A program made the position numbers and the translations under genes. Below are positions 1 through 64,000 of a stretch of DNA of 64,000 nt, one piece after another. Positions within the stretch are counted from its first letter, which is position 1, and every line of letters starts with the position of its first letter. Below the pieces are notes generated by a model. The model was not told the origin of the DNA and did no database searches. It saw only the letters and a list, made by a program, of their open reading frames with translations. The stretch is from Pseudomonas sp. PD9R (GTDB lineage: Bacteria > Pseudomonadota > Gammaproteobacteria > Pseudomonadales > Pseudomonadaceae), in contig NZ_JAHTMR010000005.1 in NCBI RefSeq assembly GCF_019200975.1, positions 62,001-126,000 of the forward strand, given 5' to 3'.

Positions 1-817
1 CCTGGGCGAATCGGGTCAGGGAGTCCATCAACAGCAGGACGTTCTTGCCCTTGTCGCGAAAATATTCAGCAATGCGCGTGCAGTACATGGCCGCGCGAAG
101 ACGCATCAGCGGCGCATCGTCCGCAGGGGACGCCACCACCACTGAACGCTTGAGCCCTTCTTCACCGAGAATGTGCTCGATGAATTCCTTAACCTCGCGA
201 CCCCGCTCGCCGATCAGCCCGACGACGATGATGTCGGCCTCGGTGAAACGGGTCATCATGCCCAGCAGCACCGACTTACCCACACCGGTACCGGCGAACA
301 GGCCGAGCCGCTGGCCGCGACCGACCGTCAACAGACCGTTGATGCTGCGAATGCCCACGTCCAGCGGTTCGCTGATCGGCTCACGCTTGAGTGGGTTTAT
401 GGTCGGGCCGTCCATCGGCACCCAGTCCTCGGCCTTCATCCCACCCTTGCCATCCAGCGCACGACCAGCACCGTCAAGCACCCGTCCGAGCATGCTCATG
501 CCCATCGGCAACCGGCCGGTGTCCGCCAGGGGAACGACGCGAGCGCCTGGCGCAATGCCGGCAACGCTGCCAACTGGCATCAGAAAGACTTTGCTACCAG
601 AGAAACCCATGACTTCAGCTTCGACCTGCACCGGGTGATAGCTGTCGTCGTTGATGACCATGCAACGACTGCCCATGGCGGCGCGCAACCCTTCGGCTTC
701 AAGCGTCAGGCCGACCATGCGCAGCAAACGGCCCTCGAGAATCGGCGCGCCCTCCAGTTCCGTGGCCTCGGCGTAACTGCCCAGGCGCTTGGCGAAACTG
801 GTGCGATCAAGGCGCAT
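1..817 (-). CDS. fliI: Flagellum-specific ATPase FliI (partial, 3' end outside window)
   Basis: ATPase of the flagellar type III export apparatus, acting at the cytoplasmic face of the basal body to energise export of rod, hook and filament subunits. The first 272 codons are visible from ATG at 817. An N-terminal beta-barrel region is followed by a Walker A motif GTGVGKS near residue 180 and a Walker B strand ending LLLMDS near residue 265. The gene runs off the left edge, so the C-terminal half is not seen. The start overlaps the fliH stop by 11 bp, which implies translational coupling. The similarity to F1-beta/FliI ATPases is unambiguous. Confidence 0.96.
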   Translation of the reverse strand, partial: MRLDRTSFAKRLGSYAEATELEGAPILEGRLLRMVGLTLEAEGLRAAMGSRCMVINDDSYHPVQVEAEVMGFSGSKVFLMPVGSVAGIAPGARVVPLADTGRLPMGMSMLGRVLDGAGRALDGKGGMKAEDWVPMDGPTINPLKREPISEPLDVGIRSINGLLTVGRGQRLGLFAGTGVGKSVLLGMMTRFTEADIIVVGLIGERGREVKEFIEHILGEEGLKRSVVVASPADDAPLMRLRAAMYCTRIAEYFRDKGKNVLLLMDSLTRFAQ

Positions 818-1604
818 CGAGAGCGTCCGGTTCTGGCGCAATCGAAGGTTTGGCTTCGATCGGCAACTCAAGGCTCAGGTCCGGCGCGGACGGGTGCAAA
901 GCCTGCTCGTGCAACTGATCGAACAACTTGTCCATCACTCGCGCGACACGGGTTTCGACGGTGGCGTCGATCCGGCTGTGTTCGGTTTCGACCCGGCAAC
1001 CGCCAGGCAATAATGCCTCGTCCTCGACGATTCGCCAGGTTTCCTCATGGCGCTCGCGCAGGGCTTTGACCTGCTCGAAATCCTGCGGATTGATGTACAG
1101 CCGCACATTGCCCACGCCCAGCGGCAAAAGCTTGAGGGCTTCGCGCATGACGTGTTCGATCTGCGTCGAGTCGATGGCCAGTTCGCGCTGAATCACCTGC
1201 TTGGTGATGTGCTGAACCAGGTCGACCAAGGACTTTTCAATCTGCGTGTCCTGCTCGGCGATGGGCTCGAACAGGTGCGTCATCAACTGTTCCAGACCGG
1301 CGATCTTGGCCGTCAGCGCCACGTCGGCTTCCTGACGAACCTTGAGCGTGGTGCTATGGAAGCCTTCTCGCTCACCGGTGGCGAAGCCTTCGTTGTAGGC
1401 TTCCTGGCGAATGCTTTCCAGCTCTTCGAGGGTCAGCGGCTGGACTTCGTCCAGCGGCACTTCTTCCATTTCCGGCGGTTCGGGTTCCGGCTCCGGTTCT
1501 GGCTCGGGTGCAGGCGGATCGAAGCTGGGCAGCGCCCAGATATCGAAACCACTGACATCCCTGGCCCGGATCAGGTCAGTGGGCGACTCATCATTCTTGG
1601 CCAT
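807..1604 (-). CDS. fliH: Flagellar assembly protein FliH
   Basis: Regulator and stator of the FliI ATPase; it links FliI to the export gate. The 265-residue product has an acidic, proline-rich N-terminus with a PEPEPEPE run around residues 33-45. A long helical region with glycine-spaced positions follows, and then a C-terminal V-ATPase-E-like domain. It lies between fliG (4 bp upstream) and fliI (11 bp overlap), the usual position. Its length is normal for Pseudomonas FliH. Confidence 0.95.
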   Translation of the reverse strand: MAKNDESPTDLIRARDVSGFDIWALPSFDPPAPEPEPEPEPEPPEMEEVPLDEVQPLTLEELESIRQEAYNEGFATGEREGFHSTTLKVRQEADVALTAKIAGLEQLMTHLFEPIAEQDTQIEKSLVDLVQHITKQVIQRELAIDSTQIEHVMREALKLLPLGVGNVRLYINPQDFEQVKALRERHEETWRIVEDEALLPGGCRVETEHSRIDATVETRVARVMDKLFDQLHEQALHPSAPDLSLELPIEAKPSIAPEPDALDAP

Positions 1605-1608
1605 GGTG

Positions 1609-2628
1609 TTAAATCATTTCCTCGCCGCCCTTGCCGCCGAGAACGATTTCTCCGGCTTCGGCCATACGGCGCGCGATGGTGAGGATTTCTTTCTGCGCGG
1701 TTTCCACGTCGCTGACGCGTACCGGGCCTTTGGCTTCGAGGTCGTCGCGCAGCAGTTCGGCCGCACGCTTGGACATGTTCTTGAAGATTTTCTCTTTGAC
1801 GCCTTCGTCCGAGCCTTTGAGGGCCAACACCAATACGTCGGAAGACACTTCGCGCAGCAGCGCCTGGATGCCGCGATCGTCGACATCGGCCAGGTTGTTG
1901 AACACGAACATGAGGTCTTCGATCTGACCGGACAGGTCTTCGTCGACTTCGCGGATCGAGTCCATGAGCTGACCTTCGATGGAGCTATCGAGGAAGTTCA
2001 TGATGTCGGCGGCGCGCTTGATACCACCCAAGGTGGTGCGCGAAGCATTCGAGTTGCCGGAGAACTGCTTCTCGAGAATCTGGTTGAGTTCTTTCAGGGC
2101 CGCTGGCTGCACAGTGTTCAGCGAGGAAACCCGCAGGATGATGTCCAGTCGTACCTTGTGGTCAAAGTTACCGAGCACTTCACCGGCCTGGTCCGGATCG
2201 AGATACGCCACTACGATCGCCTGGATCTGCGGGTGCTCGTAACGGATCACGTCGGCGACGGCGCGCGGTTCCATCCACTTCAGGCTGTCGAGGCCACTGG
2301 TGTTGCCGCCCAGCAGGATGCGGTCGATCAGGCCGTTGGCCTTGTCTTCGCCCAGGGCCTGGGTGAGCATTTTGCGCACGTAGTCGTCGGAGCCGACGCC
2401 CAGGCTGGTCTGGTCGCCGACGATATCGACGAACTCACTCATCACCTGCTCGACCTGCTCGCGATGCACGTTACCCATTTGCGCCATGGCCACACCCACA
2501 CGCTGGACCTCTTTGGGCCCCATGTGGCGCAGCACTTGTGCGGCGTCGGTAGACCCCAGGGACAGCAGCAGGATTGCAGCTTTGTCAACCTTGGACAGTT
2601 TGGCGGCAACGGCTCTGTTATCACTCAT
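1609..2628 (-). CDS. fliG: Flagellar motor switch protein FliG
   Basis: Rotor protein of the C-ring that interacts with the stator to generate torque. The 339-residue product shows the FliG N, middle and C domains in order, including the EHPQ motif of the middle domain near residue 130 and the charged C-terminal torque helix. The start overlaps the end of fliF by 8 bp, consistent with the physical FliF-FliG contact and coupled translation. The length matches the family. Confidence 0.97.
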   Translation of the reverse strand: MSDNRAVAAKLSKVDKAAILLLSLGSTDAAQVLRHMGPKEVQRVGVAMAQMGNVHREQVEQVMSEFVDIVGDQTSLGVGSDDYVRKMLTQALGEDKANGLIDRILLGGNTSGLDSLKWMEPRAVADVIRYEHPQIQAIVVAYLDPDQAGEVLGNFDHKVRLDIILRVSSLNTVQPAALKELNQILEKQFSGNSNASRTTLGGIKRAADIMNFLDSSIEGQLMDSIREVDEDLSGQIEDLMFVFNNLADVDDRGIQALLREVSSDVLVLALKGSDEGVKEKIFKNMSKRAAELLRDDLEAKGPVRVSDVETAQKEILTIARRMAEAGEIVLGGKGGEEMI

Positions 2629-4408
2629 CTGCGTTAATCCACTCTTTCACGACCTGAGCCACACGACCCGGGTCTTCTGCCACCAGACTCTTGATTGCAT
2701 TCAACTGAGCGTCATAGCCTTCGCTCGGGCTCGGCAGCAGGATGCTTTGGGGACCGCCGAGGCTCACGCGGTCGTTGGCCAGTTCGCCATCCAGGCCGCC
2801 CATGCCACCCAACTCGACGTCGCTGCCGATGCCGGCCAGCTGCTTGCCTTTGCCGCCACCGGTGATGTTGTTGAGCACCGGACGCAGCACACCGAACACC
2901 AGCACCAGGATGAACAAGACGCCCAGCACTTGCTTGACGATGTCCCAGAACCAAGGCTGGGAGTAGAACGGAATATCGGCGATCACTTCACCGCGCTCGG
3001 CGGAGAACGGCATGTTGATCACGCTGACGCTGTCACCGCGGCTGGCATCGAAACCGACCGCGTCCTGTACCAGACGAGTGAAGCGCGCCAATTCATCGGC
3101 GCTCCATGGCGCGCGGGTCATTTCACCGTTGGCCGCGTTGATCTTGACCTGGTCATCCACCACGACCGACACCGACAGGCGATTCAATCGGCCCTGCTGT
3201 TGCTTGGTGTGGCTGATGGAACGATCGAGTTCGAAGTTCTTGGTGGATTGTTGACGCTTGTCCGCCGGGTACGGCGCCAGCATCGGCTGACCGGTGGCCG
3301 GGTCCATGATTTGCTGACCGTTGGCGTCCAGCAATGGCTGGCCCGGCTGCACCATGCCGGCCGACGCAGTGGCGCCACCCGTGGTTTGCGGCGCGGACGC
3401 CGGCGAAGGTGGCTGGTTGCTCAGGGCACCCGGCACACCTTGCGGGCCATTGCTGGCGGTACGCTGTTCGTTGACTGACTGCTCGCTGCGCAACGCCGGT
3501 TGATCCGGGTTGAACTGCTCGGAGGTCGATTCGACGGCGCTGAAATCGACATCGGCCGAGACTTCGGCTTTGTAGCGATCGTTGCCCAGCACCGGTTGCA
3601 AAATGTTGTGCACGCGCTGGGTGAGCATGCTTTCCATGCGGCGGCTGTAATCGAATTGCTTGCCGGCCATGGTCAGTTCGGAGTTTTCCGCCTGATCGGA
3701 GAGCAGGTTGCCCTTCTGGTCGACGACGGTGATCTGCGATTTGCTGAGTTCAGGAACACTGGTGGCGACCAGGTTGATGATTGCCACGACCTGACCCGGC
3801 TCCAGCGAGCGACCGGAATAAAGCTCTACCAGAACCGATGCACTTGGTTTGCGCTCGTCGCGCACGAACACCGAACTCTTCGGAATCGCCAGGTGCACGC
3901 GGGCGCCCTTGACGTTGTTCAGCGCGGAGATGGTCCGAGCCAGTTCGCCTTCAAGGCCACGACGGTAGCGGGTTGCTTCCATGAACTGGCTGGTGCCCAG
4001 GCCTTGCTCTTTATCAAGGATTTCAAAACCGATGTTGCCATCGCTGGGAGTGACACCAGCAGCCGCGAGCTTCAGTCGCGCACGGGAAAGGTCATCGGCC
4101 TTGACCAGCAAGGCTCCGGAATTGGGTTCAACGGTATAAGGGATATCGGCGGAAGCCAGGGTATCCATCACCTGTTTGGCGTCCATACCGGCAAGGCTGC
4201 CGTACAGAGGCCGGTAGTCCGGCTGCTGGGACCACAACACCACGGCAAAACCAATCGCCACGCTCGCAGCCAGGCCGACCAGCAGGCCCACCTGACGCAA
4301 CATGGTCATCTCGGAAAGGTTTTCCAGGAAGGACAAGCCGAACAGCGGCGGTTTGCCGTCTATCGGTGTGGCCTTGGCCGGAACATTATCGGCGACTGCT
4401 TCTGCCAT
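2621..4408 (-). CDS. fliF: Flagellar MS-ring protein FliF
   Basis: Inner-membrane MS-ring protein on which the basal body is built. It has 595 residues, with a first membrane helix at about residues 39-59. A large periplasmic ring-building domain follows, including a low-complexity Pro/Ala/Gln-rich linker around residues 310-370. A second membrane helix lies near residues 485-508, and a cytoplasmic tail binds FliG. Gene order fliE-fliF-fliG is canonical; fliE ends 15 bp upstream. Confidence 0.97.
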   Translation of the reverse strand: MAEAVADNVPAKATPIDGKPPLFGLSFLENLSEMTMLRQVGLLVGLAASVAIGFAVVLWSQQPDYRPLYGSLAGMDAKQVMDTLASADIPYTVEPNSGALLVKADDLSRARLKLAAAGVTPSDGNIGFEILDKEQGLGTSQFMEATRYRRGLEGELARTISALNNVKGARVHLAIPKSSVFVRDERKPSASVLVELYSGRSLEPGQVVAIINLVATSVPELSKSQITVVDQKGNLLSDQAENSELTMAGKQFDYSRRMESMLTQRVHNILQPVLGNDRYKAEVSADVDFSAVESTSEQFNPDQPALRSEQSVNEQRTASNGPQGVPGALSNQPPSPASAPQTTGGATASAGMVQPGQPLLDANGQQIMDPATGQPMLAPYPADKRQQSTKNFELDRSISHTKQQQGRLNRLSVSVVVDDQVKINAANGEMTRAPWSADELARFTRLVQDAVGFDASRGDSVSVINMPFSAERGEVIADIPFYSQPWFWDIVKQVLGVLFILVLVFGVLRPVLNNITGGGKGKQLAGIGSDVELGGMGGLDGELANDRVSLGGPQSILLPSPSEGYDAQLNAIKSLVAEDPGRVAQVVKEWINADE

Positions 4409-4423
4409 GACTCAATCTCGTCC

Positions 4424-4753
4424 TTAAACCGGCATCTGCATGATGTCTTGGTAAGCCTGAACCAGCTTGTTACGCACTTGGGTCAATGCTTGAAAAGACA
4501 CACTGGCCTTTTGCGAAGAAACCATCACGTCCGTCAGGTCGACGCCGCTCTTGCCAATCTCGAAGGCATTGGCCAACTGACTGGAAGCCTGCTGGGTGTC
4601 GTTCACTTTATTGACGGCCTGACCGAGCATGTCGGAAAAGCTGCTGCCACTCATTTCAGGGACTGCGGCAGTCGACTTCGACGCAGACATGGCATCCATT
4701 TGCATGGAGCGCATGTCCAGCATCAACCGATTGAATTCAATACCTTGGCTCAT
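4424..4753 (-). CDS. fliE: Flagellar hook-basal body protein FliE
   Basis: Adaptor between the MS-ring and the rod, exported early. The product is 109 residues, all-helical, and ends in the conserved hydrophobic tail ([15 protein letters not shown]). It is the first gene of the fliEFGHI transcript. A sigma-54 promoter lies about 60 bp upstream of the ATG at 4753, with a possible FleQ site between them. The length is typical. Confidence 0.96.
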
Positions 4754-4774
4754 GATCTGCTCTCATTGACGACC

Positions 4775-4788
4775 CGCAATTTTTTGAC
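4775..4788 (-). promoter_or_regulatory. Possible FleQ-binding site upstream of fliE
   Basis: On the minus strand, GTCAAAAAATTGCG resembles the published FleQ box (GTCAATAAATTGAC) at 11 of 14 positions. It lies between the sigma-54 promoter and the fliE start. FleQ is known to bind downstream of some RpoN flagellar promoters in P. aeruginosa. The match is imperfect, so this is a suggestion only. Confidence 0.35.
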
Positions 4789-4815
4789 ACTCACTCGGCG
4801 GGTAGTGAGGTGTTA

Positions 4816-4830
4816 GCAACAAGGGTGCCA
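4816..4830 (-). promoter_or_regulatory. Sigma-54 promoter of fliEFGHI
   Basis: The minus strand reads TGGCACCCTTGTTGC, a full match to the RpoN consensus TGGCAC-N5-TTGC with exact GG-N10-GC spacing. It sits 62 bp from the fliE ATG. RpoN with FleQ control of fliE operons is established in P. aeruginosa. Confidence 0.9.
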
Positions 4831-4880
4831 GCTCCGTGGCCAGCCCCGAACAAAAGCCCATCCATAGCGCTCATTTCAAT

Positions 4881-4980
4881 CTGCAGGAGCGAGCTTGCTC
4901 GCGATGGTCAGTAACGATGACGCAGGTCTTCCGGTTAAGCACGGCGCGCCCAAGCCCATCGCGAGCAAGCTCGCTACTAC
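4881..4980. repeat. REP-type inverted pair (REPIN), family with GCGAGCAAGCTCGC core
   Basis: Two arms carrying the palindromic core GCGAGC-AAGCTCGC lie in inverted orientation about 50 bp apart, just after the fleR stop. A second copy of the same family is at 55527-55640. Such paired palindromes are typical extragenic elements mobilised by RAYT transposases in Pseudomonas. Confidence 0.8.
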
Positions 4981-4989
4981 AAACTGGCA

Positions 4990-6381
4990 TCAGGTGGCGA
5001 ACAGATAAGCTTCCACGTCCATTCCGGCATCACGCATCTGTGCCAGCTTGTAACGCAAGGTGCGCGGACTGATGCCCAGACGCTCGGCAGCCTCTTTGCG
5101 ACGACCGCGTTCGGTGCGCAAAGTGTCGATGATCAACTGGAACTCGCGGCGACGCAGGTCATCACCCAGCGCCCCGCCAGACTCTGTTTCAACGTCTACC
5201 GCCCGGACAAACGTCGGCACTGGCGCCAGGGTCGGCAATGGTGCGCAGGCGACCGGCCCGGCCAGACAGAAATCCTGAGGCTGAATCAAGCCACCCTGCT
5301 GCAGGATCAGCGCGCGCTGAATGGCGTTGTCCAGCTCACGCACATTGCCGGGCCACGAGTAACCGATCAGGCAGGCCTGCGCCTCGGGCGACATGCGCGC
5401 GGCGGCGTGTTTCATTTTATTGACGTGCTTGGTCAGCAGACGCTCAGCCAGCGGCAAAATGTCGGCGGTGCGTTCGCGCAACGGACGCCAGGCCAGCGGA
5501 AACACCGACAGGCGATAGTAAAGGTCTTCGCGAAACCGCCCTGCCGCCACTTCCCCGGCCAAGTCACGGTTAGTAGTCGCGACGACGCGAATATCCAGCG
5601 TGATCGGCTTGCGCGCACCTACGCGCTCCACCTCGCGCTCTTGCAGCACACGCAGCAATTTGGCTTGAAGACCGAGGGGCATTTCGGAAATTTCGTCGAG
5701 CAAGATAGTGCCGCCATCGGCCTGTTCGAACTTGCCCGCCTGCGCCGCAATGGCACCGGTGAACGAGCCTTTTTCGTGGCCGAACAACGTCGCCTCCAGC
5801 ATGTTGTCCGGGATCGCCGCGCAGTTGATCGCAATGAACGGCTGGCTGGCACGATGGGAGTGCCGGTGAATGTAGCGTGCCAATACTTCCTTGCCCGTCC
5901 CGGACTCACCGGAGATCAGCACGGTGGAGTCACTGCGGGCGACCCGCGCCGCCAGTTCGAGCAGTTGCGCGCTGGCCGGCTCGAACGCGACCGGTCCTTC
6001 ACTCTCGGATGCGCCAAGTGTGCCCAGGGCATGGCGAGCGACCAGATCGAGCAAAGCCTTGGGCTCGAACGGCTTGACCAGATAATCCGCCGCCCCCTGA
6101 CGCATCGCATCGACCGCCCGCTCCACCGCACCGTGCGCCGTCATCAGCAACACCGGCAATTGCGGTTGACGCGCCCGCAGCAGGCCAAGCAATTGATGAC
6201 CGTCCATGCCCGGCATGTTGACGTCACTGAGCACCAGATTGAATGCCTCGGCGCTGACGACAGCCAGCGCCTCTTCTGCCGAAGCAACGGCCTTGTAATC
6301 GTGCCCGGCGAGCAACAGCGTGTCAGCCAGCGCTTCACGCAATGCGCGGTCATCCTCGACCAGTAAAACCTTGATGCTCAT
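4990..6381 (-). CDS. fleR: Sigma-54-dependent flagellar response regulator FleR
   Basis: Response regulator that activates RpoN-dependent mid-class flagellar genes (for example flgF onward) after phosphorylation by FleS. The ATG at 6381 is chosen over an upstream in-frame codon because it gives the standard receiver start MSIKVLLVEDD and has GGAG upstream. The 463 residues comprise a receiver with phospho-acceptor Asp53, an AAA+ domain with Walker A GESGTGKE, a GSFTGA sigma-54 contact loop (Ser in place of the more common Ala), and a Fis-type helix-turn-helix at the C-terminus. It starts 5 bp after the fleS stop. Confidence 0.95.
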   Translation of the reverse strand: MSIKVLLVEDDRALREALADTLLLAGHDYKAVASAEEALAVVSAEAFNLVLSDVNMPGMDGHQLLGLLRARQPQLPVLLMTAHGAVERAVDAMRQGAADYLVKPFEPKALLDLVARHALGTLGASESEGPVAFEPASAQLLELAARVARSDSTVLISGESGTGKEVLARYIHRHSHRASQPFIAINCAAIPDNMLEATLFGHEKGSFTGAIAAQAGKFEQADGGTILLDEISEMPLGLQAKLLRVLQEREVERVGARKPITLDIRVVATTNRDLAGEVAAGRFREDLYYRLSVFPLAWRPLRERTADILPLAERLLTKHVNKMKHAAARMSPEAQACLIGYSWPGNVRELDNAIQRALILQQGGLIQPQDFCLAGPVACAPLPTLAPVPTFVRAVDVETESGGALGDDLRRREFQLIIDTLRTERGRRKEAAERLGISPRTLRYKLAQMRDAGMDVEAYLFAT

Positions 6382-6386
6382 GACCT

Positions 6387-7598
6387 TCACTCCGCTCCCT
6401 GAGCGCTGCTGAACAACGGCAAAATCACCTGCGCGCACGTTCCGCGACCAAGCCGCGAGCGCAACTGCAGTTCACCCTGATGGGCTCGCGCAACCGCCTT
6501 GACCACGGTCAGCCCGAGTCCGGTTCCAGTGGATTTGGTGGTAAAAAAAGGCTCGCCCAAACGCGCCAGCACGGCACTCTCGATGCCACTGCCGCTGTCG
6601 CTTACACACAGGTGCAAGCTGTTTTCACGCGTATACAGATGGACCTTCAAGCGAACGTTCGCGCCGCTGGCCTGAACAGCGTTTTCGATAAGATTGAGAA
6701 TGGCCCCGACCAGTGTGTCGCGACTGCACAGCAATTCGCCGGCATGACTGTCGCACTGCCAACGGATCGGCAAGTCCTGCACGTGGGTCAGCGCGGCCGC
6801 TTGCAATGACTGCATCAGTTGCTTGGGAGTTACGCGATCGGTCAACGGCAACTCGCCGCGCGCAAACACCAGCATGTCGCGCACCTGATGCTCCAGCTCA
6901 TGCAGGCGCTCCTTGAGGCGCCCGGCGAAACGTTGCTGAGTTTCGACCGGCAACGCTTGCTCGGTCAAATGACTGGCGTAGAGCAACGCGGCAGACAGCG
7001 GCGTACGAATCTGATGAGCCAGGGACGCGACCATCCGGCCCAGGGACGACAGACGTTCATGACGGGCCAATTGATCTTGCAGATGACGGGTTTCAGTCAG
7101 GTCGGTGAGCAGCACCAGTTGCCCGGGCTCAGCGTCCAGCGATCGCGTGGCAATCGACAGACGCCGACCGTCCTTGAGGGAAACTTCATGACCGTCATCA
7201 TCGCGAGGTGCAAAGCAGCGGGCAATGACCTGTCGCCACAGCTCGCCTTCAAGGGGCAGACCGAGCAACTCGCACGCCGCCGGGTTGGCTTCGCGCACGA
7301 TGCCCTGGGCGTCGATAACGATGACGCCACCGGGCAACAGGTCGAGAAGATTTTGCAGACGGTTGGCCAGACGTTCTTTTTCCGCCAGTTCCTGCATGCG
7401 CTGGGCGCTGACGACCGCCAACTCGCCCTTAAGCTCGGTGACCCGGGCTTCGAGCATGCTGTACGAGTCGGTCAACTGGCTCGACATCTGGTTGAACAGG
7501 GCAAACGCCTGCTCCAGGCCAAGCCGGCTCGCCTGCTCTACGGACGACGGTTGCCCCAGGGAGTCAGGGACAGGAGACATCTGGGCGGCTTGGGGCAT
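6387..7598 (-). CDS. fleS: Flagellar sensor histidine kinase FleS
   Basis: Cytoplasmic sensor kinase partner of FleR. It has 403 residues and no membrane helix. A coiled N-terminal segment is followed by a PAS domain (about residues 75-180), a HisKA helix with the H-box HQIRTP near residue 210, and a HATPase domain with N-box NLIENAVQ, then DSGSGI and GTGLGL boxes. It forms an operon with fleR and is read from a sigma-54 promoter at 7653-7667. FleSR control of later flagellar genes is known from P. aeruginosa. Confidence 0.95.
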   Translation of the reverse strand: MPQAAQMSPVPDSLGQPSSVEQASRLGLEQAFALFNQMSSQLTDSYSMLEARVTELKGELAVVSAQRMQELAEKERLANRLQNLLDLLPGGVIVIDAQGIVREANPAACELLGLPLEGELWRQVIARCFAPRDDDGHEVSLKDGRRLSIATRSLDAEPGQLVLLTDLTETRHLQDQLARHERLSSLGRMVASLAHQIRTPLSAALLYASHLTEQALPVETQQRFAGRLKERLHELEHQVRDMLVFARGELPLTDRVTPKQLMQSLQAAALTHVQDLPIRWQCDSHAGELLCSRDTLVGAILNLIENAVQASGANVRLKVHLYTRENSLHLCVSDSGSGIESAVLARLGEPFFTTKSTGTGLGLTVVKAVARAHQGELQLRSRLGRGTCAQVILPLFSSAQGAE

Positions 7599-7652
7599 CG
7601 TGCTCTCTCGCTTGGCTGACCGTCAGTGAAACGGAACGTTGCGAGGGACTTA

Positions 7653-7667
7653 GCAATACCCGTGCCT
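7653..7667 (-). promoter_or_regulatory. Sigma-54 promoter of fleSR
   Basis: The minus strand reads AGGCACGGGTATTGC, with exact GG-N10-GC spacing and TTGC at -12. It lies about 55 bp upstream of the fleS ATG in the 110-bp gap after fleQ. FleQ/RpoN control of fleSR is the known arrangement in P. aeruginosa. Confidence 0.85.
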
Positions 7668-7708
7668 AAAAAAAACTACCTATAAATGAAGGACTTGAAA
7701 AACAGGCG

Positions 7709-9184
7709 TCAATCATCCGCCTGTTCATCACCATCACGACGACTCATGCCGTACTTGCGCATCTTTTCCACCAGTGTGGTGCGACGGATACGCAGCCGCT
7801 CAGCAGCTCGCGCAACAATGCCATTGGCATCATCCAGCGCCTGCTGAATCAGCCCTTGCTCCAGACCACCGAGGTAGTCCTTCAGGTCCAGGCCTTCCGG
7901 CGGCAACATGGCATTGGCCGTGAAATCCGGGGTATGACCGTTAATGGCCACCCGCTCTTCAAGGTCACTGCGCAGGCTGTCGACCAATTGCTCGTCTTCG
8001 TCGTCGACGTAGCGGAATTTCTTCGGCAACTCGACCACGCCGATTACACCGTACGGGTGCATGATCGCCATGCGCTCGACCAGATTCGCCAGCTCGCGAA
8101 CATTGCCCGGCCAGCCATGACGGCACAGCGACATAATGGCTGCGGAATTGAAACGGATCGAGCCACGCTTCTCGTGCTCCATGCGCGAGATCAACTCGTT
8201 CATCAGCAGCGGAATGTCTTCGACACGCTCGCGCAGCGGCGCCATCTCGATCGGGAACACATTCAGGCGGTAGTACAGGTCTTCGCGGAAGGTGCCGATC
8301 TCGATCATGCTCTCGAGATTTTTGTGGGTCGCGGCAATGATGCGCACATCAACGCTCTGGGTCTTGTTGCTGCCCACGCGCTCGAAGGTACGCTCCTGCA
8401 ATACCCGCAACAGCTTGACCTGCATCGGCAACGGCATGTCGCCGATTTCGTCGAGGAACAGGGTGCCGCCATTGGCCAGTTCGAAACGGCCGGCACGGCT
8501 GGTGATAGCGCCGGTAAAGGCACCCTTCTCGTGGCCGAACAGTTCGCTTTCCAGCAGCTCTGCGGGAATCGCCCCGCAGTTGACTGGCACGAACGGCGCT
8601 TCACGGCGCTTGGAGTGGTAATGCAGGTTGCGCGCAACCACTTCCTTGCCGGTCCCGGACTCACCGAGGATCAGCACGCTGGCATCGGTGTCCGCGACTT
8701 GCTGCATCATCTGGCGGACGTGCTGAATCGCCCGGCTGGTGCCGACAAGACTGCGGAAAAGATTGGGTTCGCGATGACGGCCGCGCTCGCGGGCCTGGTC
8801 GTACATCTCGCGATAGACCTGGGCACGGTGCAGGGAGTCGAGCAGTTTGCTGTAGCTGGGCGGCATCTCGAGGGTCGAAAGCACTCGGCGACGCTGGTCT
8901 TCCGGCAGGTCAATGGAAGAATTATCGCCCATTAGCAAAACCGGAAGGAACTCATCCCAGGTGGAGAGTGTCTTTAACAGGCCCAAAAGTGCGCCAGGAG
9001 CATTGACCGTCCCGATGAGGACACAGATTACTTCACGACTAGATGCCAATGAACCGACAGCCTGCTGCCAGTCGTGGCTACCGCAGGGTAAATTTTCTTC
9101 ACCGAGAAAATTTAAAATCACCGCCAAATCGCGGCGACGGACGCTATCGTCATCTATCAGCAGAATTTTGGTTTCACGCCACAT
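7709..9184 (-). CDS. fleQ: Flagellar master regulator FleQ
   Basis: Top-level enhancer-binding protein for RpoN flagellar promoters; in P. aeruginosa it also binds c-di-GMP and controls exopolysaccharide genes. The 491 residues comprise a divergent receiver-like domain, an AAA+ domain with Walker A GESGTGKE and an intact GAFTGA loop, and a C-terminal helix-turn-helix. The receiver position that normally holds the phospho-Asp reads [11 protein letters not shown], with no Asp, as in P. aeruginosa FleQ, so regulation is not by phosphorylation there. The gene has its own upstream gap, and no clear promoter was identified. Confidence 0.97.
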
Positions 9185-9356
9185 GCAATAGCAACTTCCC
9201 TAGTCAACTCAATGCCCAAAATGCTGGGGCAAGCTAGACGCTTGCAGGCACGTTATGCCTGAAGACGACTGAAATCTGGAACCAGCCACTAGTTAAGTCA
9301 AAAAACCGTGCACAGTCAAATTTATGGCGCACATGTCTGGATTAACCGGGGATTAA

Positions 9357-9653
9357 TTAACCAAACAGATGGTAAACCTTTGCCGCGTTTTGTGCTTGAT
9401 GGATCTGCGACATCTCGTCGACTATCGCTTGTCTCTCACCCATCGCCACCTCAAGTAGCTGCTTGTAGACATACAGCAACTCCTCAAGATTGGTGCGAAG
9501 AACCGCCTCGTCCAGCGAAGCCTCACTCAAGACGTCTTCCATGCAGGAACGGCAATCCAGGTCCAATTGACCGATAGCCTCCCAGTTGCGCTCGGCCAGG
9601 GCATCGACCAGCGCTTCGCGAGTTTGTTCTATTCGCTGCAATACAAGACTCAT
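9357..9653 (-). CDS. fliT: FliT-like flagellar chaperone
   Basis: Small helical protein of 98 residues from ATG at 9653, which has AAGGAGATCACC immediately upstream; an upstream in-frame codon lacks such support. It lies 10 bp after fliS, the usual fliD-fliS-fliT position. In enterics FliT chaperones the filament cap FliD. Sequence identity in this family is low, so the name rests on size, predicted helical content and context. Confidence 0.75.
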   Translation of the reverse strand: MSLVLQRIEQTREALVDALAERNWEAIGQLDLDCRSCMEDVLSEASLDEAVLRTNLEELLYVYKQLLEVAMGERQAIVDEMSQIHQAQNAAKVYHLFG

Positions 9654-9663
9654 GGTGATCTCC

Positions 9664-10059
9664 TTAGAACTGCGGACCTGGCGTAGCAATACCGTCCCAG
9701 CCTTCTTTCACCGTGCGCAGCAAGCCGGCAACCTCGTCGAGAATCTTCGGGTCGCTGCTGATGTTCGCTTCAGCGAGACGTTTCATCATGTAAATGTAAA
9801 GACGGTCGAGTTCGCCAACTGCATCGGCGCAGTTTTCAAGATCCAGGCCTTCACGCAAGCCACCGACGATGCCGATGGCCTTGCTGATTGAAACGCACTT
9901 GCCAGGAATATCCTTGCGCTGCATGGCACCTTTAGCCTGGGCAATACGATCCAGACCACCCTCCATGAGCATTTGCACCAAACGATGCGGACTCGCTTCG
10001 GACGTCTGGGCGTGTGCGCCCACTTTCTGATATTGCCGAAGGGCTAACATTGGATTCAT
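9664..10059 (-). CDS. fliS: Flagellin export chaperone FliS
   Basis: Cytosolic chaperone that binds the C-terminus of flagellin and prevents premature polymerisation. The 131 residues include the conserved N-terminal pattern ALRQYQKVG and the ASPHRLVQMLMEGGLDRIAQAKGAM segment with the FliS helix signature. It is followed by fliT and is read from its own FliA-type promoter at 10097-10123, separated from fliD by a terminator. Confidence 0.95.
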   Translation of the reverse strand: MNPMLALRQYQKVGAHAQTSEASPHRLVQMLMEGGLDRIAQAKGAMQRKDIPGKCVSISKAIGIVGGLREGLDLENCADAVGELDRLYIYMMKRLAEANISSDPKILDEVAGLLRTVKEGWDGIATPGPQF

Positions 10060-10096
10060 GTTCTACCTCATTACCACAATGACTCGTATAACCAGT

Positions 10097-10123
10097 GTAT
10101 CGTCTGCGAGCCAGGAAACTTTA
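10097..10123 (-). promoter_or_regulatory. Sigma-28 (FliA) promoter of fliST
   Basis: The minus strand reads TAAAGTTT-N11-GACGATAC, against the enteric and Pseudomonas sigma-28 consensus TAAAGTTT-N11-GCCGATAA. The -35 is a perfect match and the spacing exact. It lies 38 bp upstream of the fliS ATG and just downstream of the fliD terminator. Confidence 0.85.
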
Positions 10124-10133
10124 GATCAAAAGA

Positions 10134-10175
10134 CAAAAACCCGGCGCACGCCAGAATGCGTAGCCGGGTTTTTGT
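10134..10175 (-). terminator. Terminator after fliD
   Basis: A 14-bp perfect inverted repeat (GACAAAAACCCGGC against GCCGGGTTTTTGTC) lies between the fliD stop and the fliS promoter. The A/T flanks give a U-tract on either strand. Confidence 0.88.
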
Positions 10176-10188
10176 CGTTAGCCCATGA

Positions 10189-11625
10189 CTAGCTGTTTGC
10201 TTTCTGCGCGTTCAGGGAAGTGAAGAACGAGGTGATGCTGCTCGCCGTCGCTTTCATTTGCCCGACCAGCAGGTCCATGGCGTTGTATTTAGCGGTCAAT
10301 GTCGCAGTCATGTTAGTGACACGCAAGTTCAATGCGGTCTGCTGATCCGAGAGGTTCTTGCTCAAGTTCTGCAGATTGGAGTTGCGCTGATCAAGCAAAC
10401 CGCCCGTCTGCACATAAGGCGTAATCGCCTTGCCCATGCGCGCCAGCAAACCATTGGTTGCATCAGTGCCATTGAACAACTGCTGCACCTGCCCACTCGT
10501 ACCGCCGCTGGCCATCGTCTTGCCGAACGCAACGGTGTCAAACGCCAGATTGCCAGTGTTCCGGTCGGTCATCACACCCAGTTGGGACAGCACGGCTAAT
10601 GGACCACCCGCTCCAGGAGCGGTCAGCACGCCCCGAATATCGGAAATCAACGCGCGTGGCATCGAGTCACCGGTAAACGCCGCTGAAACCGTGAGCTTGC
10701 CATCGGCATCCTGTGTCGCCTTTGACAGGGAATTGATGGTTTTCATGAGGGTGTTGTAGGAATCAACGAAGGACTGGATCGACGTTTGCAAACCGGTGGT
10801 ATTGGTCGCAACGGTGACTGTGGCCGCAGCCGGCGGAGTACCAGGGCTCACAGAAACCAGGTTCAGGGTCAAACCACTCACTGCACCGGTAACCGTGTTG
10901 CTCTTGCTGGTGACTGCAAGACCATCAATCGTCAGTTTTGCATCCGTGGCAACCCCATTGACAGCCCCTGAACTGGAAGCCGAGGGGTTAGCACCCATCG
11001 GTTGAGTACCGTCGATTGCAAGGCCGGCAATGCCGCTGACCTTAAGGTCTGAACCCGAACCAGTATTTGTAGAGCTGATCACCAGACGCGACGCACCGCT
11101 GCTGTCGGTCACGATGTTGGCGGAAATACCGTTGCTCGCCTGCGCGGAGTTGATCGCATCCCGAGTGCTTTGCAAGGTCGCATTGGCTGGAATCGTGACA
11201 TTGTAATCAGTGCCATTCTGACTGATTTTCAGAGTACCACTCGGAATGGCACTGGCAGCACCGCCGGCAAAAGAAGCACTGGCTACTTTCGAGCTTGTGG
11301 CCAGATTCTGCACGACAACACTGTAGGTACCGGCAACTGCGGTGTTATCCGAAGTCACACCGAGGATCGACGGAGTACCCGACGTTGCCGTAAAACCCGC
11401 AAACGCAGGATTAGTCTTGCTGCCCAGGTTGGTCAACGCCGTTTGAAAGGCCGTCAGCGCACTCTTCAATGAACCGACACCGGAAATCTTCAGCGTGTTG
11501 GTTTTAGTCTGGGTATCGATCTGCGTCTGTTTGGCCGACTTGTCGGCGTTGACCAGCGCCGTGACGATTGCACCGATGTCCAGGCCAGAACCCAGGCCAG
11601 AACCCGGTAAAATTGGACTTGCCAT
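10189..11625 (-). CDS. fliD: Flagellar filament cap FliD
   Basis: Hook-associated protein 2, which caps the growing filament and promotes flagellin polymerisation. The 478 residues begin MASPILPGSGLGSGLD, the FliD N-terminal motif. Terminal helical regions flank a Ser/Thr/Gly-rich exposed core, as in the family. It is preceded by flaG and followed by a strong terminator. The start has AAGGGAG upstream. Confidence 0.96.
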   Translation of the reverse strand: MASPILPGSGLGSGLDIGAIVTALVNADKSAKQTQIDTQTKTNTLKISGVGSLKSALTAFQTALTNLGSKTNPAFAGFTATSGTPSILGVTSDNTAVAGTYSVVVQNLATSSKVASASFAGGAASAIPSGTLKISQNGTDYNVTIPANATLQSTRDAINSAQASNGISANIVTDSSGASRLVISSTNTGSGSDLKVSGIAGLAIDGTQPMGANPSASSSGAVNGVATDAKLTIDGLAVTSKSNTVTGAVSGLTLNLVSVSPGTPPAAATVTVATNTTGLQTSIQSFVDSYNTLMKTINSLSKATQDADGKLTVSAAFTGDSMPRALISDIRGVLTAPGAGGPLAVLSQLGVMTDRNTGNLAFDTVAFGKTMASGGTSGQVQQLFNGTDATNGLLARMGKAITPYVQTGGLLDQRNSNLQNLSKNLSDQQTALNLRVTNMTATLTAKYNAMDLLVGQMKATASSITSFFTSLNAQKANS

Positions 11626-11708
11626 GTTGCGTCTCCCTTCAGGTTACTGCCAGTCTTTTGGCCTTTACCAGCTTCCAAAGAACGTACAAACACTATTCAT
11701 GCCAGCTA

Positions 11709-12062
11709 TCAGACTTTGGCATCGAACAATACGTGGCTCGCATTGCTCAGACTCTCTGCCAGCTTAAGAGCCTCTGCGGAGGGGATCTGTCGCACGACTT
11801 CGCCCGTTTCACTCGCAATCACCTTGACGATGACTTTTCCGGATTGCTCGTCTATCGAGAACTCCAGATTGCGCTTGATCGATTGCACAAACTTCTCGAT
11901 CTGCTGCACTGCCTGCTTGAGCCTGGTGTCATCCGAGTCCCGGCTTTTTTCCGCCACCGCAGTCACACTGGCAGCTTTAGGCGCCTCTACCGGCTTATCC
12001 GAAACGACACTCGCCGGCTGGGAAGCCGGATAAGACACGCCAAGCTTTACGCTCATATCCAT
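11709..12062 (-). CDS. flaG: Flagellar protein FlaG
   Basis: Small protein of 117 residues that influences filament length in Pseudomonas and Campylobacter. ATG at 12062 (MDMSVKLGVSYPA) is preferred to an in-frame GTG 9 bp upstream because AGAGGTG then lies at a proper distance. A variable N-terminal half precedes the conserved FlaG segment (LEFSIDEQSGKVIVKV through EVVRQIPSAEAL). It lies between fliC and fliD, as in other pseudomonads. Confidence 0.93.
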   Translation of the reverse strand: MDMSVKLGVSYPASQPASVVSDKPVEAPKAASVTAVAEKSRDSDDTRLKQAVQQIEKFVQSIKRNLEFSIDEQSGKVIVKVIASETGEVVRQIPSAEALKLAESLSNASHVLFDAKV

Positions 12063-12080
12063 GCCCGTCACCTCTTAACG

Positions 12081-12119
12081 TAAAAAGCGAGAGAGCGTGA
12101 CCAGCACACTCCCCCGCTT
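12081..12119 (-). terminator. Terminator after fliC
   Basis: The minus strand forms a stem of about 15 bp with a few G-U pairs (AAGCGGGGGAGTGTG against CACGCTCTCTCGCTT), a 5-base loop and a following TTTTT. It separates the highly expressed fliC from flaG. Confidence 0.8.
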
Positions 12120-12134
12120 AAACTCATTCCGAAA

Positions 12135-12995
12135 TTACTGAAGCAGTTTCAGTACAGCGGAAGGCAGTTGGTTGGCCTGAGCCAGAACCGAGGTAGAAGC
12201 CTGTTGCAGGGTTTGCTGCTTGGTCAGGTTAGCGGTTTCTGCGGCGAAGTCGGTGTCTTGTACACGACCTTGTGCTGCAGTGGTGTTTTCCACGATGTTC
12301 TGCAGGTTGGAGATGGTGCTGGTCAGACGGTTTTGCGAAGCACCCAGGTTTGCGCGGGTGGCGTTGATGCTCGCAATTGCAGCGTCGATCGCGGTGATCG
12401 CGTTGTCGATGTTCGCGGACAGAGTGGCGGAGGTAGCACCAGTCAGAACGATAGCACCTGCGCCACCGCTAGCTACCGACAGGCTGACGGCGTCGAACTT
12501 GGAGCTCAGTACCAGGTCGATGCGGTTGGCCGAGCCAGTGTTGGCGCCGACTTGCAGTTGCACGGTGCCAGCCGAACCATCCAGCAGGTTTTTGCCGTTC
12601 AGGTTGGTGGAAGCAGCGATACGGGTCAATTCGTCAGACATCTGACCGAATTCGGAGTTGGTAGCGGTCTGGTCAGCAGTACCGTTGGTGCCGTTACGTG
12701 CTTTAACAGCCAGTTCACGCATACGTTGCAGAATGTCGGTCGATGCTTGCAGAGCGCCTTCAGCGGTCTGGGCAACGGAGATACCGTCGTTGGCGTTCTG
12801 GATTGCCTGAGTACCACCACGGATCTGCGAAGTCATGCGAGTTGCGATCTGCAGGCCAGCGGCGTCGTCTTTGGCGCTGTTAATTTTCAGGCCGGAAGAC
12901 AGGCGCTGCATCGAGGTCGAAAGCGCATCGGAAGCACGGTTCAGGTTTTTCTGAACGTTCAGCGACGTGGTGTTGGTGTTTACTGTTAAAGCCAT
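12135..12995 (-). CDS. fliC: Flagellin FliC
   Basis: Structural subunit of the filament. It has only 286 residues: the conserved N- and C-terminal D0/D1 helices are joined by a short Ser/Ala/Gly-rich centre (about residues 140-200), so little outer-domain mass remains. Residues 30-51 match the flg22 immune epitope with a few substitutions. The centre is rich in Ser, consistent with O-glycosylation by the neighbouring pse/glycosyltransferase genes. A FliA-type promoter lies at 13076-13102. Codon use looks strongly biased, as expected for an abundant protein. Confidence 0.97.
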   Translation of the reverse strand: MALTVNTNTTSLNVQKNLNRASDALSTSMQRLSSGLKINSAKDDAAGLQIATRMTSQIRGGTQAIQNANDGISVAQTAEGALQASTDILQRMRELAVKARNGTNGTADQTATNSEFGQMSDELTRIAASTNLNGKNLLDGSAGTVQLQVGANTGSANRIDLVLSSKFDAVSLSVASGGAGAIVLTGATSATLSANIDNAITAIDAAIASINATRANLGASQNRLTSTISNLQNIVENTTAAQGRVQDTDFAAETANLTKQQTLQQASTSVLAQANQLPSAVLKLLQ

Positions 12996-13075
12996 GACGA
13001 ATTCCTCGTTGGTTGGGTACTGCGGCTTCCGGCCCTGGCAACCGCCGGGTATGGCCTAGAGAACCTTCGTAATAG

Positions 13076-13102
13076 TTATCGTCGGGTTGGCAGGTTGCTT
13101 GA
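13076..13102 (-). promoter_or_regulatory. Sigma-28 (FliA) promoter of fliC
   Basis: The minus strand reads TCAAGCAA-N11-GACGATAA. The -10 differs from GCCGATAA at one base, and the -35 is the TCAAG type common at Pseudomonas flagellin promoters. It lies about 80 bp upstream of the fliC ATG. Confidence 0.8.
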
Positions 13103-13150
13103 GGGTTTTTTAAAAAAAAATTGCCATCACCCTGCCACCCCCGAGAAAAC

Positions 13151-13167
13151 AGGGGCTTAGCGCCCCT
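13151..13167 (-). terminator. Possible terminator after the 88-codon gene
   Basis: A short hairpin (AGGGGC, TTAGC loop, GCCCCT) is followed on the minus strand by TGTTTTC. It lies downstream of the 88-codon ORF and upstream of the fliC promoter. The U-tract is weak. Confidence 0.45.
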
Positions 13168-13237
13168 CAACCGCAAAAAAATGACGCCATAAAACCATCC
13201 ACGACGCAAACCCGCGCGCCAGTGCGGCCGACCGACC

Positions 13238-13504
13238 TCAGGCCGGAACACTTTCCAGCAGTTCTACCAACTCGTACTCCAGGAAATCGGCAAGCCCCAA
13301 CCAATCCTGGCGCTCCTGACAGGCCAGCATTTTGGTCAACACGCATGTCCACGCCTGTTGAACATCCTGAGAGGCGGACAACACCAACGTCTGCGCCTCA
13401 TCGAACACATCGACCATGGTCAACGCAGCCTCGACATCACGCCCCAGTCGGAACAATCCGGCGCACTGACGGCATCCATTGATACATTTCAACCTGGCAT
13501 TCAT
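13238..13504 (-). CDS. Unrecognised 88-residue protein coupled to the Maf-like gene
   Basis: Not recognised. Its ATG at 13504 overlaps the stop of the Maf-like gene by 4 bp (ATGA), so it is translationally coupled and almost certainly expressed with it. The N-terminus has a Cys cluster C7-x3-C11-x2-C14, and further Cys lie near residues 54 and 62. The rest is predicted helical and acidic towards the C-terminus (LADFLEYELVELLE). The pattern could suit a metal-binding adaptor or a small chaperone-like partner; no function is assigned. Confidence 0.75.
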   Translation of the reverse strand: MNARLKCINGCRQCAGLFRLGRDVEAALTMVDVFDEAQTLVLSASQDVQQAWTCVLTKMLACQERQDWLGLADFLEYELVELLESVPA

Positions 13505-14790
13505 TGCACGAACTCCGTGTTGAACTGTGTCCCGGCAATCATCGCCCCCGCACGGCTGCTGTTTAAGAAACTCACTTGCGGGTGCCTGGCGATAAAACGT
13601 TCAAGTACACACAGGTAGCCGCGAAAATTCAGCTGTGTCCTGACTCGCTCACCCTGCCCATCCAATACCCAGTACCGTGCCTGGCTGACCGCTGGCCCAA
13701 GGTCGCCGTCATTCCAGCCGGTATGGGTCTTGTTCATCGGAAAGGCAAAATCAGCGCCGAACAACGTAATGCGCGCAGCACCCATTTTCACCGCCAGGTC
13801 CACCGCCGGGTGGATCACGCTGCCTCCCACATGCAATTGAGCCCTTGCGTGCTGCTGGCGCAATTGCGCGTAAATCGGGCTGGCGGAATAACTGCCATAA
13901 CGCTTGCCCCTCCAGGCCCTCAACATCTGCGGATCGCTCAGGGGCATGTACACCAGCGGGATGTCGTCGGATTCTTCGAACGGTAAATGCAGAACACTGA
14001 TGCGCTGGTCGATGCTCACCACCAGATCCGGTTTGATCCCGTTCTCGCGCAAGGGTCGATACGCCGTGTCGACGCAAATGAACAGGGGCCGTACGGCCTG
14101 CCCGCGTATCGCTGCCAACCGCTTGAAATGCCCTTCGAGACTCGGCCCGGTGCCGATCACGTAGATTTCCCGATCGGCACAGGTGCCAAACAATTGCGCC
14201 ACATCGTCGTCGGCGAGTAACACCTCAAGGCAATCCTTCAAGCGTTGCTGAATGACCGGTGACTGCGGATCGAACTCGCGGTTGTTGAAGCTCAAATGCA
14301 CTTCGCTGACCAGCCGATCACGAATTTTCGCATTGAAGTCATCCGCCAGCAGCAGCTCGGCCGGCAACGCAAAAAATGGCGTGAAAATGTCTGGCAGATC
14401 GCCGGCAAACAGAAGTTCCACACGCGCCGATTCAAGCCAATCCCGATGATCAAGCAGCTGCAGCACCAGCTTGAACAGCGCGCTATTGAGGACGTGTACA
14501 TACAACGTCTCAAGCCCGGGGCGCTCCATTAAAACCCGAGGCAGATCCCCAAGGCCTGTGCCGTAGACGTGCAGCCGTGGTTTGTCGAGCGGCAGACTGG
14601 CCGCCTGCACCCTGGCTTCGCGAAGGCGATCATGTCGGCTGGTGAGCTGAATGCCGTCCACACTTAACGTCGAGTCTCGACCTTTCAGCAGCTCGACCTG
14701 GACCGCACCGTCTTGCGTCAACAATCGCGCATACAACGCCGGCCAGCGCCGCTGTATGACCTGAGCATTGTCTTCAAACCATTCGCTCAT
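13501..14790 (-). CDS. Maf-like motility accessory factor (DUF115), putative flagellin glycosyltransferase
   Basis: The 429 residues contain the DUF115/MptE-like Rossmann region with the GTGPSL motif near residue 200 and the IDQR and FGADF segments that follow. Maf proteins transfer pseudaminic or legionaminic acid to flagellin in Campylobacter, Aeromonas and others. Its position between the pse genes and fliC supports that role. ATG at 14790 is chosen over one 12 bp upstream because GAGG precedes it at a usable distance. The last 4 bp overlap the next gene. The acceptor and the exact sugar are inferred. Confidence 0.85.
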   Translation of the reverse strand: MSEWFEDNAQVIQRRWPALYARLLTQDGAVQVELLKGRDSTLSVDGIQLTSRHDRLREARVQAASLPLDKPRLHVYGTGLGDLPRVLMERPGLETLYVHVLNSALFKLVLQLLDHRDWLESARVELLFAGDLPDIFTPFFALPAELLLADDFNAKIRDRLVSEVHLSFNNREFDPQSPVIQQRLKDCLEVLLADDDVAQLFGTCADREIYVIGTGPSLEGHFKRLAAIRGQAVRPLFICVDTAYRPLRENGIKPDLVVSIDQRISVLHLPFEESDDIPLVYMPLSDPQMLRAWRGKRYGSYSASPIYAQLRQQHARAQLHVGGSVIHPAVDLAVKMGAARITLFGADFAFPMNKTHTGWNDGDLGPAVSQARYWVLDGQGERVRTQLNFRGYLCVLERFIARHPQVSFLNSSRAGAMIAGTQFNTEFVQ

Positions 14791-14814
14791 GCAGCCTCGC
14801 ATTCCCTTCCAAGC

Positions 14815-14852
14815 AAAAAAGCGCTCAAGGTTAACCCTTGAGCGCTTTTTTT
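14815..14852. terminator. Bidirectional terminator between the KAS III gene and the Maf-like gene
   Basis: Perfect 10-bp stem (GCGCTCAAGG against CCTTGAGCGC) flanked by AAAAAA and TTTTTTT. It ends the leftward transcript of the ketoacyl synthase gene, so the Maf-like gene must be read from a promoter inside or just after this region, or by read-through. Confidence 0.9.
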
Positions 14853-14882
14853 GTATCAGCCTTTTTATGAAAAGTCTTTCAC

Positions 14883-15809
14883 TCAGGGACGATAAATAAT
14901 TGCCGAGCCCCAGGATAGTCCTACACCGAAACCGCTTAGCGCAACGCGTTTCCAGCTGGAGTCGAGGGCGTGTTTTTCCAGCAGTAACGGAATGCTCGAA
15001 GACACGGTGTTGCCTGTCTCGACCATGTCCTTGATGAACTTCTCCGGCTCGCCTTCGAAGCGTCGTGCCACCGCATCGACAATCGCCGCACTGCCCTGGT
15101 GAATGCAGAAGGCATCGATGTCGTCGGATTTCAGTCCTGACTCGCCCAGCAGTTCGTGCAGATGCGCAGGAACCTTGAGCAAGGCAAAGTTGAATACCTG
15201 ACGACCGTTCATGAAGAACACCCCGTCAGTCACCTTCAGGTGCGGTGCACCGGAACCATCGGTACCAAACTTGGCCTTGCCCAGCTCCCAGATCGGGTTT
15301 TCACCCATCCAGGTAGCGGTCGCCGCATCACCAAACAGCATGGTGGTGTTGCGATCTTCCGGGTCGACAATCTTCGAGTACGGATCGGCCGTGATCAACA
15401 GACCGTTCTTCAAACCGGCGGCTTCCATGAAGCCCTTGATCGCGTAAATGCCATAGACGTAGCCGGAACAGCCCAGGGAAATATCGAATGCCGCCACGGT
15501 AGTTGGCAGGCCCAGCTTGTCCTGAACGATTGCAGACGTGTGTGGCAGGCCTTCTTCGTCACCGTTCTGGGTGACGACGATCAGCGCATCGATGGATTCG
15601 CGTTTCAGATCAGGGTTACTGGCAAACAGCGCATTGGCCGCTTCAACGCACAGATCGGAAGTTTCCTGCTCGGCGTCTTTGCGCGGCAAGAAGGCCGAAC
15701 CGATTTTGCCCAGGATGAATTCTTCATCCTTTTCGAATTTTGCACCTTGTGCGTAATTGTCCACGCCGGCTACAGGAACGTAGCTCGCAATGCTTTTTAT
15801 GCCAATCAT
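14883..15809 (-). CDS. 3-oxoacyl-ACP synthase III-like protein of the glycosylation island
   Basis: FabH-type condensing enzyme of 308 residues from ATG at 15809, which has GGAAG upstream; the ORF extends further without signal. The catalytic triad is visible: Cys114 in LGCSGYVYG, His237 in CIHQGS, and Asn267 in ETGNTVSS. In P. syringae a KAS III homologue (orf3) lies beside fgt1/fgt2 and fliC and affects flagellin glycan structure. By analogy this enzyme probably supplies an acyl group for the flagellin sugar rather than making bulk fatty acids. That role is inference. Confidence 0.85.
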   Translation of the reverse strand: MIGIKSIASYVPVAGVDNYAQGAKFEKDEEFILGKIGSAFLPRKDAEQETSDLCVEAANALFASNPDLKRESIDALIVVTQNGDEEGLPHTSAIVQDKLGLPTTVAAFDISLGCSGYVYGIYAIKGFMEAAGLKNGLLITADPYSKIVDPEDRNTTMLFGDAATATWMGENPIWELGKAKFGTDGSGAPHLKVTDGVFFMNGRQVFNFALLKVPAHLHELLGESGLKSDDIDAFCIHQGSAAIVDAVARRFEGEPEKFIKDMVETGNTVSSSIPLLLEKHALDSSWKRVALSGFGVGLSWGSAIIYRP

Positions 15810-16038
15810 TACGGCTTCCCAATAATAAACAGCCCAATACCACCGCTCGCAAGGATTCGAGGGGCGCCGACAAACAGAGAAAAACGTCACCCCCGAGACG
15901 GCGACAACGGGAAGAATTAAGGGCTATCACTGAGTCAGACCGACCTCAGGCGCCACCTTCCCGGTTAATACAATACAGTGAAGATGCGCGTAATGACTCG
16001 CAGGTCACGCTATTTTGCCGAATCAGCCCCACGACCGG

Positions 16039-17091
16039 TTATTCGACCAATGACCAATCCATCGGCGTTCCACGCTTGATGGCCTGACGGGCGCGCCGAC
16101 CGACAACGGCTTCTGCGTGTTTGGGGGCCAGTCCCAGGCCAGGACGAATAGCCCGCAGATTGGTGGCAGTGAACGCTTCGCCGGCAGCCATGTCCTGCGT
16201 GACATAGAGCGAGCGGCGGTACACCACAGACTTGCGCTCGGCCTCGGTTACGCCGTAATGCACCTGACCCATGGACTGCCAGGCCCGCTCCGTTTCGATT
16301 ACCAGGCTGGCCATTTCCGCTGGTTCCAAAGAGAAACTGGCATCCACGCCGCCCGCTGAACGGTCGAGGGTGAAATGCTTTTCCACCACCGTGGCCCCCA
16401 TTGCCACCGCCGCAACGGAAACCCCAACGCCCATGGAGTGATCGGACAGCCCAACTTCACAGCCGAACATTTCGCGCAAGTGTGGAATCGTCCGCACGTT
16501 GCTGTTGGCCGGCGTCGCCGGGTATGTGCTGGTGCACTTGAGCAACACCAGATCCTTGCAACCGGCCTCTCGGGCGGCGCGTACGGTTTCATCGAGTTCG
16601 GCGAGGCTGGCCATGCCAGTGGAGATGATCAGCGGTTTGCCCGTGGCGGCAACCCGGCGGATCAGCGGCAGGTCAGTGTTTTCGAAACTGGCGATCTTGT
16701 AGGCCGGCACATCGAGGCTTTCGAGGAAGTCCACCGCGGTCTCATCAAATGGCGTGGAAAACGCCAGCATCCCCAATTCTTTGGCACGGGCAAAAATCGG
16801 CGCGTGCCACTCCCAAGGCGTATGAGCCTTCTCATACAGCGCATACAACGAGGAGCCTGCCCAGAGGCTGTCCGGATCCTTGATGAAGAATTCACCTTCG
16901 GACAAATCCAGAGTCATTGTCTCGGCGGTATAGGTTTGCAGCTTCAAGGCATGAGCGCCGGCCTTGGCTGCGGCGTCGACGATCTGCAGCGCCACTTGCA
17001 GGGACTGATTATGGTTGCCACTCATCTCGGCAATGATGAACGGCGGCGCATCCGGCCCGATCCACCGATTGCCGATCTTGAAACTAGTCAT
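16039..17091 (-). CDS. pseI: Pseudaminic acid synthase PseI
   Basis: Condenses 2,4-diacetamido-2,4,6-trideoxy-L-altrose with phosphoenolpyruvate to make pseudaminic acid. The 350 residues form a NeuB-type TIM barrel (IIAEMSGNHN at residues 19-28, GLSDHSMG near 220) plus a C-terminal SAF/antifreeze-like domain (about 290-345, RSLYVTQDM through RRARQAIKRGTPM). It overlaps the end of the pseG-pseH gene by 8 bp. A 229-bp gap separates it from the KAS III gene. Confidence 0.95.
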   Translation of the reverse strand: MTSFKIGNRWIGPDAPPFIIAEMSGNHNQSLQVALQIVDAAAKAGAHALKLQTYTAETMTLDLSEGEFFIKDPDSLWAGSSLYALYEKAHTPWEWHAPIFARAKELGMLAFSTPFDETAVDFLESLDVPAYKIASFENTDLPLIRRVAATGKPLIISTGMASLAELDETVRAAREAGCKDLVLLKCTSTYPATPANSNVRTIPHLREMFGCEVGLSDHSMGVGVSVAAVAMGATVVEKHFTLDRSAGGVDASFSLEPAEMASLVIETERAWQSMGQVHYGVTEAERKSVVYRRSLYVTQDMAAGEAFTATNLRAIRPGLGLAPKHAEAVVGRRARQAIKRGTPMDWSLVE

Positions 17092-18589
17092 GGAGCTGAT
17101 CCTTCAATACACGTTCGAAATGGCAACTCGATTGAACATAGCCTGAGTCGCGGAACAATTTGAGCGACGCCTGATTGCCGGGCAGCACCCGCGCCTCGAC
17201 AGCCGTCAGCTCAGGCCAGTAGCCGATTACGGCGTCCTCGCCACGGGCCAGCAGCGCCCTGCCCCAGCCCAGGCCGAAACGCCCCTCGAACAAATAGACC
17301 GATACTTCGGCCCGTGCTCCGTCGAGATCGTAGCGCAGCATCCCGACCGGGCCATCGACGAACTCGGCGATCAAGAGTAAACGCCGGGGATTGGTCAGGC
17401 TCGCGGCCAGCCAGGCCTGATGCGTTTCCCAGTCGATGCGTTCAGCGTTCGCCGACCAACGCCGCACCGTTTCGGCGTTACGCCCGTCGAACAACAAGCG
17501 TGAATCCTCGATCGTCGCCCGCCGCACCCTCAAACTCGACCCGGCCAGGGCCGCCGCAAATCGACGGGCTCCCAGACCATCCACCAGGCACCGCGACTGC
17601 TTGGCCAGGCTTCGACGCAAACTGACATTGCTCAGCAAAAAACCAGCGGCCTGGCGTAGACACTCAACATCCACCTCGTCGCTGGTCCCCAGGTACACAT
17701 GCCCCCCGGCGGCGGCCAGGCGTTCGGCATTGGCTTGCTGATTCCCCGCCACCGCAATGCAGATCGTCGGCAACCCCAGCACGGCGCGCTCCCAGCTGGT
17801 TCCACCGCCAGCACCGATGAACAGGTCGGCCTGGGCCATCAAGGACGCGAAGTCGCTGACATAGGTTTGCAATCGCCACTGGGGACGTTGCGCCGCCATG
17901 ACCTGCATCTGCGCCAGGGCCGGGTTGGCGGTGCCGGCGATAAAATCCACTTCCAGCTCGCTGAAATCCGCCAGCGCACGCATGGCCTTCCAGGTTTCGC
18001 CGGCGCTATCGAAGCCGCCGAAATTCACCAGCACCCGGCTCGGGCGAGTCCTTTGTGGCAAAGGAGCACGGCGAAACTCATCACGAATCAACGCATAGCG
18101 TGGACCGAACAACTGACGGCAGGGGTTCAAAGAGCGCTGTGCGTAGGCCGGATCGCCGGCGGTGAGATTCTGGTCGAACAGCACGTCCACCGCGTGTTTG
18201 CGATTGTTCAGGTCATCGATCGCGGCAATGTGCCGCGCCCATTGCCGGGCTGCAGTCTGCCAGCGGTGATCGAGACCGTAGTGGTCGACCACGATCCAGT
18301 CGAAGAGCGGCTCCAGCGCCAGGCCAACGTTCAGGGCTTCGATATCCGCCTGCCAAGGCAATAGCGCTTCGATCCCCAGTTGCGGATTTTCCCCGGCGTA
18401 TTGGGCAGGTAGAACAACCGCACGAAAACCTTCGCCCTCCAGCCGCGCCAAGGAATTGCCAGGCAGCGCCCGACAGGCGAATACCACCTCGGCACCACTG
18501 TCGCGCAGCGCGTGGGCTAGCGTCAGGCAGCGCGCCACATGTCCGCTGCCAATGGCCGGCGACGCATCAGCACGAATCAATACCCTCAT
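17084..18589 (-). CDS. pseG: PseG-PseH fusion: UDP-sugar hydrolase plus GNAT acetyltransferase
   Basis: The 501 residues have two parts. Residues 1-340 are PseG, which removes UDP from UDP-2,4-diacetamido-2,4,6-trideoxy-altropyranose: the N-terminal GSGHVARC carries His17, the catalytic position in the Campylobacter enzyme, and FIGAGGGTSWERAVLGLP lies in the second lobe. Residues 353-501 are a GNAT domain (AEVSVYLF, the GLGWGRALL pyrophosphate loop, LPGNQASLKLFRDSGY), the fold of PseH, which N-acetylates the 4-amino group just before PseG acts. Since no separate pseH exists in the island, this domain probably supplies it. It overlaps pseF by 4 bp and pseI by 8 bp. Confidence 0.92.
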   Translation of the reverse strand: MRVLIRADASPAIGSGHVARCLTLAHALRDSGAEVVFACRALPGNSLARLEGEGFRAVVLPAQYAGENPQLGIEALLPWQADIEALNVGLALEPLFDWIVVDHYGLDHRWQTAARQWARHIAAIDDLNNRKHAVDVLFDQNLTAGDPAYAQRSLNPCRQLFGPRYALIRDEFRRAPLPQRTRPSRVLVNFGGFDSAGETWKAMRALADFSELEVDFIAGTANPALAQMQVMAAQRPQWRLQTYVSDFASLMAQADLFIGAGGGTSWERAVLGLPTICIAVAGNQQANAERLAAAGGHVYLGTSDEVDVECLRQAAGFLLSNVSLRRSLAKQSRCLVDGLGARRFAAALAGSSLRVRRATIEDSRLLFDGRNAETVRRWSANAERIDWETHQAWLAASLTNPRRLLLIAEFVDGPVGMLRYDLDGARAEVSVYLFEGRFGLGWGRALLARGEDAVIGYWPELTAVEARVLPGNQASLKLFRDSGYVQSSCHFERVLKDQLHD

Positions 18590-19296
18590 GAATCAAACTC
18601 TCCACCCGCTTTCAGCGCACTGTAGAGGTATTCGGCACGCCGCCAATCTTCTTCCGTATCGATGTCCTGAACCAGATGCCTGGGCAAGATCACCGGCAGG
18701 CTTTTTTCCGAATACAAGACGTCCCCCCGTTGCCACGCCGCGCTGCGCCCCCAGTAAAACTGCCCGGCGTCCTGAAAGGCTGGGGGCAGGTCCTGGGAGC
18801 GAGTCTGTCGATGCTCTGGATAGATGGGCAACAGCGCACCCTGTCCATCCAGCATCAAGGCACGCTGGATGGGAAAGCCGAACTCACAGACCGAAAAAGC
18901 AAAGGACTTCTCAGGGTTCTGCTCCAGCAACTCAAGACCCTGACACAAATACCGGGCTTGCAACAAAGGCGCAGTGGCATAGATACAACAGGCAAAATCG
19001 AACGACCGGCCCTGTCCCTTCAATGTTTCAACCGCATGGGCGATCACCGCCGCCGTCCCGGCGAAATCATCGGCCAGTGCCACCGGACGCATAAAAGGCA
19101 CCTGCGCCCCATGGGCCAGGGCCAGCGTCGCGATCTCCTCATCATCGGTACTGACCACCACCTGCTGGAACAGCCCGGAGGCCAGGGCAACCCGTATTGA
19201 ATGGACAATCATCGGCTCGCCATGGAACGGCTTGAGATTCTTGCGCGGGATCCGCTTGCTACCGCCCCGGGCCGGGATGATTGCGATCGTACTCAA
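18586..19296 (-). CDS. pseF: Pseudaminic acid cytidylyltransferase PseF
   Basis: Activates pseudaminic acid with CTP to CMP-pseudaminic acid, the donor for flagellin glycosylation. The 236 residues start with the nucleotidyltransferase motif IIPARGGSKRIPRKN. They also have the STDDEEIA segment and the C-terminal DIDTEEDW motif of the NeuA/PseF family. Both neighbours overlap by 4 bp, giving a tight coupled operon. Confidence 0.95.
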   Translation of the reverse strand: MSTIAIIPARGGSKRIPRKNLKPFHGEPMIVHSIRVALASGLFQQVVVSTDDEEIATLALAHGAQVPFMRPVALADDFAGTAAVIAHAVETLKGQGRSFDFACCIYATAPLLQARYLCQGLELLEQNPEKSFAFSVCEFGFPIQRALMLDGQGALLPIYPEHRQTRSQDLPPAFQDAGQFYWGRSAAWQRGDVLYSEKSLPVILPRHLVQDIDTEEDWRRAEYLYSALKAGGEFDS

Positions 19297-19913
19297 GGAC
19301 GTTTTTCCAACAGGAACCAGTTGATATCGTCAGTAGGGAACTGCGGATCGCGGTGATAGCTGAAGCCATAGTCCAGCAGTTGCAAATCGCTGTAACGGTC
19401 GAGCATTTCACCGGCGAAATCACGCTTGAACAGCTTGCCGCCGTTACCGCGATAGAGCACCTCGACCGGCACCGGGTTGTAATATTCGCAGATCAGGATA
19501 TAGCGTCGACTCAGCTCATACAGTTGCGCGTAGGCCGCCGGCAGTAACTGCGGATCCAGGTGAATCAATACACCCTTGCTCAGAGTCAGCTGATAGGTGC
19601 GCTCTCGCGGATAGTCGAACAGGGAGCCGTGCCAGACATCAGCGATTTCCAGGGCCTGGGCTTGTGCTTGAGCACTGGCATTGATCTCGACACCCTGCAG
19701 GACACAATCGGGCAACAGTTGATGCAAGGCCTGCAGGTTGTTGCCGGTGTTGGTGCCCAACTCCAGCAGGCTCTCGATCCGCCCGGTACGGGCCAGGGCC
19801 TTGGCAAACAGCGCCAGGTTGGCCGCGATCAATGGCAGGCCCTGATTGCGGGCGACATACTGGTCGCCGAAGTCGCCACGCCAGAAGCGTTCTTGTTCGC
19901 TCAATTCACGCAT
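19293..19913 (-). CDS. Pseudaminic acid biosynthesis-associated methyltransferase
   Basis: Class I SAM-dependent methyltransferase of 206 residues with motif I LLELGTNTGNN near residue 50 and an acidic motif II (GVEINASA). It corresponds to a family repeatedly found inside pse operons and named for that context. It overlaps pseF by 4 bp and pseC by 8 bp. Methylation of the sugar or its acyl group is plausible; the actual acceptor cannot be read from the sequence. Confidence 0.85.
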   Translation of the reverse strand: MRELSEQERFWRGDFGDQYVARNQGLPLIAANLALFAKALARTGRIESLLELGTNTGNNLQALHQLLPDCVLQGVEINASAQAQAQALEIADVWHGSLFDYPRERTYQLTLSKGVLIHLDPQLLPAAYAQLYELSRRYILICEYYNPVPVEVLYRGNGGKLFKRDFAGEMLDRYSDLQLLDYGFSYHRDPQFPTDDINWFLLEKRP

Positions 19914-21111
19914 GTCTTACCCTTGAGTCTTCCGAAGGCACCTGGCCGACAATCCGTCGTAACTGCGCCACCACATAGTCTTGCTGCTCTTCGCTCAGCC
20001 CCGGAAACAACGGCAAGCTGATCGCTTCGTGGAAGTAGCGCTCAGCCTCGGGAAAATCTCCGTCAGTGAACCCCTGCTCGCGATAATAAGGCTGAAGATG
20101 CACAGGGATGTAATGCAGGTTCACACCAATCCCCGCAGCTCTCAGCGCATCAAAAACCTCTCGCTGAGTCGCCTCGATCAGATCGAACTTAAAGCGCACC
20201 ACGTAAAGGTGCCAGGCCGATTCTGCTCCCGGCTGGCCGAAAGGCACTGTCAGTGGCAACCCCGCCAGCAGGTGGTCGTAGCGTGCCGCCAGTTCACGTC
20301 GTCGGGCGATGAACTCATCGATCCGGGTCATCTGCGAAAGCCCGAGCGCCGCATGCAGATCGGTCATTCGATAATTAAACCCCAGCTCCAGTTGCTGGTA
20401 ATACCAGAGCCCCTGGGCAGGCGCCGTCATTTGCGCCGGGTCGCCGGTGATGCCATGGCTGCGCAGGCGCCGCAGCCGCGCGGCGAGCTCCGGATCATTG
20501 GTCAGGACCATCCCGCCCTCGGCCGAGGTCACGATCTTGACCGGGTGGAAACTGAAGATCGTCATCGCCGCATAAGCGCCACAACCCACCGGCCGCCCCC
20601 GATAAGAGGCGCCTATCGCGTGGGCAGCGTCCTCGATCAAGGTGAAGCCGTACCGCTCGGAGAGCGCGGCAATGGCGTGCATATCGCAACTCTGGCCTGA
20701 AAAAGCCACCGCGATGACCACCTTCGGCAATTGCCCCACTCGCTCGGCGGCCTCCAGCTTTTGTGCCAGCAGCCCCGCGTCGAGGTTCAGGGTCATTGGA
20801 TCGATGTCGACGAAATCCACTTCGGCGCCGCAGTAACGCCCGCAGTTAGCGGACGCCACGAAGGTATTGGGACTGGTCCAGAGACGATCACCCGCCCCCA
20901 GGCCCGCCGCCAGACAGGCAATGTGCAAGGCCGCCGTGGCATTGCAAACGGCGACCGCAAAGTCAGCCTGACAATGTTCGGCCACTGCGGTTTCAAAGCG
21001 CTCGATGGTCGGTCCCTGGGTCAACCAGGGAGACTTGAGCACCGTCACCACCGCGTCGATGTCCGCCTGATCGATGCTCTGGCAGCCATAGGGGATCTGA
21101 TAAGGAATCAT
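19906..21111 (-). CDS. pseC: PseC: UDP-4-amino-4,6-dideoxy-N-acetyl-L-altrosamine transaminase
   Basis: PLP-dependent aminotransferase of the DegT/DnrJ/EryC1 family, 401 residues, that aminates the keto-sugar made by PseB. The N-terminal IPYGCQSIDQADIDAV is PseC-like, and the PLP lysine is Lys192 in SFHPVKIVTSAEGG. Its ATG overlaps by 4 bp the stop of a 21-codon ORF with a strong ribosome binding site. No pseB precedes it, although pseB normally lies directly upstream of pseC. Confidence 0.93.
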   Translation of the reverse strand: MIPYQIPYGCQSIDQADIDAVVTVLKSPWLTQGPTIERFETAVAEHCQADFAVAVCNATAALHIACLAAGLGAGDRLWTSPNTFVASANCGRYCGAEVDFVDIDPMTLNLDAGLLAQKLEAAERVGQLPKVVIAVAFSGQSCDMHAIAALSERYGFTLIEDAAHAIGASYRGRPVGCGAYAAMTIFSFHPVKIVTSAEGGMVLTNDPELAARLRRLRSHGITGDPAQMTAPAQGLWYYQQLELGFNYRMTDLHAALGLSQMTRIDEFIARRRELAARYDHLLAGLPLTVPFGQPGAESAWHLYVVRFKFDLIEATQREVFDALRAAGIGVNLHYIPVHLQPYYREQGFTDGDFPEAERYFHEAISLPLFPGLSEEQQDYVVAQLRRIVGQVPSEDSRVRHA

Positions 21112-21173
21112 AAATGCGGCTCCGCGCGTGGACCCGCAAGCTGATCCACAGGCCTGGAGACAAGATTGAACAT
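21108..21173 (-). CDS. 21-codon ORF translationally coupled to pseC
   Basis: ATG at 21173 is preceded by AAAAGGAGTCACGGC, one of the best ribosome binding sites in the window. The ORF ends in an ATGA overlap with pseC. The peptide begins MFN, as PseB proteins commonly do, and then shows no resemblance to anything known. It may be a leader that feeds ribosomes to pseC, or the 5' scar of a deleted pseB. Too short to be sure that it is made. Confidence 0.5.
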   Translation of the reverse strand: MFNLVSRPVDQLAGPRAEPHL

Positions 21174-21203
21174 GCCGTGACTCCTTTTAGCGATCACCCA
21201 GAC

Positions 21204-24128
21204 CTAAACCAGTAACTGCGCCCAATCCACACCGGACACCTCACCGAGCGTAAAAGCCTTGCCGGTCGATACAAGGTTCTTGTTGTACGCCTGGTCACTC
21301 TCGAACGCAGCGGCCCACTTCTCACGAAGCGCAGCAAGCGCTTGCGGCGCTTGCGACATTTCACCTGGATGAATGACCTGAACCAGCGGCGTCCATACAG
21401 TCAGGTAACCCGCCTGGCCGGCCTTGAGGCATAGATCGACGTCGCTCATCCCGTCGGCGAAGGACACGCCGTCCAGGCCGCCCAAGGCGTCGAACAACGC
21501 TTTACGCACCATCAGACACGCCTTCGATACAGCCGAATAGTTCTGCTCCAAAGCCAACCGGTGCATGTAGCCATTGGTGTCGTGTTTCTCGCCGACAAAG
21601 GCTGAGCCCACGACACCATTCATGCCAAGAATCAGGCCGGCCTGGGTGACCTTGCCATCACGGTCGATCAACTTGGGACCGACCACGCCGACTTCCGGGC
21701 GCTGTGCGTGATTGAGCAGCGACTCAAGCCAGTTTGGGTTGACCACTTCACTGTCGGCGGCCAACAACACCAGGTATTCGCCTCGCGCCTGCTGACTGGC
21801 AGCGTTGAACAACGCCGGAACACTCATCTGCTGATCGGTTCGCAGAATGCTGACTTTCGGATGCTGATAAATACCCAGCCAGTCGTTGACCTCGGCCGAC
21901 TGATTCTGGTTAACCGCAATCACGACTTCGTACTGGGTGTAGCGGGAACGCAACAGGACACCTTGCAAGCACTGTTGCAAGGCGGACAGATCGTCCCCGG
22001 CCGGCACGATGATCGAAACCAGCGGACGCTCGCTATGGCGGTAATCGATCTGATAAGTGCCTGGCACCGTCGAAGTAATCTTGGCCTTGTAGCCACGATT
22101 GCCCAGGTGGCGCAGCAACGTCAGGCGCTCATCGGCGTTTTCTTCCAGCGTCGGCGCCTGGGTAATCAGCAGCGGTTCGTCCAGGTGCGCCAGCCCGTTG
22201 AGGCCGCCCTGCTCGATGATGCGCAGCAACAAGTCGAATTCCAGGGCCTTGCTGAAGTCCGCAGAATAACCGCCAGCTTCTACCAGCACCTCACGGCGTA
22301 TCAGCCAATGGCGTGACATCATCGCCGGGAAACTTTGCAGCAGGTCAAGATTGAAGCCCGGTCGGAACACATCCACCAGCGAACCATTGGCCTGACGCTG
22401 GATTTCATCTGTCGCCACCGCACGACATTGCGGCGCCTCCAACAGTTCCAGGCTCGCACGCAGCAAGCCACCGGCGGTGAACTCGTCACCCGCTTCGGCC
22501 AGCAGCAGCCAATCGCAAGACGACTGACGAGTACTCTGATTCAGTTTGTCGACGTAATTCCCCTGGGTGACCCGGACAAAGTGCAGAGTGTTTTGCGCCG
22601 TCGTCGCCGCCAACGGTTCGCCGGTGGTGAAGACCACGATCTTGAACGCCTTGCAATGCCCCTCCAGAAGACTGTCGAGGGTCACCTGCAATTTGCCGAC
22701 ATCGTTCTCCAGGTCGAGGATCAGGATGCCGAACTGCGGGCCGCCGTGCTGGACCGCCAGATGCCGGGCGATGGCCTCTCGCTGCCCGGCGTCCGGCTCT
22801 CGCGCCTCCAGCCACTTGAGTAAACGCCCGGATAGCGTGGAATCGAATGTCTGGCGGATGAGCTGAGGCGGGAGCGTATCCAGGCGCTCGGCCCAGGCGA
22901 CCATCTTTTGCGCCTCTTCTTCCTCACCAAGACCTTGCAACTGGCCCACCAGGCACTTGATCACGTGCCGGTTGAACATATTGAAATCGTGGGCACTCCA
23001 CAGACGGTCGACGACACTCTCAGGCGTATCGTTGTTGCGTGCACGCATCAAGTCGTACTGATGGGTCCACACCCCTTCAAGCTGCTGTAGCTGAACACGT
23101 CCCGCTGGCATCGCATGGAGCAGAAACTCAATGTGGGTCAACTGATCGAAAAAGGTCTGGTTATAAAAGGGCATTTCGACGTACTGCTTGGGCGCGAAAC
23201 GTCGCTCTGGCACTTTCAAGGCTCTGTTCCAGTGGGACTCGAAAATGATTTCGGCCGTCAGCGCCTTCCCCGTTCTCAGGCTGTCGGCCATCGCTTCGAA
23301 ACACTGAAGCGCGAATTGTTTGCCCTGCTCCGGCTCCAGCTCAGCAATCTCGGTGGGCAGCGCCGCCAGGAACTCGGCAAAAGCCTCACGCTCAGCCACT
23401 GACTTGGCATCGGTGAAGGTGAGCGAGTGATACACATCGGTCTTGTGCTCCGACTGCATGTAGTTGATCTCACGCACCACGTACGGCATCGGCAGAATCC
23501 GTGCCTTGGCCCGGGCCAGCATGTAGTACGAGTGGCCGATTTCCTGCCACTCGAACTTCGCGTCATGGGGCATGGCCGCATACCAGTCGCGAAACAGCGA
23601 GGTACGGTGAACGGCATAGAAGGGCGGAATGAACTGGCCCATGAAGTCCAGCACACGGTCCTGGGCCCGCTCGGACGAATAGTCTTCGCAGACTTTCTTG
23701 TCGCGGCGGTAGTAGGTCACGCTACCCGCCAGCGCCAGGTACATCAGGCAGTAGCCATGGCACATGCCGTAGTCCTGGTTCGCCTCCAGAAACGCCACCG
23801 ACTCTTTCAGTGACTCATGCACGAGGAAATCATCGTCCGCGGCAAACACGATATACGGTGTAGTGACCTGATCGATGCCGTAGACGACCTTGGCCTGGGC
23901 ATCCCAGTAGCCAAACTGTGGCAGGTGCAGATAATCGACGTTCGGAAAAGCGTCGGCAACCCCCTCGCTTGCCTGGGTCGAGGAGTCCAACACAATGATC
24001 CGGCAAGGCAAGGGACTGTAGAACTGCAACGCCCTGCGCAAGAATGCGGGCCTGTTATGGGTGATCAACACCACCGTCAACTGCTCGTTCAGTGGTAAAG
24101 CGTGTTCAGAACCGTACTTGCCTTGCAT
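21204..24128 (-). CDS. Multidomain flagellin glycosyltransferase (Fgt-like)
   Basis: The 974 residues contain an N-terminal GT2-like domain (about 15-260: VVLITHNRPAFLRRAL, then FAADDDFLV as the DxD metal site) of the TIGR00180 type. A helical linker follows, then a degenerate central GT2 domain (about 470-680) and a C-terminal GT2 domain (about 700-940: PLVSIIVPAGDDLSALQQCL). Large multi-GT proteins beside fliC glycosylate flagellin in P. syringae (Fgt1/Fgt2). A FliA-type promoter lies directly upstream at 24141-24167, tying expression to late flagellar genes. Sugar specificity is unknown. Confidence 0.85.
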   Translation of the reverse strand: MQGKYGSEHALPLNEQLTVVLITHNRPAFLRRALQFYSPLPCRIIVLDSSTQASEGVADAFPNVDYLHLPQFGYWDAQAKVVYGIDQVTTPYIVFAADDDFLVHESLKESVAFLEANQDYGMCHGYCLMYLALAGSVTYYRRDKKVCEDYSSERAQDRVLDFMGQFIPPFYAVHRTSLFRDWYAAMPHDAKFEWQEIGHSYYMLARAKARILPMPYVVREINYMQSEHKTDVYHSLTFTDAKSVAEREAFAEFLAALPTEIAELEPEQGKQFALQCFEAMADSLRTGKALTAEIIFESHWNRALKVPERRFAPKQYVEMPFYNQTFFDQLTHIEFLLHAMPAGRVQLQQLEGVWTHQYDLMRARNNDTPESVVDRLWSAHDFNMFNRHVIKCLVGQLQGLGEEEEAQKMVAWAERLDTLPPQLIRQTFDSTLSGRLLKWLEAREPDAGQREAIARHLAVQHGGPQFGILILDLENDVGKLQVTLDSLLEGHCKAFKIVVFTTGEPLAATTAQNTLHFVRVTQGNYVDKLNQSTRQSSCDWLLLAEAGDEFTAGGLLRASLELLEAPQCRAVATDEIQRQANGSLVDVFRPGFNLDLLQSFPAMMSRHWLIRREVLVEAGGYSADFSKALEFDLLLRIIEQGGLNGLAHLDEPLLITQAPTLEENADERLTLLRHLGNRGYKAKITSTVPGTYQIDYRHSERPLVSIIVPAGDDLSALQQCLQGVLLRSRYTQYEVVIAVNQNQSAEVNDWLGIYQHPKVSILRTDQQMSVPALFNAASQQARGEYLVLLAADSEVVNPNWLESLLNHAQRPEVGVVGPKLIDRDGKVTQAGLILGMNGVVGSAFVGEKHDTNGYMHRLALEQNYSAVSKACLMVRKALFDALGGLDGVSFADGMSDVDLCLKAGQAGYLTVWTPLVQVIHPGEMSQAPQALAALREKWAAAFESDQAYNKNLVSTGKAFTLGEVSGVDWAQLLV

Positions 24129-24521
24129 AACGTGTCCCCAGAATCGGCGAATCGCCCGATGAACTTAACAATGATGTTTTTGCCACAACGGCGGCGTGGT
24201 GAAACTTGTCCCACCCAGTGACCATTGATGTGCCAGAGAATTGGCTCGGACCTGAAGTACAACGCTTCAAGCCAGGCGGGCAGCCTTCTGGCCGCGCCGA
24301 AAATGCACGATTTATGGCGATATTGGGGAGACCTGCAGGAAGCGCGCCACCTCGGATTGCCCGAAACGGTAAAGTCTGTCGTAGCTGCCGCCTGGCTGCT
24401 TAAGGCCGCCAGACGGTCACGGATAGCACGAACATACCTCGTTGAACGGTTGCGATGACGAACGCTTCGTCCGAGCCAGGTCCGGACCGATAGCAGCCTG
24501 GCGGCTAAAGGCGGTTTATTG
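24129..24521. other. 393-bp gap between the two glycosyltransferase genes
   Basis: Contains the FliA-type promoter at its left end. On the plus strand there is an ORF at 24225-24458 whose last 51 codons (from ATG 24303, MHDLWRYWGDLQEARHLGLP onward) read like a protein C-terminus rich in Ala, Leu and Arg. No ribosome binding site or family was recognised. It may be a gene remnant. Confidence 0.35.
24141..24167 (-). promoter_or_regulatory. Candidate sigma-28 (FliA) promoter of the glycosyltransferase gene
   Basis: The minus strand reads TAAGTTCA-N11-GCCGATTC, against TAAAGTTT-N11-GCCGATAA, with exact spacing and the GCCGAT core of the -10 intact. The -10 ends 12 bp from the ATG at 24128, so the transcript would have a very short leader. 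Confidence 0.65.
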
Positions 24522-27500
24522 TCAGTCCGCCAACCAGCCTTGCTCCCAGTACCGCAGGTTATCCCCGCGCAGCATGTAGTCGCGCAATACCGCCTCTCGC
24601 AACTCATCGCCCATGCGATAGCTGGCGTCTGGATCAGCCAGATGCATACGAATGGCTTGCAGCCACTCATCCGTGGAATTGGTTTTGACGCGAGTGCACG
24701 GCAAGTAGCCGCTATAAGCCTCCGTGTCGGTGCAGATCACCGGGTAGCCGCAAGCGCCGTATTCCAGCAAGCGCAGGTTGCTCTTGCAGTCGTTGAAGAT
24801 ATGGAACTCCAGTGGAGCCAGCGCCAGATCCAGATTCAGACTGGCCAGTTTGGCCGGGTACGCATCCAGCCCGATCACCCCATGGAACTCATGCATGTAG
24901 GGACGCAAATCATCCGGGCACATGCCGAAGAACACCCAGTCGACTTCATTGGCCAGCTCGCGAACCACGTCGGCGATCACCGCCAGATCGCCATGGTGAC
25001 TGGTGCCGCCTCCCCAACCGACCCGAGGTTTTTTCGAAGTGCGGCGCTGACTGCGAAGGTTGGGCCACAGGTGCGCCGCCAACATATTCGGCACGACTCG
25101 AATATCGTGATGCATGTCCGACAACGCGTTGCCCAGCGGCGCGGTGGAAACCACCACGCGATCGCACATGCCGATTGCACGACGGACCAGTTTCTCCATC
25201 TCGTCTTTGCCCGGCATGTTGCGGATATGGGCATTGCGATGAGGCACCTTGATCACGTAGTCATCCAGTTCATAGATGCGTCGCGCGTTGGAGTATTTTT
25301 GCAGGCCAGGAATTTCGTTGATCGCCCCTTCGGAATACCGTCCCTGCAAGATGATCACGTCAGGTGAATGGCGCTCGACTTCAATGATGGTCGGCAGGTT
25401 GTAGTGAATGCGCCCGTGCGCCCTGCCTGCCGCCTCCAGCTCAATCAGCGGTTGAGTCACTCGATAATGACCAATAGCGGACGCATTGACCGGCAACGCG
25501 AGAACCTTCGGCAACTGAGCCTTGGAAAACGGGCTCCAACCGGATCGCAGACCCGGCTCAAGACTGAAGCTTGCCCCCCCCAGCCCGTGCAGCGCCAGGT
25601 TGGGATTGTAGGCTGGATCACGGGCAACGACCGGCAGCCAGCGCTTATAGAAAACCTCCTGTTCCTGATCGCTCCGGGCTTGATCACCTTCTTGCGTAGC
25701 CAAGACCGGTTGCGCCCCCAAAGCCAGTTGAGCGTATGGCGTCCAAACCACCAGGTAACCTTCCTCGCGGATGCGCAGGCACAGATCAATCTCGTTGAGG
25801 GAATGCGCCAGACCCTGCTCATCCAGACCGCCGACCGCATCAAAAACCGCCTTGCGCACCATCAGGCAATCACCGCCAACGGCACTGAAATCGTGAGCGA
25901 CCTGCAACCGGTACATGTAACCCGCTGATTGCAGTGTCTCACCATAAAACGGCACCCCTGCCGGCCCTTGCAAACCCAGTATCAGGCCGGCATGCAGCAC
26001 TCGACCATCCGGGTTAAAAAGCTTGGCCCCGACCACGCCGACTTCCGGACGCTGCGCGTGATTGAGCAACTCGCCAAGCCAGTCACCCTGTGTGATAACC
26101 GCGTAAGGATTGAGCATCAGGACATAGTCGCCAGCAGCCTGATTAACAGCGAAGTTGCGCACGGCCGCCGCAGCACCCTGCTGCCCGTAGCTCAGAACGC
26201 GAATCCGCTGGCTGTCCAATTGCGCCATGCCATCGAACCAGGTGCGCGCCTCGGCACCTTCACTGCCATTGTCCACCAGCAGCAACTCGTACTCGCCGTA
26301 GGCAGTCTTCTCCATCAGGCTCTCGACGCAACGCTGCAAGGCGCTGGTCTGGTCTTTACTGACAATGACTATCGACACCAGTGGGCGATCACCATGCAGG
26401 TAGTCAACACGATTGAGCAGGGTCGAGCTGCCAGGGCGAATCTCATGGGCGATACCCAGGCGTTGCAGATGCGCCTCGAGCAAAAGGGGGTTGGTGTCTT
26501 GCACTTGCGGCTGCGACAACCATTTGGCCAGATCCAGTGCCGACTCCAGCAGCACTTCGGCAATATGACCGACCACCTCAGTACCGTCATTTTCGACCAT
26601 ACGCCACAGCACATCGTGAGGTGCCAGTTCTGCGAACGCCGAATTGAAACCGCCCAGGGCCAGGAAACGTTCACGTTCAAACGCCAGTGCCCGCCCGACA
26701 TAGGGGTAGCTGCGCATCAGATCCAGGTTGAAATCGGGCTTGAACACAGGTTCTGAGGATTCACCCTGACGCAGCCCACCTTCGTCGCTGTACAAGCAAG
26801 TAAGCGTGTGCGTGAGGGCAATTCGCTCCGCCATTACCAATAAGGCCGGCACCACCAAACGATCACCAGCCCGCAACAGATAGAACCAGTCGGCACCTCC
26901 CAGTTGCGGTAGCAACTCGTTGAGCTGCTGCTGCCAATCGTCTTGCAGCGGCAATCGGAAAACCCGTTCATCCAGCTCGGCTTGCGTGCAGGAACTCGAC
27001 AGAACCAGTGTCAGCTCCGGCGCGTAATCCTGCGCAGCGAGCGACTGCAGAGTGACCTCCAGCGCCGAACGACTGCCGTTCTCATCGATGATCACCGGAA
27101 CAATTTTCGGCACTTTTGGCCAAGCGGTCAGTGTGTCCGGCAGCAAGTCCCTCTGACCATCAGTCAGAACGCGGCATTTGAGCCACTCGGCGTAGAGATC
27201 GCTGAAGCTGACACTGGCAATACCCACATGCCAACCCTGGGTGGTCTGCTTTGTGCCCAGCGTCCGGCTCAACGGCAACTCTTCCCACACCCGAGGCGAT
27301 TCCGCGACCCTGGTCAGCGGCAGATAGCGAACCCAGCCCTGAGCTGGCGCAGACTCGCCACTACGCGCCTTGAGCATCTGCGACAGCCATTCCCGCTCGG
27401 TTTGCGCCGCATCGATCATCGCCTGCTGACTGCTCAAGCGCTCCGGGTACAGGCGTTCGACGCCGAGCACATGATTGGACACCGCCAGATTTCCACGGCG

Positions 27501-28115
27501 CATCAGGCATACGTACAAGGCAAAATCGAGCGTCGCTACAAAGCAATGACCGGGCTGGGTCAATGCCGGGAACAGTTCGAGCAGATCCGCCCGGCGGAAC
27601 AGGGCGTTGCTGAAGCCACCGAGGATATTGACCGGAAAGTTTTCGAAAATCGCCAGCAGGTCGTCGCCCTTGAACACTCCCCCTACCGGGGAAAGCGGGG
27701 TGTTTTCAAGGCGCGAAGGCAGCACCAGATCGTCGGCATCCCAGAACAGCCGCTGCGCCACCACCAGGTTGACGTCTGCACAATCAATAAGCACCTGTGC
27801 CTGGCGCTCGATGCAGGCGGAGAACAATTGATCATCATCACAAAGAAACTTGATGAACTCGCCTTGCGCCTGCTCCAGACAAGCTTGCAGATTGCCCACC
27901 AACCCCAGGGTTTGTGCATTGCGTACATAACGCACGCTGGCGCCCTGCTCGACCACAGAAGCGACGATGTCTTCGATCTCATGGCCGCGACTGTCATCGC
28001 AAACAATGATCTCCAGATTGCCATAGCTCTGACTGACAGCCGTGAATAGAGCACGACCAAAAAAGCGTGGATTGAAGGCGGGAATGACCAGGCTGACAAG
28101 CGGGAGTGAATTCAC
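24522..28115 (-). CDS. Four-domain flagellin glycosyltransferase (three GT2-like plus one GT4)
   Basis: The GTG at 28115 gives 1197 residues beginning close to PLVSLVIPAFNP, the usual GT2 start; an in-frame TTG lies 57 bp further up, so the start is uncertain. Domains in order: GT2 (about 5-230, DxD as FLCDDDQLF), a degenerate GT2 (about 335-540), a third GT2 (about 575-840, PLVSIVIVSKDQTSALQRC) and a GT-B/GT4 domain (about 870-1190, VGWGGGTSHHGD through LRLLEYGACGYPVICT). It follows flgL and resembles P. syringae Fgt-type proteins, so it probably builds a multi-sugar glycan on FliC. Confidence 0.85.
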   Translation of the reverse strand: MNSLPLVSLVIPAFNPRFFGRALFTAVSQSYGNLEIIVCDDSRGHEIEDIVASVVEQGASVRYVRNAQTLGLVGNLQACLEQAQGEFIKFLCDDDQLFSACIERQAQVLIDCADVNLVVAQRLFWDADDLVLPSRLENTPLSPVGGVFKGDDLLAIFENFPVNILGGFSNALFRRADLLELFPALTQPGHCFVATLDFALYVCLMRRGNLAVSNHVLGVERLYPERLSSQQAMIDAAQTEREWLSQMLKARSGESAPAQGWVRYLPLTRVAESPRVWEELPLSRTLGTKQTTQGWHVGIASVSFSDLYAEWLKCRVLTDGQRDLLPDTLTAWPKVPKIVPVIIDENGSRSALEVTLQSLAAQDYAPELTLVLSSSCTQAELDERVFRLPLQDDWQQQLNELLPQLGGADWFYLLRAGDRLVVPALLVMAERIALTHTLTCLYSDEGGLRQGESSEPVFKPDFNLDLMRSYPYVGRALAFERERFLALGGFNSAFAELAPHDVLWRMVENDGTEVVGHIAEVLLESALDLAKWLSQPQVQDTNPLLLEAHLQRLGIAHEIRPGSSTLLNRVDYLHGDRPLVSIVIVSKDQTSALQRCVESLMEKTAYGEYELLLVDNGSEGAEARTWFDGMAQLDSQRIRVLSYGQQGAAAAVRNFAVNQAAGDYVLMLNPYAVITQGDWLGELLNHAQRPEVGVVGAKLFNPDGRVLHAGLILGLQGPAGVPFYGETLQSAGYMYRLQVAHDFSAVGGDCLMVRKAVFDAVGGLDEQGLAHSLNEIDLCLRIREEGYLVVWTPYAQLALGAQPVLATQEGDQARSDQEQEVFYKRWLPVVARDPAYNPNLALHGLGGASFSLEPGLRSGWSPFSKAQLPKVLALPVNASAIGHYRVTQPLIELEAAGRAHGRIHYNLPTIIEVERHSPDVIILQGRYSEGAINEIPGLQKYSNARRIYELDDYVIKVPHRNAHIRNMPGKDEMEKLVRRAIGMCDRVVVSTAPLGNALSDMHHDIRVVPNMLAAHLWPNLRSQRRTSKKPRVGWGGGTSHHGDLAVIADVVRELANEVDWVFFGMCPDDLRPYMHEFHGVIGLDAYPAKLASLNLDLALAPLEFHIFNDCKSNLRLLEYGACGYPVICTDTEAYSGYLPCTRVKTNSTDEWLQAIRMHLADPDASYRMGDELREAVLRDYMLRGDNLRYWEQGWLAD

Positions 28116-28202
28116 GGCGGGCTCACAGGCGGCGAGAGCCCGCCCCGAAAAACGAGCCCTCTGAAACCGCAAAAAAGACGATAAATACTGAGGGGCAAGG
28201 CA

Positions 28203-28224
28203 ATCGGGCGCCTCAGCGCCCGAT
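28203..28224 (-). terminator. Hairpin after flgL
   Basis: A perfect 9-bp stem (ATCGGGCGC against GCGCCCGAT) with a 4-base loop lies 6 bp after the flgL stop. No good U-tract follows on the minus strand, so it may be a partial terminator or an mRNA 3'-end stabiliser. Confidence 0.5.
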
Positions 28225-28229
28225 CACCG

Positions 28230-29801
28230 TCAGATCTTGTTGAACAGACCCAACTGACTAATTTTGCTGAACGCCAGTTGCGCAGCCTGCAACATCGTCT
28301 GCTGCAAGGTCAGGCGAGTCATGACTTCCGCTGGATCCGAATCGCGAATTGACGACTGGGAACTGGTGTTCGCCAGACTCAGGCTCTCGTTGGTCGCGCT
28401 CTGTTCATCCAGCGACTGACCGCGAGCACCAATCGAGGCGATGGCCGAGCCAATCTGGTTGGCAGCGCTGTCGATGTTACCCAGGCCAGCCTCCATGGCC
28501 CCCAGAAAATTCTGCTTGGCCACCGGATCGCCGTCGATCGGCGTATTCAGTGCGGTCACCATCTGGCCCAGGGTGTCGAGCACGTTCTGGGTTTGATGAT
28601 TGTTCGACTGGATCACGAACTGGTCACCGGGTGCCGGGGCTCCACCGCCCAAGGCAAAGGTCACGCCCGCCGCGGTGGCGTTGCCAGCTGCCACGGTGCC
28701 CGACGATACCGGTTTACTGTCGGCGGTGATCGGAGCTGCGTACAGGTCGAAGTTGGTGGCGCTTGTGAACTTGAGGATTGCGCCGCCCGCCGGGAAGGCG
28801 TTGTTGTACGCCGTCTGGTTGGTCACGCTGGAGCCAGTGATGACCGCGGTCGACGTATTACCGGCGCTGCGCGAGGTATTGAAACTGTCCGGCGTGGCCG
28901 ACAGCTGGAAGCTGTGACCGGCGATGACCGCATCCGGGTTGGTATCAGTGGATTTGAGGTTGATGTTCAGCTTCAGATCAACGCCGCGGAAACTCACCGT
29001 CTGGTTGGCACCGTTGGCGTTGCTGATGACACCGTTCTGGCTGGCTTCGGCCGTCACGTCGTTACCCAGTGCATCGGTAATCTTCAACTGGGTACTGCTC
29101 AGAAAGCTGACGGTGTATGGCTGGCCACCGGAGAACTTCGCGTTGTAGGTGGAGCTGGCACCCACCGTACCGTCAGACAGCACTACGCGACCATCATCCA
29201 CCGCAGGAGCGGTCATGGCGGTCTGGGTGCGACTGGTATTGATGGTCTGCTGGAAAGCATCCCAACCGGTGGTGTTGGTAGCCACCGAGTTGGCGTCGCC
29301 GATGCCAAGGTTGATGCTGGTCTGGTCACCAATGTAGCTGAAGGTGCCGTCCGAGTTTTGCGAGTACGGCGCTGTATCGGTTTTCGAACCGGAGAACAGA
29401 TAGTTGCCGTTCGAGTCCTTGGAGTTCATCAGGCCCAGTACTTGTTGCTGGATCTGGCCCAACTCCGACGCAAAGGCTTTGCGGTCTGCATCAGTAGCCG
29501 TGCCATTGCTGGCAGCCAGGGCGAGTTCCTTGGCGCGCTGCAGAGCCGTCCCGATGGAAGTCAGAGTCGTTTCCTGCAGGCTCAACGCACTCTTGGTGTT
29601 ATCAATGTTGGTGCTGTACTGATCCAGCGCCGAACTTTGCTGACCCAGTTTAAGCAAACGCCCTGCACCGATCGGATCATCGGCGGCGGTGTTGATGCGC
29701 GTCAGGCTGCTGGCTTCGTTGCTGGTCGCGATTGCGTTGCTGTAGTTGCGCTGGTAGTTGGCAGCGGTGATTTCGTAATACTGGGCGGTGGAAATGCGCA
29801 T
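28230..29801 (-). CDS. flgL: Hook-filament junction protein FlgL
   Basis: HAP3, the adaptor layer between FlgK and the filament. The 523 residues start MRISTAQYYEI, with flagellin-like N-terminal (about 1-150) and C-terminal (about 430-523) helices. The central exposed Thr/Ser/Gly-rich region is larger than in enteric FlgL (about 317 residues), as is common in Pseudomonas. It lies 13 bp after flgK. Confidence 0.96.
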   Translation of the reverse strand: MRISTAQYYEITAANYQRNYSNAIATSNEASSLTRINTAADDPIGAGRLLKLGQQSSALDQYSTNIDNTKSALSLQETTLTSIGTALQRAKELALAASNGTATDADRKAFASELGQIQQQVLGLMNSKDSNGNYLFSGSKTDTAPYSQNSDGTFSYIGDQTSINLGIGDANSVATNTTGWDAFQQTINTSRTQTAMTAPAVDDGRVVLSDGTVGASSTYNAKFSGGQPYTVSFLSSTQLKITDALGNDVTAEASQNGVISNANGANQTVSFRGVDLKLNINLKSTDTNPDAVIAGHSFQLSATPDSFNTSRSAGNTSTAVITGSSVTNQTAYNNAFPAGGAILKFTSATNFDLYAAPITADSKPVSSGTVAAGNATAAGVTFALGGGAPAPGDQFVIQSNNHQTQNVLDTLGQMVTALNTPIDGDPVAKQNFLGAMEAGLGNIDSAANQIGSAIASIGARGQSLDEQSATNESLSLANTSSQSSIRDSDPAEVMTRLTLQQTMLQAAQLAFSKISQLGLFNKI

Positions 29802-29814
29802 GAATTACGACTCC

Positions 29815-31860
29815 TTAAAGACTGTTGATCAGCGTGCTGAAAATTTCCTGCGCAGCTTTGATGATCTGCGAAGAGGCGGTGTAGTACTGCTGGTACTTGA
29901 CCAGGTTGCCGGTTTCTTCATCCAGGTCGACCCCGGAGACCGAATCACGGGCGCCTTTGGCGTTGGCCAGAATCGCCGTGGTGGCGTCGCTGTCTGACTT
30001 GCCCTGAGCGGCCTTGGTACCGACGTTGGTCACCAGCTTGCTGTAAGCATCGGTCAAACTGATGCCCTTGCTCGCACTGCCGGTGTCAACGGTCTGCTTG
30101 GTCTGCAGCGCCACAAGCGATTGAGCATTGCGGTTGTCCGAGGATGCAGCGCCGGTCAGGTTGATCGTGAAGCTTTCGCCGGTTGTCGGTGTGCCGCCGA
30201 CCGTGGTCTGCACGGTGAACGTCTTCTGCACCGCCGGAGTCACGGTGGTGTCCATGATCGGAGCGCCAGTGCCGTCGACCATGCCTACCTTCAGGTTCAA
30301 GGTGTTGCTCTGGCCAGGAACAATGGTTCCCGTCCCGATCGAATTGCCTTTGGCATCGACCATGTTGTAGCTCTGGCTACCACCACTCGCGGCACCGAAC
30401 ACCAGTTTGACGGGTGTCGAATACTTGAGCGCAGTCTGCATTTCTGCCTGAGCCGCAGGATTGTAAATATCCAGGGTGCTGCTCAGCGTTGGCTGTGTGT
30501 AGGTGCCGGTGTTATTGGCACTGGTCACGCCGGTCAATGGTGCGGCGGCGGCGACTTTTTTCGGGTCGGTAAGGACAGCCTGGATGCTGCTCGCCGCGCC
30601 GCGCGTCGGGGTCACCTTGAACGAGTCACCGGCGCTCAGCGCACCGCCGTTGAGCGACAGACTGAAGCCGTCGATTACCGGAGGCGGCGTAGTCGTGGTG
30701 CTGAAAGCCCCCATGTCGGTGCCGTCGGAGCGCTTGACGGTGTAGTTGGTCGCGCTGGTGAACGTCACCTGGTAGTCACTGGTGGTCAGCTTGCCGGTGT
30801 CTTTGATGGTGACATCCAGGTTGCCGGAACCGGTGCTGTTGCCGGACTGGCCAATGCTGCGCTGACTGATCAGCGCGGCGCTGTTGATGTTGTTGAAAAT
30901 CGCCGCACCGAAGTCACCGTTCTTGTCGATGCCTTGCGCCTGCTGACTGTTGATCTGGTCAGCGACTACCAGCGCCACACGCCCCAGCTCATTGAGCGAC
31001 GGGTCGAGTACTTCCTTGCGGTAAGAGAGCAGGCCACCGATCGAGCCGCCGCTGACCACCGACGTGATGTCGATGGTGCTGGAGCCACGATTCATCTGCA
31101 GCGCCATGCGCGAAGGATCATCCTTGCTTGGCACGGTTTCCAGGGTGTTGGTGGTGTTGCCGATCACCAACGGTTGGCCGCTACCGACGTAGATGTCGTA
31201 GCTGTTGTCACGCTCGACAACCTGCGCACCGACCAGTTGGGAGAGTTGACGCACCGCTTCGTTGCGGCTGTCGAGCAAGTCGTTCGGCTGGCTGCTGCCG
31301 GTGGAGAGTTCGGAAATTTTCTGGTTGAGGCTGGCAATCGAAGTGGCGAGTTTGTTCACCTGCGACGCCATGTCCGACAGGCTGCCGTTGAGGTCGGTGT
31401 TCTGGTCGTTCAACTGCTTGGCAATGGTGTTGAAGCGACTGGCCAGGGCCTGCGCACCGGTCAGCACCGACTGGCGAGACGTGTCGTCGGTCGCTGATGT
31501 GGCGACACCTTGCATCGACGTGAAAAACTTCTGCAGCACGCCGGTCAAACCGGTATTGGTGTCAGAAAGCGTGGCGTCCAGCGGTGTGGCCTGAGCCTGA
31601 TAGGCGGTTGCCTCGCTGTTGAGCGAAGTCGCCGTGCGCAATTGCGAATCGAGATAGGAGTTGTACACCCGACGCACATCGGCCAGCGTCGTGCCGGTAC
31701 CGATGAACACATTGCCGTACTGAATAGAGCTTTTGGTGCCCTGCACGGTTTGCTGGCGCGAGTATCCAGCGGTGTCGACGTTGGCAATGTTGTTGCCGGT
31801 TGTCACCAACGAGGAATGGTTAGCAGCCAGACCCGACATCCCGATATTGAGCAAACTCAT
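29815..31860 (-). CDS. flgK: Hook-filament junction protein FlgK
   Basis: HAP1, the first junction layer on the hook. The 681 residues start MSLLNIGMSGLAANHSSLVTTGNNIAN, the axial-protein signature. The C-terminal EETGNLVKYQQYYTASSQIIKAAQEIF helix is diagnostic. It lies 23 bp after flgJ and is followed by flgL. Confidence 0.97.
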   Translation of the reverse strand: MSLLNIGMSGLAANHSSLVTTGNNIANVDTAGYSRQQTVQGTKSSIQYGNVFIGTGTTLADVRRVYNSYLDSQLRTATSLNSEATAYQAQATPLDATLSDTNTGLTGVLQKFFTSMQGVATSATDDTSRQSVLTGAQALASRFNTIAKQLNDQNTDLNGSLSDMASQVNKLATSIASLNQKISELSTGSSQPNDLLDSRNEAVRQLSQLVGAQVVERDNSYDIYVGSGQPLVIGNTTNTLETVPSKDDPSRMALQMNRGSSTIDITSVVSGGSIGGLLSYRKEVLDPSLNELGRVALVVADQINSQQAQGIDKNGDFGAAIFNNINSAALISQRSIGQSGNSTGSGNLDVTIKDTGKLTTSDYQVTFTSATNYTVKRSDGTDMGAFSTTTTPPPVIDGFSLSLNGGALSAGDSFKVTPTRGAASSIQAVLTDPKKVAAAAPLTGVTSANNTGTYTQPTLSSTLDIYNPAAQAEMQTALKYSTPVKLVFGAASGGSQSYNMVDAKGNSIGTGTIVPGQSNTLNLKVGMVDGTGAPIMDTTVTPAVQKTFTVQTTVGGTPTTGESFTINLTGAASSDNRNAQSLVALQTKQTVDTGSASKGISLTDAYSKLVTNVGTKAAQGKSDSDATTAILANAKGARDSVSGVDLDEETGNLVKYQQYYTASSQIIKAAQEIFSTLINSL

Positions 31861-31883
31861 GGTTCAGACCTTATAGCTTGTGC

Positions 31884-33176
31884 CTATAAAGGCGTAGTGG
31901 AGGCGCCCGCCGCAGCGTAGTTCTGGTAACTCGTCATCTGCCTGGCTATCTGCGAAATCTTGCTTGCGTAGTCTGGGTCGGTTGCGTAACCGGCCTTTTG
32001 CAACTCGCGTACAAACTGTTCTGGGTTATCGGCCGACTTCACGACATCTTGATAGCGATTGTTGGTTTGCAGCAAAGTCACAAGGTCATGGAAGCTGTCC
32101 TTGTAGGAATCGTAGGAACGGAACTGCGCCGTCTCCCGGACCATCTCGCCATTCTTGAATTCGCTGGTGATCGCCCGCGCCGAATCGCCCTGCCAACTGC
32201 CGCCGGCCTTGATGCCGAACAGGTTGTGACTGCTGCTTCCGTCCTGTGCGCGCATGACCGATTTACCCCAGCCGGTTTCCAGTGCGGCCTGGGCCACCAG
32301 GTAACGCGGATCGACACCGATGCGCGCGGCGGCTTCCTTGGCCATCGGCAGCATGGTGTTGACGAACTCGTCGGCGGAACTGAACGCCTTTTTCGCCGGC
32401 GCCAACGGGATCTGCGCCATGGCACGGCCATAAATCTGCATGCCGGCGCCGGACGTCGTGTCCGTTTGCGCAGCGAGCCAGTCGCCGTTGTACAACGGCC
32501 CGGAACCGCTGCGGGTGCTCGGCGGCATCTGGATTTTGTTTTGCGCGGTAGTTGCGGTCGTCGCCGTGGTCGAGGCCGATGGCACCAGACCTGCCAGCAA
32601 ACGGTCAGCCAGTTTGGGTGGCAACGCCAGGCGCCGCTGATTGATCAGCGCCATGTCATTGCGATGGGTGCCCTCGCCTGTCGGTGCCTTGACCGAACGC
32701 GAAGCCCACAACGGACGCTCGCCATTGACCCGCGACAGCGGCCCGTTGAGCGCAACCGTCCCGGCAGCCACCGGGGTTTGCACCGCCGCTTTCGCCGCTT
32801 CCTGCTTGGCCGCCGACGCAGCCGCTGCCTCACCCGGCGCCATCGGCTTGTTTTTTGACATCTGTCGCATCAGCACGTCGGCCAAACCGATACCACCACC
32901 TTCGCGGGACATGGAAACGGCCAACTGCTGGTCGTACATTTCCTGGTATTGCTTGGCTGCCGGCGTATTGAGCGGGTTGTCCTGACCCAGCGCTTCGGTG
33001 GCCGAGCGCATGGACTTGAGCATTTCACCGAGGAACAGCGACTCGAATTCCTGCGCAACCTTGCGCATGTTGCCGTCGCTGTTCTTGTCGCCAACCTTGA
33101 GCTGATTCAGTCGATTCAGGTCGGAGTAGGAGCCCGAATCGTTGCTGCTGACCAGACCGCTTTTGCGCATATCCAT
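31884..33176 (-). CDS. flgJ: Peptidoglycan hydrolase FlgJ
   Basis: Rod-cap and muralytic enzyme that opens the peptidoglycan for the rod. The 430 residues comprise an N-terminal rod-scaffold domain (about 30-110, EFESLFLGEMLKSMR), an Ala/Pro/Thr-rich linker of about 150 residues, and a C-terminal GH73 glucosaminidase domain (about 275-420). The glucosaminidase segment AQAALETGWGKSVM carries the catalytic Glu. It starts 11 bp after the flgI stop. Confidence 0.96.
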   Translation of the reverse strand: MDMRKSGLVSSNDSGSYSDLNRLNQLKVGDKNSDGNMRKVAQEFESLFLGEMLKSMRSATEALGQDNPLNTPAAKQYQEMYDQQLAVSMSREGGGIGLADVLMRQMSKNKPMAPGEAAAASAAKQEAAKAAVQTPVAAGTVALNGPLSRVNGERPLWASRSVKAPTGEGTHRNDMALINQRRLALPPKLADRLLAGLVPSASTTATTATTAQNKIQMPPSTRSGSGPLYNGDWLAAQTDTTSGAGMQIYGRAMAQIPLAPAKKAFSSADEFVNTMLPMAKEAAARIGVDPRYLVAQAALETGWGKSVMRAQDGSSSHNLFGIKAGGSWQGDSARAITSEFKNGEMVRETAQFRSYDSYKDSFHDLVTLLQTNNRYQDVVKSADNPEQFVRELQKAGYATDPDYASKISQIARQMTSYQNYAAAGASTTPL

Positions 33177-33187
33177 GAGCGCCGTCC

Positions 33188-34297
33188 TCAGATCACGATC
33201 AGGTCGGCTTGCAATGCGCCGGCCTGCTTCAGTGCTTCAAGGATTGCCATCAAGTCACCCGGTGCCGCGCCGACCTGGTTCACCGCACGCACGATTTCGT
33301 CGAGGGTGGTGCCTGGGCCGAACTTGAACATTGGCTTGGCTTCTTGCTGGGCGTTGATCTTCGAACGCGGCACAACCACCGTCTGACCATTGGAAAGAGG
33401 GCCTGGCTGGCTGACGATCGGATCTTCGGTGATGGTCACGGTGAGGCTGCCGTGGGTAACGGCGGCCGGGGAAACCTTGACGTTCTGCCCGATCACGATG
33501 GTGCCGGTACGCGAGTTGATGATGACTTTCGCCACCGCCTGGCCCGGATCGACTTCGAGGTTTTCGAGGATCGACAGGTAGTCGACGCGCTGGCTCGGAT
33601 CGAGAGGCGCACTGACGCGAATTGAGCCGCCATCAATGGCCTGGGCCACGCCAGGGCCGAGCATGTCGTTGATCTTGTCGACGATGCGCTTGGCAGTGGT
33701 GAAGTCGGAACGGTTAAGGTTCAGCGTGAGGCTGTTGCCCTGGTTGAAACCGCTCGGCACCGAGCGCTCAACCGATGCACCGCCCGGAATACGACCGGCC
33801 GACGGAACGTTGACGGTGATCTTCGAACCGTCGCGACCTTCGGCATCGAAACCGCCGACCACCAGGTTGCCCTGAGCGACGGCATAGACGTTGCCGTCGA
33901 TACCCTTGAGCGGTGTCAGCAGCAACGTACCGCCACGCAAGCTCTTGGAGTTACCGATGGACGAAACGGTGATATCGACCTGCTGCCCCGGCTTGGCGAA
34001 CGCGGGCAGGTCGGCACTGATCGACACCGCCGCGACGTTCTTCAACTGCACGTTGCCCGAACCCGGCGGCACCTTGATGCCGAACTGCGAGAGCATGTTG
34101 TTGAAGGTCTGCAGGGTGAACGGCGTTTGCGTCGTCTGGTCGCCGGTGCCATTAAGCCCAACCACCAGGCCGTAACCGATCAATTGGTTGGAACGCACGC
34201 CGGAAATACTGGCGATGTCTTTCAGTCGCTCGGCTTGGGCGTTGAAGGCCGTCGACAACAAAACAGCGGCCACCATAAGGCTTTTGAGATTCAACAT
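33188..34297 (-). CDS. flgI: Flagellar P-ring protein FlgI
   Basis: Periplasmic P-ring subunit. ATG at 34297 gives 369 residues, the usual length, with an N-terminal signal peptide cleaved near AQA-ER (residue 23); an in-frame GTG 18 bp upstream is not needed. Conserved segments include the [17 protein letters not shown] block near residue 40. It lies 18 bp after flgH. Confidence 0.97.
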
Positions 34298-34315
34298 GCT
34301 CACCTGGAAAGCCAC

Positions 34316-35011
34316 CTAGAAAGGGAACAGCGGGCTGAGGAAGAAACGGTCGAACCAGCCTGGCTGACTCGCATCGGCAAACGAACCGGTGCCCGAGTAG
34401 GTGATGCGCGCATCGGCGACACGGGTCGACGAAACGGTGTTGTCGGTCGCAATGTCATCGGCGCGAACCAACCCTGCAATCCGCACCAGCTCATCACCGG
34501 TGTTGAGGGTCATCCACTTCTCGCCACGCACCGCGATGATGCCGTTAGGCAATACATCGGCGACGGTCACGGTGATCGAACCGGTCAGGCTGTTGCCCTG
34601 CCCGGCCTTGCTGTCACCTTTGGTCGCACGATCGCCTTCATAGCTGGCGCTGAGACTCAGGTCGCCACTGCCGAACGGGTTGTTGGTGTTGGGTGTCGAG
34701 CCAAACAGCGACGTCAGGCCGATACCGGTCTTGCTGTTCTTGGCAATTTGCGAGTTGGCGTTTTTGCTGGCCTGGGTCTTCTCGTTCAGGGTGATGGTGA
34801 TGATGTCACCGACCCGGAACGCCTTGCGGTCGCTGTAGAGATTCTGTTCGAAACCGGCCTGATAGATCGAGCCATTGTTCGCCGCAGCCGGCAACGGCGT
34901 GCGCGGCAACACCGGAGCGTAGTAGGGATCATTGGGTTTGGGTGTCGAAGGAACGCAGCCCGCGAGCACGGTGATCCCACTCAATGCCAGAACAGAAACG
35001 AAACGATTCAT
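34316..35011 (-). CDS. flgH: Flagellar L-ring lipoprotein FlgH
   Basis: Outer-membrane L-ring subunit of 231 residues. The signal peptide ends in a lipobox (VLAGC, with lipidated Cys19). The body shows the FlgH motif [13 protein letters not shown], and the C-terminus ends in an aromatic residue, as expected for the family. The order flgG-flgH-flgI is standard. Confidence 0.97.
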
Positions 35012-35063
35012 GACCCTACCTCACGGTGTTGCAGGCGACCTCATGGCCGCCTCATAGACTTGA

Positions 35064-35849
35064 TTACAGATTCTGCGTTACGAACGAGAGCATCTGGTCG
35101 GCGGTGGAGATCACCTTGGAGTTCATCTCGTAAGCGCGTTGAGTGGTGATCATGTTGACCATCTCTTCAACGGTGCTGACGTTGGACGTTTCCAGGGTGT
35201 TCTGCAGCGTGGTACCGAAACCTGCCAGGCCAGGCGTGCCGACTTGCGGCGCACCACTGGCGGCGGTTTCCAGGAACAGGTTGTTACCCACGGCTTGCAG
35301 GCCGGCCGGGTTGATGAAGTCGGCGGTTTGCAGGTTGCCGATCACCTGGCTGGCCGCGTTGCCGGCAACGGTGATGGACACGGTGCCGTCGCGACCGACC
35401 GTGAAGGTCTGGGCGTCGTTGGGAATGACAATCGCCGGTTCCAGCGCAAAGCCGCTGGCGTTGACGATCTGGCCATTGGAGTCGAGGTGGAACGTACCGT
35501 CACGGGTGTAGGACGTGGTGCCGTCCGGTTGCAGGATCTGGAAGAAACCGCGACCGTCGATGGCCATGTCCAGTGGCTGCTCGGTGGTTTGCAGGCTGCC
35601 GGCGGTGAAGTTTTTCTGGGTGCCGACGATACGCACACCCGTACCCAATTGCAGGCCCGACGGCAGTTCGCTGTCCTGGGTCGACTGGGCGCCTGGCTGG
35701 CGTTTGATCTGGTAGAGCAAGTCCTGGAATTCGGCGCGGTCACGTTTGAAACCCGTGGTCGACACGTTGGCCAGGTTGTTGGAAATGGTGGTCAGGTTGG
35801 TGTCCTGGGCGGACAGACCGGTTTTGGCAACCCATAGAGCCGGAAGCAT
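35064..35849 (-). CDS. flgG: Flagellar distal rod protein FlgG
   Basis: The 261 residues start MLPALWVAKTGLSAQDTNLTTISNNLANVST, the rod/hook N-terminal signature. The C-terminal motif NVSTVEEMVNMITTQRAYEMNSKVI is diagnostic. A GAGGAG precedes the ATG. It forms the distal rod between flgF and flgH. Confidence 0.97.
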   Translation of the reverse strand: MLPALWVAKTGLSAQDTNLTTISNNLANVSTTGFKRDRAEFQDLLYQIKRQPGAQSTQDSELPSGLQLGTGVRIVGTQKNFTAGSLQTTEQPLDMAIDGRGFFQILQPDGTTSYTRDGTFHLDSNGQIVNASGFALEPAIVIPNDAQTFTVGRDGTVSITVAGNAASQVIGNLQTADFINPAGLQAVGNNLFLETAASGAPQVGTPGLAGFGTTLQNTLETSNVSTVEEMVNMITTQRAYEMNSKVISTADQMLSFVTQNL

Positions 35850-35894
35850 TCGATTCTCCTCGTGCGCCTGTTTTACGGCGCGACGTTCTGATAA

Positions 35895-36635
35895 TTAGCT
35901 GATCTGCAAGACCCGAGCCATGGCCTGGTCATCGTCTTTGGCGGTGTTCATCATCTTGATATGCAGCTCGAACTGCTTGGACAAGGCCAGCACCGAGGTC
36001 ATTTCTTCCACGGCATTGACGTTGCTCGCTTCGAGGAACCCGGACACCAGTTTGACGTCGGCATCGGCTTGCGCCGGCTTGCCGTCCTTGGTCTGGATCG
36101 ATCCATCCAGGCCTTTGGTCATGTTCTTGATGTCCGGATTGACCAGCTTGATGCGATCGACTTCAGCCATCACGCGCGGACCTTCACCCATCGCACGAAT
36201 GCTGATGGTGCCGTCTTCGCCGACTTCGATCTGCTGCTCGGGTGGCACGGCAATCGGGCCGCCATTGCCGATCACCGGCATGCCGTTGCCGGCCCGCAGC
36301 ACGCCCAGGGCGTCCACGTTCAGACTGCCGGTGCGCACGTAACTTTCACCGCCATCAGGGTTCTGCACCGCCAGCCAGCCGCCACCCTGCACAGCAACAT
36401 CGAGGTCGCGACCGGTTTCGATCAGGGCTCCCTGGGAGAAGTCGGTGGCCGGGCGTTCGGACATCGCAAACGCGCGCGCCGGAAAGCTGTCACCAAACAC
36501 CGGCATCGAACGCGCCTGCTCCAGGTCTTTCTGGAAGCCGTTGGTAGAGATGTTCGCGAGGTTGTTGGCATGAGCCTTTTGCGCCAGTGCATTCTGGCTG
36601 GCGCCGGTCATTGCCACATAAAGGTACTTGTCCAC
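35895..36635 (-). CDS. flgF: Flagellar proximal rod protein FlgF
   Basis: Proximal rod subunit of 246 residues. The GTG at 36635, preceded by AGAGGAAAG, gives the family N-terminus (M/V)DKYLYVAMTGASQNALAQKAHANNLANIST; the open frame extends upstream without support. The C-terminal NVNAVEEMTSVLALSKQFELHIKMM motif is as expected. It is the first gene of flgFGHIJKL and follows a sigma-54-like promoter at 36692-36707. Confidence 0.95.
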   Translation of the reverse strand: MDKYLYVAMTGASQNALAQKAHANNLANISTNGFQKDLEQARSMPVFGDSFPARAFAMSERPATDFSQGALIETGRDLDVAVQGGGWLAVQNPDGGESYVRTGSLNVDALGVLRAGNGMPVIGNGGPIAVPPEQQIEVGEDGTISIRAMGEGPRVMAEVDRIKLVNPDIKNMTKGLDGSIQTKDGKPAQADADVKLVSGFLEASNVNAVEEMTSVLALSKQFELHIKMMNTAKDDDQAMARVLQIS

Positions 36636-36691
36636 AATCTTTCCTCTGCCTGCCGGACGTTTGCCGCCCGCTGCTGTACTGATGAGCCATA

Positions 36692-36707
36692 AGCAATTTG
36701 CAGACCA
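36692..36707 (-). promoter_or_regulatory. Sigma-54-like promoter of flgFGHIJKL
   Basis: The minus strand reads TGGTCTGCAAATTGCT, with exact GG-N10-GC spacing and a good -12 (TTGCT). The -24 element departs from TGGCAC after TGG. It lies 57 bp from the flgF GTG. In P. aeruginosa this operon is RpoN- and FleR-dependent. Confidence 0.65.
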
Positions 36708-36822
36708 ACTTGTTTTTTGCGGCGCGGGGCCCGGCAAATAAAGGACTTGGAGGATTCAGAGGGAATTCGAGGAATGTATCAAAGACGAAAAACCGGCGGT
36801 GTTATGCCGTTTCGCGGCAACA

Positions 36823-36898
36823 GATCAAAAGATCGCAGCCTGCGGCAGCGCCTGCATTGAACTCTGTAGGAGCTGCCGCAGGCTGCGATCTTTTGATC
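36823..36898. repeat. REPIN, GCAGCCTGCGGCAGC family, copy 1
   Basis: Two 34-bp arms (starting GATCAAAAGATCGCAGCCTG) face each other with an 8-bp spacer, ending 1 bp before the phhR stop codon. Six further copies lie at 41294, 49184, 54805, 57032, 61367 and 63206. The large hairpin may also serve as the phhR terminator. Confidence 0.88.
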
Positions 36899-36899
36899 T

Positions 36900-38459
36900 T
36901 CAGCTTAGGTCCTTGCCAACCTCATACTCACGCAACTTATTGGCAATGGTCGTATGCGAAACCCCCAACCGCTTGCCCAGTTGCCGACTGCTCGGATGCT
37001 CGGAATACAAACGCTCCAGCACCGCTTTCTCGAATCGCCCGACAATCTCGTCCAGCCCACCCTCCAACGAAAAATCGCCAAGCGGCTGACGCACGCCGTA
37101 GTCCGGCAAACGAATATGCTCGGCCTTGACCGTGCCGCCCTCACACAGGGAAACCGCCTGGAACAGCACGTTTTCCAACTGCCGTACGTTGCCAGGCCAG
37201 TGGTAATGACTCAGCCGCTCCATGGCCGCCGGCGCGAGTTTCGGCAGCGGACAACCGATCTGCCGACTGGCCTGATCGAGGAAATGCTCCACCAGCGGCG
37301 TCAAACCGTCGAGGCATTCGCGCAGCGGCGGGATGTGCAGCGACAACACGTTCAAGCGGTGATACAGGTCCTGGCGAAACTCGCCGCGCGCGCACAACTC
37401 GGACAGGTCGACCTGCGTCGCGCAGATCACCCGCACATCGAGGTAAACCTCTTCATCACTGCCTACACGACGGAAGCAGCCGTCCTGCAGGAAGCGCAGC
37501 AATTTCACCTGCAAGCGCGGGCTCATTTCCCCGACGCCATCGAGAAACAGCGTACCGCCCGCCGTCAGCTCCAACAGGCCGAGCTTGCCTTCGGCTCGCG
37601 CCCCTTCGAAAGCGCCGGGACCGTAGCCGAACAGTTCGGTCTCGGCCATGGACTCCGGCAGGCCGGCGCAATTGAGCGCCATTAAGGGTGACTGCCCACG
37701 CGGACTGGCCAGGTGACAGGCTCGCGCCAACAACTCTTTTCCGGTCCCGGTTTCGCCTTCTATCAATAACGGCGCATCGAGCGGCGCCATGCGCCGGGCT
37801 TCACGCACCACGGCCGCCATCACTTTCGAACTCTGAAAGATGCTGTCGAAGCCGCGCAATTCCTGTTTGCGCACGTTATAGATGCGCTCGCCTACGCGGT
37901 CCGCGCGGTGCAGCGTCAGCACCGCGCCGGCCATGGCTTCGCTGTCGTCATGCTCCGATTGCAGCGGCGCAATGTCGGCCAGGAACACGTCGCCCTTGAC
38001 CTTGACGCGCAGCCCATTGATCCGCGATTTATTGGCGCGCACCAGTTCCGGCAAATCGAAGTCTTCGGCATACCGCGACAACGGAATCCCCGGCACTTCA
38101 TCGACGCGCACGCCCAGCAACTGCGCCGCCGCGCGGTTGGCCGCAACGATGGAACCACCCATGTCGATCGACAGCACCGGAAACTCCAGGGCGCCGAGCA
38201 AGGCATTGAGCTCCATGTGCCGACGCTCGCTGGGCATCAGCCCTACACGCTTGACGCCGAAGACCCCGGCAATCGACTCGAATTTCGGTCGCAGCGCCTG
38301 GAACTGAATGTTGATCAGATTCGGGCAGTGCAGGTAAATCGCGTTGCCATGCTCACCGCCCACCTCACCGCGAGCGACGTTGATGCCGTACTCCACCAAC
38401 AAATTGAGAATGTCGCGCAGGATGCCGATGCGGTTCTGGCAGTGAACTTTGATACGCAT
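36900..38459 (-). CDS. phhR: Aromatic amino acid regulator PhhR (TyrR family)
   Basis: Regulator of phenylalanine and tyrosine catabolism. ATG at 38459 gives 519 residues, the family length: an ACT domain (about 1-75, MRIKVHCQNRIGILRDIL), a PAS domain (about 80-190), an AAA+ domain (about 205-430, Walker A GETGTGKE) and a Fis-type helix-turn-helix (about 485-515). The sigma-54 contact loop GAFTGA is replaced by GAFEGA. That is characteristic of TyrR-type proteins that do not act as classical RpoN activators. It is divergent from phhABC. Confidence 0.95.
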   Translation of the reverse strand: MRIKVHCQNRIGILRDILNLLVEYGINVARGEVGGEHGNAIYLHCPNLINIQFQALRPKFESIAGVFGVKRVGLMPSERRHMELNALLGALEFPVLSIDMGGSIVAANRAAAQLLGVRVDEVPGIPLSRYAEDFDLPELVRANKSRINGLRVKVKGDVFLADIAPLQSEHDDSEAMAGAVLTLHRADRVGERIYNVRKQELRGFDSIFQSSKVMAAVVREARRMAPLDAPLLIEGETGTGKELLARACHLASPRGQSPLMALNCAGLPESMAETELFGYGPGAFEGARAEGKLGLLELTAGGTLFLDGVGEMSPRLQVKLLRFLQDGCFRRVGSDEEVYLDVRVICATQVDLSELCARGEFRQDLYHRLNVLSLHIPPLRECLDGLTPLVEHFLDQASRQIGCPLPKLAPAAMERLSHYHWPGNVRQLENVLFQAVSLCEGGTVKAEHIRLPDYGVRQPLGDFSLEGGLDEIVGRFEKAVLERLYSEHPSSRQLGKRLGVSHTTIANKLREYEVGKDLS

Positions 38460-38486
38460 GTAAAAGACCTGACAAACGATGATTGA

Positions 38487-38577
38487 CCTGTGGGAGCCAG
38501 CCTGCTGGCGATGGCGTCGCATCAGGCCCTATTGATGTCGAAGACACACCGCTTTCGCCAGCAGGCGCTCCCACAGG
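38487..38577. repeat. REPIN, CTGTGGGAGC / GCTGGCGA family
   Basis: Inverted arms starting CCTGTGGGAGCCAGCCTGCT and ending in its approximate reverse complement, about 30 bp apart. It is the only copy of this family in the window. Confidence 0.75.
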
Positions 38578-38688
38578 GTTAACGCCCGATTTTTCTGATC
38601 AGGCACGCAGATAGTCGTCAAGATTATGTGACAGTCAAAGCGCTTTTCAAACCGTCAAATCTCAATAGCTGCGCGACACCGGCCAATT

Positions 38689-38706
38689 CGTAACGAATAC
38701 TTTACG
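38689..38706 (+). promoter_or_regulatory. Probable PhhR (TyrR-like) operator upstream of phhA
   Basis: CGTAAC-GAATAC-TTTACG fits the TyrR box form TGTAAA-N6-TTTACA with symmetric half-sites and 6-bp spacing. It lies 122 bp upstream of the phhA ATG, next to the gene for its likely regulator. Confidence 0.6.
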
Positions 38707-38827
38707 ATTTTCGAGGATTTTTCCTATGCGAGGCACTTGCCTCCTGCTGCAATGCCGAAATCCTTGAGGTATTTCTAAGTCCATAGCTGGACATAACAAG
38801 AACGAATCCCCCTCTCAGGAGAGCAGC

Positions 38828-39619
38828 ATGAAGCAGACGCAATACGTGGCTCGCGAGCCCGATGCGCAAGGTTTTATCGACTACACCGCCGAAGAGCACG
38901 CGGTGTGGAACACGCTGATCACTCGCCAACTGAAAGTGATCGAAGGGCGTGCGTGCCAGGAATACCTGGACGGTATCGAAAAACTCGGTCTGCCCCACGA
39001 CCGCATTCCACAACTGGGCGAGATCAATAGGGTCCTCGGTGAAACCACCGGCTGGCAGGTCGCCCGGGTGCCCGCGCTGATCCCCTTCCAGACATTTTTC
39101 GAATTGCTCGCCAACAAGCAGTTTCCGGTGGCAACGTTTATTCGTACCCGCGAAGAGCTGGATTACTTGCAAGAGCCGGACATTTTCCACGAGATCTTCG
39201 GCCACTGTCCGCTGCTGACCAACCCCTGGTTCGCCGAATTCACCCACACCTACGGCAAACTTGGCCTACAGGCTTCCAAGGAAGAACGCGTCTACCTGGC
39301 GCGTCTGTACTGGATGACCATCGAGTTCGGCCTGGTGCAAACCCCGCAAGGCCGACGCATCTACGGTGGCGGCATTCTGTCCTCACCAAAAGAAACCGTT
39401 TACAGCCTGTCGGACGAACCTGAGCATCAGGCCTTCGACCCACTGGAATGCATGCGCACGCCGTACCGCATCGACATATTGCAGCCGCTGTACTTCGTCC
39501 TGCCGGACCTCAAGCGCCTGTTCGATCTCGCCCACGAAGACATCATGGGCATGGTCAAGCAAGGCATGCAGATGGGGTTGCACGCACCGAAATTTCCGCC
39601 GAAGCCAAAAGCGGCGTGA
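38828..39619 (+). CDS. phhA: Phenylalanine-4-hydroxylase PhhA
   Basis: Pterin-dependent iron monooxygenase that converts phenylalanine to tyrosine. The 263 residues are the catalytic core only, as in other bacterial enzymes. The iron ligands are visible: His121 and His126 in DIFHEIFGHCP, and Glu166 in YWMTIEFGLV. It is first in phhABC; CAGGAG precedes the ATG. Confidence 0.97.
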   Translation: MKQTQYVAREPDAQGFIDYTAEEHAVWNTLITRQLKVIEGRACQEYLDGIEKLGLPHDRIPQLGEINRVLGETTGWQVARVPALIPFQTFFELLANKQFPVATFIRTREELDYLQEPDIFHEIFGHCPLLTNPWFAEFTHTYGKLGLQASKEERVYLARLYWMTIEFGLVQTPQGRRIYGGGILSSPKETVYSLSDEPEHQAFDPLECMRTPYRIDILQPLYFVLPDLKRLFDLAHEDIMGMVKQGMQMGLHAPKFPPKPKAA

Positions 39620-39723
39620 TCCGCGACTTTTAAGATCAAGTGAGTCTGTCAGCAATCCACGCTTTGCTTTAGCGTGGTGACATTGACGACCGAATGCCAA
39701 TAATTCGATTTCAGGAATCCATC

Positions 39724-40080
39724 ATGTCCACATTGAACCAAGCCCACTGCGAAGCCTGCCAAGCCGGCGCCCCACAAGTCAGCGACGAAGAGTTGCCGAC
39801 CCTGATCAAGCAGATCCCGGACTGGAACATCGAAGTACGCGACGGCATCATGCAGCTGGAAAAAATCTTCCTGTTCAAAAACTTCAAGCACGCCCTGGCG
39901 TTCACCAACGCCGTCGGTGAAATTTCCGAGGCCGAAGGTCACCACCCTGGCCTGCTGACCGAGTGGGGCTCGGTCACCGTGACCTGGTGGAGCCACTCGA
40001 TCAAAGGCCTGCACCGCAACGACTTCATCATGGCTGCGCGCACTGACGAAGTGGCCAAGGACGCCGAGGGCCGCAAATAA
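39724..40080 (+). CDS. phhB: Pterin-4-alpha-carbinolamine dehydratase PhhB
   Basis: Recycles the 4a-hydroxy-tetrahydropterin formed by PhhA. The 118 residues from ATG at 39724 contain the family motif [36 protein letters not shown]. It is 104 bp after phhA, and its stop overlaps the phhC start (TAATG). Confidence 0.96.
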
Positions 40081-41273
40081 TGCACTTCGACGCCATCGGC
40101 CGGGTGCCCGGCGACCCGATCCTCGGTCTGATGGAGGCCTATGCGCAGGACCCTAACCCGCGCAAATTCGATCTCGGCGTGGGTGTCTATAAAGACGCCC
40201 AAGGCCTGACGTCGATTCCCCAGGCCGTAAAACTCGCCGAAGCGCGACTGGTGGATCGTCAGACCACCAAGACCTACATCGGTGGTCATGGTGATGCGGC
40301 CTTCGGCAAAGTCATCAGTGAACTGGTGCTCGGTGCCCAGTCAGAGCTGATCAGTGAAAAACGCGCCGGGGCCACCCAAACGCCGGGCGGCACTGGCGCG
40401 CTGCGCTTGAGCGCGGATTTCATCGCCCAATGCCTTCCGGGCCGTGGCGTATGGCTGAGCAACCCGACCTGGCCGATCCACGAAACCATTTTCGCGGCAG
40501 CCAAGGTCAAGGTCAGCCATTACCCTTATGTGGGCAGCGACAACCGTCTCGACGTCGATGCCATGCTCGCAGTACTCAGCGAAGCACCGAAGGGCGACGT
40601 GGTATTGCTGCACGCCTGCTGCCACAACCCGACCGGTTTCGATCTGACCCAAGACGACTGGCACCGAGTGCTGGACGTGGTGCGCAAGCGTGAACTGCTG
40701 CCGCTAATCGACTTCGCCTACCAGGGTTTCGGCGATGGCCTGGAGCAGGACGCCTGGTCTACCCGACTGTTCGCGACCGAGTTGCCGGAAGTGCTGATCA
40801 CCAGTTCCTGCTCGAAGAACTTCGGTCTTTATCGCGACCGCACCGGTGCGCTGATTGTCTGCGCGAAAAACGCCGACAAACTGACGGATATCCGCAGCCA
40901 ACTGGCCAACATCGCTCGTAATCTGTGGTCGACGCCACCCGATCATGGCGCTGCAGTGGTGGCGACCATTCTTGGCGATCCGGAACTGAAAAGTCTCTGG
41001 GCCGACGAAGTTGAAACCATGCGCTCGCGTATTGCCCAATTGCGCAGCGGCCTGGTGGAAGCACTTGAATCGCACGGTTTACGCGAGCGTTTTGCGCACA
41101 TTGGTGTGCAGCGCGGGATGTTTTCCTACACCGGGTTGACGCCTGAACAAGTGAAAAACCTGCGGGACAATCACAGCGTGTACATGGTCAGCTCCGGCCG
41201 GGCCAACGTGGCCGGGATTGATGCCACGCGCCTGGATTTGCTGGCCGAGGCAATCGCCGAAGTCTGCAAGTAA
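40080..41273 (+). CDS. phhC: Aromatic amino acid aminotransferase PhhC
   Basis: Class I PLP aminotransferase of 397 residues, acting on tyrosine and phenylalanine in the catabolic route. The PLP lysine is Lys246 in SSCSKNFGLYRDR; the N-terminal GVGVYKDAQG and the C-terminal MFSYTGLT segments are those of the AspC/TyrB subfamily. Its ATG shares one base with the phhB stop, implying reinitiation. A REPIN follows the stop. Confidence 0.95.
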   Translation: MHFDAIGRVPGDPILGLMEAYAQDPNPRKFDLGVGVYKDAQGLTSIPQAVKLAEARLVDRQTTKTYIGGHGDAAFGKVISELVLGAQSELISEKRAGATQTPGGTGALRLSADFIAQCLPGRGVWLSNPTWPIHETIFAAAKVKVSHYPYVGSDNRLDVDAMLAVLSEAPKGDVVLLHACCHNPTGFDLTQDDWHRVLDVVRKRELLPLIDFAYQGFGDGLEQDAWSTRLFATELPEVLITSSCSKNFGLYRDRTGALIVCAKNADKLTDIRSQLANIARNLWSTPPDHGAAVVATILGDPELKSLWADEVETMRSRIAQLRSGLVEALESHGLRERFAHIGVQRGMFSYTGLTPEQVKNLRDNHSVYMVSSGRANVAGIDATRLDLLAEAIAEVCK

Positions 41274-41293
41274 CCCCCTGCTGCCCTCCTCCC

Positions 41294-41381
41294 CTGCAGG
41301 AGCTGCCGAAGGCTGCGATTTTCTGATCTTGCTTATATAAATCAAAAGATCGCAGCCTCGTTTCACTCCACAGCTCCTACG
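41294..41381. repeat. REPIN, GCAGCCTGCGGCAGC family, copy 2 (degenerate right arm)
   Basis: The left arm CTGCAGGAGCTGCCGAAGGC is close to the family. The right arm reads GATCGCAGCCTCGTTTCAC, a variant also seen in copy 5. It lies 20 bp after the phhC stop. Confidence 0.8.
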
Positions 41382-41430
41382 GCGGGAGTCATCAACACCT
41401 AGATCTGTCTATACAACCCCATCCGTCGAA

Positions 41431-41456
41431 ACAAATGGATATAAAAGTCTATTTGT
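41431..41456. promoter_or_regulatory. Imperfect palindrome upstream of the 43-codon ORF
   Basis: ACAAATGGA and TCTATTTGT form a 9-bp near-perfect inverted repeat with an 8-base AT-rich spacer, 86 bp upstream of the small ORF. It has operator-like geometry, but no regulator is implied by the context. Confidence 0.35.
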
Positions 41457-41541
41457 CATTTCCCGTGCTGTATCCTGCCGAGGCTTTTTTAAAAGCGCGG
41501 ATCTACCAGATCTATCAACAGACTTAGCGAGGAGCGCGACC

Positions 41542-41673
41542 ATGCACGAGATTCCGAATCTCCCCTTCCCAAGCCTGCACGAACCTGAGCAGACGACCAC
41601 GCAACAAGCCGGTGCCCAACAGCCCGAGCCGAAAGAAGCCACTGACAGTCGAAAGGCTGACAGCGAAGACTGA
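41542..41673 (+). CDS. Candidate 43-residue small protein
   Basis: ATG at 41542 is preceded by GCGAGGAGCGCGACC, a strong ribosome binding site. The product is hydrophilic, rich in Gln, Glu, Pro and Thr (MHEIPNLPFPSLHEPEQ and on), and probably disordered. No family is recognised. It precedes another small gene, with a long hairpin between them. Confidence 0.55.
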   Translation: MHEIPNLPFPSLHEPEQTTTQQAGAQQPEPKEATDSRKADSED

Positions 41674-41692
41674 AACACCCGCCGTACAGACC

Positions 41693-41724
41693 GTGTGGAA
41701 AGCGCTAACATGCGCTTTCCACAC
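41693..41724. terminator. 13-bp perfect hairpin between two small genes
   Basis: GTGTGGAAAGCGC and its exact complement flank a 6-base loop. No U-tract follows, so it may be a Rho-independent terminator without a tail, an mRNA stabiliser or a processing site. Confidence 0.5.
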
Positions 41725-41747
41725 CGCCTGAACAGTGAGCCTTCCCC

Positions 41748-41933
41748 ATGACCGACGACTTTAGCGAAGCGCAGGCCAGCGTTCTGATCGGCACCGCCGA
41801 AAAAATGATCGAGATCTGGAATCGCCTCTCCCCCGAAAAACAAGCCACTTTGCTTGCCCGTTTCGGCAGTGAAGAAAATGCGCTGGCCGCCCTGGTCACC
41901 ACGCAATTGGTGGCGCCTGCCAAACCCGACTGA
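41748..41933 (+). CDS. 61-residue conserved-looking hypothetical protein
   Basis: Short acidic, predicted helical protein (MTDDFSEAQASVLIGTAEKM and on) ending in a Pro/Lys tail. Codon use matches the neighbours. No domain was recognised. It lies 100 bp before the MFS gene on the same strand. Confidence 0.65.
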   Translation: MTDDFSEAQASVLIGTAEKMIEIWNRLSPEKQATLLARFGSEENALAALVTTQLVAPAKPD

Positions 41934-42032
41934 TCCCGTTCGGCAAATAGTTTTACTTTTTCACAACCCACGACCGCCCGCGCCGTTATCATAAGCAGCC
42001 TATCTATCCTGCTTTCCCGTGGACCTTTACCC

Positions 42033-43232
42033 ATGTCTGAAAACCAGCGCCCCTTGGCGGTCACGCTGCAAGTTGTCTCCATCGTTTTATTTACCTTTAT
42101 CGGCTACCTGAACATCGGGATTCCCCTCGCCGTACTGCCCGGTTACGTCCACAGCGACCTCGGCTTCGGCGCGGTGATCGCAGGTTTGGTCATCAGCGTG
42201 CAATACCTCGCCACCCTGCTCAGCCGTCCGTACGCCGGGAAAATCATCGATAACAAAGGCAGCAAACTGGCGGTGATGTACGGCCTCGCCGGTTGTGGCC
42301 TGAGCGGTGTGTTCATGCTGATTTCGGCCTGGACGCAAAGCCTGCCGATGGTGAGCCTGACCAGCTTGTTGATCGGTCGTCTGGTCCTCGGCAGCGCGGA
42401 AAGCCTGGTGGGCTCCGGTTCGATTGGCTGGGGCATCGGCCGGGTTGGTGCGGCCAACACCGCCAAGGTTATCTCCTGGAACGGCATTGCCAGTTACGGC
42501 GCGCTGGCGGTCGGGGCGCCGCTGGGCGTGCTGCTGGTCAATAAAATGGGTTTGTGGAGCATGGGGGTCAGCATTGTGTTGCTGGCCGTGTTTGGCCTGC
42601 TGCTGGCGTGGCCGAAAACCGCTGCACCGATTGTTGTCGGCGAGCGCTTGCCGTTCATGCACGTGCTCGGGCGGGTGCTGCCCCACGGTTGCGGCCTGGC
42701 ATTGGGCTCCATCGGCTTCGGTACCATCGCCACCTTTATCACCCTGTATTACGCCACTCAGCATTGGGAAAACGCGGTGCTGTGCCTGAGTTTATTTGGT
42801 GCCAGTTTCATCGGCGCGCGGCTGCTGTTCGGCAACCTGATCAACCGCCTCGGCGGCTTTCGTGTGGCGATTGCCTGCCTGTCGGTGGAAGTTTTGGGCC
42901 TGTTGCTGCTGTGGCTGGCACCGGACGCGCATTGGGCGCTGGCGGGTGCGGCGCTGAGTGGTTTTGGCTTCTCACTGGTGTTTCCGGCACTGGGGGTTGA
43001 GGCAGTCAATCTGGTGCCCGCCTCCAGTCGTGGTGCGGCGGTGGGGGCTTACTCGTTGTTCATCGACTTGTCGCTGGGGATCACCGGGCCACTGGCCGGT
43101 GCAATTGCGGCGGGGTTTGGTTTCGCTTCAATCTTCCTGTTCGCCGCTCTCGCCGCGTTGAGCGGTTTGATGCTGAGCATTTACTTGTACCGGCAGGCAC
43201 CGAAGCAACGCGAAGCACGGATGTCTAACTAG
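42033..43232 (+). CDS. MFS transporter, YfcJ/YhhS type
   Basis: The 399 residues have about 12 hydrophobic segments and the MFS loop signature [20 protein letters not shown] after the second helix. Overall it resembles the E. coli YfcJ/YhhS group of putative sugar or drug efflux carriers. The substrate is unknown. Its 3' end overlaps the convergent arfB stop by 4 bp. Confidence 0.88.
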
Positions 43233-43642
43233 AAATCTACCTTGCCGCGTCCGGCCTTGATGTTGCCGCGCTTGCTCTTGGATTCGAGCCGACGAGTCTT
43301 CGAACCGAGGGTTGGTTTGGTCGGGCGGCGTTTCTTTTCGACCTTGGTGGCGCTGAGGATCAGCTCGGTCAAGCGCTCCAGCGCATCGGCCCGGTTCTGT
43401 TCCTGGGTCCGGTATTGCTGAGCCTTGATGATCAACACGCCTTCGCTGGTGATGCGACTGTCACGCAGCGCCAGCAGCCGCTCCTTGTAGAACTCGGGCA
43501 AGGACGAGGCCGGTATGTCGAAACGCAGGTGCACGGCACTGGAGACCTTGTTGACGTTCTGCCCACCGGCGCCCTGGGCACGAATGGCCGTCAATTCGAT
43601 CTCGGCATCCGGCAGATGCACATTGTTGGAAATCACCAGCAT
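43229..43642 (-). CDS. arfB: Ribosome rescue hydrolase ArfB (YaeJ)
   Basis: Peptidyl-tRNA hydrolase that releases stalled ribosomes without a stop codon. ATG at 43642 gives 137 residues with the catalytic GGQ at 26-28 ([16 protein letters not shown]). The C-terminal Lys/Arg-rich tail ([24 protein letters not shown]) enters the empty mRNA channel. A homologue lies close to aroP2 in P. aeruginosa as well. Confidence 0.95.
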
Positions 43643-43837
43643 GGAAAAGCGTCCGTATTCAGAGCGTGCAGGATACCGCGAATGTCGGTCTGAATTGCAG
43701 ATGATCACCGAGACAGACGAGACTTTGAAAGCACTCAGACTTTTCTTACAGCGTCGTCGGATTTACAAAATGGAAGTTGCCTTGTCTCGAATGACGACAC
43801 TAGTCTAAGGGTTCGCATCAACGGGTCAGGTTAGCTA

Positions 43838-44047
43838 ATGAACTTTGAAAATATTCGCTATCACATAGCGGTAACGTTATTGGTTTTAGGTACCTGTGGA
43901 TTACCTTCAGGTCTTGCTGTCTGGGGGATAACAAGTGTTGTCCACATTAGCGACAGATACCTAGATGCCGCTTACTTGATCACATACATAATTTTTGTTT
44001 TTCTTGGGTTGCGATTTTACATCCCCAGGATGCGCGGTAAGACATAA
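43838..44047 (+). CDS. Small two-helix membrane protein, possible immunity protein
   Basis: The 69 residues have two hydrophobic helices (about 9-35 and 44-62) and a basic C-terminus (RFYIPRMRGKT). The DNA is clearly AT-richer than the flanks. It is convergent with the DUF4225 gene, ending 21 bp from that stop. No family is recognised. A role as the immunity partner of the DUF4225 protein is inference from size, topology and position only. Confidence 0.55.
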   Translation: MNFENIRYHIAVTLLVLGTCGLPSGLAVWGITSVVHISDRYLDAAYLITYIIFVFLGLRFYIPRMRGKT

Positions 44048-44068
44048 GAAAATTTAACGCGTCAAAGT

Positions 44069-44764
44069 CTATTTACCTCGAGGAGAAACACCTTTTTCAA
44101 CTATTGAATTCAATGCAAGAAAGTCAACCAGCGCCTCAAAAGCCAACGCCAGCTTCCCCGACTGGTGATATGCCTGCTCATAATTAATTGGATCATGCCT
44201 GAATAACTCGAACACCCCAGGCCTCGGCACCTGCCTAAACACTCCGTAACTGGATAAAAACAAGTCCACAGAGTAATAAACGACATCCCCGCGCGTTTTA
44301 TCCTTCAATGATGCTTGGTAAAGGTATCTAACAGGCCCAAGAACGCTGGGAGCACCAGGCCCATGATAAATATTCCCTAAGCCTTCATAAATATTATTCG
44401 CACCATGGCCGACCATTAGCCCACCAGGAACCAGAGCTAACCCTCCCGAGCCGCCAATGATCGAAACACCCGTCCTAATCTGCATTACTCCCGCCACTAC
44501 GCCGATCCCGTTTTGCATGTAAAACTGAACCTTCGACGTCAGTTCCTCATACTCTAGACTTATCTCCTGAAGCCCTTGCCACGCACTTATAAGCCTTTCA
44601 TCAACGGCCCGGACAACCTCATTGGCATAGGATGAAATAATCGAACTGAAGCGAAGTCTCGTAACCCCATCCAAAAAATGCGTCATGCCAATATTGCATC
44701 CAGCCGCCACCAGATCAGAAGCCGCTTTCGTCACATCATGAATATCACAAGAGTCCTCATTCAC
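44069..44764 (-). CDS. DUF4225 protein, candidate Hcp-associated type VI effector
   Basis: The GTG at 44764 overlaps the hcp stop by 8 bp and gives 231 residues; the open frame extends further into hcp without a start signal. A helical N-terminal half (residues 1-85) precedes a Gly-rich hydrophobic region (about 90-145: IGVVAGVMQIRTGVSIIGG, then HGANNIYEGLGNIYHGP), followed by the DUF4225 tail (PVRYLYQ, VVYYSVDLFLSSYGVF, DPINYEQAYHQSGKLALAFEALVDF). The function of DUF4225 is not established. Tight coupling to hcp suggests it is exported with it. Base composition is below the genome level, suggesting transfer. Confidence 0.8.
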   Translation of the reverse strand: MNEDSCDIHDVTKAASDLVAAGCNIGMTHFLDGVTRLRFSSIISSYANEVVRAVDERLISAWQGLQEISLEYEELTSKVQFYMQNGIGVVAGVMQIRTGVSIIGGSGGLALVPGGLMVGHGANNIYEGLGNIYHGPGAPSVLGPVRYLYQASLKDKTRGDVVYYSVDLFLSSYGVFRQVPRPGVFELFRHDPINYEQAYHQSGKLALAFEALVDFLALNSIVEKGVSPRGK

Positions 44765-45257
44765 CCTCGTGCCCCCAGGAGCTATAAGCACTTGTAGCCC
44801 CCGGTATGTGTGCCCAAGCGATATCCCTATAACGTATGGACACCAACTCCTGCGGCTCTGCATCGTTCATGCGAATAGCGTGAGGAACTTGTTGGCTGAT
44901 ATGCGCAATACGCGCCCCTGTCAGGTGTATTGAATAATAACGCTCCACCCCTCCAGCCGAGGCGGTACGGTAGAGGTTGAGAATGCAGTCCACCTCCTCA
45001 CGTTCATGCAATGCATTTGCCAGCAATGGTGATGATTTATCAATGCTCTTGGTAATCACAATCGGCAAGTGTTTACCACGACCACCCAAAATGCTGCCAT
45101 CGCTACCCGTCACCATATCGTGCGAGTAAGCCAGCACCATGATTTCGTCCAAATGGCCGGTTTGGCATTTGTTACCGATAGAGCTATGGCCCGAGCAACC
45201 TGCGGAAATCAAACCTTGTCGTTTTCCGGTAATGCTCATGTAACTATGGCTCGCCAT
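44757..45257 (-). CDS. hcp: Orphan type VI secretion tube protein Hcp (TssD family)
   Basis: The 166 residues from ATG at 45257, with AAGGAG upstream, start MASHSYMSITGKRQGLISAG and include DEIMVL, VITKSIDKSSPLLA, HEREEVDC and RYRDIAW, the signature of one Hcp family. Hcp forms hexameric rings that make the T6SS tube and carry small effectors in their lumen. No other T6SS gene is in the window, so it depends on an apparatus encoded elsewhere. It is coupled to the DUF4225 gene. Confidence 0.9.
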   Translation of the reverse strand: MASHSYMSITGKRQGLISAGCSGHSSIGNKCQTGHLDEIMVLAYSHDMVTGSDGSILGGRGKHLPIVITKSIDKSSPLLANALHEREEVDCILNLYRTASAGGVERYYSIHLTGARIAHISQQVPHAIRMNDAEPQELVSIRYRDIAWAHIPGATSAYSSWGHEGE

Positions 45258-45444
45258 TAGCGCTGCTCCTTGTTGTATTTCGAGCGTCAGACTATGGCAA
45301 AAAAATATTAACCCGCGTGTAGTCCGTTTCTGATTCAACGAGAATTGGCTTGCGCTTTTAAAAGTTTCCGAAATGACTGTAGTGAATAGCGACTGCCCAT
45401 GTAGGAACGAGATGTCAGCGCAACGAAAACACCGCCTATCAAGC

Positions 45445-45477
45445 ACAAAAAACCCGGCGCATGGCCGGGTTTTTTGT
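45445..45477. terminator. Terminator downstream of aroP2
   Basis: ACAAAAAACCCGGC and GCCGGGTTTTTTGT form a 14-bp stem with a 5-base loop and runs of A and T on both sides, 16 bp after the aroP2 stop. It insulates aroP2 from hcp. Confidence 0.9.
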
Positions 45478-45492
45478 TTCTGCGCTCAACGC

Positions 45493-46908
45493 CTACTTCG
45501 CGCTGGCAGCCTGCAATGCATGCTGCGCACTGCGCTTGTTCTTGATGCCGTAGCAGACCCACATGAACACGACCCACACCGGAATCGCGTACACCGAGAT
45601 CTGGATCCCCGGAATCAACAGCATCACACACAGGATAAATGCCACGAACGCCAGGCAGATGTAGTTCCCGTACGGATACCACAGGGCCTTGAACAGCGGC
45701 GTCTGTTTGGTTTTGTTCATGTGCTGGCGGAATTTGAAGTGCGAGAAACTGATCATTGCCCAGTTGATCACCAGGGTCGCCACGACCAGCGACATCAGCA
45801 GTTCCAGCGCGTTTTGCGGGATCAGGTAGTTCAGCAGCACCGCGATCAGTGTCACGGCAGCCGAAGCCAGGATCGAACGCACCGGCACGCCACGCTTGTC
45901 GATCTTCGCCAGAGCCTTCGGTGCATCGCCCTGCTCGGCCATGCCCAGCAGCATGCGGCTGTTGCAGTAGGTGCCGCTGTTGTACACCGACAATGCCGCG
46001 GTCAGGACCACGAAGTTGAGGATGTGCGCGGCGGTGTTGCTGCCCAGCATCGAGAACACTTGCACGAACGGGCTACCGCTGTAGGAATCGCCGGAAGCGT
46101 TCAGGGTTGCCAGCAGGCTGTCCCATGGCGTCAGCGACAGCAGAATCACCAAGGCACCGATGTAGAAAATCAGAATCCGGTAGATCACCTGATTGATGGC
46201 TTTCGGGATCACGGTTTTCGGCTTGTCGGCTTCAGCGGCGGTGAAACCGAGCATTTCCAGGCCGCCGAAGGAGAACATGATGATCGCCATGGCCATCACC
46301 AGACCGCTGACTCCGTTCGGGAAGAAGCCGCCGTGGGACCACAGGTTGCTCACCGCCGCTTGCGGGCCGCCGTGACCGCTGACCAGCAGATAGCTGCCCA
46401 GGGCAATCATGCCGACGATTGCTACGACTTTAATGATCGCGAACCAGAACTCGGCCTCACCAAAGACTTTGACGTTGGCCAGGTTGATCGCGTTGATCAG
46501 TACGAAGAAGGCAGCCGCCGAGGCCCACGTCGGGATGTCCGGCGCCCAGTAGTGGATGTATTTGCCGACTGCGGTCAGCTCAGACATGCCCACTAATATG
46601 TACAGAATCCAACAGTTCCAGCCCGACAGGAAACCGGCGAAACCGCCCCAGTATTTGTGGGCGAAGTGGCTGAAGGAACCGGCCACCGGCTCTTCTACGA
46701 TCATTTCGCCCAGTTGGCGCATGATCATGAAGGCAATGAAGCCGCAAATGGCATAGCCGAGGATCATCGACGGTCCGGCGGATTTCAGGACCCCGGCCGA
46801 GCCGAGGAACAAACCGGTACCAATCGCGCCACCGAGGGCAATCAATTGAATGTGGCGATTTTTCAGGCCGCGTTTCAGCTCGCCTGAATGCGAGTTTTGT
46901 CCACTCAT
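45493..46908 (-). CDS. aroP2: Aromatic amino acid permease AroP2
   Basis: APC-family amino acid:proton symporter of 471 residues from ATG at 46908, with 12 predicted membrane helices. The N-terminal LKNRHIQLIALGGAIGTGLFLGS and the EEPVAGSFSHFA segments place it in the AroP/GabP/CycA group. In P. aeruginosa the orthologous neighbourhood (PA0866 next to the phh genes) is named aroP2, which supports aromatic amino acids as substrates. A 20-codon leader ORF precedes it. Confidence 0.88.
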   Translation of the reverse strand: MSGQNSHSGELKRGLKNRHIQLIALGGAIGTGLFLGSAGVLKSAGPSMILGYAICGFIAFMIMRQLGEMIVEEPVAGSFSHFAHKYWGGFAGFLSGWNCWILYILVGMSELTAVGKYIHYWAPDIPTWASAAAFFVLINAINLANVKVFGEAEFWFAIIKVVAIVGMIALGSYLLVSGHGGPQAAVSNLWSHGGFFPNGVSGLVMAMAIIMFSFGGLEMLGFTAAEADKPKTVIPKAINQVIYRILIFYIGALVILLSLTPWDSLLATLNASGDSYSGSPFVQVFSMLGSNTAAHILNFVVLTAALSVYNSGTYCNSRMLLGMAEQGDAPKALAKIDKRGVPVRSILASAAVTLIAVLLNYLIPQNALELLMSLVVATLVINWAMISFSHFKFRQHMNKTKQTPLFKALWYPYGNYICLAFVAFILCVMLLIPGIQISVYAIPVWVVFMWVCYGIKNKRSAQHALQAASAK

Positions 46909-46925
46909 GAAAAGGGTCTCACGCA

Positions 46926-46990
46926 AGGTTTGATGATGTTCAGTAGACGTTGCTGCTCAGCAAAGGCGTTAAGCGGCACCGATCAAACCC
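46926..46990 (-). promoter_or_regulatory. Candidate leader RNA switch of aroP2
   Basis: GGTTTGAT, inside the leader ORF right after its second Trp codon (minus strand, 46982-46989), is exactly complementary to ATCAAACC, 19-26 nt upstream of the aroP2 start codon (46927-46934). Between them is a TTGCTGAGCAGCAA hairpin. Ribosome position on the leader would decide whether the long-range pairing forms. This is inference from sequence alone. Confidence 0.45.
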
Positions 46991-47031
46991 CAGCGCAGGC
47001 ACCAGGAGTTCAGCGTATTTACAACGGTCAT
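46969..47031 (-). CDS. 20-codon leader ORF upstream of aroP2
   Basis: ATG at 47031 follows ACAGGTGACGC, a good ribosome binding site. The peptide starts MTVVNTLNSW and has Trp at residues 10 and 14, a high density for a rare residue, with Cys and Arg between. It stops with TAA 60 bp before aroP2. Location, length and Trp content fit a regulatory leader peptide for an aromatic amino acid transporter. Confidence 0.55.
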   Translation of the reverse strand: MTVVNTLNSWCLRWGLIGAA

Positions 47032-47198
47032 GCGTCACCTGTTTGTTTTTATCTGTGACGAAATCGAACCCGACACGCTCGTGACGCGGCGGAGTGAACA
47101 AGACGGGTAGCCTTGAGGTTTGCGCAGATGCGCAGGAGGTCACAGGTAAAACGCGGCGCATTGTACACCGCTAACCCCCTGCTGCCAGACCCGCTGGA

Positions 47199-47345
47199 TC
47201 AGCGCGTCGGTTGCCGGGATTGCCTGTGTCCGCCGCGAACGATTCGGGCGGCTGCAAAAAGGGACTCAGACCTTTGCGGGTCATGGACGGGGACGGCGAA
47301 AAACTCGCCTTTTGCTGCGAGGTGAAAATGGATTGCGGCGTTCAT
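47199..47345 (-). CDS. Candidate 48-residue small protein with strong ribosome binding site
   Basis: ATG at 47345 follows AAAAAGGAGGCGCA, a near-perfect Shine-Dalgarno. The peptide begins MNAAIHFHLAAKGEFFAVPV and ends in an Arg-rich tail. No family is recognised. A 7-bp inverted repeat (47360-47366 and 47389-47395) sits just before the Shine-Dalgarno in the predicted 5' UTR. Confidence 0.55.
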   Translation of the reverse strand: MNAAIHFHLAAKGEFFAVPVHDPQRSESLFAAARIVRGGHRQSRQPTR

Positions 47346-47589
47346 TGCGCCTCCTTTTTGTTATGCACCTGCACGACAGGCATGGCGCGCATAACACCTT
47401 GCATGGGGCGGTGAAACAAGCGGGCTAGAGCGTGGGAAGAGTCCGCAACGGGAGTAAAACGGAAGAATTTTCTTACAGACTCCGGCAGATAGCGATTTCA
47501 CGGCTCCGATCCGGGGATTTCGTCAGGCTTTCGTTACAGGGCGTAACGGTGGATTTCCAATTCGAGGTTAGCGGCATTGCCTCTGACGC

Positions 47590-47690
47590 CTTCGCGGGCA
47601 AGCCTCGCTCCTACAGTTTAGGTCGTGAGCACCCAGTTTAGGTCGTGAACACCGCATAACTTGTAGGAGCGAGGCTTGCCCGCGAAGAGG
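47590..47690. repeat. REPIN, GCGGGCAAGCCTCGCTCC family, with internal tandem repeat
   Basis: Inverted arms CTTCGCGGGCAAGCCTCGCT and its complement flank two tandem copies of a 20-bp unit (AGTTTAGGTCGTGAGCACCC and a near copy) at 47615-47653. It is the only copy of this family in the window. Confidence 0.8.
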
Positions 47691-47721
47691 CCCTCAAAAC
47701 ACCTAAACAGTTAAGGCCGGA

Positions 47722-47755
47722 CAAAAAAAACGCCAACCCGAAGGTTGGCGTTTTC
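47722..47755 (-). terminator. Terminator of rluB
   Basis: A 10-bp stem (AACGCCAACC against GGTTGGCGTT) with a 4-base loop is followed on the minus strand by a run of eight T. Confidence 0.93.
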
Positions 47756-47782
47756 ACTTGCAGCCTGAAGCTTACCGCTGCT

Positions 47783-49003
47783 TCACTCCGGCTTGCGACG
47801 ACCAAAACCTGGACGCTGACCGGAACCGGCCGGCCCACCACGACGCTTGCCTGAAGGCGCATCGTCGACCAGTTTGATGCCCGGACGCTTTTTCGGCGCA
47901 GGCTTGGCTGGACGATTGGTGTCGGACGGACGCTCTGCCACCGGCGTACCACGACTTTCGCCACGCTCAGTGCGACCGTTGGCCGGACGCGGCGTGCGTG
48001 GACCGCGCTCACCGTCCTGACGCGCAGCAGGCTTGCGACCTGGACGCTCGCCTTCGATCTGCGGCTCGCGATTTGCGCGCGGAGCGACAGGAGCGGCAGG
48101 ACCGCCAGCGGCTGGACGCAGGGTCCGCACGCGCTCGGTCTTGCCCATTGGCCGCGACGACTTGCGCTGCATCCGATCGAGCTTGTCTTTGCTCTTGGCG
48201 TTCATTTGCGGCATGGCCACCGGGGTCAAGCCAACTTCAGCACTGAGAATGTCGACTTCGTACTGACTCATTTCGCGCCAGCGGCCCATCGGCAGGTCGG
48301 AGTTGAGGAACACCGGACCGAAACGCACGCGCTTCAGACGGCTCACTACCAGCCCCTGGGATTCCCACAGACGACGAACTTCGCGGTTACGACCTTCCAT
48401 CACCACGCAGTGGTACCAGTGGTTGAAGCCTTCGCCACCTGGCGCTTGCTTGATGTCGGTGAACTTGGCCGGGCCGTCTTCGAGAACCACGCCCGCTTTC
48501 AGGCGCTCGATCATCTCGTCATCGACTTCGCCCCGTACACGCACGGCGTATTCGCGGTCCATCTCGTAGGACGGGTGCATCAGGCGGTTAGCCAGCTCAC
48601 CGTCGGTGGTGAACATCAACAGACCGGTGGTGTTGATGTCGAGGCGACCGATGTTGATCCAGCGACCTTCCTTCGGGCGCGGCATCTTGTCGAAAACGGT
48701 CGGACGGCCTTCCGGATCAACACGGGTGCAGATTTCGCCATCGGGCTTGTTGTACATGATCACGCGGCGAACCGACTCGGCGGCCTCTTCGCGTTTGATC
48801 ACCTTGCCATCGATGGTGATGGCGTCGTGCATGTCGACGCGCTGGCCAAGGGTGGCGTCTTTGCCGTTGACCTTGATGCGGCCGTGGCTGATCCAGGCTT
48901 CCACGTCACGGCGCGAGCCGACGCCGATACGGGCGAGGACTTTCTGCAGTTTTTCGCCTGCTGGGCCGATTTCCTGGTCGTCTTTCTGGTCGTTGATACT
49001 CAT
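47783..49003 (-). CDS. rluB: 23S rRNA pseudouridine synthase RluB
   Basis: Modifies 23S rRNA (U2605 by the E. coli homologue). ATG at 49003, with GGGAGGTG upstream, gives 406 residues; the longer frame is not needed. An S4 RNA-binding domain (about 18-75) is followed by the catalytic domain with GRLDINTTGLLMFTTDG carrying the catalytic Asp. A tail of about 120 residues rich in Arg, Lys, Pro and Gly (about 285-406) is common in Pseudomonas RluB and probably binds RNA. Confidence 0.94.
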   Translation of the reverse strand: MSINDQKDDQEIGPAGEKLQKVLARIGVGSRRDVEAWISHGRIKVNGKDATLGQRVDMHDAITIDGKVIKREEAAESVRRVIMYNKPDGEICTRVDPEGRPTVFDKMPRPKEGRWINIGRLDINTTGLLMFTTDGELANRLMHPSYEMDREYAVRVRGEVDDEMIERLKAGVVLEDGPAKFTDIKQAPGGEGFNHWYHCVVMEGRNREVRRLWESQGLVVSRLKRVRFGPVFLNSDLPMGRWREMSQYEVDILSAEVGLTPVAMPQMNAKSKDKLDRMQRKSSRPMGKTERVRTLRPAAGGPAAPVAPRANREPQIEGERPGRKPAARQDGERGPRTPRPANGRTERGESRGTPVAERPSDTNRPAKPAPKKRPGIKLVDDAPSGKRRGGPAGSGQRPGFGRRKPE

Positions 49004-49183
49004 CTGGGCACCTCCCGGTGTGGTCTGTTCAGGCGTTGCCTGAAGCATTGAAATCTTTAACTTGGGCGAAGGGATCGCCGAAGGGCCGCGAATCATACGC
49101 TCATGAGGACGTTCGCGCATCAGAGACTAGCTGATCAGCGCAAGGTTATTGGCTTTTCCGCCGGCCGGTGGCCTGTAGGTCAA

Positions 49184-49259
49184 GATCAAAAGATCGCAGC
49201 CTTCAGCAGCTCCTACAGTGCAATTCCATGTAGGAGCTGCCGCAGGCTGCGATCTTTTG
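49184..49259. repeat. REPIN, GCAGCCTGCGGCAGC family, copy 3
   Basis: Inverted arms of about 33 bp 8 bp downstream of the scpB stop, in the scpB-rluB gap. The left arm has TTCAGCAGC in place of TGCGGCAGC. Confidence 0.85.
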
Positions 49260-49267
49260 GTGGCACC

Positions 49268-50245
49268 TCAATCTTCGAATTCGCGGCGCTCGGCTTCGAT
49301 TGCTTCGGCGAGGGCCAGTGCTTCGGCTTCTTCATCGCTGAGCTCTGGCTTGGGCTTTTCGAGCGCGGCAACGGCGGCCAGGAGTTTTTCACGGGCTTCG
49401 GCAACGCCGAGGATATCGTCTTCCTGCTCGACTTCGGGCTTGTCTTCGATTTCCCGCTCAGGCTCGATCAGCGGCTCTTCGATCTGCGGCTCAACGTCGG
49501 GCTGCTCCGAATCAAACTCAGTCACCGGGTCCTCACGAAACAAATCGTCGAAGTCGGTCTTGAGCCCTTCCTCCATGGTGTCCAGTTCCAGCAATAACGT
49601 ATGGAAACTGGTTTCCTCCTTGGGCTCTTCCGGTTCGGCGCTGGCGTCGGCGAGCTCCTGAAGACTGGCTGGCACGGGCGCGTCGTCGAAATCGAGCACC
49701 GGATCAGGTTCCAGCTCGCGCAGTTCAGCCAGCGGCGGCAGGTCGTCGAGGTTTTTCAGGTTGAAGTGATCGAGAAACGCTTTGGTGGTGGCGAACATCG
49801 CCGGTTTGCCCGGCACGTCGCGGTAACCGACGATGCGAATCCACTCACGCTCCATCAGCGTTTTGACGATCTGACTGTTGACCGCCACACCCCGCACGTC
49901 CTCGATCTCGCCCCGGGTGATCGGCTGGCGATAGGCGATCAGGGCAATGGTTTCGAGCATGGCGCGGGAATAGCGCTGTGGGCGCTCTTCCCACAAACGA
50001 CCGACCCACGGCGAAAATTTCTCGCGGATTTGCAGGCGATAGCCCGAAGCGACTTCCTTCAGCTCGAAAGCGCGGCCGTCGCAGGACTTGGCGAGAATTG
50101 TCAGCGCCTTCTTGAAAACCGGTGGCTCCGGCCGTTCGGCCTCTTCGAAGAGTTCAAACAGGCGTTCCAGGGACTGCGGTTTTCCCGAGGCCAACAGAAA
50201 GGCTTCGAGCAAAGGTGCCAGCTCGCGGGGTTCACTCAGGTTCAT
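49268..50245 (-). CDS. scpB: Segregation and condensation protein ScpB
   Basis: Kleisin-associated winged-helix subunit of the SMC-ScpAB condensin. The first about 185 residues form the two winged-helix domains (LEAFLLASGKPQSLERL, ETIALIAYRQPITRGEIEDVRGV). The last about 140 residues are a very acidic, disordered extension, making the protein 325 residues, well above the roughly 200 of Bacillus ScpB. It lies 11 bp after scpA. Confidence 0.95.
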   Translation of the reverse strand: MNLSEPRELAPLLEAFLLASGKPQSLERLFELFEEAERPEPPVFKKALTILAKSCDGRAFELKEVASGYRLQIREKFSPWVGRLWEERPQRYSRAMLETIALIAYRQPITRGEIEDVRGVAVNSQIVKTLMEREWIRIVGYRDVPGKPAMFATTKAFLDHFNLKNLDDLPPLAELRELEPDPVLDFDDAPVPASLQELADASAEPEEPKEETSFHTLLLELDTMEEGLKTDFDDLFREDPVTEFDSEQPDVEPQIEEPLIEPEREIEDKPEVEQEDDILGVAEAREKLLAAVAALEKPKPELSDEEAEALALAEAIEAERREFED

Positions 50246-50256
50246 GATTCAACTCG

Positions 50257-51075
50257 TTATTCGGCTCGGGCTCGCACGTGGATCGCGGCGAACGGCTCAT
50301 TCTGCACCAGCTCGACCAAGGACTCCTTGACCAGTTCAAGGATCGCCATGAAGGTCACTACCACCCCCAGGCGCCCTTCCTCGGCGGTGAACAGCTCGAC
50401 AAAGGGCACAAAACCGCCGCCCTTGAGCCGTTCCAGTACATCGCTCATGCGTTCGCGGGTGGAAAGCGCCTCGCGACTGACCTGGTGACTTTCGAACATG
50501 TCGCCACGACGCAACACCTCGGCCATCGACAACAGCAATTCGGACAAACGCACATCCGGCAACAGCTTGCGCGCCCGGGCTTCCGGGGCGTCGAGCTTGG
50601 GCACGATTACATCGCGACCGACGCGGGTCAAACCATCGATGCCTTCAGCAGCCGCCTTGAAGCGCTCGTATTCCTGCAAGCGACGGATCAGTTCGGCGCG
50701 CGGGTCGTCTTCCTCGTCTTCGATGGTTTCGGCACGCGGCAACAACATCCGCGACTTGATCTCGGCCAGCATCGCGGCCATCACCAGGTACTCGGCGGCC
50801 AGCTCCAGGCGCACCGACTGCATCAACTCGACATAGCCCATGTACTGGCGGGTGATTTCCGCCACCGGGATGTCGAGGATGTTGATGTTCTGTTTGCGGA
50901 TCAGATACAGCAGCAAATCGAGCGGGCCTTCGAAGGCCTCAAGAAAGACTTCGAGCGCATCCGGCGGAATGTACAGGTCCAGCGGCATTTCCAGGACCGC
51001 CTGGCCATAGACCATGGCGAAGGGCAGCTCTTGCTGGGCGCCGGCCTGACTGTCGACGGGTTCTACTGCGGACAT
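50257..51075 (-). CDS. scpA: Segregation and condensation protein ScpA
   Basis: Kleisin subunit that bridges the SMC heads. The 272 residues contain the N-terminal EVFLEAFEGPLDLLLYLIRKQNINILDIPVAEIT motif and the C-terminal winged helix (LGVVVTFMAILELVKESLVELVQ). An N-terminal extension of about 40 residues precedes the core. Its ATG lies directly after the stop of the upstream YciO-family gene. Confidence 0.95.
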   Translation of the reverse strand: MSAVEPVDSQAGAQQELPFAMVYGQAVLEMPLDLYIPPDALEVFLEAFEGPLDLLLYLIRKQNINILDIPVAEITRQYMGYVELMQSVRLELAAEYLVMAAMLAEIKSRMLLPRAETIEDEEDDPRAELIRRLQEYERFKAAAEGIDGLTRVGRDVIVPKLDAPEARARKLLPDVRLSELLLSMAEVLRRGDMFESHQVSREALSTRERMSDVLERLKGGGFVPFVELFTAEEGRLGVVVTFMAILELVKESLVELVQNEPFAAIHVRARAE

Positions 51076-51705
51076 CTAGGCCTCGGCCATGAACGGCGTT
51101 GGGTCGCCGCAACCAATGCGGATCACTTCCGGCTCACCGTCGGCGAGGTTGATCACGGTGGACGCCTTGATCCCGCCGAAACCGCCGTCGATGATCAAGT
51201 CGACCTGATGTTCAAGCAACTGGCGCATTTCGTAGGGATCGGACATCGGGTCGGTGTCGCCGGGCATGATCAAGGTCACGCTCATCAGCGGCTCACCGAG
51301 TTCCTCCAGCAGCGCCAGCGCGATTGGATGGCTAGGCACCCGCAGCCCGATGGTGCGTTTTTTCGGGTGCAATAACAGCCGCGGGACTTCACGGGTGGCA
51401 TTGAGAATGAAGGTGTACGGCCCCGGCAGGTGAGCCTTGAGAATGCGGAAAGTACCGGTGTCGATCTTGGCGAACAGGCCGAGTTGCGACAGGTCACTGC
51501 ATATCAGCGCGAAGTTGTGTTTTTCGTCCAGCTGACGCAGACGACGAACGCGCTCCACGGCAACCTTGTCGCCGATCTGGCAACCAATGGCGTAGGAGGA
51601 GTCTGTGGGATAAATCACCACCCCGCCGTTGCGGATGATCTCGACAGCCTGTTTGATCAGGCGCGCTTGCGGGTTTTCCGGATGAATCTGGAAAAATTGA
51701 CTCAC
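51076..51705 (-). CDS. yciO: YciO-type member of the Sua5/YrdC family
   Basis: The GTG at 51705, with AGGTAG upstream, gives 209 residues starting (V)SQFFQIHPENPQARLIKQAVEI, almost the YciO N-terminus; the open frame extends into the PHP gene. It has the Sua5 core motifs YPTDSSYAIGC and SVTLIMPGD. Sua5/YrdC proteins make threonylcarbamoyl-AMP for tRNA; the YciO branch is less well defined, so the substrate is uncertain. Confidence 0.88.
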   Translation of the reverse strand: MSQFFQIHPENPQARLIKQAVEIIRNGGVVIYPTDSSYAIGCQIGDKVAVERVRRLRQLDEKHNFALICSDLSQLGLFAKIDTGTFRILKAHLPGPYTFILNATREVPRLLLHPKKRTIGLRVPSHPIALALLEELGEPLMSVTLIMPGDTDPMSDPYEMRQLLEHQVDLIIDGGFGGIKASTVINLADGEPEVIRIGCGDPTPFMAEA

Positions 51706-51718
51706 ATTTTCTACCTGT

Positions 51719-52582
51719 TCAGACGGCGGCAATAATTGGGTCATGTTTGAATCGACACCACAGTGGTGGCAGATCCTCCGGGACCGGGCGGTATTCACCG
51801 ATCTCGGACCAGCCTCCAGGGCCATGAAAATCACTGCCGGCGCTGACCAGCAGACCGAACTCGCGGGCCAGAATGGCCAGGCTGCCCACTTGATCAGCGG
51901 GCTGATAACCATTGACCACCTCGATCGCGTGGCCCCCTGCTTGAATATAGTCGGCAATCAGGCGGCGACGTTTGCTGCGAGTGAATTCGTAGTGCCAAGG
52001 GTGCGCCAGACTGACCCAGGCCTTGGCTGCGCGCAGGGTTTCGACAGTGTCTTCCAGGGTCGGCCAGTGTTGCTTGACGTCACCCAGCTTGCCGGCGCCC
52101 AGCCATTTGCGGAACGCTTCGGCGCGATCCTTGACGAAACCTTCGCGCACCATCCAGTCGGCAAAGTGCGGACGGGCCGGCGCGTTGCCGCTGTCACCGA
52201 GTTCCTGCTGCATTTCCCGGGCACCTTCCAGCGCCCCGGGCATGCCTTTGAGCGCCAGTTTGCGGCTGATTTCTTCAGAACGTAGCCAGCGGCCATCGTG
52301 CAATTTGGCGATTGCCTCGACCAACGGCGTAGCGTTGACATCGAAACCGTAGCCCAGCACATGAATGGTCGCCCCGCCCCAGGTGCAGGACAATTCGACG
52401 CCGTTAACCAACTGCATCCCCAGCGCATTCGCCGCGCTGCGGGCCTCGTCGAGGCCTTCAAGGGTGTCGTGATCGGTCAAGGCCAGGACTCGCACGCCTT
52501 TCTCGAACGCACGCGCAACCAGTACCGCAGGCGCCAAGGCGCCATCGGAGGCCGTGCTATGGCAGTGCAAATCAACATTCAC
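51719..52582 (-). CDS. rnm: PHP-domain exonuclease RNase AM (YciV)
   Basis: PHP-family phosphoesterase of 287 residues from GTG at 52582. Metal-binding motifs are visible: DLHCHSTASDG at residues 3-13, LTDHDT, a GVELSC glutamate, and the C-terminal SAGSDFHG. E. coli RNase AM (YciV) is a 5'-3' exonuclease that trims rRNA 5' ends and oligonucleotides. It is divergent from yciB. Confidence 0.9.
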   Translation of the reverse strand: MNVDLHCHSTASDGALAPAVLVARAFEKGVRVLALTDHDTLEGLDEARSAANALGMQLVNGVELSCTWGGATIHVLGYGFDVNATPLVEAIAKLHDGRWLRSEEISRKLALKGMPGALEGAREMQQELGDSGNAPARPHFADWMVREGFVKDRAEAFRKWLGAGKLGDVKQHWPTLEDTVETLRAAKAWVSLAHPWHYEFTRSKRRRLIADYIQAGGHAIEVVNGYQPADQVGSLAILAREFGLLVSAGSDFHGPGGWSEIGEYRPVPEDLPPLWCRFKHDPIIAAV

Positions 52583-52669
52583 GGGGCTTTGTAACCTCAA
52601 ATCAGCTGGCGCTATCGCGCGCCCATATGTTTGTTATTATGCCGCCACATCCTGCTTCTGGCTGCCACT

Positions 52670-53266
52670 GTGAAACAATTCATCGATTTCATCCCGCTCC
52701 TGCTGTTTTTCATCGTCTTCAAAATCGATCCACGGGTCATCGACATTGCCGGCCATGAGGTCACTGTAGGCGGTATTTACAGCGCCACCGCAATGCTGAT
52801 CATCAGTTCCCTGGTGGTTTACGGCACGCTGTTCATAAAGCAGCGCAAGCTGGAGAAGAGCCAGTGGCTGACCCTGATCGCCTGCCTGGTCTTCGGCAGC
52901 CTGACCCTGGCCTTCCACAGCGAAACCTTTCTGAAATGGAAAGCTCCGGTGGTCAACTGGCTGTTCGCGCTGGCGTTCATTGGCAGCCATTTCATCGGTG
53001 ACAGCCTGTTGATCAAACGCATCATGGGCCACGCGCTGACCTTGCCGGAGCCGGTGTGGACGCGCCTGAACATCGCCTGGATCGTGTTTTTCCTGTTTTG
53101 CGGCGCGGCCAATTTGTTTGTCGCGTTCACTTTCCAGAGCTACTGGGTCGACTTCAAGGTCTTCGGCAGCCTGGGCATGACTTTGCTGTTCCTGGTCGGC
53201 CAGGGCATCTACTTGTCCCGCCACCTGCATGACGCCGATACCACAACGCCGAAAACCGAGGACTGA
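52670..53266 (+). CDS. yciB: Inner-membrane septation protein A (YciB/IspZ)
   Basis: The GTG at 52670 gives 198 residues with the family start [18 protein letters not shown] and five to six hydrophobic helices. YciB affects cell envelope integrity and division in enterics and Shigella. It overlaps neither neighbour; yciI starts 2 bp after its stop codon. Confidence 0.93.
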
Positions 53267-53267
53267 C

Positions 53268-53567
53268 ATGCTTTACGCAATCATTGCCACAGACGTCGCC
53301 AACTCCCTGGAAGCCCGCCTGGCCGCACGGCCTGCACACCTTGAGCGCCTGCAAGTGCTCAAAGGTGAAGGTCGCATCGTTTTGGCCGGTCCGCACCCGG
53401 CGGTCGACAGCAATGATCCGGGCGCAGCCGGTTTCACCGGCAGCCTGATCGTCGCCGAATTCGACTCCTTGAGCGCCGCCCAGGCCTGGGCCGATGCTGA
53501 TCCGTATATCGCCGCAGGCGTCTACGTCAACGTTTCGGTCAAGCCGTTCAAGCAAGTCCTGCCGTAA
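53268..53567 (+). CDS. yciI: YciI family protein
   Basis: The 99-residue ferredoxin-like protein starts [28 protein letters not shown] and has the conserved His and the GPHPAVDS segment of YciI. The biochemical role is unclear; a muconolactone isomerase-like fold is known. It starts 2 bp after yciB. Confidence 0.93.
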
Positions 53568-53586
53568 TTTCTTCCCGCAATTCCCT

Positions 53587-53619
53587 GCGCGGTGAACCTT
53601 ATTGGTTCATCGCGCTCTC
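53587..53619 (+). terminator. Hairpin after yciI
   Basis: GCGCGGTGAACC and GGTTCATCGCGC form a 12-bp stem with one G-U pair and a 5-base loop, 20 bp after the yciI stop. The following bases are TCTC, so termination may be weak. Confidence 0.55.
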
Positions 53620-53688
53620 AATCGCTCATTATTCTCGTTTGCCCGCCGATAACCTGCCCAATAATTCGATGGGAATTCAGGAGTCGCG

Positions 53689-54084
53689 ATGCGCAAAGGT
53701 CCGTTGTGTCTGATGTTGGTGACGTTGTCGATCGTGGCGCCTGCCCACGGTGAAGAAACGACGCCACTGTCCTTGAGCGCCGGCAGCCAGATCACTGAGC
53801 TGCAACAACGCTTGAAAGAAAGCGAACGGCAACGAGAAGAACTGGGCAAACAATTGCAGAATGCCGATGGCGAACGCGAGAGCGCCCAGCTGGCCCGGTT
53901 GCGCCAGGAGAACCAACGCCTGAAGTTGCAACTCAAAGAGGTACAGGCCGGCAGTTCGATACCGCGTTTGCTGACCGATCAGCAGCAGTGGTTCGTCATT
54001 GGCGCCGGAGTTGCGCTATTGGCCCTGCTCTGCGGTATCTTCGCCAGTGGTGCAAGTCGAAAACGTCGACAATGGCTAAATTGA
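53689..54084 (+). CDS. Secreted coiled-coil membrane protein of unknown function
   Basis: The 131 residues comprise a signal peptide (about 1-21, ending AHG), a strongly predicted coiled coil (about 35-85, LQQRLKESERQREELGKQLQ) and a single C-terminal membrane helix (about 101-121) with a basic tail. The build resembles the YgiM/TIGR04211 group without its SH3 domain. The ribosome binding site is CAGGAG. It ends 7 bp before the CpxR gene and probably belongs to the same transcript. Confidence 0.8.
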   Translation: MRKGPLCLMLVTLSIVAPAHGEETTPLSLSAGSQITELQQRLKESERQREELGKQLQNADGERESAQLARLRQENQRLKLQLKEVQAGSSIPRLLTDQQQWFVIGAGVALLALLCGIFASGASRKRRQWLN

Positions 54085-54091
54085 GTGAGTC

Positions 54092-54769
54092 ATGAGCGAG
54101 CTGTTACTAATTGATGATGACCAGGAGCTGTGCGAGCTCCTGAGCAGTTGGCTGAGCCAGGAAGGTTTTCAGGTCCGCGCCTGTCACGACGGCCAAAGCG
54201 CTCGTCGTGCGCTGGCGGAAACTTCGCCAGCGGCCGTGGTATTGGATGTGATGCTGCCGGATGGCAGCGGCCTGGAACTGCTCAAGCAGTTGCGCAGCGA
54301 TCACCCCGATTTGCCGGTTGTGATGCTCTCGGCCCGTGGCGAACCGCTGGACCGTATCCTTGGCCTGGAACTCGGCGCCGATGACTACCTGGCCAAACCC
54401 TGTGACCCGCGGGAACTGACAGCCCGCCTGCGCGCGGTATTGCGTCGCAGCCATCCGGCGGCAGTGTCTAGCCAAGTGGAACTGGGCGATCTGTGTTTCA
54501 GCCCGGTGCGCGGCGTGGTCAGCATTGATGAGCAGGAATTTACCCTCACGGTTTCCGAAAGCCGTCTGCTGGAAGCCTTGCTCAAGCAACCTGGCGAACC
54601 GCTGGACAAACAGGAACTGGCGCAAATCGCCCTCGGCCGCAAGCTGACCCTGTATGACCGCAGCCTGGACATGCACGTCAGCAACCTGCGCAAGAAGATC
54701 GGTCCGCATCCGGACGGTCGCCCGCGCATCGTCGCCCTGCGTAGCCGCGGTTACTACTACAGCCTCTGA
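54092..54769 (+). CDS. cpxR: Envelope-stress response regulator CpxR
   Basis: OmpR-family regulator of 225 residues: a receiver with Asp52 (VVLDVMLPDGSG) and Lys in YLAKPCDPRE, and a C-terminal winged helix (DRSLDMHVSNLRKKIG, then RSRGYYYSL). The arrangement regulator, Spy/CpxP-like gene, kinase matches PA3204-PA3206 of P. aeruginosa, where CpxR activates mexAB-oprM. A CpxR-type box lies upstream of the next gene. Confidence 0.9.
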   Translation: MSELLLIDDDQELCELLSSWLSQEGFQVRACHDGQSARRALAETSPAAVVLDVMLPDGSGLELLKQLRSDHPDLPVVMLSARGEPLDRILGLELGADDYLAKPCDPRELTARLRAVLRRSHPAAVSSQVELGDLCFSPVRGVVSIDEQEFTLTVSESRLLEALLKQPGEPLDKQELAQIALGRKLTLYDRSLDMHVSNLRKKIGPHPDGRPRIVALRSRGYYYSL

Positions 54770-54804
54770 AACCCGACCAATGCCTGCTGACTGCACCCTG
54801 TTCA

Positions 54805-54890
54805 TGTAGGAGCTGCCGCAGGCTGCGATCTTTTGACCTTGTTTTTAAAGATCAAGATCAAAAGATCGCAGCCTGCGGCAACTCCTGCAG
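54805..54890. repeat. REPIN, GCAGCCTGCGGCAGC family, copy 4
   Basis: Inverted arms (TGTAGGAGCTGCCGCAGGCT and complement) with a 15-20 bp spacer, between cpxR and the CpxR box. Confidence 0.86.
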
Positions 54891-54920
54891 GGTTGTGTGT
54901 AAGGACGGCGCAAAACTGTC

Positions 54921-54936
54921 TTTACCCAAGCTTTAC
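54921..54936 (-). promoter_or_regulatory. CpxR-binding site upstream of the Spy/CpxP-like gene
   Basis: TTTAC-CCAAGC-TTTAC, which on the minus strand reads GTAAA-N6-GTAAA, the CpxR box form (GTAAA-N4-8-GTAAA). It lies 84 bp upstream of the cpxP-like ATG and implies autoregulation of that gene by CpxR. Confidence 0.7.
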
Positions 54937-55019
54937 CCTCCGCTGACCGCCGCTGACCTTGATCTCCGTAATCTGCACACATCCGGAACGTACCGGGAAT
55001 GAGACAAAGGAGATTCACC

Positions 55020-55469
55020 ATGCGCAAGACTCTTATCGCTCTGATGTTCGCTGCCGCTCTGCCGACCGTTGCCATGGCCATGCCTGAAGGCACCGGCCCT
55101 ATGGGTGGCCCGATGGACGGTTCGCGCCACGGCGGTCAGATGCACGGCATGCACGGTAAAGGCCCATACAGCCAACTGGACCTGAGCCGCGAACAGCGCG
55201 ATCAGATCCGCAAGATCATGGGCGAGCAGATGCATGATCGTCAGCAATTGGTCGACAAGTACCTGGAGAAACTCTCGCCAGCCGACCAGAAAGCCATGAA
55301 AGACGAAATGACCGCCAAGCATCAGAAAGCGGAAGCCGACGTACGCGCCGTGCTGAAACCGGATCAACAGAAGAAATTCGACGAGATCCAGAAGAAACAA
55401 GCTGAGCGCCGCGCCGAATGGGCCGAGTTCAAGGCCTGGAAAGCGCAACAACCGCAAAAAGCGCAATAA
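55020..55469 (+). CDS. Periplasmic Spy/CpxP-like chaperone
   Basis: The 149 residues from ATG at 55020, with AAAGGAGATTCACC upstream, carry a signal peptide (MRKTLIALMFAAALPTVAMA). A short His/Met/Gly-rich region (about 22-48) that could bind metal is followed by two LTxxQ-type motifs (LDLSREQRDQIRKIM and LKPDQQKKFDEIQK). In enterics CpxP binds the CpxA sensor and Spy is an ATP-free chaperone. Position between cpxR and cpxA supports a Cpx role. Confidence 0.88.
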   Translation: MRKTLIALMFAAALPTVAMAMPEGTGPMGGPMDGSRHGGQMHGMHGKGPYSQLDLSREQRDQIRKIMGEQMHDRQQLVDKYLEKLSPADQKAMKDEMTAKHQKAEADVRAVLKPDQQKKFDEIQKKQAERRAEWAEFKAWKAQQPQKAQ

Positions 55470-55481
55470 TGCGCTAACCCG

Positions 55482-55510
55482 GACCCAACGGCTGAACACC
55501 GTTGGGTCTA
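55482..55510 (+). terminator. Hairpin after the Spy/CpxP-like gene
   Basis: ACCCAACGG and CCGTTGGGT form a 9-bp stem with a 7-base loop, followed by TCTATT. It lies 14 bp after the stop and probably reduces read-through into cpxA. Confidence 0.6.
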
Positions 55511-55526
55511 TTGCCATTCAATCTAA

Positions 55527-55640
55527 TGTAGGAGCGAGCTTGCTCGCGGTGGACGTCAACGATAACGCGCGGCATCTGACTGCACGTGTCGTTCATCCGT
55601 TTTTCGTCGGAACGCCGCCCGGAGCAAGCTCGCGCCTACA
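55527..55640. repeat. REPIN, GCGAGCAAGCTCGC family, copy 2
   Basis: Left arm TGTAGGAGCGAGCTTGCTCG and right arm GGAGCAAGCTCGCGCCTACA, about 70 bp apart, between the Spy/CpxP-like gene and cpxA. Confidence 0.8.
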
Positions 55641-55671
55641 TCTGGATTTTGTGATTGTTTGAGGATTTTCT

Positions 55672-57015
55672 GTGCGCTCATTGTTCTGGCGGATTCTGGC
55701 CAGTTTCTGGCTGGCCATCGCTCTGGTTGCAGGGCTCTCCATTTTGCTCGGGCACATGCTCAACCAGGATGCGTGGATTCTCAGTCGTCATCCGGGCCTC
55801 AACACGCTGGCCGAAGAGTGGACTCAAACCTACGAAACCCAAGGTGAAGAAGCCGCTCAGGACATCCTTGAACAGCGCAAACGTCAATATCACATCGACG
55901 TTCAGGTACTCAACGAAAGCGGCGATCCGGTGGTACGCGGCACCTTCCCAAAACGCGCTGCTGCCTTCGAAGCACGCCAGAACAACGACGACCGCCGCCT
56001 GCCATGGCGTCGTCTGACCGCTGAATACACCAGTGAAAAAACCGGCGACACCTACCTGCTGATTTATCGGATTCCGCACCCGGAACTGGACTCATGGCAT
56101 CGCGAAAGCTTGCTCTGGCCATTGAGTGCGCTGGGTATCGCGCTGGTGGTGCTGACACTTTTCAGTTTGTTAGTGACCCTTTCCATCACCCGGCCGCTCA
56201 GCCGTTTGCGCGGCGCGGTGCATGATCTGGGGCAAACCACTTACCAGCAGAACAGCCTGGTCAAACTGGCGAATCGCCGCGATGAGTTCGGGGTGCTGGC
56301 CAACGACTTCAACCGCATGGGTGCGCGCCTGCAAAGCCTGATCGGCAGCCAACGGCAATTGCTGCGAGACGTGTCCCACGAATTGCGCTCGCCCCTCGCC
56401 CGGCTGCGTATTGCACTGGCATTGGCCGAACGGGCCACCCCGGAAGAACGGGAAAAACTCTGGCCGCGCCTGACTCGCGAATGCGACCGGCTCGAAGCGT
56501 TGATCAGTGAAATCCTGGTGTTGGCGCGGGTCGATGCCGACAACGCCAGCGCTGAAGAGGTCGACCTCAATGCCCTGCTGACGACACTGCAACGGGATGC
56601 GCAATTGGGCTCACCCGAGCAAAGCGTGCGCCTTGAGACCGAGCCGCAACTGAACCTCAAAGGCTGGCCGACCATGATCGAACGCGCCGTCGACAATCTG
56701 CTGCGCAACGCCCAGCGTTTTAATCCGGTGGGCGGGCAACCGATTGAAATGCTGGCGCTGCGGCAAGGTGAACGGATTGTGGTTACCGTTCGCGACCATG
56801 GGCCGGGAGTCGGTGATGAGCATTTGAGTCAGCTCGGGGAGCCGTTTTACCGGGCGCCGGGGCAGACCGCCGCCGGACACGGTCTGGGATTGGCCATTGC
56901 TCGGCGAGCGGCGGAGCGGCACGGCGGGAGTCTGGTGCTGGCCAATCACCCGGAGGGCGGATTTATTGCCAGCCTGGAATTGCCGTTGGTGCCGGGGGCT
57001 GTTGTTCAGCCCTAA
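55672..57015 (+). CDS. cpxA: Sensor histidine kinase CpxA
   Basis: The GTG at 55672, with GAGG 8 bp upstream, gives 447 residues: a first membrane helix (about 8-28), a periplasmic sensor domain (about 29-150), a second helix (about 150-172), HAMP, a HisKA helix with H-box DVSHELRSPLARL near residue 240, and a HATPase with N-box NLLRNAQRFNP and the DHGPGV and GHGLGL boxes. It is the kinase of the CpxR homologue upstream. Confidence 0.9.
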   Translation: MRSLFWRILASFWLAIALVAGLSILLGHMLNQDAWILSRHPGLNTLAEEWTQTYETQGEEAAQDILEQRKRQYHIDVQVLNESGDPVVRGTFPKRAAAFEARQNNDDRRLPWRRLTAEYTSEKTGDTYLLIYRIPHPELDSWHRESLLWPLSALGIALVVLTLFSLLVTLSITRPLSRLRGAVHDLGQTTYQQNSLVKLANRRDEFGVLANDFNRMGARLQSLIGSQRQLLRDVSHELRSPLARLRIALALAERATPEEREKLWPRLTRECDRLEALISEILVLARVDADNASAEEVDLNALLTTLQRDAQLGSPEQSVRLETEPQLNLKGWPTMIERAVDNLLRNAQRFNPVGGQPIEMLALRQGERIVVTVRDHGPGVGDEHLSQLGEPFYRAPGQTAAGHGLGLAIARRAAERHGGSLVLANHPEGGFIASLELPLVPGAVVQP

Positions 57016-57031
57016 AAGTGGTGGTGTGATG

Positions 57032-57120
57032 CAAAAAGATCGCAGCCTCGTTGCACTCGACAGCTCCTACAGGGTTTGTGTGACCTTGTAGGAGCTGCCG
57101 CAGGCTGCGATCTTTTGATC
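57032..57120. repeat. REPIN, GCAGCCTGCGGCAGC family, copy 5 (degenerate left arm)
   Basis: The left arm reads GATCGCAGCCTCGTTGCACT, as in copy 2; the right arm is canonical. It separates the convergent cpxA and nitroreductase genes, with the right arm ending 1 bp before the nitroreductase stop. Confidence 0.82.
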
Positions 57121-57121
57121 T

Positions 57122-57682
57122 TCAGGCTTTCCAGGCGCTTACAAACTCGGTCAAATCGACCTTCTCCGCCACACGCGGCTCCTTCTGCGGTGTGCCGAGA
57201 TAAAGAAACGCGATCACCTCCTCCCCTTCAGCCAAGCCCAAACCCTTGGCCACATGCGCCGAGTAGGCCAGATCACCGGTGCGCCAGACTGCGCCAATGC
57301 CTTGCGCATAGGCCGCCAGCAAAATCCCGTGGGCCGCGCAGCCGGCCGCCAGCAATTGCTCGGATTTCGGATATTTGACGTGATCCTGCAACCGCGCAAT
57401 TACCACAACCACTAGCGGTGCCCGCAATGGGCCGTTGCGCGCCTTGTCGATAGCCGCCTCGGTGACTTCGCTATCCTGCAGTTTTGCCGCTTCGGCCAGC
57501 AACTCGCCCATTTGCTCACGTGCCGCGCCTTCGACGGTCAAGAAGCGCCAAGGCTGCAAATGGCCGTGGTCCGGTGCGCGCATCGCGGCGGCAAACAGCA
57601 CATCACGCTGCTCTTGAGTCGGGGCCGGCTCGACCAGGCGCGGGACGGAAACACGGTTGAGCAAAACGTCGAGAGCCTGCAT
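57122..57682 (-). CDS. Nitroreductase family protein (YdjA-like)
   Basis: FMN-dependent NAD(P)H nitroreductase fold of 186 residues, of the short YdjA type. FMN-contact segments include the N-terminal RVSVPRLVEP and AMRAPDHGHLQPWRFLTV and the GIGAVWRTGDLAYS region. Its physiological substrate is unknown. It diverges from trkH. Confidence 0.88.
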   Translation of the reverse strand: MQALDVLLNRVSVPRLVEPAPTQEQRDVLFAAAMRAPDHGHLQPWRFLTVEGAAREQMGELLAEAAKLQDSEVTEAAIDKARNGPLRAPLVVVVIARLQDHVKYPKSEQLLAAGCAAHGILLAAYAQGIGAVWRTGDLAYSAHVAKGLGLAEGEEVIAFLYLGTPQKEPRVAEKVDLTEFVSAWKA

Positions 57683-57803
57683 CGGCCACCTCCTGAAAAA
57701 ATTGTGCGGCTATTCTAGCGGTATCCACCTCAGGAGTGCCGGTTTACATGGCACCCCCCGCAGGTAGAATGGCGGCCTTCCCACATTCAGCCGAGCGGAC
57801 CTC

Positions 57804-59258
57804 ATGGCGTTGCCGACCTTACGGATCATTGGTTTCATCATCGGCATCTTCCTGATAACCCTGGCCATCGCCATGGTCGTGCCCATGGCCACGCTGGTAA
57901 TCTTCGACCGCACCAGCGATCTGCCGTCGTTTCTCTGGGCCAGCATGATCACCTTTGTCGCCGGCCTGGCCCTGGTTATTCCGGGGCGCCCCGAGCACAT
58001 ACACCTGCGGCCACGGGACATGTACCTGCTGACTGTCAGCAGCTGGCTGGTGGTGTGCATCTTCGCCGCACTGCCGTTTCTGTTGACCCAGCACATCAGC
58101 TACACCGACTCGTTCTTCGAAAGCATGTCCGGCATTACCGCCACCGGCTCGACCGTGCTCAACGGCCTGGACACCATGTCCCCCGGCATCCTGATGTGGC
58201 GCTCGCTGCTGCACTGGATCGGCGGCATCGGTTTTATCGGTATGGCGGTTGCGATTCTGCCACTGCTGCGCATCGGTGGCATGCGGCTGTTTCAGACCGA
58301 GTCGTCAGACCGTTCCGAAAAAGTCATGCCCCGTTCGCACATGGTTGCGCGTTTGATTGTGGCGGCCTACGTCGGCATTACCATTCTCGGCAGCCTGGCG
58401 TTCTGGTGGGCCGGGATGAACCTGTTCGATGCCATCAACCATGCGATGTCAGCGATTTCCACCGGCGGTTTCTCCACCTCCGACGAGTCTCTGGCCCACT
58501 GGAAACAACCGGCGGTGCACTGGGTGGCGGTGGTGGTCATGATTCTCGGCAGCCTGCCGTTCACCCTGTATGTGGCAACCTTGCGCGGTAACCGTCGGGC
58601 GCTGATCAAGGATCAGCAGGTTCAAGGCTTGCTCGGCATGTTGCTGGTGACCTGGCTGGTGCTCGGCACCTGGTACTGGTGGACCACTGACCTGCATTGG
58701 CTGGATGCGCTGCGGCATGTGGCGCTGAACGTGACGTCGGTGGTGACGACTACAGGTTTCGCGCTGGGGGACTACAGCCTGTGGGGCAATTTCTCACTGA
58801 TGCTGTTTTTCTATCTGGGTTTTGTCGGCGGTTGTTCCGGTTCTACCGCTGGCGGGATCAAGATTTTCCGTTTTCAGGTCGCCTATATCCTGCTCAAGGC
58901 CAACCTCAATCAACTGATTCACCCGCGCGCGGTGATCAAGCAGAAGTACAACGGTCACCGGCTCGATGAAGAAATTGTTCGTTCGATCCTGACCTTTTCC
59001 TTCTTCTTCGCCATCACCATCTGCGTGATCGCACTGTTGCTGTCGCTGCTCGGCGTTGACTGGATGACTGCCCTTACCGGCGCGGCCAGCACCGTGTCCG
59101 GCGTCGGCCCGGGCCTGGGTGAAACCATTGGCCCGTCCGGCAATTTCGCCTCGCTGCCGGACGCCGCCAAGTGGATTCTCTCGTTCGGCATGCTCCTGGG
59201 CCGACTGGAGATCATTACGGTGTTTGTGCTGTGTATTCCGGCGTTCTGGCGTCACTGA
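57804..59258 (+). CDS. trkH: Potassium uptake protein TrkH
   Basis: Potassium-translocating subunit of the Trk system, 484 residues with about ten membrane helices. The four pore-loop repeats are visible: ESMSGITATGSTV, AISTGGFST, TTTGFALG and STVSGVGPG, each supplying a filter glycine. It requires TrkA, which is not in the window. Its last 44 bp overlap the convergent AraC-type gene. Confidence 0.95.
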   Translation: MALPTLRIIGFIIGIFLITLAIAMVVPMATLVIFDRTSDLPSFLWASMITFVAGLALVIPGRPEHIHLRPRDMYLLTVSSWLVVCIFAALPFLLTQHISYTDSFFESMSGITATGSTVLNGLDTMSPGILMWRSLLHWIGGIGFIGMAVAILPLLRIGGMRLFQTESSDRSEKVMPRSHMVARLIVAAYVGITILGSLAFWWAGMNLFDAINHAMSAISTGGFSTSDESLAHWKQPAVHWVAVVVMILGSLPFTLYVATLRGNRRALIKDQQVQGLLGMLLVTWLVLGTWYWWTTDLHWLDALRHVALNVTSVVTTTGFALGDYSLWGNFSLMLFFYLGFVGGCSGSTAGGIKIFRFQVAYILLKANLNQLIHPRAVIKQKYNGHRLDEEIVRSILTFSFFFAITICVIALLLSLLGVDWMTALTGAASTVSGVGPGLGETIGPSGNFASLPDAAKWILSFGMLLGRLEIITVFVLCIPAFWRH

Positions 59259-60276
59259 CCGGCGCAGGTACTTGCATCAGCCGCACCCGGTATTCGCCGG
59301 GGGTGGTGTCGAACCAGCGGCGGAAGGCGCGGAAGAAGTTGCTCGGATCAGCGAACCCCAGCAGGTAGGCAATTTCCAGCAGGGTCATGGTCGGTTGCGC
59401 CAGATACTGTTCGGCCAGTTCACGGCGGGTGTCGTCGAGCAATGTCTGAAAACTCGTGCCCTCTTCCTGCAAACGGCGCTGCAAAGTGCGTTGCGACAGG
59501 TGCAGCGTCTGCGCCACGGCATCGCGCTTGGGTTCGCCCTGGGGCAACAAACGGCACAACACCTGCCGTGCCTTATGGGTCACCCGACTCTCGGAAAACC
59601 GCGCCAGGTACTCGCCGGCAAACCGGTCATGCAGCAGCGCCATGGCTTCATTGGCCGTCGGCAGCGGCGCTTCCATGTCCGCTCGTTCGAAAATCAACGC
59701 ATCGTAAGCCGCGTTGAACACCAGCGGTGCGTGGAAAGCTTGTTTATAGGGTTCGAGATTGGCCGGCTGATCACCCTGCACCAGCACTTTGCGCGGATGC
59801 AGCGTGCGCCCGGTCAGCCATCCGCACAGTGCGAGCGCACAGGCCAGCGAGGCTTCGGCGCTCTGGCGGGTCGGCGGCAAATGGTCGCCATGCACCGTCA
59901 GAATGAGTGCATAACCTTCATCCAGGAGTCGAAAACTCAGGTCGGCACTTTCGGCGATGATGCGCTGATAGCGCACCAGGCGCTTGAAGCCTTCGGCCAG
60001 CGTCTGGCTGGACATCAAGGCGTAGCCAGTCACATGAAACTGCGCTGGCCGCACCACCTTGCCCATGTTCAGGCCGATTGCCGGGTTGCCGGACAGCTCA
60101 ACCGCACGCTGCCAGAGTCGTGTCATGGAATCTTGCGGGAAGCGGGCATCCGGATCATCCAGTGCCGCGTAGTCGAGCCCTAGCTGTTTGAACAGAACCC
60201 GGCAATCCAGGCCGTCCATTTCCAGTGCTTTGACAATCCCCATCGCCCAGCTTGCAGAAGTCGTTCGTTCGCTCAT
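59215..60276 (-). CDS. AraC-family regulator with arabinose-binding-like N-terminal domain
   Basis: The 353 residues comprise an N-terminal ligand domain of the PF12625 type (about 20-210) and a C-terminal AraC helix-turn-helix pair (about 240-335: SQRTLQRRLQEEGTSFQTLLDDTRRELAEQYL, then IAYLLGFADPSNFFRAFRRW). Members often control catabolic genes; the target is not evident here. The 3' end overlaps trkH by 44 bp on the opposite strand. Confidence 0.88.
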   Translation of the reverse strand: MSERTTSASWAMGIVKALEMDGLDCRVLFKQLGLDYAALDDPDARFPQDSMTRLWQRAVELSGNPAIGLNMGKVVRPAQFHVTGYALMSSQTLAEGFKRLVRYQRIIAESADLSFRLLDEGYALILTVHGDHLPPTRQSAEASLACALALCGWLTGRTLHPRKVLVQGDQPANLEPYKQAFHAPLVFNAAYDALIFERADMEAPLPTANEAMALLHDRFAGEYLARFSESRVTHKARQVLCRLLPQGEPKRDAVAQTLHLSQRTLQRRLQEEGTSFQTLLDDTRRELAEQYLAQPTMTLLEIAYLLGFADPSNFFRAFRRWFDTTPGEYRVRLMQVPAPVSDARTPEYTAQTP

Positions 60277-60436
60277 GTCGGGTTCTTACATGATGAGCCG
60301 CATGTTACGGCCAATTTCCGAAGGATACTAAAGTGGCGCCTATTGTCACTGGCTGATGCCATTGATCACTCTAGACTTAAATAAGCTACCCGCCGAACAA
60401 CTTGCAATCAGAACAATAACCACAGAGATCGCAGTC

Positions 60437-60748
60437 GTGGAAAACATCAAGCGTTTCAACAGCTTCGCTGAGTTTTACCCGTATTACCTCAGCGAACACA
60501 GCAACAGCACTTGCCGACGAATGCACTTCATCGGCACGACACTGGTCATTTTCATTTTGGCGCTGACCATCGGTCGGGGTGCCTGGATGCTGCTGTGGGC
60601 CTTGCCGCTGGCGGGATACAGCTTCGCCTGGATCGGGCATTTCTTCTTCGAAAAAAATCGTCCGGCAACCTTCCAGCATCCGTTCTACAGCCTGCTCGGC
60701 GATTTCGTCATGTATCGGGACATGATTCTGGGACGCGTAGCGTTCTAG
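60437..60748 (+). CDS. DUF962 (Mpo1-like) membrane protein
   Basis: The GTG at 60437 gives 103 residues; an upstream ATG at 60356 is in frame but adds a region not found in the family. The motifs FAEFYPYYLSEHSNSTCRRMHFIGTT and the C-terminal GHFFFEKNRPATFQHPFYSL are those of DUF962, with two hydrophobic helices between. Yeast Mpo1 is a dioxygenase of fatty-acid oxidation; the His residues are kept here. Confidence 0.88.
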   Translation: MENIKRFNSFAEFYPYYLSEHSNSTCRRMHFIGTTLVIFILALTIGRGAWMLLWALPLAGYSFAWIGHFFFEKNRPATFQHPFYSLLGDFVMYRDMILGRVAF

Positions 60749-60775
60749 AGCCCATCAGTCACAAGAGGATTGCCG

Positions 60776-61366
60776 ATGAATGCCAACGCCCGTTTCACCC
60801 ACATGAAGGATGGCACGCAGGAAGACTGGGCAATCATTGCCGCCGACTTCAGTGCCTACGCCCGACAATTGCCGACACGGATTGTGGCGCACCTGAAGTT
60901 ACTGGAGGGTGATTTTGGCGGGTTTCCGGTGGATCGCCTGACCCATTCCCTGCAAACCGCCACCCGCGCCTGGCGCGATGGCCGCGATGAAGAGTACGTG
61001 GTCTGCGCCCTGCTCCACGACATCGGCGACACTCTCGGCTCTTACAATCACCCGGACATTGCGGCGGCGATCCTCAAGCCGTTCGTCAGCGCCGAGAATT
61101 TATGGATGGTGGAGAAACACGGGATATTCCAGGGCTACTATTTCTTTCATCACCTGGGCATGGACCGGCACTTGCGTGAGCAATTCAGCGACCATCCGCA
61201 GTACAAGGCGACCATCGAGTTCTGCGCCAGGTACGATGCGGCGGCGTTTGATCCGGCGTATGACACCCTGCCGCTGAGCTTCTTCGAGCCGATGATGGAA
61301 CGGTTGTTTGCGCAACCGAAGAACTCGATTTACAAGGCGGCGATGGAAGAACATTTACCTGCCTAA
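60776..61366 (+). CDS. HD-domain protein (PhnZ-like)
   Basis: The 196-residue HD-superfamily protein starts at ATG 60776, preceded by AAGAGGATTGCCG. Conserved metal-binding features include the His in DRLTHSLQTATRA, the HD pair in CALLHDIGD, and further His in the HHLGMDRH region near residue 120. HD proteins of this size include phosphohydrolases and PhnZ-type oxygenases; the reaction is not determined. It is 27 bp after the DUF962 gene, likely one operon. Confidence 0.85.
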   Translation: MNANARFTHMKDGTQEDWAIIAADFSAYARQLPTRIVAHLKLLEGDFGGFPVDRLTHSLQTATRAWRDGRDEEYVVCALLHDIGDTLGSYNHPDIAAAILKPFVSAENLWMVEKHGIFQGYYFFHHLGMDRHLREQFSDHPQYKATIEFCARYDAAAFDPAYDTLPLSFFEPMMERLFAQPKNSIYKAAMEEHLPA

Positions 61367-61444
61367 GATCAAAAGATCGCAGCCTTCGGCAGCTCAGAGG
61401 AACGAGTGTCCATGTAGGAACTGCCGAAGGCTGCGATCTTTTGA
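61367..61444. repeat. REPIN, GCAGCCTGCGGCAGC family, copy 6
   Basis: Inverted arms (GATCAAAAGATCGCAGCCTT and complement) separated by about 17 bp, starting directly at the HD-gene stop and preceding the convergent phosphoesterase stop. Confidence 0.84.
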
Positions 61445-61453
61445 CTTTGCTTT

Positions 61454-62257
61454 TCACGCCAACTCCGCAACCTTCGCCATCTCCCGCGCCTGTGCATCCG
61501 CCAATCGATACAACTCGATCGTGCCATCCCAATGCTCGATCAGCGCCGTGCACGACTCCACCCAATCCCCACAATTGAGGTAATCCACCTCACCCACCTT
61601 GCGAATCTCGGCATGGTGAATGTGCCCGCAGACCACGCCATGCAATTCGCGTTTGACGCATTCATGGGCGATGGCTTCTTCGAAGTCGCTAATGAAGCTG
61701 ACCGCGGTTTTCACCTTGTGCTTGAGGTAGGCCGACAGCGACCAGTAGCCGTAGCCATAACGGGCGCGCCAATGGTTCAGCCAGCGGTTGAGGGTCAGGG
61801 TGAATTCGTAGGCTGAGTCGCCGAGAAACGCCAGCCAGCGGTGGTAGCGGGTAATCACGTCGAACTGATCGCCGTGAATCACCAGCAGATGGCGACCATC
61901 GGCGGTCACGTGCACGGCTTCGTCGACTAACTGGATATTGCCCAGAATCAGCTTCGAATAGCGGCGCAGGAATTCGTCGTGGTTGCCGGTGACGTAGATC
62001 ACCTCGGTGCCGCGCTTGCTCATGGTCAACAGGCGCCGGATCACATTGGTGTGAGCCTGCGGCCAGTACATGCCACCGCGCAGTTTCCAGCCGTCGATGA
62101 TGTCGCCGACCAGATAGATTTTGTCCGCGTGGTAACCCTTGAGGAATTGCGACAGGTGCTCGGCCTGGCAATCACGCGTGCCCAGATGCACGTCGGATAT
62201 CCATAGGGTCCGCACACGTTGCTTACGGCTGGGTTTGGCGAGCTCGGCGCTGGTCAT
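61454..62257 (-). CDS. LpxH-like metallophosphoesterase
   Basis: Calcineurin-type phosphoesterase of 267 residues from ATG at 62257, with GAGGG upstream. The metal-binding motifs are complete: DVHLG, GDIIDGW, GNHDE, HGDQFD and GHIHHAEIR. It resembles UDP-2,3-diacylglucosamine diphosphatase, but is longer than canonical LpxH and is likely a second, related enzyme. The substrate is therefore uncertain. Confidence 0.88.
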   Translation of the reverse strand: MTSAELAKPSRKQRVRTLWISDVHLGTRDCQAEHLSQFLKGYHADKIYLVGDIIDGWKLRGGMYWPQAHTNVIRRLLTMSKRGTEVIYVTGNHDEFLRRYSKLILGNIQLVDEAVHVTADGRHLLVIHGDQFDVITRYHRWLAFLGDSAYEFTLTLNRWLNHWRARYGYGYWSLSAYLKHKVKTAVSFISDFEEAIAHECVKRELHGVVCGHIHHAEIRKVGEVDYLNCGDWVESCTALIEHWDGTIELYRLADAQAREMAKVAELA

Positions 62258-62404
62258 GGGCAACCCTCAGGACTGGTTTCGGCAAGCTTGCGCCGGTCGG
62301 GTTAATGGCCTATGACAGCGGCAAGTCAGTCCTGTGACAACGCGCGCCAGTCACCTCGGTGTAAACTGCCGGCCTAACTCATCAAACCTGCAACGAGACC
62401 CGCG

Positions 62405-63169
62405 ATGAGACCGATCCTTACCCTTCGCCAATACAGCCACGACCTGATCGTCCACAGCCACGAGCACGCGCAGTTGGTGTTTGGGCTGTCCGGTGCGCTG
62501 GATTTCGAAGTCGACGGGCATGGCAGTCAGGTGGTGCAGCAGAGTTTCGTGGTGGTGCCGTCGGGTTTTCATCATGCGTGCGGCAGCGCCAATGGCAGCC
62601 GTTGCCTGGTGCTGGATGTGCCCAGCGATCAATGGGTTTCCCAGTCCCTGGGCGATCACGCCGATGCCAGCCGGCGCTTGCTCGACAACGCTGGCCGGAT
62701 GTCACTGGATGCCGGGCAAAACCAATTGGTCCATTGGCTGGCCAACAGCCCGGTCGATGACCCGGTGATAGCGCAACAAGGCGCAGTGCTGTTGCTGGCC
62801 AGCCTGAACAACGCCAGACCCGACAGCATCGGCGGTCGGCGCCTGCCATATGCCGCGCTGAACGCGCACATTGATCAATATGCCGCTTACCCCCTGCAAG
62901 TCGCCGACCTGGCCCGCGTGGCCGGTCTCTCCAATGCTCGTTTGCATGCGCGGTTCGTGACCGAATGCGGGCAGACGCCGATGGATTACATTCGCAGCCG
63001 ACGCCTGCACAAAGCCGTGACCTTGCTGCGCGAATCGACATTGCCCATTGGCGAGATCGCCTGCCGAGTCGGCTACAGCTCCCAGAGTGCCTTTGCTGCC
63101 GCGATGCTGCGCGAGTTCGGCGCTTCACCGGGAAAATTGCGGCGCGAGGCTGGCGACAAAAGACGATAG
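62405..63169 (+). CDS. AraC-family transcriptional regulator
   Basis: The 254 residues comprise a cupin-like N-terminal sensor (about 5-120, with HSHEHAQLVFGLSG) and a C-terminal AraC double helix-turn-helix (about 150-245, LQVADLARVAGLSNARLHARFV, then IACRVGYSSQSAFAAAMLREFGASPGKLRR). It lies upstream of the EamA transporter on the same strand and may control it. Confidence 0.9.
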   Translation: MRPILTLRQYSHDLIVHSHEHAQLVFGLSGALDFEVDGHGSQVVQQSFVVVPSGFHHACGSANGSRCLVLDVPSDQWVSQSLGDHADASRRLLDNAGRMSLDAGQNQLVHWLANSPVDDPVIAQQGAVLLLASLNNARPDSIGGRRLPYAALNAHIDQYAAYPLQVADLARVAGLSNARLHARFVTECGQTPMDYIRSRRLHKAVTLLRESTLPIGEIACRVGYSSQSAFAAAMLREFGASPGKLRREAGDKRR

Positions 63170-63205
63170 TTTGCCGACAGACACGCCTGGCTTCCCACGA
63201 TTCAA

Positions 63206-63286
63206 TGTAAGAGCTGCCGAAGGCTGCGATCTTTTGACTTTTTAAAGACAAGATCAAAAGATCGCAGCCTGCGGCAGCGCCTACAT
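63206..63286. repeat. REPIN, GCAGCCTGCGGCAGC family, copy 7
   Basis: Inverted arms TGTAAGAGCTGCCGAAGGCT and GATCGCAGCCTGCGGCAGC about 16 bp apart, between the AraC-type gene and the EamA gene. Confidence 0.84.
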
Positions 63287-63319
63287 AAGGCCGCGTTCAT
63301 TTGTATAACAAGGATTGCC

Positions 63320-64000
63320 ATGACTCCCCGTACCGCCCTTGGCGCCCTGCATATCGGCGCATTGATGTTCGGCCTGACCGGTGTGTTCGGCAAACTCGCC
63401 GCAGCGTCCCCGGCGATCATCGTTTTCGGCCGTGCGGCGTTTGCGGTGTTGGCGCTGGCGTTCTTCGCACGCTTCGCCAGCAACACTCGCTGGCAAAAAC
63501 TCGAAGCCGTGGACTGGCGTCGTCTGTTGCTCAGCGGCTTGCTGCTGGCCGGGCACTGGGTAAGCTTCTTTATTGCAGTGAAGGTCGCTGGCGTGGCGAT
63601 CGCAACGTTGGGTTTTGCCAGCTTCCCGGCCTTTACCGTGATTCTCGAAGGGCTGATTTTCCGCGAGCGAATTCGCGCCAACGAAATCGTGTTGGTGGCG
63701 CTAGTCAGTGTTGGCCTGGTGCTGGTCACGCCTGATTTCGACCTGGCCAGCGGCGCGACCACTGGCCTGCTCTGGGCGGTCGGGTCCGGTTTGCTGTTCT
63801 CGTTGCTGTCGCTGACCAACCGCGTCAGTTCCGGACGAATCCCTCCGGTTCAGGCGGCACTGTGTCAAAACGTGGTGGTCGCCCTGTGCCTGCTGCCGGT
63901 GGCGGCACCGCAATTGAGCGACGTGCGTGCCATCGACTGGCTGTGGATCGGCTTGCTTGGGGTGTTCTGCACCGGCGTTGCCCATAGCCTGTTTGTCGCC
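63320..64000 (+). CDS. EamA/DMT-family transporter (partial, 3' end outside window)
   Basis: ATG at 63320, with AAGGATTGCC upstream, opens 227 visible codons with about seven hydrophobic helices. The first EamA repeat is complete (MFGLTGVFGKLAAASPAIIVFGR through LVLVTPDFDL). The second begins at about residue 145. The likely role is metabolite export; the substrate is unknown. The gene runs off the right edge. Confidence 0.88.
   Translation, partial: MTPRTALGALHIGALMFGLTGVFGKLAAASPAIIVFGRAAFAVLALAFFARFASNTRWQKLEAVDWRRLLLSGLLLAGHWVSFFIAVKVAGVAIATLGFASFPAFTVILEGLIFRERIRANEIVLVALVSVGLVLVTPDFDLASGATTGLLWAVGSGLLFSLLSLTNRVSSGRIPPVQAALCQNVVVALCLLPVAAPQLSDVRAIDWLWIGLLGVFCTGVAHSLFVA

Follow-up and report, generated by a model that had tools for sequence, protein, structure and literature searches.

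A 20-codon transporter gene remnant upstream of aroP in Pseudomonas and its possible role in catabolite control

In attenuators of the trpL type, a short open reading frame (ORF) with Trp codons precedes an amino acid-related gene, together with a stem that a halted ribosome can block. How leader peptides arise is little understood.

In Pseudomonas putida, cbrX is a small conserved ORF under a putative Hfq/Crc site upstream of cbrA, and the part of PMC6591292 that deals with it describes its translation as needed for cbrA and its peptide sequence as not needed. In Pseudomonas aeruginosa, Crc regulation of an aroP2'-'lacZ fusion depended on a CA motif close to the start of aroP2, according to a section of PMC3480352. 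A table of PMC3003667 places AroP2 (PP_4495) of P. putida among the genes changed in a crc mutant, with a value of 2.6, and identifies phhA as PP_4490. Here, we analyzed the region upstream of aroP in a 64,000-nucleotide stretch of Pseudomonas sp. PD9R DNA (the window; positions 62,001 to 126,000 of NZ_JAHTMR010000005.1) and compared it with related loci across the genus.

Layout of the region upstream of aroP

The features of the control region, all on the minus strand of the window, are as follows.

45493..46908, minus strand: aroP (aroP2), aromatic amino acid permease (Pfam/NCBIfam matches; phhA nearby)
46917..46922, minus strand: weak Shine-Dalgarno (SD)-like site, GTGAGA, that belongs to aroP and overlaps with the 3' stem arm at the end of that arm (sequence; duplex energy)
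46969..47031, minus strand: leader ORF of 20 codons, by homology what remains of an NSS/SNF transporter gene at its 5' end (homology and selection)
47035..47040, minus strand: SD sequence of the leader, AGGTGA (sequence; common to NSS genes; duplex energy)
47043..47050, minus strand: CA motif AAAAACAA (AANAANAA) at the leader ribosome-binding site (RBS), a putative Hfq/Crc site (sequence)
47160..47188, minus strand: promoter-like site CTGGCA-17-TACAAT (consensus match only)

The aroP product belongs to Pfam AA_permease, and its top NCBIfam match is AroP, under the cut-off of that model. Because phhA lies approximately 7 kb away (38828-39514), in the pattern of PP_4490 and PP_4495 in P. putida, the name aroP2 is reasonable. 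The leader ORF encodes MTVVNTLNSWCLRWGLIGAA and ends with TAA; its ATG follows AGGTGA after a gap of 3 nt, and 60 nt separate its stop codon from the aroP ATG (A at 46908). The initial annotation had described a 20-codon ORF with an RBS and Trp at residues 10 and 14, 60 nt before aroP, and two complementary arms, GGTTTGAT directly after codon 14 and ATCAAACC at 19-26 nt before the aroP ATG; all of these elements are present in the sequence. The CA motif and the homology of the leader to a full-length gene were absent from that annotation.

The promoter-like site was found once, with 0.7 expected by shuffling. No intrinsic terminator was reported inside 46908-47031. Searches with the Rfam 15 covariance models gave no match in the window at the gathering score and none in 46850-47250 up to E=5, and a known RNA family was rejected on this basis.

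Origin and distribution of the leader ORF

When 181 bases surrounding the leader were used as a DNA query, 121 of the 149 genus genomes matched, that of the window among them, and loci from 110 of the 121 matching genomes (30 + 80 loci) were examined. Sixty-two loci carried the leader followed by aroP, in 26 the CA motif and RBS adjoined aroP directly or were fused to it, 15 were NSS loci, three had a 13-codon leader whose stop overlapped the aroP ATG, and four had no recognized CA/RBS pattern. An aroP start was at hand in 95 of the 110 loci. In the 15 loci where it was absent, the leader frame continued as a transporter, which spanned a 486-residue protein in all seven loci with wider flanks (residues 1-486 in six, 4-484 in one) and corresponded to Pfam SNF (PF00209). 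A second search found a match to the NSS gene start at ≥445 bits in 29 of 398 genus genomes. A second sample, the 118 named stretches with the shared UTR among the matches listed, comprised 85 leader loci, 7 direct or fused loci, 4 short-overlap loci (12-13 codons), 21 NSS loci and one leader at the end of its contig, where no aroP was visible. The 62 leader loci of the genus-genome search and the 85 among the matches listed give the 147 leader loci used below. The initial annotation had named a lack of conservation in close relatives as refuting its reading; the leader ORF is kept in many species, and named carriers include P. frederiksbergensis, P. mandelii, P. lurida, P. orientalis, P. chlororaphis, P. 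fragi, P. lundensis and P. psychrophila.

The UTR, CA motif, RBS, start codon and leader codons align without gaps to the 5' ends of intact NSS genes. Compared with 15 NSS genes, the window leader was identical at a mean of 39.0 of 60 nt, whereas 20,000 codon-shuffled leaders averaged 17.8 with a maximum of 33. The leaders of loci L050 (36.8) and L065 (39.0) also exceeded their homology null; the homology of the diverged leaders L094 and L070 was not above it. The window's own genome contained no NSS orthologue, only a 48% identical relative elsewhere. The leader is thus not a purpose-built ORF: it consists of the surviving first 20 codons of an NSS gene, and both of its Trp codons are ancestral codons of that gene.

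In other Pseudomonas, intact NSS/SNF (PF00209) genes lie behind maiA with a homologous UTR, CA motif, RBS and first 20 codons. Unlike at those loci, only 20 codons are left here, before an unrelated AA_permease gene and with rluB upstream. Among the matches listed, the nearest query gene upstream was maiA in 19 of 21 NSS loci (none in 2 of 21). For the 85 leader loci it was rluB in 66, and the remaining 19 had no query gene in the flank, L182 despite a flank of 4.7 kb. None of the 21 named NSS loci among these matches had an intact NSS gene beside rluB. The remnant may have formed at the maiA locus and then moved, or it may have arisen beside rluB. One contig labelled as a Pseudotabrizicola MAG (L161) carried a Pseudomonas-type maiA-NSS locus, which is probably a binning error.

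Other loci differed in how aroP and the control region were joined. In L148 and L235, aroP lies behind maiA and starts with MTRETQHAGQ..., the first four codons of the NSS gene being seemingly fused to aroP, so that aroP would here have taken the place of the NSS gene independently and come under its control region. L133 (genome G123) had tandem aroP-like genes (3221-4612 and 5040-6398) behind hmgA-fahA-maiA. In L064, an upstream deletion left the leader and removed the CA motif; in L072, the leader start was lost by an upstream deletion, and weakened arms remain beside the promoter-like site. In L069, L071, L073, L162, L170, L208 and L244, an identical internal deletion removed both stem arms and left a leader of 12-13 codons, its stop codon overlapping the ATG of aroP by 4 nt, or by 1 nt in L170. 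These deletion forms were scattered on the aroP tree, by recurrent deletion or recombination.

In the aroP tree (166 aroP starts of at most 420 nt each, with weak nodes), leader-less forms appeared at several places within leader-bearing clades, and the short-overlap form has several positions, which may come from recurrence, from recombination or from an error in the tree. Leader length also varied, from 20 to 38 codons. The L067 leader was frameshifted and lacked Trp, its longer ORF ending on the aroP ATG. An N-terminal extension of aroP, or read-through into it, was rejected because the ATG-to-ATG distance was not kept in one frame (remainders 0/1/2 in 38/9/15 of 62 and 56/18/11 of 85 leader loci).

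Selection on the leader and conservation of the stem

A leader tree was built from 124 loci, the 147 minus duplicates and short-flank loci. On this tree, aroP codon positions 1, 2 and 3 (codon 13 on) showed means of 0.67, 0.15 and 11.4 changes per site. Leader codons 7, 9, 13, 15 and 16 changed 1-3 times each and the 17-base block TCAAACCTTGCGTGAGA five times in all, so that the leader core and this block evolved much more slowly than aroP third positions; the 13 sites after the leader stop changed 9-17 times each, and the spacer evolved about as fast as those positions. The leader had approximately 4.8-fold fewer changes than aroP third positions.

For the codon alignment, 118 loci were used, and L049, L067, L070, L094, L098 and L197 were set aside because of indels or frame. 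Leader codons 2-17 accumulated 114 substitutions without a single stop codon, compared with 6.0 expected from that many substitutions (probability of none, 0.002), 3.7 expected when the changes per codon are fixed, and 28.8 if neutral. Synonymous changes numbered 42 versus 31.6 expected (p 0.02). Translation of the leader ORF, and selection on it, are thus very likely.

All 11 changes at Leu12 were synonymous, and only one amino acid change occurred at residues 13-16 across the 118 loci. This pattern would suit an effect of the nascent peptide, in which Leu12-Arg-Trp-Gly-Leu16 pauses the ribosome from within the exit tunnel, with or without a ligand, and the stem is held open. However, residues 13-16 also form part of the stem, so peptide and RNA constraint are inseparable there; moreover, the Leu12-Leu16 segment was inherited from the transporter, and leaders differ in their C-terminus and in where they stop (20 to 38 codons). 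We regard a nascent-peptide effect as distinctly improbable.

The RNA elements, all on the minus strand of the window, are as follows.

46982..46996, minus strand: 5' arm of the stem, GCGCTGGGGTTTGAT, leader codons 12-17 (folding, covariation, RNAalifold)
46921..46934, minus strand: 3' arm of the stem, ATCAAACCTTGCGT (folding, covariation, RNAalifold)
46972..46977, minus strand: 5' half of a weak inner hairpin, GCCGCT, with a C-A mismatch in the window's own clade (folding)
46952..46957, minus strand: 3' half of the inner hairpin, AGCAGC (folding)

Single-sequence folds and RNAalifold on 78 sequences gave a full stem of 14 bp, GCGC-U-GGGGTTTGAT with ATCAAACCTTGCGT, which exceeds the 8-bp pairing first described and whose 3' arm extends into the SD-like site of aroP; some single sequences showed other best folds. 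A single sequence proves little here, because an exact 8-nt complement between ORF and spacer arose in 103 of 5000 dinucleotide shuffles of the window sequence and the folding z-scores of that sequence were near zero (0.27 and -0.16). Across loci, the 7-nt cores GGTTTGA and TCAAACC were both exact in 58 of 62 and 83 of 85 leader loci, i.e., in 141 of 147, the exceptions being L048, L070, L094, L098, L160 and L197. These comparisons indicate that the pairing of the arms across species is beyond chance. In the clade of L094, L098 and L197, the leader is longer, at 33 codons (15-nt insertion), and has an eroded 5' arm; if these loci have a switch, it must be a different one.

Twelve of the 14 stem pairs were invariant in the 78 sequences and hence gave no covariation signal; since this alignment was restricted to leaders of ≤22 codons with CGC[CT]GGGGTTTGA, the invariance of the 5' arm is partly due to the selection of rows. 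The loop-adjacent pair varied. Among the 118 loci with both anchors, a leader T had the partner A in 92 of 92, and in the clade with a leader G the partner was A in 16, C in 6 and T in 4. The freely varying pair therefore co-varies, with changes that restore pairing; the initial annotation had set covariation of the arms as a check. The partner changed seven times in the G clade (branch length 0.99) and never elsewhere (3.80), in no case to G. Five of seven neighboring control columns were also faster per branch length in the G clade (3/3, 3/3, 3/3, 3/0 and 4/1 changes, G clade/elsewhere; the remaining two 0/6 and 0/2), and relaxed evolution of this clade may be part of the pair change.

In structure shuffles, which leave the relatedness of the sequences in place, none of 500 reached the covariation score or the percentage paired and one reached the number of cells changed on both sides, whereas 283 and 202 of 500 reached the numbers of pairs changed on both sides and of pair types. 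The covariation score was 0.049, compared with at most 0.037 in six slid versions. The consensus fold of all 103 distinct leader regions was weak (-2.75 kcal/mol) because divergent leaders do not align. Support for the inner hairpin is moderate, with 92.5% of cells paired and a mean z-score of -1.39 over 79 distinct sequences (approximately 0 in the window sequence).

The leader could also be a plain fossil, a stub without function for aroP, with the 3' block conserved for the translation start of aroP itself. It is a gene remnant that has been lost through different deletions, L079 and L088 keep the 3' block without a leader or 5' arm, and the single-sequence z-scores near zero point the same way. 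However, the lack of stop codons, the approximately 4.8-fold deficit of changes and the pairing-restoring changes in the stem argue against this explanation and make it improbable.

Catabolite coupling and the tryptophan codons

Every one of the 147 leader loci had the CA motif at the leader RBS, which is due in part to how the searches were built, and none had it within -60..+20 of the aroP ATG; each of the 33 direct or fused loci had it right at the start of aroP. The SD duplex energy in the window was -2.8 kcal/mol for aroP versus -3.8 kcal/mol for the leader (means over the 147 leader loci, -2.9 versus -3.8 kcal/mol), and it was -4.4 kcal/mol in the 33 direct or fused aroP loci.

We put the probability at about one half that a gene remnant has been exapted here as a leader, and that its translation opens the stem and transfers Hfq/Crc control to aroP. 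This reading draws on the NSS homology, the selection on the ORF, the conservation of the stem with a pairing-restoring change, and a CA motif at the leader but not at the aroP start. The Crc control of aroP2 in P. aeruginosa and the crc-mutant entry for PP_4495 also speak for it, and cbrX-cbrA offers a precedent. The 5' control region of an NSS gene (CA motif, RBS and start codon) would have landed before aroP as the rest of the gene was lost, and the stub would then have been retained as a short upstream ORF. Its codons 12-17 would serve as the 5' arm, with the 3' arm reaching into the weak SD-like site of aroP. We infer that ribosomes initiating at the inherited site would traverse the ORF and melt an otherwise inhibitory stem, allowing aroP translation; if Hfq/Crc bound here and blocked the leader RBS, the stem would stay closed and aroP would remain low. 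The stub would in this way pass carbon catabolite control to a start codon approximately 120 nt away.

For a CA motif approximately 120 nt upstream to act on aroP, translation of the leader must matter to aroP, and since 60 nt is long for termination-reinitiation (as stated in a part of PMC10666635), the coupling must run through the stem. Some derived forms, in which the leader stop lies on the aroP ATG (seven loci and L067), were counted for coupling; 4 of the 95 aroP loci, which lack the CA/RBS pattern, and the 3' block alone in L079 and L088 were counted against it.

The initial annotation had read the region as a potential leader-peptide switch driven by its Trp codons. Part of this is supported, namely a conserved, selected ORF and a conserved, switch-like stem; the Trp codons as its design point are not supported, being inherited and, in the case of Trp10, sometimes lost. 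Trp14 was kept in 117 of the 118 aligned loci and Trp10 in 110, with replacement by Phe (5), Arg (2) or Gly (1) in the other eight. Among all 147 leaders, 130 had two Trp, 16 had one and one had none.

The placement of a ribosome was modelled on 20 sequences with an assumed footprint. At codon 14, the ribosome removed the stem, because of the assumed footprint; at codon 10, it left the arm uncovered, and the stem probability rose in 14 of 20 sequences and fell in 6. The proposal that a Trp-stalled ribosome covers the upstream arm consequently fits the model at codon 14 and fails at codon 10. The mean modelled opening cost of the aroP start region fell from 7.9 to 6.5 kcal/mol with the ribosome at codon 14 and 6.4 kcal/mol at the stop, and it was 8.5 kcal/mol at codon 10. 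This modelled gain in accessibility is modest, and it was irregular in L047, L049 and L067.

In a Trp-responsive switch, ribosomes short of charged tRNA-Trp would halt on the Trp codons and cover the 5' arm, turning aroP on. The retention of Trp14 and Trp10, the modelled removal of the stem from codon 14 and the target, an aromatic amino acid transporter, are in keeping with such a switch. However, both Trp codons come from the NSS gene, Trp10 has given way to Phe, Arg or Gly, the codon-10 model runs in the opposite direction, Leu7, Ser9, Arg13, Gly15 and Leu16 change no more than Trp14 and less than Trp10, and the direct and fused aroP lineages do without such a leader. We therefore consider a Trp-responsive switch unlikely, and catabolite coupling, rather than tryptophan, is the best reading of the main theme. 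Since Trp14 is kept and is sited where a halted ribosome would open the stem, sensing by this single codon may occur, although it is not needed. In a combined form, which we rate as unlikely, the truncated NSS start would have kept catabolite control and gained the stem, and the inherited LRWGL with Trp14 would pause the ribosome as a sensor of Trp or aromatic supply; one 20-codon remnant would then join carbon and amino acid signals.

If correct, exaptation of the remnant for catabolite coupling would explain how catabolite control could reach a gene without a CA motif at its own start. The intact ancestor gene, the remnant, the fusions and the losses are all extant in Pseudomonas, so that the way in which a decaying gene gives rise to a regulatory ORF can be traced and tested. 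The locus also advises caution: a leader ORF rich in a single amino acid may be the stub of a gene, with codons that it inherited and that were not selected as sensors. In the literature searched, with subscription journals mostly outside the search, we recognized no description of a leader peptide or gene remnant before aroP.

Among known systems, trpL-type attenuators resemble this locus in having a short ORF that contains Trp codons, as well as a stem whose formation a halted ribosome could prevent. Unlike in those attenuators, the Trp codons here are inherited and have three codons between them, the stem ends at a translation start site, and no intrinsic terminator is reported in 46908-47031. 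In P. aeruginosa, the same named transporter gene, aroP2, stands under a CA motif, as seen in the section of PMC3480352 cited above; there, the motif is near the aroP2 start, whereas here it is at the leader approximately 120 nt upstream. The nearest documented arrangement is cbrX-cbrA, which, as far as the cited part of PMC6591292 goes, combines a small conserved ORF with a putative Hfq/Crc site as proposed here. However, cbrX overlaps cbrA by 17 nt, whereas in the present locus 60 nt and a stem lie between the two ORFs, the upstream ORF is the remnant of another gene, and the coupling is a proposal.
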